DNA of 40,325 nt, taken from positions 1 through 40,325 of the forward strand of contig CACAFC010000010.1 of assembly GCA_902531765.1 (NCBI GenBank). The letters run 5' to 3'. A program made the translations under genes and the position numbers. The DNA is from an uncultured Pelagibacteraceae bacterium. Its GTDB lineage: Bacteria > Pseudomonadota > Alphaproteobacteria > Pelagibacterales > Pelagibacteraceae. The notes under the pieces were generated by a model. It saw only the letters and a list, made by a program, of their open reading frames with translations. It searched no databases and was not told the origin of the DNA. Shown here one piece after another: positions 1 through 40,325 of the stretch; the first letter of the stretch is position 1, and the number at the start of each line of letters is the position of its first letter.

Positions 1-669
1 TTTACACTTTATCCAGATATTTTTCCAGGGCCTTTAGGAAAAGGTCTTTATGGAAAAGCAATGTCTAAAAAATTGTGGAGTTTGAATGTGATAAATATTA
101 GAGATTCAGCTAAAGACAAACATAAAACAGTTGATGATACTCCTTATGGTGGCGGAACAGGTATGTTATTAAAACCAGATGTTTTAGCAAATTCTATCGA
201 TCAAAACGTGAATAAAGGAGACAGGATTTTGTACCTTTCACCTAAAGGTAAGGTGTTCAATCAAAAACTTGCGCAAGATTTATCACTAGAAAAATCCTTC
301 TCATTAATTTGTGGTCATTTCGAAGGAGTTGATGAGAGGGTATTATCTACAAGAAATATTGAAGAGATAAGCATAGGAGATTATGTATTGTCTGGTGGAG
401 AAACTGCTGCGCTTGTGGTGATTGACAGTGTATTAAGACTTTTACCTGGAGTTTTAGGGAATGACAAATCAGCTTCAGAAGAAACATTTGAAAACGGCCT
501 TTTGGAATATCCACAATATACCAAACCCCAGATTTGGGAGGAAAAATCAGTTCCAGAAGTGCTATTATCCGGTGATCATGCCAAAATTAAAGACTGGCGT
601 TTATCTCAATCTGAGGCTATAACACGCGACCGAAGACCAGATTTGTGGCAAAAATATAAGAAAAATTAA
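1..669 (+). CDS. trmD: tRNA (guanine-N1)-methyltransferase, 5' end missing
   Basis: TrmD methylates G37 of tRNAs that read codons starting with C or G-rich anticodons, using SAM, and so prevents +1 frameshifting. The reading frame is open from base 1. The in-frame residues before the ATG at 61 ([20 protein letters not shown]) are typical TrmD N-terminal sequence, so the gene starts upstream of the window and 61 is not the true start. The trefoil-knot SAM-binding motifs are present: [19 protein letters not shown] and [10 protein letters not shown]. The C-terminal region with RRPDLW is also typical. It sits directly before rplS, as in the usual rpsP-rimM-trmD-rplS order. Identity is very secure; only the extreme N-terminus is unseen. 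Confidence 0.96.
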
Positions 670-685
670 TTTGATAAATTTTAAA

Positions 686-1261
686 ATGAAAACAATTGAA
701 GAAATAAATCAAAATAACGTTAAAAAAATACTTTCAGAAAAAAAAATCCCTGATTTTTTTCCTGGCGATGTTGTAAAAGTTGGCGTTAGAATTACCGAAG
801 GAAAAAAAGAGAGAATTCAATATTTTGAAGGTGTTTGTATAGCTAAAAAAAGTAGAGATATCAATTCATCTTTTACTGTAAGAAAAATATCTTTTGGTGA
901 GGGTGTAGAGAGAACTTTTCCATTGTATGGAACTGTAATCGACTCGATTAAAGTAATTCGTTCAGGAAAGGTAAGAAGAGCTAAACTTTATTATTTAAGA
1001 GATCGAACTGGTAAATCTGCAAGAATTGCTGAAAAAATTAGAAAAAAAATTGGTATTGATGTTGATGTTAAACCTCAAACTGTTACCGAGGAAAATTTAG
1101 CCCCAGCTGAAAAAGAGAATGCACCGGAGACAGTGAAAGAGGCCACCCCAACAGTTGAGACCAAAAAAGAGGAAGCCCCAAAAACAGAAATGAAGAAACA
1201 AGCTCCTAAGTCTGAAACTAAAGCTGAAAAAAAACTTGAAAATTTACAAGAAAAAAAATAA
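686..1261 (+). CDS. rplS: 50S ribosomal protein L19 with Lys/Glu/Ala/Pro-rich C-terminal tail
   Basis: L19 is a large-subunit ribosomal protein at the 30S-50S interface. Diagnostic motifs are FRPGD-like [39 protein letters not shown] and [19 protein letters not shown] place the start at the ATG at 686 ([11 protein letters not shown]). An in-frame TTG at 671 would add only five unconserved residues and lies two bases after the trmD stop. The conserved L19 core ends near residue 120. About 60-70 further residues are low complexity, with repeated Lys-Lys-Glu and Ala-Pro patterns, whereas E. coli L19 is about 115 residues in total. The tail is probably disordered and cationic/acidic mixed; its role is unknown. 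Confidence 0.95.
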
Positions 1262-1272
1262 TTTTTTTCAAG

Positions 1273-2676
1273 ATGCCCGATACACTTTACGATAAAATTT
1301 GGAACGAACACTTGGTTCATCAGCAAGAAGATGGAACAGCGTTATTGTTTGTTGATAGACATTTAGTTCATGAGGTCACAAGTCCTCAAGCTTTTGAAGG
1401 ATTAAGAAATTCTAAACGTAAAGTAAGACATCCAAAATTGACATTAGCAGTTGCAGATCACAATGTTCCTACAACAGATAGGTCAAAAGGTATTTCAGAT
1501 AATGAATCTAAAATTCAAGTAGAAACTTTAGAAGCAAATTGTAAAGAATTTGGTATTAAACTTTTTGGAATGAGTGATAAAAGACAAGGAATTGTCCATG
1601 TCACTGGTCCTGAACAAGGTTTCACTCAACCTGGCACAGTTATTGTATGTGGCGACAGTCATACAGCAACACATGGAGCATTTGGCGCATTAGCTTTTGG
1701 TATTGGAACTTCAGAAGTAGAGCATGTTTTAGCAACTCAAACATTAGTACAAAAGAAAGCTAAAAATTTCAGAATTAATGTTAACGGTAAACTTCCGTTA
1801 GGTGTTACATCGAAAGATGTAATTCTCCAAATAATAGGAAAAATAGGTACTGCTGGAGGAACAGGATGTGTAATAGAATATGCAGGTGACCTAATTAAAT
1901 CTTTAAGTGTGGAGAATAGAATGACAATTTGCAATATGACGATTGAGGGAGGAGCAAGAGCAGGATTGATAGCTCCAGATGAAAAGATATTCAAATATTT
2001 AGAAGGCAGACCAATGTCTCCCAAAGGAAATGATTGGGATAAAGCTTTAGAAAATTGGAAAAATTTAAATACAGATGAAGGTGCTAAGTTTGATAAAGAG
2101 GTAAATTTAGCTGCCAATGAAATTTTACCAATGATAACTTGGGGCACATCACCTCAAGATGTTATTACAATAGATGAAAAAGTACCAAATCCAAATAATG
2201 AAAAAGACGAGGATAGAAAAAATTCTTTAGAGAGAGCATTGAATTACATGGGTTTGAAACCTGATATGGCAGCTAAAGATATTAAAATTGATAAAGTTTT
2301 CATTGGTAGTTGTACGAATGGTAGAATTGAGGATTTAAGAGAAGCAGCAAAAATTTTAAAAGATAAAAAAATTGCATCTCATGTTCATGGTATGGTTGTT
2401 CCAGGTTCAGGATTAGTTAAAGAACAAGCTGAGCAAGAGGGGTTAGATAAAATTTTCGTAAAGTCAGGATTTGAGTGGAGAGAGCCAGGATGTTCAATGT
2501 GTTTAGCAATGAATGCAGATAAATTAAAACCAGAAGAGAGATGCGCTTCAACATCAAATAGAAATTTTGAGGGTAGACAAGGCAGAGGTGGAAGAACTCA
2601 TTTAGTTAGCCCTGGCATGGCTGCTGCTGCAGCAATATCTGGAAACCTTGATGATGTGAGAAAATATCAAAATTAA
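1273..2676 (+). CDS. leuC: 3-isopropylmalate dehydratase large subunit
   Basis: LeuC with LeuD isomerises 2-isopropylmalate to 3-isopropylmalate, the second step of leucine biosynthesis. The protein (467 residues) has normal family length. It shows the aconitase-type motif [21 protein letters not shown] near residues 125-145. The three cysteines expected to bind the [4Fe-4S] cluster are visible: C347 in IGSCTNGR, and C407 and C410 in [11 protein letters not shown]. The ATG at 1273 is 12 bases after the rplS stop, and leuD begins two bases after the leuC stop, so leuCDB is almost certainly one transcription unit. Confidence 0.97.
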
Positions 2677-2677
2677 T

Positions 2678-3283
2678 ATGCAAAAATTCAACACTTTGAA
2701 AAGTATACCAGCATATTTGCCAATAGTTAATATTGATACAGATATGATTATTCCAAAGCAATTTTTAAAAACAATTAAAAGAACTGGACTGGGCAAAAAT
2801 TTATTTTTTGAGATGAGATATGACGATCAAGGTAAAGAAATAAATGATTTTGTTTTAAACACAGATCCTTACAATAACTCAAAAATTCTAATTGCTGGAA
2901 AAAATTTTGGTTGTGGTTCTTCAAGAGAACACGCTCCATGGGCATTATTAGATTTCGGTATCACGTGTGTGATAAGCTCTAGTTTTGCAGACATCTTTTA
3001 TAACAACTGTTTTAAAAATGGAATTTTACCAATAATTTTAGATGACGATAAAATTAAAGAGCTATCAGAGTATGCAAAAAGAAAAGAAGAAATTTTTATA
3101 GATCTTAAGGAAGAAAAAGTTATTTTTGGAAATAATGAATTAAAATTTAAAGTAGACTCGTTTAAAAAAAAGTGTTTGTTAGAAGGATTAGACGATATAG
3201 CTCTTTCATTAAAAAAATCTGATAAAATAGAAATTTTTGAAAAAGATTTAAAAGTCAAAAAGCCCTGGGTGTTTAATGATTAA
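2678..3283 (+). CDS. leuD: 3-isopropylmalate dehydratase small subunit
   Basis: This is the swivel-domain partner of LeuC in the leucine pathway. The 201-residue length is normal. Family signatures are the N-terminal [14 protein letters not shown], the substrate-loop [17 protein letters not shown] around residues 73-89, and [18 protein letters not shown]. It starts one base after leuC and its last eight bases overlap the leuB start, which suggests translational coupling within leuCDB. Confidence 0.97.
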
Positions 3284-4382
3284 AGTTAAAAAAAGAAGAG
3301 TGTTATTGTTACCAGGTGATGGAATAGGTCCTGAAGTGATTGCAGAGGTCAAAAAAGTAATCAATTGGTTTAATGATAAAAAATCTTTAGATTTTGAAAT
3401 TGATGAGGATTTAGTTGGAGGAATTTCGTTTGATAAGCATGGAACACCTCTTACTGATGAAGTTTTTTATAAAGCATTAGAGAGTGCTGTAATAATGTTA
3501 GGTGCAGTTGGTGGACCAAAATGGGATGGTGTAGAATTTTCAAAAAAACCTGAGAGAGCCCTTTTAAAACTTAGAAAAGAATTAAAACTTTTTGCTAATT
3601 TAAGGCCAGCAATATGCTTTGAACAATTGGTAAATGCTTCAACTTTAAAACCAGAAATTGTATCAGGTTTAGATATTTTAATAGTTAGAGAATTAACTGG
3701 TGGAGTATATTTTGGAGAACCAAGAGGAATTAAACCAATAGAAAATGGAGAAAGAAAAGGAGTAAACACTCATACTTATACTAGTAGTGAAATTATTAGA
3801 GTAGCTAGAGTTGCTTTTGACTTAGCTAAAAAAAGATCAAATAGAGTCATATCTTGTGAAAAATCTAATGTGATGGAAGCGGGTCAACTTTGGAAAGAAG
3901 AAGTGCAATCATTACATGATAAAGATTATAAGGATGTTGAGTTAAGTCATATGTTGGCTGATAATTGTGCGATGCAATTAGTAAGAAACCCAAAACAATT
4001 TGATGTAATCTTAACTGATAATTTATTTGGTGACATGTTATCAGATGAGGCTTCTATGTTAACAGGTTCTCTTGGATTACTACCTTCTGCATCATTAGGT
4101 GCAAAAAATAAGGATGGCGAAATGAGAGCTATGTATGAACCTATTCATGGTTCAGCTCCAGATATTGCTGGAAAAGGAGTTGCTAATCCTATCGCCTCAA
4201 TTTTGAGTTTTGCTATGGCACTAAGATATTCTTTAGATTTAGATAAAGAGGCAGAGGCCCTAGAAAAGGCTGTGCAAGAGGCTCTTAATGATGGATTAAG
4301 AACAAAAGATATAATGTCTGATAAAATGAAAGAGGTTTCTACTTCTCAAATGGGTGATGCGATCATTTCAAAATTGCAATAA
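3276..4382 (+). CDS. leuB: 3-isopropylmalate dehydrogenase
   Basis: LeuB oxidises and decarboxylates 3-isopropylmalate to 2-oxoisocaproate with NAD+. The 368-residue protein carries the beta-decarboxylating dehydrogenase signatures: [11 protein letters not shown] at the N-terminus, the substrate-binding Arg region [23 protein letters not shown], and the metal/substrate segment [22 protein letters not shown]. The later [14 protein letters not shown] block is typical of the NAD-binding site. The start ATG lies inside the end of leuD (8-bp overlap). The stop is followed by only 26 AT-rich bases before the DMSP cluster, with no visible terminator, so readthrough from leu into dmd is plausible. 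Confidence 0.97.
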
Positions 4383-4410
4383 TTAATTAATTATCTTAAA
4401 GTCATAATAT

Positions 4411-6172
4411 GCCAAGCTATACCGCTCCTGTTGATGATATGATGTTTCTATTCGAGAAACTTAGAAATAATCAAAAATATAATGAGTTAGAAAAATATAA
4501 AGAGGTAACAACTGATTTAGTAAAAGATATTTTACAGGAGGCAGCGAAGATTAATCAAAATTTAATTTTACCATTAGCTAAAGCTGGTGACGAAAATCCT
4601 GCAGTTTTAGAAAATGGAGTAGTAAGAACTCCTCCAGGTTATAAAGAAGCTTACAAAAAATATATTGAGGACGGATGGACTTCATTATCTTGTGATCCAA
4701 AATATGGGGGTCAAGGTATGCCAAAAACTGTAAGTGCATTTTTTGATGAAATGCTTTCCTCAGCAAGTTTGTCTTTTAAATTATACAGCGAACTAAGTAT
4801 AGGTGCATATAATTGTATTAATCATCATGCTACAGACGATATAAAAAATAAATATTTACCTAAAATAGTTGAGGGAAAATGGAGCGGCACTATGTGTTTA
4901 ACTGAGCCAGTATGTGGTACCGATTTGGGTTTACTAAGAACAAAAGCTAAGAAACAAACTGACGGAACTTATAAAATAAGTGGTCAAAAAATATTTATTA
5001 CATCTGGTGATCATGATTTAACTGAGAATATTATTCATCTAGTTTTGGCAAGAGCTGATGACTCTCCAGCAGGCACAAAAGGAATAAGTTTGTTTTTAGT
5101 TCCAAAATTTGTGGTTAAAGACGATGGAACAATTGGACCAAGAAATGGGATATCTACAGGATCTATAGAGACTAAAATGGGAATAAAGGGATCAGCAACT
5201 TGTGTATTAAATTTTGATGATGCTACTGGATACATGATAGGTGCTAAAGAAAAAGGATTAAGTGCAATGTTCACCATGATGAATCTTGAAAGAATAGTTG
5301 TTGGTATACAAGGATTAGGTATTTCAGAAATTGCCTATCAAAATTCACTTACTTATGCAAAAGAGAGAAAACAAGGAAAATCAAATAATTCTAATTCAAA
5401 AAATGGTGCAGATTTTATAATTGAACACGCTGACATTAGAAGAACCCTACTTAATATGAAATCAATTATTGAAGGTGAAAGAGCTTTATGTTTTTGGTTG
5501 TCGCAGCAAACTGAAGTAAGTTTAAATCATCCAGATGAAAAAACCCGTCAGGAAGCCTCAGATTATGTTTCCCTCATGACTCCTGTGGTAAAATCATTAT
5601 TCACAGATTTAGCAATGGAAATAACAAGTGATGCTATGCAAATTCATGGTGGATATGGATACACTAAAGATCAAGGAATAGAACAATTATATAGAGATAA
5701 TAGAATTACACCTATCTATGAAGGTACAAATTCGGTCCAAGCTTCAGATCTAGTTTTCAGAAAATTATCAAATAAAAATGGTAATATAATTAATAAATTT
5801 TTAGATCAAGTTAAGTCGGAGTGTAAAACTGACAATGAAAAAATTAAACCATTTTTATCAGAATTTAACAAGAATTTAGACACTCTTAAAAAATTCAGTG
5901 ATTGGATGACAGATAAAGCAAAGGCAGAAAAAGATGATGTTAGCGCAGGGGCTAATGACTACCTAAAAACTCTAGGTTATGTATCTATTGCATATGCATG
6001 GATTAAGGTTCTAGAGGTGAGTTTTAAAGATTATGAGGAAAATAAAAATTTTTATAATGATAAAATAGACACTGCTAGATTTTATTTTGACAAAGTATTA
6101 CCTAGAGCTGAACATCACTATAAGTCTGCAATTTCTGGAAGTTCAAATATTATGAATTTCAAGTTCAATTAA
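4411..6172 (+). CDS. dmdC: Acyl-CoA dehydrogenase of DMSP demethylation, 3-methylmercaptopropionyl-CoA dehydrogenase
   Basis: DmdC is an FAD enzyme that oxidises 3-methylmercaptopropionyl-CoA to methylthioacryloyl-CoA, the third step of DMSP demethylation. The ATG lies at about 4409-4411. At 587 residues it is a long acyl-CoA dehydrogenase, the size typical of DmdC rather than the ~380-residue fatty-acid enzymes. Visible motifs are MCLTEPVCGTDLG (residues ~162-174, FAD/substrate loop), ISGQKIFITSGDHD, and IHGGYGYTKDQGIEQLYRD, followed by YEGT with probable catalytic-base Glu438. A ~130-residue C-terminal helical extension follows. The next gene, dmdB, starts on the base after its stop. The subfamily call rests on length, motifs and neighbours dmdB and dmdA; an ordinary medium- or long-chain dehydrogenase is unlikely here. 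Confidence 0.9.
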
Positions 6173-7789
6173 ATGAGTCATTACGAAACTAATCTTGATA
6201 AAAATGATGCAAATTATGTTCCATTAACACCTCTGACTTTTTTAAAAAGAGCTTATGAAATTTATCCCAATTATGAAGCAGTTATTTATGAAGATAGGAA
6301 ATATACTTGGAGTCAAGTTTATAAACGAGCTGTAAAATTTTCTAGCGCACTTAATAAAATTGGAGTTAGTAAGGGTGATACTGTCTCGTTTTTAGCTTTT
6401 AATACCCCCGAAATTTTTGAGGGACATTATTCAGTTCCAATGACAGGTGCAGTTCTTAATACTATTAATATTAGATTAGATGCTAAGACAATTGCGTATA
6501 TTTTAGAACATAGTGAGGCAAAAGTTTTAGTTGTTGATAGGCAACTTCATTTTGAGGTAAAAAAGGCCCTAAATACTTTAAAAAGAAAAATAATAATAAT
6601 TGATATCGACGATAAATTTGCAGACCAATCTAAGTGTGAGAAAATTGGAGAATTAGAATATGAAAGTTTTTTAAATACTGGTGATGAAAATTATAATTGG
6701 GAAATGCCAGAAGATGAATGGCAAGCATTATCACTTAGTTATACTTCAGGAACTACTGGAAACCCTAAGGGAGTTGTTTACCACCATAGAGGATCATATT
6801 TGATGTCAACTGGAAGTGCAGTTGCATGGAATATGCCAAATAGATTAAATTTTTTGACTATTGTGCCCATGTTTCATTGTAATGGTTGGGGTTATCCGTG
6901 GACTGTTCCCATGTTAAATGGAAGAACTATTTGCTTAAGAAATATTGATGTTAAGAAAATTTTTGAATTAATTGATAAATATGACGTCACGCATTTCGGA
7001 GGGGCGCCAATAGTGCTCAATATGATTACAGGAGCTCCTGCGTCCGACAGAAAAAAGCTAAAACAAAAAGTTTATGTATTGACCGCTGGAGCACCGCCAC
7101 CAAGCATCATATTTAAAAAAATGAAAGAACTTGGATTTGAAGTAATGCATGTCTATGGATTAACAGAAACATATGGTCATGTTACTCAATGTGCTTGGAA
7201 CGACTCTTGGAATGAATTTGATGAAGAAAAGCAGAATGAGATAAAGGCAAGGCAAGGAGTAAGATACCCTAATACAGAGGGAATTACAGTTATGGACCCT
7301 GAGTCAATGAAAGAAGTACCAAAAGACGGAAAAACGATTGGTGAAATTATGATTAAAGGAAATGTCGTTATGAAGGGCTATTTCAAAGATAAAGATGCTA
7401 CAGATAAAGCTATGGGTGGTGGATGGTTTCATTCTGGAGATTTGGCGGTCATGCATCCAGATGGATATGTTAAAATTCAAGACAGATCCAAAGATATCAT
7501 TATTTCTGGAGGTGAAAATATTTCTTCAATCGAAATAGAAAACACTTTAGCAAAGCATCCATCAGTTTCTATTGCAGCAGTAGTAGCAAAACCAGATGAA
7601 AAATGGGGCGAAGTTCCATGTGCATTTATTGAGATGGTCCAAGATAAACCGGTTACAGAAAAAGAATTAATAAGTTTTTGTAAAGAAACCCTTGCTGGTT
7701 TTAAAGTGCCGAAACAAGTTGTTTTTTGTGAATTACCAAAGACTTCAACAGGTAAAATTCAAAAATTTGAATTAAGAAAAAAATTTTAG
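6173..7789 (+). CDS. dmdB: 3-methylmercaptopropionate-CoA ligase (acyl-CoA synthetase)
   Basis: DmdB activates 3-methylmercaptopropionate, the product of DmdA, to its CoA thioester with ATP, via an acyl-adenylate. The 538-residue protein is a complete ANL-superfamily ligase. The AMP-binding P-loop SYTSGTTGNPKG is at residues 189-200, the adenine-binding VYGLTETYG lies mid-protein, GGGWFHSGDLAV and DRSKDIIISGGENIS mark the hinge, and the C-terminal STGKIQK carries the probable catalytic Lys528. It starts immediately after the dmdC stop (zero spacing). Family membership alone would allow a medium-chain fatty-acyl-CoA ligase; the flanking dmdC and dmdA make DmdB the best call. Confidence 0.9.
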   Translation: MSHYETNLDKNDANYVPLTPLTFLKRAYEIYPNYEAVIYEDRKYTWSQVYKRAVKFSSALNKIGVSKGDTVSFLAFNTPEIFEGHYSVPMTGAVLNTINIRLDAKTIAYILEHSEAKVLVVDRQLHFEVKKALNTLKRKIIIIDIDDKFADQSKCEKIGELEYESFLNTGDENYNWEMPEDEWQALSLSYTSGTTGNPKGVVYHHRGSYLMSTGSAVAWNMPNRLNFLTIVPMFHCNGWGYPWTVPMLNGRTICLRNIDVKKIFELIDKYDVTHFGGAPIVLNMITGAPASDRKKLKQKVYVLTAGAPPPSIIFKKMKELGFEVMHVYGLTETYGHVTQCAWNDSWNEFDEEKQNEIKARQGVRYPNTEGITVMDPESMKEVPKDGKTIGEIMIKGNVVMKGYFKDKDATDKAMGGGWFHSGDLAVMHPDGYVKIQDRSKDIIISGGENISSIEIENTLAKHPSVSIAAVVAKPDEKWGEVPCAFIEMVQDKPVTEKELISFCKETLAGFKVPKQVVFCELPKTSTGKIQKFELRKKF

Positions 7790-7797
7790 GAAAATAA

Positions 7798-8574
7798 TTG
7801 ATATTCCAACTAGAAAACAAAAACATTCATGTATCCGATTCTGGTCAGGGTATAGATATGAATAAAGATACGATAGTATTTTTACATGGAAGTGGTCTTT
7901 CACACATTGTTTGGTCGCTAGCTGAACAATTTTTTTCATCAAAAAATTATAATGTATTATCTATAGATTTACCTGGACATGGAAATTCAGATGGTCCTTG
8001 TTTAGATAGTATTGAAAAAATTGCTGATTGGATGGAAAAAGTATTTGATAAATTAAAATTAAAAAACTTAATTTTAGTTGGTCACTCTCAAGGATGTTTA
8101 GAAATACTCGAATATTCTTCAAGATATAAAGAGAGACTCAAAAAATTAGTTTTTGTTGGAGGTTCAAATAAAATGCCGGTACACCCGGATCTAATTGAAT
8201 TAGCTCAAAGCGGACACTCAGACGCTGTTAAATTAATGATGAAATGGGGATATGAGGGTTCAAAAAAGTTTATTGGTGGTAACCCAGTAGAAAAAATCAT
8301 CCAATCGCCGAGAGATATAAGTGAAATTTTGGCTGTTGATTTAAATGCATGCAACAATTATTCAAATGGCTCTGAGGCTGCAAAAGTAATTGATCTACCA
8401 TCGATGCTTATATTTGGAGAATTAGATAAAATGGTTAATTTAGAAGCAGGAAAAAAATTCTCTAATTTGATTAAAAATTCAACTACTCACGTGATCAAAG
8501 GATGTGGTCATATGATAATGATTGAAAAAGCATTCGAAATGAGAGAAAAGATTTTAGAATTCTTAAATAAATGA
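7798..8574 (+). CDS. Alpha/beta hydrolase of unknown substrate within the DMSP cluster
   Basis: This is a complete alpha/beta-hydrolase-fold protein (258 residues). The catalytic set is visible: oxyanion-hole HGSG (30-33), nucleophile elbow GHSQG with Ser97, acid Asp210 in FGELDKMV and His238 in CGHMIMIE. No signal peptide is seen, so it is probably cytoplasmic. The start is a TTG at 7798 preceded by an AGGA ribosome-binding site with seven-base spacing. The first ATG (7858) would remove residues that look like the first beta strand. Its stop overlaps the dmdA start as ATGA, which indicates translational coupling to dmdA. The substrate is not recognisable from sequence. A thioesterase or ester hydrolase acting on a DMSP-pathway intermediate is possible, but this is inference from position only. 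Confidence 0.85.
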
Positions 8575-9680
8575 AAAGTTATCCAATAGCTAAATCAAGA
8601 AGAGTGAGAAGTACTCCGTATACTTCAAGAATTGAAAATCAAGGTGTGACTGCCTACACAGTTTATAATCATATGCTGTTACCAGCAGCATTTGGATCTT
8701 TAGAAGAATCCTGTGATCATTTAAAAAAAAATGTTCAAGTATGGGATGTATCAGCAGAAAGACAGGTTGAAATTTCAGGCAATGATGCAGCGAAACTTGT
8801 TCAACTTATGACCTGTAGAGATTTATCCAATTCCAAAATTGGCAGATGTTATTATTGCCCAATAATTGATGAAAGCGGAAATTTAGTAAATGATCCAGTT
8901 ATTTTAAAGCTAGCTGAAGATAGATGGTGGATCTCAATTGCTGACTCCGATGTTATTTTTTTTGCAAAAGGATTAGCATCAGGAAATAAATTAAATGTAA
9001 AAATTTTTGAGCCTAATGTTGATATCTTAGCAATTCAAGGACCCAAATCTTTTGATTTGATGGAAAAAATTTTTGGTAAGGAGATAAAAGAGTTAAAATT
9101 TTTTGGATTTGATTATTATGATTTTGAGGGTGTAAAACATTTAATTGCTAGATCTGGTTGGTCAAAACAAGGAGGTTTTGAGATCTATGTTGAAAATACT
9201 AAATCTGGATTAGATTTATATGATCAACTTTTTGTATTAGGAAAAGAATTTAACGTAAAAGCTGGATGTCCAAATTTAATTGAAAGAATAGAAAGTGGTT
9301 TACTTTCTTATGGAAACGATTTTGACAATAATGATAATCCATTTGAATGTGGTTTTGAAAAGTATGTAAATTTAGATACAGATATAGATTTTTTAGGTAA
9401 AGAAAAATTGAAAAAGATTCAAAAAGAAGGAATCAAAAGAAAATTAATGGGTGTTCAGATTGATATTAGCAAAATTAATTTAACTAAATCTCTTAATATC
9501 AAAGATGAAAAAGGAAATTTAATTGGGGATTTAAGATCTGCCTGTTATTCACCTCATTTTAAAAAGTCTATAGGTATTGCAATGATAAATGAGCCGCATT
9601 GTAAAGCATCTGCTACAGGATTATTGGAAATTGGTGGAAATTTAATAGCTGTAAAAGTTTGCGATTTACCTTTCATCTAG
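8571..9680 (+). CDS. dmdA: Dimethylsulfoniopropionate demethylase
   Basis: DmdA transfers a methyl group from DMSP to tetrahydrofolate, giving 3-methylmercaptopropionate and 5-methyl-THF. It belongs to the GcvT aminomethyltransferase fold. The 369-residue length equals that known for Pelagibacter DmdA. Visible are the N-terminal extension before the GcvT core, [13 protein letters not shown] (58-70), [11 protein letters not shown] (103-113) and [14 protein letters not shown] (195-208). By my alignment, the first Asp of the Asp-Asp pair in glycine-cleavage GcvT is Asn107 here. The flanking genes are dmdC, dmdB and a hydrolase rather than gcvH or gcvP, which argues against a glycine-cleavage T protein. 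The start overlaps the hydrolase stop by 4 bp. Confidence 0.95.
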
Positions 9681-9695
9681 TATAAACCCTACATC

Positions 9696-10703
9696 ATGAA
9701 TATAGCAATAGTAGGAGCAACAGGTAATGTTGGAAGAAAAACTCTGGAAGTTCTCGAAAAAAAAGGACTTACTTTAGGAAATCTTTACTTGGTTGCTTCG
9801 TCTAAAAGCGCTGGAAAAAAAATTCATTTTCAAGGTAAAGATATTGTGGTGAGTGAATTAGAAAATTTTGATTTTTCCAAAGTTAAAATCGCTTTTTTTG
9901 CAGCAGGTGGTAAAATTTCTGAAAAATTTGCTGAAAAAGCAGCCAAGCATTGTTTAGTAATTGATAATTCTAGTTTTTTCAGAATGGATCCGAATGTTCC
10001 TTTAATAGTCCCGCAGGTAAATTCAGATGATTTAAAAAATGTTAAAAAAAATATTATTGCAAATCCTAATTGTTCAACAGCACAATTAGTAATCGCATTA
10101 AAGCCGTTACATGATTTATTTATAATTAAAAGAATAGTTGTTTCAACATACCAATCTGTTTCTGGTGCTGGTAAAGCATCAATGGATGAATTGATTAAAC
10201 AAACTAAATTAGCTTTAGATGGTAAAGATATTAAATCTGAAAATTTCACAAAACCAATCGCTTTTAATGCTATTCCACATATCGATGTTTTTTCAGAAGA
10301 TGGCTACACGAAAGAAGAGTTAAAAATGAGAAACGAGACTAAAAAAATCTTAGATTACAAAATCGAACTAACAGCAACATGTGTTAGATTACCAATATCT
10401 GTTTCTCACTCAGAGTCGGTAAATATTCAATTTGAGAAAAGTTTTTCGTTAGAACAAATAAAAAAAGCATTGAATGGTTTTGACGGTTGCAAAGTAATTG
10501 ATGAAAGAATTGATGGAGGTTACTCGACACCATTAGAGGCTGAAGGAAAAGATGAAACTTTTATTTCAAGGATTAGAGAAGATAAAACAATAAAAAATGG
10601 ATTAAATTTGTGGATTGTATCTGATAATCTTTTAAGAGGTGCTGCATTGAATGCAGTTGAAATAGCTGAATCATTAATTAAAAATAATTTTTATGGAAAA
10701 TAA
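9696..10703 (+). CDS. asd: Aspartate-semialdehyde dehydrogenase
   Basis: Asd reduces aspartyl phosphate to aspartate semialdehyde with NADPH, feeding lysine, threonine and methionine synthesis and the peptidoglycan precursor diaminopimelate. The 335-residue protein has the N-terminal nucleotide motif VGATGNVGRKTLEVL, the catalytic Cys126 in NPNCSTAQ, and RLPISVSHSESVNIQF with the active-site His region. The ATG at 9696 is 15 bases after dmdA, so it may be co-transcribed with the dmd cluster. Its 3' end overlaps sdhC by 11 bp. Confidence 0.97.
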   Translation: MNIAIVGATGNVGRKTLEVLEKKGLTLGNLYLVASSKSAGKKIHFQGKDIVVSELENFDFSKVKIAFFAAGGKISEKFAEKAAKHCLVIDNSSFFRMDPNVPLIVPQVNSDDLKNVKKNIIANPNCSTAQLVIALKPLHDLFIIKRIVVSTYQSVSGAGKASMDELIKQTKLALDGKDIKSENFTKPIAFNAIPHIDVFSEDGYTKEELKMRNETKKILDYKIELTATCVRLPISVSHSESVNIQFEKSFSLEQIKKALNGFDGCKVIDERIDGGYSTPLEAEGKDETFISRIREDKTIKNGLNLWIVSDNLLRGAALNAVEIAESLIKNNFYGK

Positions 10704-11076
10704 AACTCCTTTATCACCGCATATTCAAATTTATAGATGGCATATTTCTTCTTTGGTTTCTATTACTCACAGAATTACAGGAATAATAAATATTATTGGA
10801 ATTACTTTTATTTGTATTTGGTCTTGCTTACTTCTTCTTGGCGAAAATAATTATGAAGCAATTAATTTATTTTTAAAATCATTATTTGGAAAATTTATAA
10901 TTTTGGGTATCACATGGTCTTTTTCATTTCAAATATTAAGTGAAATTCGACACTTGATAATGGATCTAGGTTATGGTTTTGAACTTAAGATAACTAGAAT
11001 TACGGGTTTAGTAGTAATATTTGGATCAATAATTTTGACGATTATTTTTTTTACATTAGGAAAAAATTTTATTTAG
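10693..11076 (+). CDS. sdhC: Succinate dehydrogenase cytochrome b556 subunit
   Basis: SdhC is one of two membrane anchors of complex II and helps bind heme b and ubiquinone. The 127-residue protein has the SdhC signature SPHIQIYRWHISSLVSITHRITG at its N-terminus (Ser and Arg near the quinone site, then His-Arg-Thr-Gly). Three hydrophobic helices follow, with EIRHLIMDLG carrying the probable heme-ligand His. It overlaps asd by 11 bp and is followed by sdhD after one base. Confidence 0.95.
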   Translation: MENKTPLSPHIQIYRWHISSLVSITHRITGIINIIGITFICIWSCLLLLGENNYEAINLFLKSLFGKFIILGITWSFSFQILSEIRHLIMDLGYGFELKITRITGLVVIFGSIILTIIFFTLGKNFI

Positions 11077-11077
11077 T

Positions 11078-11401
11078 ATGATTAGTGCGACTAAAAAATG
11101 GATTTTTTTAAAAATCAGTGGAGTTTTGCTAGTGCCATTGATGACATGGTTTATTTTAAATTTCACAATGATTTATGATAAAGAATACTTAAATTTAATA
11201 GAATTTTTTACAATGCCTTTATCTAAATTTTTATTTAGTATTTTTATAATAAATGCTTATTTTTTTTCAGCTTTAAGTATAAGTGAGGTTTTTGAGGATT
11301 ATATTAAAAATGATAAAATCAAAAGTGTCGCAAATAAGCTTTTATATGCTTCAGCAGTGGTAATTCCTCTAATTACAATTATATTAATTTCTAGCTTATG
11401 A
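11078..11401 (+). CDS. sdhD: Succinate dehydrogenase membrane anchor subunit
   Basis: SdhD is the second hydrophobic anchor of complex II. The 107-residue sequence contains about three predicted transmembrane helices (roughly residues 10-32, 45-68 and 82-105). SdhD is weakly conserved, so the call relies mainly on size, hydrophobicity and position between sdhC and sdhA. Its stop overlaps the sdhA start as ATGA, a standard sign of coupled translation of complex subunits. Confidence 0.9.
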
Positions 11402-13173
11402 GTTCATATAAAATAGTAGATCATGAATATGATGTAGTAGTTCTAGGTGCTGGTGGTTCCGGCTTAAGAGCAGCTGTTGGTTTAAGCGAAGCAGGATTAA
11501 AAACTGCATGTATTTCAAAAGTATTCCCAACAAGAAGTCATACTTCTGCTGCGCAAGGTGGAATTTCAGCTGCCCTTGGAAACATGGGCGAAGACGATTG
11601 GCGTTGGCATATGTATGATACTGTAAAAGGAGCAGATTGGTTAGGAGACCAAGATAGCATTGAGTACCTTTGCAAAGAAGCCCCTAAGGCAGTTATAGAA
11701 TTGGAAAAATATGGCGTCCCATTTAGCAGAACAGAGGATGGCAAAATTTATCAAAGACCTTTTGGTGGTATGACCAAAAATTATGGAAATGGAATAGTTC
11801 AAAGAACATGTGCTGCAGCTGATCGAACAGGACACGCAATTTTGCACACTCTATATGGTCAAGCTTTAAAACATAAGACAGAGTTTTTTATTGAGTATTT
11901 TGCTCTCGATCTTTTAATGAAAGATGGGGAATGTAAAGGATTGATAGCATGGAATTTAAATGATGGAACTATTCATCGATTTAGATCTCATATTGTTATT
12001 ATAGCTACAGGAGGTTATGGAAAAGTTTACTATTCTGCAACATCTGCTCATACATGTACTGGTGATGGAAATGCAATGGTGTTAAGAGCAGGTCTACCGT
12101 TACAAGACATGGAGTTTGTACAATTTCATCCAACCGGAATTTATGGACACGGCACCTTAATAACAGAGGGTGCGAGAGGTGAAGGAGGTTATCTTACAAA
12201 TTCTAAAGGTGAAAGATTTATGGAAAGATACGCGCCTAAAGCTAAGGATTTAGCATCACGTGATGTTGTAAGTAGGTCAATGTCAATTGAAATTAATGAA
12301 GGAAGAGGAGTTGGAAAAGATCAAGATCATGTTCATTTGAACTTAAGTCATCTAGATAAAGAAATTATAGAAAGTAGATTGCCAGGTATAACAGATGCAG
12401 CAAGATTATTTGCCAATGTAGATGTTACTAAGGAACCAATTCCGGTTGTACCTACAGTTCATTACAACATGGGTGGTATACCAACTAATTATAAAGCAGA
12501 AGTTTTGACTGTAAATGGTTCTGAAAAAACTGTTCCAGGACTTATGGCTATAGGGGAAGCAGCTTGTGTTTCAGTTCATGGAGCAAATAGATTGGGCTCT
12601 AACTCTTTGATTGATCTTGTTGTTTTTGGAAGAGCAGCTGCAAAAAGAGCTGCTGAACTAATTAAACCTGGTACACCACATGAGGAAATTAGCGATTCAG
12701 AAACTCAAAAATGTTTAGATCGTTTTGATAAGATTAGAAACTCTGATGGAGATATTGGTACTGCTGAACTAAGACTGTCCATGCAAAAAACAATGCAATC
12801 AAAATGTGCGGTTTTTAGAACAGAGAAAACACTTAAAGAGGGTGTTGATGAAATACGACAAACATTTGATGGATTAGATTCTTTATCAGTTAAAGATAAA
12901 TCATTAATATTTAATACTGACCTAGTAGAAACTTTAGAATTTGATAATTTAATTAGACAAGCTGTTGTGACAGTTGACTCCGCTTATAATAGGAAAGAAA
13001 GTAGAGGAGCTCATGCAAGAGAAGATTATCCAAAAAGAGATGATGAGAAGTTTATGCAACATACATTAGCTTGGTGTGATGGAAAAAAATCAAAAATAAG
13101 TTATAGAGATGTTCATAAGTCTACATTAACCAATGAAGTACAGTATTTTCCACCTCAGGAGAGAGTATATTAA
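11398..13173 (+). CDS. sdhA: Succinate dehydrogenase flavoprotein subunit
   Basis: SdhA carries covalently bound FAD and oxidises succinate to fumarate on the cytoplasmic side of complex II. The 591-residue protein begins with the Rossmann motif [16 protein letters not shown], followed by [17 protein letters not shown], where the His is the usual FAD attachment site. Substrate and active-site motifs [20 protein letters not shown] and [10 protein letters not shown] are present, and the C-terminal [12 protein letters not shown] is typical. It overlaps sdhD by 4 bp and sdhB by 1 bp. Confidence 0.98.
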
Positions 13174-13952
13174 TGGTGCAAATCAGTTTACCTGAGAATT
13201 CCAAAATAAAAAAAGGTAAATATTTTAAGGACAAAACCGGCTCAAAAAATTTAAGAAAAGTTAATGTATATAGATGGGATCCATCTTCAGGAGAAGGTCC
13301 AAGAATCGACACTTATGAAGTTGATATGAATAACTGTCCATCCAAAGTATTGGATATTTTAAATAAAATTAAAAATGAAATAGACCCCACCCTTGCTTAC
13401 AGACGATCATGTGCTCACGGTGTATGCGGATCGTGTGCAATGAACATGGGTGGTAAAAATGGTCTTGCTTGTACAACTCCCCATGAAAATATTGATGGAG
13501 ATATTGATATTTATCCGCTGCCACACTTAAAAGTTAAAAAAGATCTAATCGGAGATTTAGATGGATTATACAAGCAATATAAATCTATTGAACCTTGGTT
13601 AAAATCAAGTTCAAAATCTGAGTCAGCTGAGTTAATTCAGTCAAAAGAAGATAGAGCTAAGCTTGATGGTGCTTATGAATGTATTATGTGTGCATGTTGT
13701 TCTACTTCTTGCCCAAGTTATTGGTGGAATGGAGATAAGTACTTAGGACCAGCAGTTTTATTACAAGCTTATAGATGGATTATTGATAGTAGAGATGAGG
13801 AAAGACAAGCTAGATTAAAAAAAGTAGCAGATGAACTTAAATTGTATCGTTGTCATACTATTTTGAACTGTACTAGTGCATGCCCTAAAGGTTTAAACCC
13901 TGCAAAAGCAATTGCTGAAATAAAGAAAATGTTAGCAACAGCCAATATTTAA
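13173..13952 (+). CDS. sdhB: Succinate dehydrogenase iron-sulfur subunit
   Basis: SdhB passes electrons from FAD to quinone through three Fe-S clusters. The 259-residue protein shows the [2Fe-2S] ligands in [13 protein letters not shown] with a later Cys, then [16 protein letters not shown] and [17 protein letters not shown] for the [4Fe-4S] and [3Fe-4S] clusters. The start ATG shares one base with the sdhA stop (TAATG). A 42-base gap with no evident terminator separates it from mmsA. Confidence 0.98.
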
Positions 13953-13994
13953 ACAATAGACTAATAAGAATTTTTACTCTAAAAGATCCTATTC

Positions 13995-15488
13995 ATGAAA
14001 TTAATTGAACATTTTGTAGGTGGAAAAATAATTCCCGGAAGTTCAGATAAAAAAGGAAAAGTTTTTAATCCCGCTACTGGCGAACAGGAAAAGGAAGTAA
14101 GACTTGCCTCCTCTAGTGATTTAGACCAAGCAGTAGTAATTGCAAAAAAAGCTTTTGAGACATGGTCATTAAAACCTTCACTTCAAAGAGCAAGGATAAT
14201 GTTTAAATTTAAAGAGTTAATTGAAAAAAATTCTCATGAATTGACACAATTAATTGTTTCTGAACACGGAAAAGTTTATGAGGATGCAAAAGGCTCATTA
14301 ACACGAGGATTAGAAGTTGTAGAATTTGCTTGTGGAATTCCACATTTACTTAAAGGAGAATTTTCAGAAAATGTTGGGACAGATGTTGACAGCTGGTCAA
14401 TGCGTCAACCACTAGGTGTTGTTGCTGGAATAACACCATTTAATTTTCCAGCTATGGTTCCAATGTGGATGTTTCCAATTGCTATTGCATGTGGAAATAC
14501 ATTTATATTAAAGCCATCGGAAAAAGACCCCTCTTGTGCAGTAAGATTAGCAGAATTATTGAAAGAAGCTGGTCTTCCAGACGGTGTATTTAATGTGATA
14601 AATGGAGACAAAGAAGCGGTAGATGCAATTTTAAATAACAAAGATATTAAAGCAGTTAGTTTTGTTGGTTCAACTCCTATTGCTAAATATATTTATGAAA
14701 ATTCAGCAAAAAATGAAAAAAGAGTTCAGGCATTAGGAGGAGCTAAAAATCATTTAGTAGTAATGCCAGACTGTGATTTAGATAGTGCTGTGAATGGCTT
14801 AATGGGTGCAGCTTATGGCTCCGCTGGAGAAAGATGTATGGCTCAGTCAGTGGCTGTAGCAGTTGGTGATATTGGAGATGAATTAGTGTCTAGATTATCA
14901 AAAAAAGCAGAGGCTTTAAAAGTTGGACCAGGAATGGACAAAAACTCAGAAATGGGCCCTTTAGTCACTAAAGAACATTTAGAAAAAGTAAAAAGTTATG
15001 TTGATTTGGGTGTAAAAGAGGGTGCGAAATTAGTTGTCGATGGAAGAAATTTAAAGTTACAAGGATATGAAAATGGCTTTTACATTGGTGGCTGTTTATT
15101 TGATAACGTGAAAAAAGATATGAGGATTTATAAGGAGGAAATATTTGGCCCAGTTCTATCTGTAGTTAGAGTTAAAACTTTTGAGGAAGCTTCAAAATTA
15201 ATAAATGATCATGAATATGGAAATGGCGTAAGTATTTATACAAGAGATGGAGACGCTGGAAGAACATTTGCAAGCAAGATTCAAGTTGGAATGGTTGGTA
15301 TAAATGTACCAATACCTGTTCCGATGGCTTTTCATAGTTTTGGTGGTTGGAAGAGGTCTTTGTTTGGAGATAGTGCGATGCATGGGATGGAAGGAATAAA
15401 ATTTTATACTAAATTAAAAACGATAACTTCAAGATGGCCCTCAGGAATTAGATCTAATGCTGAATTTGTGATGCCAACAATGAAATAA
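13995..15488 (+). CDS. mmsA: CoA-acylating methylmalonate/malonate-semialdehyde dehydrogenase
   Basis: This aldehyde-dehydrogenase family enzyme converts methylmalonate semialdehyde to propionyl-CoA, or malonate semialdehyde to acetyl-CoA, with NAD+ and CoA. The 497-residue sequence has MPFNF-type GITPFNFPAMVPMWMFP, KPSEKDPS, and the catalytic Cys281 in GSAGERCMAQS. The position where hydrolytic aldehyde dehydrogenases have a general-base Glu reads GGAKNH, which fits the CoA-acylating subgroup (MmsA, IolA, DddC). It sits between sdhB and mdh. In SAR11 it could serve valine catabolism or the acrylate/3-hydroxypropionate route from DMSP cleavage; sequence alone does not decide. Confidence 0.93.
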   Translation: MKLIEHFVGGKIIPGSSDKKGKVFNPATGEQEKEVRLASSSDLDQAVVIAKKAFETWSLKPSLQRARIMFKFKELIEKNSHELTQLIVSEHGKVYEDAKGSLTRGLEVVEFACGIPHLLKGEFSENVGTDVDSWSMRQPLGVVAGITPFNFPAMVPMWMFPIAIACGNTFILKPSEKDPSCAVRLAELLKEAGLPDGVFNVINGDKEAVDAILNNKDIKAVSFVGSTPIAKYIYENSAKNEKRVQALGGAKNHLVVMPDCDLDSAVNGLMGAAYGSAGERCMAQSVAVAVGDIGDELVSRLSKKAEALKVGPGMDKNSEMGPLVTKEHLEKVKSYVDLGVKEGAKLVVDGRNLKLQGYENGFYIGGCLFDNVKKDMRIYKEEIFGPVLSVVRVKTFEEASKLINDHEYGNGVSIYTRDGDAGRTFASKIQVGMVGINVPIPVPMAFHSFGGWKRSLFGDSAMHGMEGIKFYTKLKTITSRWPSGIRSNAEFVMPTMK

Positions 15489-15491
15489 TAA

Positions 15492-16456
<965 letters not shown>

Positions 16457-16457
<1 letters not shown>

Positions 16458-17617
16458 TGAATATACACGAGCATCAGGCAAAACAAATTTTAAAAAAATT
16501 TGGTGCGATTGTACCAGAAGGTGTATTTGGTTTAACGGTTGAGGAACTTTTAAAGAAATGTAAGTCATTAAAAACAGAAAAATATGTTTTAAAAGCTCAA
16601 ATTCATGCAGGTGGAAGAGGGAAAGCGGGAGGTGTTAAAATTCTGAATAATCTCGAAGAACTTGAGAAATCAGCCAAAGAGCTTTTAGGAAAAAAATTAA
16701 TAACTCATCAGACAGGACCTGAAGGAAGAGAAGTTAAAAGATTATATGTTGAAGTTTCATCAGATATCGAGAAAGAATTTTATTTATCATGCTTGGTAGA
16801 TAGAGCTACCTCAAAAATTGCTTTTATCTCTAGTGATCAAGGTGGAATGGACATTGAGGAAGTAGCAAGCAAATCACCTGACAAAATTTTGACAACTAAA
16901 GTAGAATTAAAAGAAGAAATTTCAAATGAGGAGTGTGAAAAGATTATTCAAATATTTAAATTAGAGAACAATCCAAAAATCGAGGCAATATCTTTAATTA
17001 AATCAATCTATAAGATGTTTGTTGAAACCGACGCTAATATGGTTGAAATAAACCCTTTAATACTCACAAAAGAAAAAAAAATTATTTGTTTAGATGCAAA
17101 GGTAAATTTTGATAGTAACGCTTTGTTTAGACATCCTGAAATTTTAGAACTTAGAGATTTGAATGAGGAAGATCCTACTGAAATTGAAGCTAGTAAACAT
17201 GACCTAGCTTATATCAAATTAGATGGCAGCATTGGATGTATGGTTAATGGAGCTGGTTTAGCAATGGCCACTATGGATATAATAAAATTATATGGAGAAG
17301 AGCCAGCAAATTTTTTAGATGTTGGCGGGGGAGCATCAAAAGAAAAGGTCTCAGCGGCTTTCAAAATAATTTTGTCAGATAAAAATGTAAAAGGTATATT
17401 AATCAATATTTTTGGTGGCATAATGCGATGTGATGTTCTAGCTCAAGGCGTTGTAGATGCTGCAAAAGAAATGAAAATCAATGTTCCTTTGGTAGTCAGA
17501 CTAGCTGGTACAAATTTTAAAGAAGGTAAAGAAATATTAGATAATTCAGGTTTAAAATTAATATCTGCTGAAAATTTAGATGATGCAGCAAAAAAAATTG
17601 TTGAGGCAATTAAGTAA
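16457..17617 (+). CDS. sucC: Succinyl-CoA synthetase beta subunit
   Basis: SucC is the ATP-grasp nucleotide-binding subunit of succinyl-CoA synthetase, which makes ATP or GTP from succinyl-CoA. The 386-residue protein starts with [16 protein letters not shown] and has [15 protein letters not shown] in the ATP-grasp domain, [10 protein letters not shown], and the C-terminal [13 protein letters not shown] and [15 protein letters not shown] motifs. It overlaps the mdh stop by one base, and sucD follows with no spacer. Confidence 0.98.
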
Positions 17618-18493
17618 ATGTCAGTTTTAGTTAATAAAAATACTAGATTAATCTGTCAAGGATTTACAGGTTCCCATGGAACATTTCACTCTGAGCAAGC
17701 AATCAAATATGGAACAAATTTAGTAGGTGGAGTGACACCAAAAAAAGGTGGCCAAAAACATTTGGGCCTTCCAGTTTTTAATACAGTGAAAGAGGCAAGA
17801 GAGTCCGAGGGAGCTAATGCAACTATGATATACGTCCCAGCTAAATTCGCAGCCTCAGCAATTATTGAAGCAATAGATGCATCTATAGAACTAATTGTCT
17901 GTATAACTGAAGGGATTCCTATTCAGGATATGTTAAAAGTAAAACAGAGATTGAATAATTCAAAAAGTAGACTGATTGGCCCCAACTGTCCTGGTGTCAT
18001 AACTCCTGATGAGTGTAAAATTGGCATAATGCCTGGCAGCATTCATAAAAAAGGAGCAGTTGGAATAGTTTCAAGATCAGGAACTTTAACTTATGAAGCA
18101 GTAGCTCAGACTACAGAAAATGGATTAGGACAATCAACTTGTATTGGAATTGGAGGTGATCCTATCAATGGTACAAATTTTATAGATTGTCTAGATCTAT
18201 TTTTAAACGACGCGGATACTCAATCAATTTTAATGATTGGTGAAATTGGAGGGACAGCTGAGGAAGAGGCTGCAGATTTTATCAATAATCATAAAATAAA
18301 AAAACCAATTGTTGGATTTATAGCAGGCGTTACTGCCCCACCAGGACGAAGAATGGGTCATGCAGGAGCCATAATCTCAGGTGGCAAAGGTGGCGCGAAG
18401 GAGAAGATTAAAAAAATGGAGGATTGTGGAATAACCATGGCAAACTCTCCATCAAAGATTGGAAAAACATTATTAAATAAATTGTCTAATTGA
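17618..18493 (+). CDS. sucD: Succinyl-CoA synthetase alpha subunit
   Basis: SucD binds CoA and carries the phosphohistidine of succinyl-CoA synthetase. The 291-residue protein has the N-terminal CoA-binding [24 protein letters not shown], and the active-site His248 in [15 protein letters not shown]. It starts on the base after sucC. A putative promoter for sucA overlaps its stop codon. Confidence 0.98.
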
Positions 18494-18517
18494 AAAATTT
18501 CTTTCTAGGTCTATATT
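18490..18517 (+). promoter_or_regulatory. Candidate internal promoter for sucABlpd
   Basis: TTGAAA (18490-18495) and TATATT (18512-18517) are separated by 16 bases, a fair sigma-70-type match overlapping the sucD stop. A start site 6-7 bases downstream would leave only about five bases before the sucA ATG at 18529, so the transcript would be nearly leaderless. AT-rich sequence produces such matches by chance, hence the low confidence. Confidence 0.35.
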
Positions 18518-18528
18518 AACTAATATCG

Positions 18529-21402
18529 ATGTCATCTTCTAAAAATCTTGAATTTGAAAAGACTGCTTTCTTAAGTAAATCCAATAGTGCTTTTATTGAG
18601 GAAATGTATCTTAAATTTGTTAATAATGATCCATCATTGCCTGATAGCTGGAAAATATATTTTAATCAGATTGGTGATGAGGCAGAAACAATTGTAAATG
18701 AAATTAATGGTCCATCCTGGAATCCATCAAAAAAAGTATCAATCAAAAAATCAGAAAATTTGAATAATGCTAACGAAAATCAAGGTGAATTAGTTTCAAA
18801 ACAATCTAATGCAAATTCTATAAAAGCTGTAGCTATGATTAGATCTTACAGACAGAGAGGTCATTTGATTGCTAAATTAGATCCTCTAGGTCTTTTAAAA
18901 GCCGATTATTTAGAAGAACTCCATCCTGAGTCATATGGATTTAAGAAGGAGGAATATAATAATAAAATTTTTTTAGATGGAGTCATTAATAGACAATACT
19001 CTAGCATTTCTGAAATTTTAAAATTTTTAAGAGAAAAATATTGTGGATCCTTAGGTTTTGAATATATGCATATCTCAAATCCAACTGAAAGAAAATGGTT
19101 TAGAGACAGAGTTGAAAAAGCAGATGATTTTAAATTCACTCAGAATGGAAAAGAAGCCATTCTTAAAAAATTAATTCAAGCTGAAGGTTTTGAAAAATTT
19201 TTACACACAAAATACGTTGGTACAAAAAGATTTGGTTTAGATGGAGGTGAAAGTTTAATCCCCGCCCTTGAGCAAATAATTAAAATTGGTGGTCAATCAA
19301 AAGTAAAAGAGGTTAAAATAGGTATGTCCCATAGAGGAAGATTGAACGTTTTAGCCAATGTCTTACAAAAATCTTATAAAAGAATTTTCAATGAGTTTGC
19401 TGGAGAGATTAGTTCAAAATCAGAGGACGACACCGGAGATGTCAAATATCATTTAGGGGCTTCATCAAATAGAGAATTTGATGGAAATCAAGTGCATGTA
19501 AGTTTAACAGATAATCCATCTCATCTTGAAGCAGTAAACCCTGTAGTTTTAGGACAAACAAGAGCTAAACAATATTTCCATAAGGATAAAGAGAGAAATA
19601 AAGTTATACCAATTTTAATTCATGGAGACGCGGCCTTTGCAGGTCAAGGAGTTGTAGCAGAATGTTTTGCAATGTCTGGTCTTCCAGGACATAATACAGG
19701 TGGAACTATCCATATTATAGTGAACAACCAAATAGGATTTACTACAAGTCCAAGATTTGCAAGATCATCACCTTACCCTTCTGATATTGCTAAAATGGTT
19801 GAAGCACCGATCATCCATGTTAACGGCGATGATCCTGAGGCAGTTGTTTATGCCGCAAGAATAGCAACTGACTTTAGATTAAAATTTAATAGAGATGTTG
19901 TTATAGACTTAATTTGTTATCGAAGATTTGGTCATAATGAGGGGGATGAACCATCTTTTACTCAACCACTAATGTATAAAAAAATTCGTTCACACCCTTC
20001 TCCTATAAAAGTATATGGAGAAAAATTAATAAATGAAGGATCAATTAAAGATGATTATTTTAGAGGATCTATAAAAGAATTTAAGGAATTGCTTGATGAT
20101 CAATATAAGAATGCAAAGAATTATAAGCCTAAAATTGAATGGTTTGAGGGTACATGGTCAAGATATAAACCAGCGAGAGGAAAAGATAAAAGAGGCGTTA
20201 CGGGTTATGATGTTAAAAAATTAAAAAATATTTCTGAAAAAATAAATACAATACCTAAAGAAATTAACATTCATAAAACTATCGCTAAAGTCTTAGAAAA
20301 TAGAAAATCAAACGTAAATAATGAGGAAAAAATTGATTGGTCTACAGCTGAAGCTTTGGCGTTTGGATCTTTGTTAGAGGAAGGGTACCCAGTAAGATTG
20401 GTTGGTCAGGACTCAGGAAGAGGCACATTTAGTCAAAGACATTCAGTATTAAGAAATCAAATAGATAATTCTCGATATGTTCCGTTAAACAAAATATCTA
20501 AAAATCAAAAAAATTTTGAAATTGTAGACAGTTTCTTATCTGAATTAGCTGTTTTAGGCTTTGAATATGGTTACAGTTTAGTTGAACCTAATACACTTAC
20601 AATTTGGGAAGCTCAATTTGGAGACTTTGCTAATGGCGCTCAAGTGGTCATAGATCAATTTATTGCTTCAGGAGAAAGAAAATGGTCAAGAGCTTCTGGA
20701 TTAGTTATGTTATTACCTCACGGCTATGAAGGTCAAGGTCCCGAGCATTCTTCTGCTAGATTGGAAAGATTTTTACAATTATGCTCAAATGACAATATGC
20801 AGGTAATGAATTGCACAACACCTGCAAACTATTTTCATGCACTAAGAAGACAAATGCATAGAGATTTCAGAAAACCTTTAATTATAATGACTCCCAAATC
20901 TTTACTTAGACATAAACATTGTGTTTCAAGCTTAAGCGATTTTAGTAAAAAAAATACATTTCATAGAGTTTTATGGGATCACGCAATCGATCCAAAGGTT
21001 AAAGGTTTTATTAAATTGAAAAAAAAGGAAAAAATTAAAAAAGTAATTTTATGTTCAGGAAAAATTTATTTTGATTTGCTTGAGGCTAGAGAAAAATTTA
21101 AAAGAGATGATCTTATATTTTATAGAATTGAGCAACTTTATCCTTTTCCAGCTAAGGCACTTGCAAAAGAGCTAAAACCTTATGCTAAAAAAGCTAAATT
21201 TTATTGGTGTCAGGAAGAGCCAAAAAATATGGGAGCATGGTTTTCTGCTAGAGATTATATCCAATGGACATTAGATAATATAAAGGCTAATAATAAAAAG
21301 ATTTCTTATATTGGAAGAAGTCCAGATGCATCACCAGCCACTGGTTATGCAAAAAGACACATTTCACAACAACAAGAAATTATTAAGAAGGTTTTTGAAT
21401 AA
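18529..21402 (+). CDS. sucA: 2-oxoglutarate dehydrogenase E1 component
   Basis: SucA is the thiamine-diphosphate decarboxylase of the 2-oxoglutarate dehydrogenase complex. The 957-residue protein matches the family length. The N-terminal SFIEEMYLKF-type segment (here NSAFIEEMYLKFVNNDP) likely docks E2. Motifs include AVAMIRSYRQRGHLIAKLDPLG, IGMSHRGRLNVLANV, HGDAAFAGQGVVAEC (TPP/Mg region) and CYRRFGHNEGDEP. The C-terminal half has GQDSGRGTFSQRH and LPHGYEGQGPEHSSAR. It follows sucD after 35 bases and precedes sucB by six. Confidence 0.98.
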   Translation: MSSSKNLEFEKTAFLSKSNSAFIEEMYLKFVNNDPSLPDSWKIYFNQIGDEAETIVNEINGPSWNPSKKVSIKKSENLNNANENQGELVSKQSNANSIKAVAMIRSYRQRGHLIAKLDPLGLLKADYLEELHPESYGFKKEEYNNKIFLDGVINRQYSSISEILKFLREKYCGSLGFEYMHISNPTERKWFRDRVEKADDFKFTQNGKEAILKKLIQAEGFEKFLHTKYVGTKRFGLDGGESLIPALEQIIKIGGQSKVKEVKIGMSHRGRLNVLANVLQKSYKRIFNEFAGEISSKSEDDTGDVKYHLGASSNREFDGNQVHVSLTDNPSHLEAVNPVVLGQTRAKQYFHKDKERNKVIPILIHGDAAFAGQGVVAECFAMSGLPGHNTGGTIHIIVNNQIGFTTSPRFARSSPYPSDIAKMVEAPIIHVNGDDPEAVVYAARIATDFRLKFNRDVVIDLICYRRFGHNEGDEPSFTQPLMYKKIRSHPSPIKVYGEKLINEGSIKDDYFRGSIKEFKELLDDQYKNAKNYKPKIEWFEGTWSRYKPARGKDKRGVTGYDVKKLKNISEKINTIPKEINIHKTIAKVLENRKSNVNNEEKIDWSTAEALAFGSLLEEGYPVRLVGQDSGRGTFSQRHSVLRNQIDNSRYVPLNKISKNQKNFEIVDSFLSELAVLGFEYGYSLVEPNTLTIWEAQFGDFANGAQVVIDQFIASGERKWSRASGLVMLLPHGYEGQGPEHSSARLERFLQLCSNDNMQVMNCTTPANYFHALRRQMHRDFRKPLIIMTPKSLLRHKHCVSSLSDFSKKNTFHRVLWDHAIDPKVKGFIKLKKKEKIKKVILCSGKIYFDLLEAREKFKRDDLIFYRIEQLYPFPAKALAKELKPYAKKAKFYWCQEEPKNMGAWFSARDYIQWTLDNIKANNKKISYIGRSPDASPATGYAKRHISQQQEIIKKVFE

Positions 21403-21408
21403 TTTAAA

Positions 21409-22734
21409 ATGAGCGAAAAAATATTAGTCCCAGTTTTAGGTGAAAGCATTACAGAAGCCACAATATCTAAATGGTTAAAAAACAAAGGCGAAACGGTTGA
21501 TGCAGATGAGCCAATCGTTGAATTAGAAACCGACAAGGTTAATTTGGAAGTACCGTCTCCAGTTACAGGAAAACTAATTGAAATTAACTCTCAAGATGGT
21601 TCAACTGTTAAAGTGGGAGAAATTTTAGGTTTAGTTACTGAAATTGAAGGTGAGGTTAAAAGACCAAATAAAATAGAGAAAATCCAGCCATCAAATTTAC
21701 AAAAAAAAGAAGAGATTAAAGAAAAAGACAATGTAATCAAGTTAGATCCAATTAAAGAGCAAGCGGAATTAGATATATTTGAAGAGGAGAGTAATGGTAA
21801 CGAGTTAAAAGAGGAGCCACTGGTTTTAACAGAGGAAATAAAAAACAGTCACACAGAGAATAATTCTTCTGAGGAAATTCAAACATTATCCCCAGCTGTA
21901 AGAAAAATGGTAGATGAAAACAATATTGATGTTAAGTCAGTAAAAGGATCTGGGAAAGATGGACGAATACTTAAAGGTGATTTAATAGGCTTGATGGGAG
22001 TCAATCCTCCACCTTCAGAGAGAAAAATTAAATATGGTCAAGAAGAGCGTATTAAAATGACTAGGTTAAGGCAAACTATAGCAAAAAGACTGAAACAAGC
22101 CCAGGAGAATGCAGCTTTACTTACTACTTTTAATGAAGTGGACATGACAAATATAATTAACATGAGAAAAGACAACCAGGAAGATTTCCAAAGTCGATAT
22201 GGTATCAAGCTTGGCTTTATGTCATTTTTTGTTAAGGCTTGTATAGTAGCCTTAAAAAATTTTCCAGCTGTAAATGCTGAGATAGATGGAGACACTATTG
22301 TTTATAAAAATTATTATAACATAAGTTTTGCAGTTGGAACAAATAAAGGTCTTGTAGTTCCAGTTTTAAAAAACGCGGACGAACTATCTTTTGCAGATAT
22401 TGAAAAAAATATTAAAGAAATTTCCGAAAAAGCAAAAGATGGAAAACTTGTAATTGAAGATCTTCAAGGAGGTACCTTTACTATTAGCAATGGCGGAGTT
22501 TATGGGTCAATGCTTTCAACTCCAATTCTAAACTTGCCTCAATCTGGAGTATTAGGAATGCATAATATTGTTGATAGACCTATTGTAGTGGATGGTGAAA
22601 TCAAGATAAGACCAGTAATGTATTTAGCTTTATCTTATGATCATAGAATTATTGACGGTAAAGAGTCTGTATCATTTCTTAAAATGATTAAAGAAAGTCT
22701 TGAGGACCCTAGAAGGTTATTTTTGGATATTTAG
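21409..22734 (+). CDS. sucB: 2-oxoglutarate dehydrogenase E2, dihydrolipoamide succinyltransferase
   Basis: SucB transfers the succinyl group from E1 to CoA through a swinging lipoyl arm. The 441-residue protein has one lipoyl domain (about residues 1-76) with lipoylated Lys43 in ETDKVNLEV. An acidic/Lys-rich linker follows (about 80-150), then a peripheral subunit-binding domain ([12 protein letters not shown]...[10 protein letters not shown]). The catalytic domain ends with the active-site His412 in SYDHRIIDG. The gene sits between sucA and lpd with single-base to six-base spacing. Confidence 0.97.
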
Positions 22735-22735
22735 A

Positions 22736-24136
22736 ATGTCGGAAAAATTTCAAGCAGTAGTTATAGGAGGTGGCCCAGGAGGTTATGTTTGCGCAATTAG
22801 ACTTGCCCAATTAGGTTTAAAAACTGCATGTATAGAGTCCAGGGGATCTCTTGGTGGTACATGCCTAAATATTGGTTGTATCCCTTCAAAAAGCTTGCTT
22901 AATTTATCTGAGGAATTTCACAAAGTTAAAGGTTTGGCAAATAAAGGTATTGAAATAGGAGAAGTAAAACTAAATCTTGATAAAATGATGAAGAGCAAGG
23001 ACAAAGCAGTCACTGTTCTTACAAAAGGTGTAGAATTTCTTCTAAAAAAAAACAAAGTTACCTATTTTAAAGGTCATGGAAGTTTTAAATCAAAAAATGA
23101 AATCTTAATAAAAGATGATCAAAAAAAAGAAACCATAATTCAAACTGAAAAAACAGTTATAGCCACAGGATCTGTACCAGTATCTCTACCGGGCATCGAA
23201 ATAGATGAAAAAATAATAGTTTCATCAACTGGAGCTTTAAAATTAGAAAAAGTGCCCAATAAAATGGTTGTTGTTGGTGGAGGTTATATCGGCTTAGAGA
23301 TGGGATCAGTGTGGTCAAGACTTGGTGCGAAAGTAGAAGTTGTTGAGTTTTTGGATCATATAACACCTGGTATGGATAAAGAAATTTCGTCTGAGTTTAT
23401 GAAAATTCTTAAAAAGCAAGGAATGAAGTTTAATATGCAAAATAAAGTTGAAACAATTCAAAAAAATAATTCAGGCGCAGTCGTCTCAACAATTGATAAA
23501 GATGGAAATAAAAATAATTTTGAATGTGATGTAGTTTTAATTTCAGTTGGTAGAAAGCCAAATACAGATGGTTTAAATTTAAAAAATGCCGGGGTGGGTT
23601 TAGATGAAAAAAATAGAATAAAAACTGATAAGAAATTTAAAACAAATATTGAAAATATTTATGCAATAGGTGATGTGATTGTTGGACCCATGCTTGCACA
23701 TAAGGCTGAAGATGAGGGTATAGCAGTTGCAGAAAATATTGTAGGTCAATCAGGTCATGTAAACTATGATACAATACCAGGTGTGGTGTATACCTCACCA
23801 GAGGTTGCCTCAATTGGGAAAACAGAGGAGCAATTAAAAGAATTAAATAAAAGTTATAAGGTTGGTAAATTTTCATTCATGGCCAACTCTAGAGCTAAAG
23901 CTATAGATGATGCAGAAGGTTTTGTGAAAATTCTTGCAGATGCTGAGACAGATAAAGTTTTAGGCGCACATATAATTGGCCCGCATGCTGGAGAATTAAT
24001 TGCTGAAATCGGTGTTGCAATGGAATTTGGTGCAAGCGCTGAGGATATAGCAAGAACCTGCCATGCTCACCCAACTTTTTCTGAAGCTGTCAAAGAAGCT
24101 GCGTTATCAGTAGATAAAAGAGCAATACACTCTTAA
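22736..24136 (+). CDS. lpd: Dihydrolipoyl dehydrogenase (E3)
   Basis: E3 reoxidises dihydrolipoamide with FAD and NAD+. I place the start at the ATG at 22736, one base after the sucB stop, giving 466 residues. An in-frame upstream TTG would run into sucB. The sequence has VVIGGGPGGYVCAIRLAQLG for FAD, the redox disulfide Cys43/Cys48 in GGTCLNIGCIPSK, the NAD motif VVGGGYIGLEMGSVW, YAIGDV, and the C-terminal HAHPTFSEAVKEA with the catalytic His. Position after sucAB indicates service to the 2-oxoglutarate complex, though it may be shared with other lipoyl complexes. Confidence 0.97.
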   Translation: MSEKFQAVVIGGGPGGYVCAIRLAQLGLKTACIESRGSLGGTCLNIGCIPSKSLLNLSEEFHKVKGLANKGIEIGEVKLNLDKMMKSKDKAVTVLTKGVEFLLKKNKVTYFKGHGSFKSKNEILIKDDQKKETIIQTEKTVIATGSVPVSLPGIEIDEKIIVSSTGALKLEKVPNKMVVVGGGYIGLEMGSVWSRLGAKVEVVEFLDHITPGMDKEISSEFMKILKKQGMKFNMQNKVETIQKNNSGAVVSTIDKDGNKNNFECDVVLISVGRKPNTDGLNLKNAGVGLDEKNRIKTDKKFKTNIENIYAIGDVIVGPMLAHKAEDEGIAVAENIVGQSGHVNYDTIPGVVYTSPEVASIGKTEEQLKELNKSYKVGKFSFMANSRAKAIDDAEGFVKILADAETDKVLGAHIIGPHAGELIAEIGVAMEFGASAEDIARTCHAHPTFSEAVKEAALSVDKRAIHS

Positions 24137-24141
24137 TTTTT

Positions 24142-24164
24142 TTTCATATTATAAAAATATGAAA
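24142..24164 (+). repeat. Perfect 9-bp inverted repeat spanning the priA start codon
   Basis: TTTCATATT (24142-24150) and AATATGAAA (24156-24164) are perfect inverted repeats around a five-base loop, and the second arm contains the priA ATG (24159-24161). In RNA this would form a weak AU-rich hairpin with one GC pair that could hide the start codon. A run of eight T immediately precedes and overlaps the first arm. No family or regulator is recognised. Confidence 0.55.
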
Positions 24165-26114
24165 TACCCTATTCTACTACCTAATATTTTTAATCATCCT
24201 TTTACTTATGAAAGTGAAATTGATCTTAAGCTAGGTGAATTTGTTCTAGTCCCTTTTGGAAAATCTAAAATAACAGGTGTGGTATGGGATGAATTTGAAA
24301 AAAACGATAATAAGAAATTTAAAATAAAAAGTATTCAAAAAAAATTAGACGTAGCTCCACTAAAGAAAGACACAATAAATTTTTTAAACTGGTTTGCTGA
24401 GTATAATTTAATACCAAAGGGAATGGCGTTAAAACTAGTTTTATTGAGCAGTAATGCAATAAAGAAAATGGAAAAAAAAATTTATGAACCGTATAATAAT
24501 AAAATAAAAAAAAATTCCTTTAAACTTTCTATTAATCAAATCAGATCCTTAGAAAAAATGAGTTATTCAAATCAAAAATTTAGAGTTCATGTTTTACAAG
24601 GAACAACAGGATCGGGTAAGACTTTAGTTTATTTTGAGGCGTTAAAATCTATAATAGAGAAGGGTTTTCAATCATTAATTCTTTTACCAGAAATAGGTTT
24701 GACCAGTCAGTTTGAGCAAAAATTTTCAGAATATTTTGGATTTAATCCAGCGATTTGGCACTCTGGTATCTCAAAAAAAAAAAAAGAAATAATTTGGAGT
24801 GGCATTTCCTGCGGTGAAATTAAAGTTGTCATTGGTGCAAGATCTTCTTTATTTTTACCGTTTAAAAAATTAGGAATAATAATTGTTGATGAGGAACATG
24901 ATCAATCTTTCAAACAAGATGAAGGTGTTACATATAATGCACGAGATATGGCAATTTCAAGAGCATCATTTGAAAACATTCCTGTCAACTTGATTACAGC
25001 TGTTCCTTCCATAGAAACTTTTGAAAATATTAAAAAGGGAAAATATGAAGTCTCTAGACTAAGAGAAAGGTATAGAAATGCTGCACTTCCTAATTATGAA
25101 ATCATTAATTTAAATAATACAAAACTTGAGAAGCAATCATGGTTATCAGCGAAAATAATTGAAAAAGTTAATCTACATCTTAAAAAAAAAGATCAAGTTT
25201 TGTTTTTTTTGAATAGAAGAGGTTTTTCGCCTAACGCATTATGTAACAAATGTTTTTCAAGCTTCACATGCCCAAATTGTACAATAAATTTAGTTTATCA
25301 TAAGAATAAAAATAATTTGATATGTCATTATTGTGGTTTCAAATCACAGTTAAAAAGAAATTGTAAGAAAGGTGATAATTGTGAATTTGTCTTTAGTGGA
25401 CCAGGTGTTGAAAGAATTTCTGAGGAAGTTAAAAGAAAGTTTCCTGGTAAAAAAATTGATATTTTCTCAAGTGATACGATGAATAAAAAAGACTCAAAAG
25501 AAAAAATTAGAAAAATAATTAATAACGAAATTCAGATTTTAGTAGGAACTCAATTAATATCAAAAGGTTTTCATTTTCCTCACTTGAATTGTATTGTTGT
25601 TGTAGATATTGATCTTTCATCTCATGGTCACGATCTAAGAGGGGCTGAAAAGAATTTACAACTTTATCATCAGCTTTCAGGAAGAGCTGGTAGAACTGGA
25701 AAACCAGCGACAGTTTATTTTCAAACCTATGAAAATAATTCTAAAATGATCTCTGAAATAACAAACGAAAATCCAGATATCTTTTTAGAAAGAGAGTTAG
25801 AAATAAGAAAAAAAAATAAACTTCCTCCTTATCAAAGATTTATTTCTTTAATCCTAACAGGAGAAAATGAAAAAAAATTAGAAAAAGAAGCTTTTAATTT
25901 CAAGAATTTTATTGCAAACAAAATTAACGGAAAAATTTTGGGTCCTGTGAATGCACCAATATTTAGAATAAAAAAAAAATTTAGGATAAGACTTTTGATA
26001 AGAGGATCAAAATCTATGAAAATGCAAAATTCTTTAGCTAAAATTATTCCAAAATATAAATTTTTTAAGGGAATAAAACTTTCAGTTGATGTTGATCCAA
26101 TAAACTTCAATTAA
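24159..26114 (+). CDS. priA: Primosomal replication-restart helicase PriA
   Basis: PriA recognises stalled or repaired forks and reloads the replicative helicase. The 651-residue protein is shorter than E. coli PriA (732) but has all core parts. These are an N-terminal DNA-binding region (~1-100), Walker A GTTGSGKT (148-155), DEEH box (244-247), and a zinc-binding insertion with eight cysteines arranged as CNKC, CPNC, CHYC and CKKGDNC. The helicase C-terminal motifs GTQLISKGFHFP and SGRAGR are present. It is separated from lpd by 22 bases. The inverted repeat described at 24142-24164 overlaps its start. Confidence 0.96.
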   Translation: MKYPILLPNIFNHPFTYESEIDLKLGEFVLVPFGKSKITGVVWDEFEKNDNKKFKIKSIQKKLDVAPLKKDTINFLNWFAEYNLIPKGMALKLVLLSSNAIKKMEKKIYEPYNNKIKKNSFKLSINQIRSLEKMSYSNQKFRVHVLQGTTGSGKTLVYFEALKSIIEKGFQSLILLPEIGLTSQFEQKFSEYFGFNPAIWHSGISKKKKEIIWSGISCGEIKVVIGARSSLFLPFKKLGIIIVDEEHDQSFKQDEGVTYNARDMAISRASFENIPVNLITAVPSIETFENIKKGKYEVSRLRERYRNAALPNYEIINLNNTKLEKQSWLSAKIIEKVNLHLKKKDQVLFFLNRRGFSPNALCNKCFSSFTCPNCTINLVYHKNKNNLICHYCGFKSQLKRNCKKGDNCEFVFSGPGVERISEEVKRKFPGKKIDIFSSDTMNKKDSKEKIRKIINNEIQILVGTQLISKGFHFPHLNCIVVVDIDLSSHGHDLRGAEKNLQLYHQLSGRAGRTGKPATVYFQTYENNSKMISEITNENPDIFLERELEIRKKNKLPPYQRFISLILTGENEKKLEKEAFNFKNFIANKINGKILGPVNAPIFRIKKKFRIRLLIRGSKSMKMQNSLAKIIPKYKFFKGIKLSVDVDPINFN

Positions 26115-26222
26115 CCAATAAAAAGAGGCATTTTTGACATATCAGTCACTTGAAGACACAAGGGTCATATGCTAATTAAAACCTGATTTTTAAATAATCT
26201 TCAACATTATAGAGGAAACAAG
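26115..26222 (+). promoter_or_regulatory. Leader region of the ATP synthase genes
   Basis: This 108-base gap is the second largest in the window and probably holds the promoter for atpHAGDC. A consensus-like TTGACA is at 26134-26139, but I find no convincing -10 box at 16-18 bases. Small inverted repeats are visible: TGAC-N6-GTCA at 26135-26148 and CTTG-N6-CAAG at 26149-26162. An AGAGGA ribosome-binding site lies just before the atpH TTG start. No known RNA element is recognised. Confidence 0.35.
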
Positions 26223-26780
26223 TTGAGCAAAGATACAGGATTTTCAATTTCATCAGCTGAAAGGTATTCTCTCGCACTTTTTGAGCTTTCAGAAGAAAAT
26301 AATTTATTGAGCCAGATAGAAGAACAATCTTTATCTGTATTAAATCTAATTAATCAAAGTAAAGATTTTTTTAATTTGATTAAAGATCCCACTACTAGCC
26401 AAGAGGATCTCTCAAAGGTGATAAATAAAATAGCTGCTAGTAATAAATTTGATAATTTATTTAAAAATTTTTTAAATTTCTTAATTCAAAAGAGACGTTT
26501 CTTTTTTATAGAACGAATTCTTAAAAGTTTTATTGAAATTTGTTCCAAAAAAAGAGGTGAGCTTATAGCTGAATTGAAATCAGCAAAAAAATTATCAAGT
26601 GATGAAATTAAAAAAATTACAGATGAGTTATCAATGAATTTTAGCTCTAAAATAAAATTAAACTATAAATACGATGAAAGTTTAATAGGAGGTCTGGTAG
26701 TTCAAGTTGGAAGTACTATGGTTGACTCCTCAATTAAAAATAAATTACAGCAAATTGAAAATAGAATGATAGAGGCATAG
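26223..26780 (+). CDS. atpH: ATP synthase F1 delta subunit
   Basis: The delta subunit links the F1 head to the peripheral stalk. The 185-residue protein begins SSAERYSLALFELSEENN, matching the family's conserved ARRYAxALFELA-like start, and ends with the typical DESLIGGLVVQVGSTMVDSSIKNKL. The start is a TTG at 26223, supported by AGAGGA about eight bases upstream and by the absence of any ATG until far into the conserved region. It is followed by atpA with no spacer. Confidence 0.95.
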   Translation: MSKDTGFSISSAERYSLALFELSEENNLLSQIEEQSLSVLNLINQSKDFFNLIKDPTTSQEDLSKVINKIAASNKFDNLFKNFLNFLIQKRRFFFIERILKSFIEICSKKRGELIAELKSAKKLSSDEIKKITDELSMNFSSKIKLNYKYDESLIGGLVVQVGSTMVDSSIKNKLQQIENRMIEA

Positions 26781-28316
26781 ATGGAAATAAATCCTTCAGA
26801 AGTTACAAAAATATTAAAAGAACAAATCAAAAATTTTGGTGAAAAAGCCGAAGTTGCAGAAGTAGGGCAGGTATTATCAGTTGGAGATGGTATCGCAAGA
26901 ATTTATGGTTTGGATAACGTGCAAGCTGGTGAGATGGTAGAATTCGCTGATGGATCAAAAGGGATGGCTCTTAACTTAGAAAGTGAAAACGTTGGTGTTG
27001 TAATTTTTGGTGACGACAGAAATGTAAAAGAGGGAGATGTTGTAAAACGTACAGGTAATATTGTTGATACTCCTGTTGGAAAGGAATTGTTAGGTAGGGT
27101 TGTAGATGGTTTAGGTAATCCTATTGATGGGAAAGGTGCATTTGATAAAAATATCAAAAAAACTAGAGTAGAAGTAAAGGCACCAGGAATTATCCCTCGT
27201 CAATCAGTTAATGAACCAATGCAAACTGGACTAAAATCAATCGATAGCTTGGTTCCAATTGGAAGAGGTCAAAGAGAATTGATTATTGGGGACAGACAAA
27301 CAGGTAAAACTGCAGTTGCTGTTGATGCAATTATAAATCAAAAAAAGATAAACGAGTCTGGTGACGAAAAACAAAAATTATATTGTATTTATGTTGCAGT
27401 TGGACAAAAAAGATCAACTGTAAGACAAATTCAAAAAACATTAGAGGAAGCAGGTGCAATGGAGTACACAACTATTGTTGCAGCTACAGCTTCTGATTCT
27501 GCGCCATTACAATTTTTAGCCCCTTATACAGGATGTGCTATGGGTGAGTATTTCAGAGATAATGGAATGCATGCACTAATTATATATGATGATTTATCTA
27601 AACAAGCTGTTGCGTACAGACAAATGTCTTTATTATTGAGAAGACCTCCAGGCCGTGAGGCTTATCCGGGAGATGTATTTTATCTACACAGTAGATTACT
27701 TGAAAGAGCTGCAAAATTAAGTGACGAGCACGGTGGAGGTTCATTAACAGCCCTTCCAATTATTGAAACACAAGGAGGAGATGTTTCTGCATTTATTCCT
27801 ACTAATGTAATTTCAATTACTGATGGTCAAATATTTTTAGAAACAGAATTATTTAACCAAGGTATAAGACCAGCAATTAACGTTGGATTATCGGTATCTA
27901 GAGTTGGATCATCAGCTCAAACAAAAGCAATGAAAAAAGTTTCAGGATCAATGAAATTAGAATTAGCACAATATAGAGAAATGGCAGCATTTGCCCAATT
28001 TGGATCTGATTTGGATGCATCTACACAACAACTTTTAAATAGGGGCTCAAAACTAACTGAACTTCTAAAACAAAAACAATATTCACCATTGACTGTTGCT
28101 GAGCAAGTAATATCAGTTTTTTGTGGTGTTAAGGGTTATCTTGATGATATTGACTTAAAAGATGTATCTGAATTTGAAAGTAAAATTATCAATAAATGTA
28201 AATCAGATAAACCTGAAATAATTGAGGCAATTCAAAGCTCCGGAAAGCTTGATGAAGATAAAGAAAAACTATTGGTAGAAGTAATCACTCAGTTGAAAGG
28301 AACCTTTAAATCTTAA
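26781..28316 (+). CDS. atpA: ATP synthase F1 alpha subunit
   Basis: The alpha subunit provides the non-catalytic nucleotide sites of F1. The 511-residue length is standard. It shows [22 protein letters not shown] near the N-terminus, Walker A GDRQTGKT at 170-177, and the family signature [17 protein letters not shown]. It begins on the base after atpH, and atpG follows six bases after its stop. Confidence 0.98.
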
Positions 28317-28322
28317 TATAAT

Positions 28323-30615
<2,293 letters not shown>

Positions 30616-30616
<1 letters not shown>

Positions 30617-31008
30617 TGAGCGAAGAGTTTAAAATTGAAATTGTAAACCCAGAAAAATCTTTTTTAGTAAAAGAGGATGTTTTAGAGGTTGTTGTACCTG
30701 CATTTGAGGGTGAAATGGGGATTTTAAAAGATCACATATCAATTATTTCTTTTTTAAAACCTGGAATAATTAAAGTATTTTCGAAATCAGGTGATGAAAA
30801 TTATTATGTGGAAGATGGAATTATTGAATTTAAAAATAATAATTTATCTATCTTAACAAGCGCAATATTCTCTGTGACAGATTTAGATAAATCTAAACAA
30901 GGGGACTTACTCAAAAAAGCTGAGGCGGAAGCAAGCAAATCTGAGATAAGTGATCAGGCTAAATATTTAGCAGATCAAAAAGTTGAAGTTCTAAGATCGA
31001 TTAACTAA
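30616..31008 (+). CDS. atpC: ATP synthase F1 epsilon subunit
   Basis: The epsilon subunit couples the central stalk to the c-ring and can inhibit ATP hydrolysis. The 130-residue protein has the expected N-terminal beta-sandwich with VVPAFEGEMGILKDHISIISFLKPG and a helical C-terminal part. It overlaps atpD by one base. The 3' end overlaps the 3' end of the convergent rppH gene by 18 bp, so no intergenic terminator separates the two converging operons. Confidence 0.94.
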
Positions 31009-31476
31009 TAATAACTCTAATTTTTTTTTAATTTCTTGATAGACGTGTAATTTAAAATCTACCACAACTTTTGTTAAGGATTCTAATTCAATCCATTTCC
31101 ACTCAAGAAATTCAGGTTTTTTTGTTCTAATATTTATCTCACTATCCTCTCCAGTAAACTTCATTATAAACCATTTCTGTTTTTGTCCTTTATACTTACC
31201 CTTCCAAATTATACCCAATAAGTGATCTGGTAATTCATATGTTATAAAACCATCTAATTCTTTAATAAGCTCTACTTTTGTAATACTAGTCTCTTCCTTT
31301 AACTCCCTGTATGCGGCGGTAAGAAAATCCTCACCTTCATCAATACCTCCTTGTGGCATTTGCCAAAAGTTTTTTGGGTTGTCTATTCTTTTTGCAACGA
31401 AAATTTTATCTTCTTGATTAAGAACAACAATGCCTACACCACTACGTAGTGGCAGATTTTTATATTGTTCTTTCAT
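30991..31476 (-). CDS. rppH: RNA pyrophosphohydrolase (Nudix)
   Basis: RppH removes pyrophosphate from the 5' end of transcripts and starts RNase E-dependent decay. The 161-residue protein starts with the RppH-typical LPLRSGVGIVVLN, then RIDNPKNFWQMPQGGID. The Nudix box is at residues 43-65 with REL..EE (R57, E58, E61, E62); the usual Gly near its end is Ser64. The ATG directly abuts the ctpA stop, so it is the last gene of the rplU operon. A diadenosine polyphosphate hydrolase activity is the alternative within the same subfamily. Confidence 0.92.
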   Translation of the reverse strand: MKEQYKNLPLRSGVGIVVLNQEDKIFVAKRIDNPKNFWQMPQGGIDEGEDFLTAAYRELKEETSITKVELIKELDGFITYELPDHLLGIIWKGKYKGQKQKWFIMKFTGEDSEINIRTKKPEFLEWKWIELESLTKVVVDFKLHVYQEIKKKLELLLVNRS

Positions 31477-32616
31477 TTAACCGTTTAAAAGTTTTAATGC
31501 GTAACTTAGCTGATTATCAGTATCAGTCTTAATCCTAAATTCATCCGTATCTTCATTAATCTCAATATCAGGACTTACTCCAACTTCAGAAATTGATTTA
31601 CCAGAAGGTAAGTAATATTTTGCAACAGTGAGTCTTATTGCTCCTTTATTTTTAAGAGGAATTATTGATTGCACTGAACCTTTTCCAAAACTATTTTCGC
31701 CTAAAATAATTGCTCTTTTATGATCTTGGAGTGCTCCAGCAACTATTTCTGAAGCAGATGCAGAACCGTAATTAATTAATACAACCAAAGTTTTGCCACC
31801 TATCAAATCTCCTTTTTTGGCAAACCATTTTCTATTTTCAGAGGCCTTTCTACTTTTAGTAGATACAATCTCCCCATTATCTAAAAAAAAATCTGATATC
31901 CTTATAGCTTGCGATAACAACCCTCCAGGATTATTTCTTAAATCTAGTATATATGAATTTATATTTTCATTTTTTTCAAATTCTTTGATTTGCTTTCTTA
32001 TTTGTTCACCACTATTTTCATTAAAAGAGGTTAATCTAAGATAACCAACGTTATTTTTTAAAAGATCAGCTTTAACTGATTTAATTTGAATTATTTCTCT
32101 TACAATTTCAAACTTTAAAGCTTTTTTTTGTCCTACTCTTCTTACAGTTAAAATAATTGATGAACCTACAGGTCCTCTCATCAAGTCTACAGCCTCACTT
32201 AGTGATTTACCTTGTACCTGAATATCATCTATCTTTATGATGTAGTCACCAGCTTTGATACCGGCTTTAGATGCTGGAGTATCATCAATTGGGGAAATTA
32301 CTTTTACAACCCCAGACTCCATATTTACCTCTATTCCCAAGCCACCAAATTCACCACTTGTTTCAGTCTGCATTTCGTTAAAAATTTCAGGTGACATATA
32401 TGCTGAATAAGGATCTAATGATTGAAGCAAACCGTCTATTGCAGCATCCATGCTTTCAGATTGATTTATTTCATCGACATATTCTTTATTAATTTTTTCT
32501 AATACTTCTCCAAATAAATCTATTTTCTTATAAACGTCATTTTCAGCTGCAATGACAGGATTGAAAATTGAAAACTTTAGAAAAAATATACTGATGATAA
32601 AAAAAATTTTCCTCAT
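31477..32616 (-). CDS. ctpA: Carboxy-terminal processing protease, S41 family
   Basis: CtpA is an exported serine protease that trims or degrades periplasmic or membrane proteins from their C-termini. I choose the ATG at 32616 (379 residues), because it gives an ATGA overlap with the rsfS stop and a clean signal peptide (MRKIFFIISIFFLKF... with cleavage near VIAA, residue ~24). Longer forms would run into rsfS without a conserved match. A PDZ domain spans about residues 85-170 (GGLGIEV..., AGIKAGDYIIKIDD). The Ser-Lys dyad is Ser287 in NYGSASASE and Lys312 in SFGKGSVQ. DLRNNPGG is also typical. Confidence 0.94.
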   Translation of the reverse strand: MRKIFFIISIFFLKFSIFNPVIAAENDVYKKIDLFGEVLEKINKEYVDEINQSESMDAAIDGLLQSLDPYSAYMSPEIFNEMQTETSGEFGGLGIEVNMESGVVKVISPIDDTPASKAGIKAGDYIIKIDDIQVQGKSLSEAVDLMRGPVGSSIILTVRRVGQKKALKFEIVREIIQIKSVKADLLKNNVGYLRLTSFNENSGEQIRKQIKEFEKNENINSYILDLRNNPGGLLSQAIRISDFFLDNGEIVSTKSRKASENRKWFAKKGDLIGGKTLVVLINYGSASASEIVAGALQDHKRAIILGENSFGKGSVQSIIPLKNKGAIRLTVAKYYLPSGKSISEVGVSPDIEINEDTDEFRIKTDTDNQLSYALKLLNG

Positions 32617-32963
32617 ATTATAAGTTTTTCTTTTGGAATAAATTCTGACCACATTTTTTCTAATTCGTAAAATTTTCTTTTCTCTGGGTGAAATATGTGG
32701 ACAATTAGATCTATTCCATCCACCAGTTTCCACTCAGTACTATCTTTTCCCTCGATTTTTGAATCTTTCATTCCATAATCTTTGAATTTTTCTAAAACTT
32801 GTTCAGAGAGTGACTGGATATGTCTAGATGATGTACCACTTGCAATAATCATGTATTCAGCCATCGAACTTTTATCTTTAAGATCGATGCTAACAATGTC
32901 TAAAGCTTTATTGATATCTAAAGTTTGAATTATGATTTTTTTTAAATCAGAAATTTTGTCCAT
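32613..32963 (-). CDS. rsfS: Ribosomal silencing factor
   Basis: RsfS binds L14 on the 50S subunit and blocks subunit joining during starvation. The 116-residue protein is full length for the DUF143/Iojap family, with IIASGTSSRHIQSLSEQV, EGKDSTEWKLVDGIDLIVHIF and FYELEKMW. It lies 17 bases downstream of nadD, a common pairing, and its stop overlaps the ctpA start by 4 bp. Confidence 0.95.
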   Translation of the reverse strand: MDKISDLKKIIIQTLDINKALDIVSIDLKDKSSMAEYMIIASGTSSRHIQSLSEQVLEKFKDYGMKDSKIEGKDSTEWKLVDGIDLIVHIFHPEKRKFYELEKMWSEFIPKEKLII

Positions 32964-32980
32964 TAATTAACTAAACCATA

Positions 32981-33523
32981 TCAAATTTTTCTCAATTGAG
33001 AAGAAGAAATATTGACCTTTTCAAATTCGATAAATTTTAAATTTACTCTATTTAATCTTTTATATGTAGTTGAATTCAACGATTTTTTTTTATAACCATG
33101 CCTATCAAATACTATTATTTTACATTTCTGTGAAATTAATTTCCATTTATACCATTTATGAAATTTTATTAAATTATCAGCCCCCATTATAAAATAAATT
33201 TTGTTTTTTTTGTTCTTTGAAATATGATTAATTAAATCAAAAGTTTTATTCGATTTAATTGTGTCTTCATAAAATTTTACTTTAATCAATTTACTTGATC
33301 CAATAATTTTTTTGCAATGCTTGATTCTATTATCCAAACTTGTATGCGTCTTTTTTTTAAAAGGATTTTTTTTTGTTATTGCCCAAATAACATTTCGTAA
33401 ACCAAATCTTTTAATTGCTTCTTTTGAGATTGTTAAGTGACCTTTGTGTGCAGGATCGAAGGATCCACCTAGGATCCCAATTTTATTTCTTCTTGTAGCC
33501 AATTTAATTTCTAATTTTACCAT
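32981..33523 (-). CDS. nadD: Nicotinate-nucleotide adenylyltransferase
   Basis: NadD makes deamido-NAD from nicotinate mononucleotide and ATP. The 180-residue protein has the nucleotidyltransferase motif ILGGSFDPAHKGHL at residues 17-30 and the C-terminal SSSQLRK, the counterpart of ISSTxIR. FIMGADNLIKFHKW is also typical of NadD. It overlaps the end of proA by 20 bp, and rsfS follows. Confidence 0.95.
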   Translation of the reverse strand: MVKLEIKLATRRNKIGILGGSFDPAHKGHLTISKEAIKRFGLRNVIWAITKKNPFKKKTHTSLDNRIKHCKKIIGSSKLIKVKFYEDTIKSNKTFDLINHISKNKKNKIYFIMGADNLIKFHKWYKWKLISQKCKIIVFDRHGYKKKSLNSTTYKRLNRVNLKFIEFEKVNISSSQLRKI

Positions 33524-34753
33524 TACTTGTTACTTGATATTTGTAGGAAATTAGCTGTCCAAGTCCGACAGGTCCTCTTGGTGGAAGAACATTTGTCGAA
33601 ATTCCAACCTCACCACCAAATCCAAATTCACCACCATCTGCAAATTGCGTAGATGTATTGTGCATCGCTATTGAACTTTTAACTCCCATTAAAAATTTTT
33701 TAGCAGTTTTTTTGTTTTTAGTAATAATACAATCAGTATGCATAGTTCCATATTTATTAATATGAGAAATAGCCTCTCGTAAGTTTTTGACTGATTTTAC
33801 AGAAACGCTTGCAGATAAATATTCTTTTGACCAGTCTTTGATTGATGCTTTTTTGATTTTACCTTTATAAATTTTTCGTATTTTATTATCACCAATAATT
33901 TGACAACCTTTTTGCTCTAATATTTTTAATATATGAGCTCCAAACTTTTTGATTATACGCTCATTAAGTAAAATTGTTTCAGTTGCTCCACAAATCGCTG
34001 TATTTCTTAATTTTGCATTTACAATTATTTTGGTAGCAATTTTCGGATCCGCATCTTTATCTACATATGAATGACAAACACCTTCTAAGTGACCAATAGT
34101 TGGAATTTTAGAAATGCTTTGTACTTTTTTAACTAAATTTCTACCCCCTCTTGGTATGATTACATCAATAAAATTAGTCATTTTAGTGAGTAAAAAATCT
34201 ACCACTTTTCTATTCTTTATATCGATGAATTGAACAAAGTTTTGATTAACTTTATTAATCTTTAAAGCTTTTCTAAATAAATTTGATAAAATTTTATTAG
34301 AATAAAAGGCCTCAGAACCACCTTTCAAAATAACTGGATTTCCAGATTTAAAACATAATGATGCTACATCCGAGGTTACATTTGGTCTACTTTCATAAAT
34401 TACACCTATTACTCCTATCGGAATTGATATTTTTGAAAATACAAGTCCATTAGGTCTTTTCCATTTTTCAATAACATTATGAACTGGATCCTTTAACTTA
34501 ATTATTTTTTGGATTGAATAAATAATACCCAAGATTTTTTTTTCATTTAAAATAAGTCGATTTATTAAATTATCTCTAAGCTTAATTTTGATAGCCCGAT
34601 CTACATCTTTTTTATTTTCTCTAAGAATTAAGTGCTTATTTTTTTTTATCATTTTAAGATAATCACTTAAAACTTTATTTTTTTTATAAGTATTTATTGG
34701 TTGAGCAAACGCTTGTTTTGATCTTTCTCCAATATTAATTAATATCTTTCTCA

Positions 34754-34754
<1 letters not shown>
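33504..34754 (-). CDS. proA: Gamma-glutamyl phosphate reductase
   Basis: ProA reduces glutamyl-5-phosphate to glutamate semialdehyde with NADPH in proline synthesis. The 416-residue length matches E. coli ProA (417). Motifs include PIGVIGVIYESRPNVTSD, GNPVILKGGSEA, VIIPRGGRNLV and the catalytic Cys255 in RNTAICGATE. The C-terminal FGFGGEVGIST is characteristic. Its start shares one base with the proB stop, so the two pathway enzymes are translationally coupled. Confidence 0.97.
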
Positions 34755-36857
<2,103 letters not shown>

Positions 36858-36860
36858 CTA

Positions 36861-37115
36861 TTAATTGGGTTTTACTGAAACAAAAGTTCTATCTGACTTT
36901 GTTTTCTTAAAAACTACTTTACCTTTTATTACTGAAAAAATTGAGTGATCTTTACCCATTCCCACATTTTCTCCAGGAAATATTTTTGTACCCCTTTGTC
37001 TTACAATAATGTTTCCAGGAATAACAGATTGTCCGCCGTACTTTTTGACACCAAGTCTTCGCCCAGCACTATCACGCCCATTTCTAGAGGATCCGCCTGC
37101 TTTTTTTGTTGCCAT
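36861..37115 (-). CDS. rpmA: 50S ribosomal protein L27
   Basis: L27 reaches the peptidyl-transferase centre with its N-terminus. The 84-residue protein is full length and has [30 protein letters not shown] and [19 protein letters not shown]. There is no N-terminal extension of the kind cleaved in Firmicutes. It starts 13 bases after rplU. Confidence 0.98.
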
Positions 37116-37128
37116 AGTTAATTCCTAA

Positions 37129-37527
37129 TTATTTACTAGCCTCTTTTTTTGTTTCTGTCTTTTTTGTTACCTTAGAAACTTTTTCAGCTTCTGAGAGAAT
37201 TTTACCATCTTTTGAAAAAATTTTATTTATTCTAATCATTGAATATTCCTGTCTATGCCCATTTTTTCTTCTTGAGTTATGTCTTCTTCTTTTTTTAAAA
37301 ATTAATACAGTCCTATTTTTGCTATTTTTAATTAAGTCAGCTTCAACTTTTGCACCATTTACCATTGGGGCTCCAACTTCTATTTTACTGTCATCTCCGT
37401 AAGCTAAAATTTCATTAAATTCTATTTTTGAATTAGCTTTAACATCTGTTAATTTCTCAATTTTCAAAATCTCTCCAGATTTGACTTTGTATTGTTTACC
37501 GCCTGTTTTTATGACTGCGAATGACAT
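37129..37527 (-). CDS. rplU: 50S ribosomal protein L21
   Basis: L21 binds 23S rRNA. The 132-residue protein starts MSFAVIKTGGKQYKV and has KFKKRRRHNSRRKNGHRQ-like FKKRRRHNSRRKNGHRQEY, the family signature. About 25-30 Lys/Thr/Glu-rich residues extend beyond the usual ~103-residue core (KVTKKTETKKEASK), echoing the tail on L19 in this window. It is the first gene of the minus-strand operon, directly behind a clear promoter. Confidence 0.97.
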   Translation of the reverse strand: MSFAVIKTGGKQYKVKSGEILKIEKLTDVKANSKIEFNEILAYGDDSKIEVGAPMVNGAKVEADLIKNSKNRTVLIFKKRRRHNSRRKNGHRQEYSMIRINKIFSKDGKILSEAEKVSKVTKKTETKKEASK

Positions 37528-37553
37528 ATAAATACTCTAAATTTTGTTAAGGC

Positions 37554-37581
37554 AATATAGTCTGAGCAAGCCTATAGTCAA
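37554..37581 (-). promoter_or_regulatory. Sigma-70-type promoter of the rplU operon
   Basis: On the minus strand TTGACT (37581-37576) is followed after 16 bases by TATATT (37559-37554). It lies in the 64-base gap between the gloB stop and the rplU start and would begin transcription near 37547, about 20 bases before the rplU ATG. Position and match are good for the promoter driving rplU through rppH. Confidence 0.7.
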
Positions 37582-37591
37582 GTTTTATAAA

Positions 37592-38311
37592 TCAAAAATT
37601 GTCCTTTAAATCTCTTAATTTTGAAAAACTTTCAACATCTTTAGCTTTAAGAAATATATTGCATTCCATTTCATCAGATAAAATTGATGGAATGGTGGGA
37701 TGGCCATTTTTTATTTTTTCTTTAATTTCTTCAATTTTACTTTTCAAATTTGAATTATCAGGATCGTTTGACTCACAAAATTTTGAATTTTGTAATGTAT
37801 ATTCATGGCCGCAATATATCTGAGTATCTTTTGGAAGTTCTTTTATTTTTTTCAATGAATTGAACATCTGTTCATAAGTTCCTTCAAAAATTCTACCACA
37901 TCCTAAAGAAAATAAGGTATCCCCAGTAAAAATTTTTTTTTCCAAAAAAAAATGAAAGGCAATATGCCCACTTGTATGACCTGGAATGTGATAAATTTTC
38001 GCCTCAAAATTTTCGCCTTTCCATTTTTGATTATCTTCCACAAGTACATCAATTTCTGGAATACGATCTTTATCTTCTTTAAATCCAACTATTTTAGAAT
38101 TATATCTCTTCTTTAATTCTAAGTTGCCACCTACATGATCATAATGATGATGAGTATTAAGAATATATTTTAACTCAATATTATTACTTTCAACATATTT
38201 TATAATTGGAGCTGCCTCACCAGGGTCAACAACACATCCAATACCTTTAGTGTCATCGATTAACAGGTAACTATAATTGTCATGTAAACACCTAATTATT
38301 TCAATTCTCAT
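37592..38311 (-). CDS. gloB: Hydroxyacylglutathione hydrolase (glyoxalase II)
   Basis: GloB hydrolyses S-lactoylglutathione to lactate and glutathione in methylglyoxal detoxification. The 239-residue metallo-beta-lactamase-fold protein has the metal motif THHHYDH at 53-59, HIPGHTSGHIAFHF, FTGDTLFSLGCGRIFEG (the glyoxalase II signature) and CGHEYT. It follows metW by one base, so it shares the metX transcript. Confidence 0.94.
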   Translation of the reverse strand: MRIEIIRCLHDNYSYLLIDDTKGIGCVVDPGEAAPIIKYVESNNIELKYILNTHHHYDHVGGNLELKKRYNSKIVGFKEDKDRIPEIDVLVEDNQKWKGENFEAKIYHIPGHTSGHIAFHFFLEKKIFTGDTLFSLGCGRIFEGTYEQMFNSLKKIKELPKDTQIYCGHEYTLQNSKFCESNDPDNSNLKSKIEEIKEKIKNGHPTIPSILSDEMECNIFLKAKDVESFSKLRDLKDNF

Positions 38312-38312
38312 C

Positions 38313-38909
38313 TTATTTTTCTATTAAGAATATACCTAATTCTGCAAATAAATTTTTATAAAATAAATTAGAATTATTAATATTTGATATATTTTTATTT
38401 GTCAGAGCTAAAGATTTAAAGATTTTAAAGTTTATAATTTTTGAAAATTTAACAAAATCTTTGATTGTACACATATGAATATTTGGGGTGTTATACCAAT
38501 CATTTGGTAATGACTCTGTGATTGGCATTGTTCCTTTGATAAGCAAATTTAATCTTACTTTCCAATGACCAAAATTTGGAATTGTTATGATTGCTTTTTT
38601 TCCAACTCTTAAAAGTTCTTTTATAACAATCTCAGGATTTACGAAAGCTTGTAAAGTTTGACCTAGGACAACATAATCAAAAGAATCATTTGGAAATTGT
38701 TTTAAATCTAATTCCGCGTTTCCTTCAATTACAGTAAGTCCTTTTGATACACAGGTTTGAACTTTATCCTTTGAAATCTCAATTCCTCTCGCATCAACAT
38801 TTTTATTTTTTTTTAATGACTCCATTAATGTTCCATCATCGCAACCAACATCTAAAACTCTTGTTTTTTCTTCTATTAAATCGACTATTATTTTATATTC
38901 TGTCTTCAC
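38313..38909 (-). CDS. metW: Methionine biosynthesis protein MetW
   Basis: MetW is a methyltransferase-fold protein that works with MetX in homoserine acylation in many proteobacteria. The 198-residue protein has the SAM-binding-like motif RVLDVGCDDGTLMESL (residues ~17-32), YVVLGQTLQA, and ITIPNFGHWKVRLNLL, followed by MPITESLPNDWYNTPNIHMCT, characteristic of MetW. It follows metX after two bases, the standard metXW pair. Confidence 0.95.
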   Translation of the reverse strand: MKTEYKIIVDLIEEKTRVLDVGCDDGTLMESLKKNKNVDARGIEISKDKVQTCVSKGLTVIEGNAELDLKQFPNDSFDYVVLGQTLQAFVNPEIVIKELLRVGKKAIITIPNFGHWKVRLNLLIKGTMPITESLPNDWYNTPNIHMCTIKDFVKFSKIINFKIFKSLALTNKNISNINNSNLFYKNLFAELGIFLIEK

Positions 38910-38911
38910 TA

Positions 38912-40030
38912 TTATCTCTCTGAGTAAGATTTATCTAAAAAATTTTTAAGGGTTTTTAAAAAGTCTGGAACATCTAATAAAAAAGAATCATGACCTTTGT
39001 CAGATTTTATTTCAACAAATCCAACATCAGCACCAATTGCATTAAGTGCGATAACTATATCTTTATTTTCTTGGGTTGGATAAAGCCAGTCTGAGGTAAA
39101 AGATATTACAAAAAACTTAGCCTTAGTTTTTTTAAATGCATTAGATAAATTACCATCAAATTGTTTAACTAGATCGAAATAATCCATTGCTCTTGTTATA
39201 TAAAGATAACTATTAGCATCAAATCGATCTACAAAAACCGATCCTTGATATCTTAGATAACTCTCTATTTGAAAATCTGCATCAAATCCAAATTTAAGAG
39301 CATCTCTTTCTTGAAGTTTTCTTCCAAATTTTTCTTGTAAACCTTTTTTAGACAAATAAGTTATATGTGCAGCCATTCTCGCTACTGATAACCCTTTATC
39401 GGGAAGAGTATTATTAGATAAATATTTTCCGTCTGACCAGTTATGATCTGATGCTATCGCTTGTCTACCCAATTCATTAAAAGCAATATTTTGAGCAGAA
39501 TGATTAGAGGTACATGCGATTGGTACTACTGTACTAGCTTTATCTGGATAATTACTAATAAATTGTAAAACTTGCATTCCTCCCATCGATCCACCAACAA
39601 CTGAAAAAAGTTTTTTGATTTTAAAATGATCTAATAAATTTACTTGTGCATTCACCATGTCATTAATAGTAATTACAGGAAAATCTGTGCCGTAAATCTT
39701 ATTTGTATCGGGATTTTTGTGGCTTGGACCATATGATCCCATACAACCACCTATAACATTTGCACAAATAACAAAATATTTATTTGTATCTATTGATTTG
39801 TTGGGACCCACTGCATAAGACCACCAACCATCTTTTTTTGTGATAGGATTAATTCCCGTAACAAATTGATCACCGGTAAGTGCATGAAAAACAAGAATCG
39901 CATTATCTTTATTTTTATTAAGTGAACCATAAGTTTCATAGGCTAGTGGATAATTATTAATAGTTTTACCACAATCAAGATTTAATGGTTTTTTAATAAT
40001 AAGTGTTTTTATATTCTCTTTAATATTCAT
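38912..40030 (-). CDS. metX: Homoserine O-acyltransferase MetX
   Basis: MetX acylates homoserine with acetyl-CoA or succinyl-CoA, the committed step to methionine. The 372-residue alpha/beta-hydrolase-fold protein has the nucleophile Ser148 in VGGSMGGMQ, ICANVIGGCMGSYGPS, and the C-terminal acid/His region SDWLYP and KGHDSFLLD. The family is usually called acetyltransferase, but the acyl donor cannot be read from sequence alone. The start is the ATG at 40030, downstream of a SAM-II aptamer, so expression should respond to SAM. Confidence 0.95.
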   Translation of the reverse strand: MNIKENIKTLIIKKPLNLDCGKTINNYPLAYETYGSLNKNKDNAILVFHALTGDQFVTGINPITKKDGWWSYAVGPNKSIDTNKYFVICANVIGGCMGSYGPSHKNPDTNKIYGTDFPVITINDMVNAQVNLLDHFKIKKLFSVVGGSMGGMQVLQFISNYPDKASTVVPIACTSNHSAQNIAFNELGRQAIASDHNWSDGKYLSNNTLPDKGLSVARMAAHITYLSKKGLQEKFGRKLQERDALKFGFDADFQIESYLRYQGSVFVDRFDANSYLYITRAMDYFDLVKQFDGNLSNAFKKTKAKFFVISFTSDWLYPTQENKDIVIALNAIGADVGFVEIKSDKGHDSFLLDVPDFLKTLKNFLDKSYSER

Positions 40031-40066
40031 AATTTTTAATGCTAATTAATGAATTGTGAGAAAAAA

Positions 40067-40120
40067 AACTTTTTTAGCGGTTTTTTTAAAGCGCTCGCAA
40101 TTCAGGTAAATCAGCGCATA
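40067..40120 (-). promoter_or_regulatory. SAM-II riboswitch (SAM-alpha) upstream of metX
   Basis: Read on the minus strand, this stretch has the conserved SAM-II words in order. GCGCT starts the P1 helix (40117-40113), followed by TGATTTA, TTGCGAGCGC with AGCGC closing P1 (40095-40091), an A-rich linker, and CCGCTAAAAAAG (40080-40069) for the pseudoknot strand. SAM-II aptamers fold as an H-type pseudoknot on SAM and normally turn off metX-type genes in alphaproteobacteria. A run of eight U (40068-40061) follows at once, then about 30 bases to the metX ATG. No clear Shine-Dalgarno sequence is visible, so the expression platform is uncertain. Confidence 0.87.
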
Positions 40121-40123
40121 AAT

Positions 40124-40152
40124 TTTGTACAAGATGTTATTTAGTATGTCAA
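40124..40152 (-). promoter_or_regulatory. Sigma-70-type promoter of metX-metW-gloB
   Basis: On the minus strand TTGACA (40152-40147) is followed after exactly 17 bases by TACAAA (40129-40124). Transcription would begin at about 40118, right at the first base pair of the SAM-II P1 helix. The agreement between predicted start and aptamer start supports both calls. Confidence 0.75.
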
Positions 40153-40224
40153 TTTTTAAAATATTTGAACTAATACTATATGAAAAGTTGTTATTTTATT
40201 TATAAAGAGGCTAAAATTTAAAAG

Positions 40225-40325
40225 ATGACAACTGTAAAATTTAAAAAATTCGATATTCAGGCTTATCAACCTGGTAAATCAACTGTCAAGAGACTAAAGA
40301 ACATAATCAAACTTTCAGCGAATGA
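40225..40325 (+). CDS. hisC: Histidinol-phosphate aminotransferase, 3' part outside window
   Basis: Only the first 33 codons plus two bases are present. The translation MTTVKFKKFDIQAYQPGKS, then IKLSANE, matches the HisC N-terminus, where a Y-x-PGK segment precedes the substrate-binding L-SANENP. HisC transfers an amino group to imidazole acetol phosphate in histidine synthesis; related enzymes act on aromatic amino acids. It is divergent from metX. An AAGAGG lies about 15 bases upstream of the ATG, rather far for a ribosome-binding site. I see no convincing promoter for it in the shared gap. Confidence 0.85.
   Translation, partial: MTTVKFKKFDIQAYQPGKSTVKRLKNIIKLSAN

Follow-up and report, generated by a model that had tools for sequence, protein, structure and literature searches.

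The window, a stretch of 40,325 nucleotides from an uncultured Pelagibacteraceae bacterium, carried an alpha/beta-hydrolase gene, here named hydA (positions 7798 to 8574, + strand), inside a dmd operon. The open reading frame list, Pfam, alignments and a structural model gave it 258 amino acids, a TTG start and a conserved Cys185. A probable ribosome-binding site read in the DNA, AGGA (7788 to 7791, +), overlapped the TAG stop codon of dmdB (7787 to 7789) and stood six bases ahead of the TTG. At the other end, the stop codon of hydA and the start codon of dmdA overlapped in an ATGA (8571 to 8574, +), probably with translational coupling.

The gene downstream, dmdA (8571 to 9680, +), encoded a DMSP demethylase (NCBIfam NF009133, 578 bits; cut-off 410), and was followed on the right flank by asd, aspartate-semialdehyde dehydrogenase (9696 to 10703, +; NF011456 and TIGR01296 above cut-off). 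Upstream of hydA, the dmdB-like gene (6173 to 7789, +) encoded an acyl-CoA ligase of the PRK08162 type (PRK08162 'acyl-CoA synthetase', 852 bits; cut-off 677) and failed the MMPA-CoA ligase equivalog NF005426 (346 bits; cut-off 822). The dmdC-like gene (4409 to 6172, +) encoded an acyl-CoA dehydrogenase of 587 amino acids by Pfam and NCBIfam, with no equivalog above cut-off; the names dmdB and dmdC therefore rest on synteny and the literature. The left flank (3276 to 4382, +) was, by synteny, the one usual for the dmd cluster in relatives, a gene which we take to be leuB by recognition of its sequence, without a family scan. No hydratase gene adjoined the dmd operon of the window. A metX-like gene for homoserine O-acetyltransferase (38936 to 39994, - strand) matched Pfam Abhydrolase_1 and TIGR01392 (455 bits, E 3.6e-137), whose cut-off of 500 was reached neither by this gene nor in any of 14 control genomes. 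It was the sole TIGR01392 match (E ≤ 1e-30) of the genome, which ruled out hydA as MetX; the two are alike in alpha/beta-hydrolase fold and, for hydA by proposal, in a tie to the methionine pathway, but are separate genes of the same window.

hydA scored 97 bits against Pfam Abhydrolase_1 (cut-off 25.8) and belongs to the alpha/beta-hydrolase superfamily; the NCBIfam profile search with hydA returned no model above its own cut-off. Ser97, Asp210 and His238 showed no variation across 28 aligned sequences or in another alignment of 43, and neither did the HSQG nucleophile elbow. These residues aligned with Ser89, Asp200 and His228 of the carboxylesterase AF-Est2, the equivalence of Asp200 and His228 being taken from the alignment. 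The predicted structure was a capped alpha/beta-hydrolase fold of ordinary esterase type, modelled with confidence (pLDDT 90). Among the best 80 loci of a scan of named genomes, the nearest homologue was 98% identical and came from an uncultured Pelagibacteraceae isolate, and the closest rows in the family tree originated from Candidatus Pelagibacteraceae; the organism is a member of SAR11. Two other copies were apparently broken by decay or sequencing error, one lying in two pieces (L096, 4995 to 5769) and one with a single internal TAA (G226:C2:29726-30394).

In a sample of 61 genomes, the window's own included, 20 carried hydA (homologues of at least 55% identity), and every one of them had it placed between dmdB and dmdA. 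The best 80 loci of the named-genome scan, which was not a census, comprised 51 of the hydA type and 29 of a second type described below; dmdA was directly downstream of hydA in 51/51 and dmdB directly upstream in 49/51 of these listed loci, a set that shares genomes with the 20. The position of hydA is more than chance. The original prediction, made from the letters of the window, had reported an intact triad, a TTG start with an AGGA site, an ATGA overlap with dmdA and a place between dmdB and dmdA; DNA, alignments and both genome sets bore this out, and the check that it had proposed, the linkage of close homologues to dmdA, left the link standing. Prepilin-like genes occupied the place of dmdB and dmdC upstream of hydA-dmdA in L078 and L082. 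L217 also had hydA-dmdA without dmdB and dmdC upstream, and L217 and L078 are probably one genome.

The second type, here hydB, was a relative of hydA at 39-45% identity, present in nine of the 61 genomes and in the 29 remaining loci of the best 80. It lay directly after a MetY (O-acetylhomoserine sulfhydrylase) gene, metY1, and away from dmdA, in 29/29 listed marine loci and 9/9 genomes of the 61; metY1 of L021 passed the PRK08134 equivalog. The 20 genomes with hydA in the sample of 61 all lacked metY1. Across a class-wide sample of 385 alphaproteobacterial genomes (family match at E ≤ 1e-50), the hydrolase family occurred in 104 genomes at 105 places, and 101 of these (100 genomes) were directly downstream, on the same strand, of a PRK08134-type metY. 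Of the four exceptions, three were hydA of SAR11 and the last was truncated where its contig ended; 5/105 metY1 genomes had no hydrolase. With 101 of 105 loci adjoining metY, the pairing of hydrolase and metY is an old one. To our knowledge, this metY-linked alpha/beta-hydrolase family of Alphaproteobacteria has no name. A search for plasmid-borne relatives of hydB gave no match at E 1e-30.

hydA formed a single clade nested among metY-linked rows (support 100/100, and 88/90 for the fork at which it joins them) in a family tree rooted on one distant outgroup, AF-Est2, and the stem of the clade was long (0.84 changes per column). hydA and hydB had the triad and Cys185 in common; hydA differed in its dmd-operon location, its long stem and the loss of Lys216 in most sequences (Lys in 4/30 hydA vs 13/13 hydB). 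The window's hydA is thus nested in the metY-linked family but follows dmdB, in a genome where no metY1 was found, and is a relocated descendant rather than a member by position.

Genomes with hydB retained an intact dmd cluster except for the missing hydA. Spacing between dmdB and dmdA was 11-111 bases in 22 hydB loci vs 784-797 in 30 hydA loci, a set without L217, whose hydA locus had no dmdB at that place. The other location was a site with flanks labelled, on our assumption, rplM and ctaA. Four hydA genomes had metY2 alone there, behind a SAM-V riboswitch; the hydB genomes L112 and L126 had metY1-hydB ahead of metY2; and in L115, L230 and L231 metY2 was missing and metY1-hydB was accompanied by another, third gene. 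Two genomes with such metY2-less loci, G029 and G011, gave no other MetY match at E 1e-60. The dmd and metY loci swap the hydrolase gene at fixed sites, in several lineages. The third gene in place of metY2 in the three loci was a relative of a gene of L021 that encodes 369 aa and matched no Pfam family. At this site, compared among L112, L126, L226-L229, L115, L230 and L231, the SAM-V riboswitch was directly before metY2, and the site can hold metY1-hydB. Control of the hydrolase by SAM-V was rejected: the riboswitch lay between hydB and metY2 in L112 and L126, and ahead of metY1-hydB the scanned loci gave no SAM-V hit as high as the gathering score.

A first tree of 21 rows yielded three independent pairs, which put significance out of reach, and it was therefore enlarged to 59 rows. 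On the 59-row tree (a quick tree without bootstrap, from the four genes flanking the dmd operon and not the whole genome, with L201 and L222 dropped for short sequence), the hydA state changed at least 10 times, and 8 changes were forced by supported branches. Over 8 independent pairs, hydB was opposite to hydA in 6.4 on average, the same in 0 and without difference in 1.6 (median p 0.03). Of the seven rows with neither form, six had hydB rows as neighbours and L200 had a hydA row. Median identity of hydB pairs was 91% where LeuB was 87% (8 genomes), and hydA pairs were 63% identical at equal LeuB distance (10 genomes). For G029/G036, LeuB was 95% and hydB 88% identical; for G029/G011, LeuB was 87% and hydB 95%. 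As a sequence pattern, these identities fit a history in which metY1-hydB spread horizontally and hydA was then lost. dmdA was itself out of step with its neighbours in G029/G036 (67% identity at 95% for LeuB) and in other genomes of genus g1, which suggests, from the sequences, recombination of dmdA within a fixed dmd locus.

Co-occurrence was counted in 397 genomes of the window's family, Pelagibacteraceae, with a hydrolase match at E ≤ 1e-40 and a dmdA match at a chosen threshold of E ≤ 1e-130. One hydrolase match was found in 222/397 genomes and two in none; the 222 were split by E-value only into 176 hydA, 46 hydB (rows between 1e-50 and 1e-66, the weakest G114 and G141) and 0 with both. 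At the dmd locus, 16/46 hydB rows were inspected, G004 and G029 included. dmdA occurred in 209/397 genomes, and 200 of the 209 had one form (162 hydA, 38 hydB) and 9 neither; dmdA-less genomes had one form in 22/188. Many genomes are incomplete, which could account for some misses of dmdA and of the hydrolase alike, and some dmdA misses were cut genes, as in G022, where a piece of dmdA lay at a contig end.

Their common operon makes the tie between hydA and dmdA partly trivial. The tie of hydB to dmdA is not, since hydB is unlinked to dmd: among hydA-less genomes, hydB was present in 38/47 with dmdA vs 8/174 without. Within genus g1 alone, where the counts assume a full listing of g1 genomes without a match, the proportions were 37/43 vs 7/15 (p 0.004), weaker than across the family, and the Fisher values ignore shared descent. 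From the pattern of hydB presence and absence, together with 200/209 vs 22/188 and the repeated exchange, the hydrolase probably serves the DMSP-methanethiol-methionine route. With no metY1 in the 20 hydA genomes and few carriers among dmdA-less genomes, the gene follows dmdA, not metY, in SAR11.

The best solved relative of hydA by sequence was AF-Est2 (PDB 5frd; 5e-31 vs 2e-23 for the next), with 26% identity and Z 29.9. The first 14 rows of the fold search spanned Z 31.5 to 30.3 and all had the general capped esterase fold, which points to no particular substrate; the fold relatives included an acyl-homoserine lactonase and an enol-lactonase. According to the available text of PMC4861933, AF-Est2 binds CoA beside its active site, with Ser89 catalytic, and had no thioesterase activity on acetyl-CoA or succinyl-CoA. 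Cys172 of AF-Est2, beside the CoA thiol, was matched by Cys185 in 30/30 hydA, 13/13 hydB and 19/20 class rows. The triad and pocket Cys are thus alike in AF-Est2 and hydA, but two AF-Est2 residues were unconserved, the adenine-stacking Tyr207, which was absent, and Arg119. Lys or Arg stood at position 125 (the groove test for AF-Est2 Arg117) in 22/30 hydA. The position of AF-Est2 Lys206 was Lys in hydB and class rows and Glu in 23/30 hydA.

DmdD hydrates MTA-CoA, methanethiol is lost spontaneously and DmdD then hydrolyses the CoA ester (PMC3660561, available text). Its orthologues are given as absent from Ca. Pelagibacter ubique in the part of PMC5069961 available, and PMC5395565 gives MTA-CoA as a substrate of AcuH too. 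A DmdD that hydrolyses the CoA ester and is missing in SAR11 leaves room for a thioester hydrolysis step. The three crotonases of the window's own genome (92% complete) matched no DmdD model, of which the NCBIfam set may contain none. hydA itself was an alpha/beta hydrolase by profile and model and did not have the crotonase (ECH) fold; DmdD belongs to the crotonase superfamily and also hydrates, so that hydA would have in common with it the CoA-ester hydrolysis half-reaction only, and this by proposal.

Five SAR11 loci carried, in order, a fadB/J-type hydratase-dehydrogenase, dmdC, metF (in four), dmdB, hydA and dmdA. Nine loci from other marine Alphaproteobacteria carried a relative of the fadB/J-type hydratase, then dmdB, metY1 and hydB, and the hydratase of one of them (L113) was 46-48% identical to those of SAR11. 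In these five and nine loci the other steps have a nearby gene, and the hydrolase is the step that remains. On contig C4 of the own genome (L223), a PRK08139-type enoyl-CoA hydratase gene (1477 to 2250) was directly upstream of an SBP56 gene (2435 to 3742), SBP56 presumably being the family that contains the methanethiol oxidase MtoX. This hydratase is, by sequence, a candidate MTA-CoA hydratase of the genome.

The reading preferred here, at a probability of about 0.4, is that hydA represents, within the dmd operon of SAR11, the serine hydrolase found directly after PRK08134-type MetY elsewhere in Alphaproteobacteria, and serves the conversion of DMSP to methionine, likely by CoA-thioester hydrolysis. 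The route would run from DMSP to MMPA, MMPA-CoA, methylthioacryloyl-CoA, methanethiol and methionine, and a cell running it would need one hydrolase, supplied by the dmd operon (hydA) or by the metY locus (hydB); we infer that both perform the same job. An ordinary enoyl-CoA hydratase would hydrate MTA-CoA, methanethiol would leave and a CoA ester would remain. Ser97 would then attack this remaining thioester (malonate-semialdehyde-CoA or a precursor) and free CoA, so that hydratase and hydrolase together would replace the two-function DmdD. The CoA thioester left after MTA-CoA hydration would be the likeliest substrate of hydA. Against this role stand the inactivity of AF-Est2 on two CoA esters, the unconserved Tyr207, the Glu in place of Lys206 in most hydA and the 9 of 209 dmdA genomes with neither form. 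It is also not obvious why a CoA thioesterase should sit beside MetY in the class-sample genomes.

The metY context is better suited by a methanethiol-linked thioester, a reading rated only somewhat below that of the CoA thioester and, on its own, possible but rather doubtful. Here the enzyme would hydrolyse thioesters formed when methanethiol or homocysteine exchanges with acyl-CoA, for example S-methyl thioesters, and recover the thiol and the acyl group, its gene lying next to those that make methanethiol (dmd) or those that use it (metY). One chemistry would then cover both homes, among them the metY-hydB pair of bacteria for which DMSP use is not known. Cys185, the nearly invariant equivalent of the Cys beside the CoA thiol, is consistent with it, and so are five g1 genomes (G001, G003, G007, G028, G034; 60-83% complete) that had no DmdA above cut-off and kept a 43-45% MetY with neither hydA nor hydB. 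The titles listed from the literature on methanethiol, S-methyl thioesters, esterases and acyl-CoA, however, deal with flavour in foods, with synthesis, with probes and with an antimicrobial. An enzyme of the methionine side, with an ester from the MetY reaction as its substrate (O-acylhomoserine, or else a lactone or thiolactone of homoserine or homocysteine) and its expression tied by the dmd placing to the methanethiol supply, would account for the 101/105 metY partners, for the descent of hydA from a metY-linked family and for the lactonases among the fold relatives. It is unlikely given the 20 hydA genomes without metY1, the scarcity of either form in dmdA-less genomes and the presence of MetX as a separate gene.

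Neither of two further explanations reaches that level. A broad esterase that hitch-hikes in conserved operons would agree with the ordinary fold and with the lack of an NCBIfam model above cut-off, but absence at the dmd operon was repeatedly paired with presence at the metY locus, which hitch-hiking does not lead one to expect, and the explanation is improbable. Most improbable is a C-C bond hydrolase that splits malonate-semialdehyde-CoA into formate and acetyl-CoA. It takes its appeal from the name mhpC, from MhpC and BphD among the relatives of hydA by sequence and fold, and from a substrate that is a 1,3-dicarbonyl; hydA nevertheless fell far below the C-C hydrolase equivalogs (BphD 55/462 bits, HsaD 62/400 bits; no MhpC model was among those listed), and no C-C hydrolase came as near in sequence as AF-Est2.

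SAR11 rank among the ocean's most abundant cells, and their demethylation of DMSP is a major step of the ocean sulfur cycle. The last demethylation step in SAR11 lacks an assigned enzyme since DmdD is missing, and a gene that tracks dmdA from one of two places is a concrete candidate; hydA is probably an enzyme so far missing from the DMSP-to-methionine route. The original prediction had suspected a missing pathway component, a suspicion strengthened by the tracking of dmdA, and had linked the gene to the DMSP pathway, which held for SAR11 but not for the family, a metY partner in the rest of the class sample. Its suggestion of a DMSP-ester hydrolase found no support in the gene contexts. Its argument that nothing described in the DmdA-B-C-D route calls for a separate ester hydrolase overlooks the CoA-ester hydrolysis carried out by DmdD (PMC3660561) and the absence of DmdD from Ca. 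Pelagibacter ubique (PMC5069961). Nor was the gene unnoticed: a figure legend of Sun et al. 2011 (PMC3160333) lists an mhpC of SAR11 Ia genomes with dmdA, fadD and mmgC, very probably the same gene as hydA, from the same SAR11 gene set. The text of that legend mentions no role, metY link or exchange of place.

A role for the hydrolase beside MetY in Alphaproteobacteria was found described nowhere in a literature search that left out most subscription papers, which makes this a weak absence. As far as that search shows, the exchange of the gene between two loci and the distant tie of hydB to dmdA are new. An uncharacterised hydrolase beside metY in 100/385 sampled Alphaproteobacteria would thereby be tied to methanethiol use. 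The wider proposition that SAR11 DMSP demethylation has a fifth enzyme, a MetY-side hydrolase traded between the methanethiol-producing dmd and the methanethiol-consuming metY loci with one copy kept, stands at even odds.

Two further features of the dmd loci were recorded. A metF-like methylenetetrahydrofolate reductase gene lay between dmdC and dmdB in L099, L103, L109 and L110 (2467 to 3360), with a Pfam MTHFR match for L099. A second gene above the NF009133 (DmdA) cut-off, a DmdA paralogue, accompanied the dmd-locus copy in G023:C20, G027:C10, G018:C3, G011:C19, G013:C1, G004:C5, G005:C15, G024:C4 and G026:C2.
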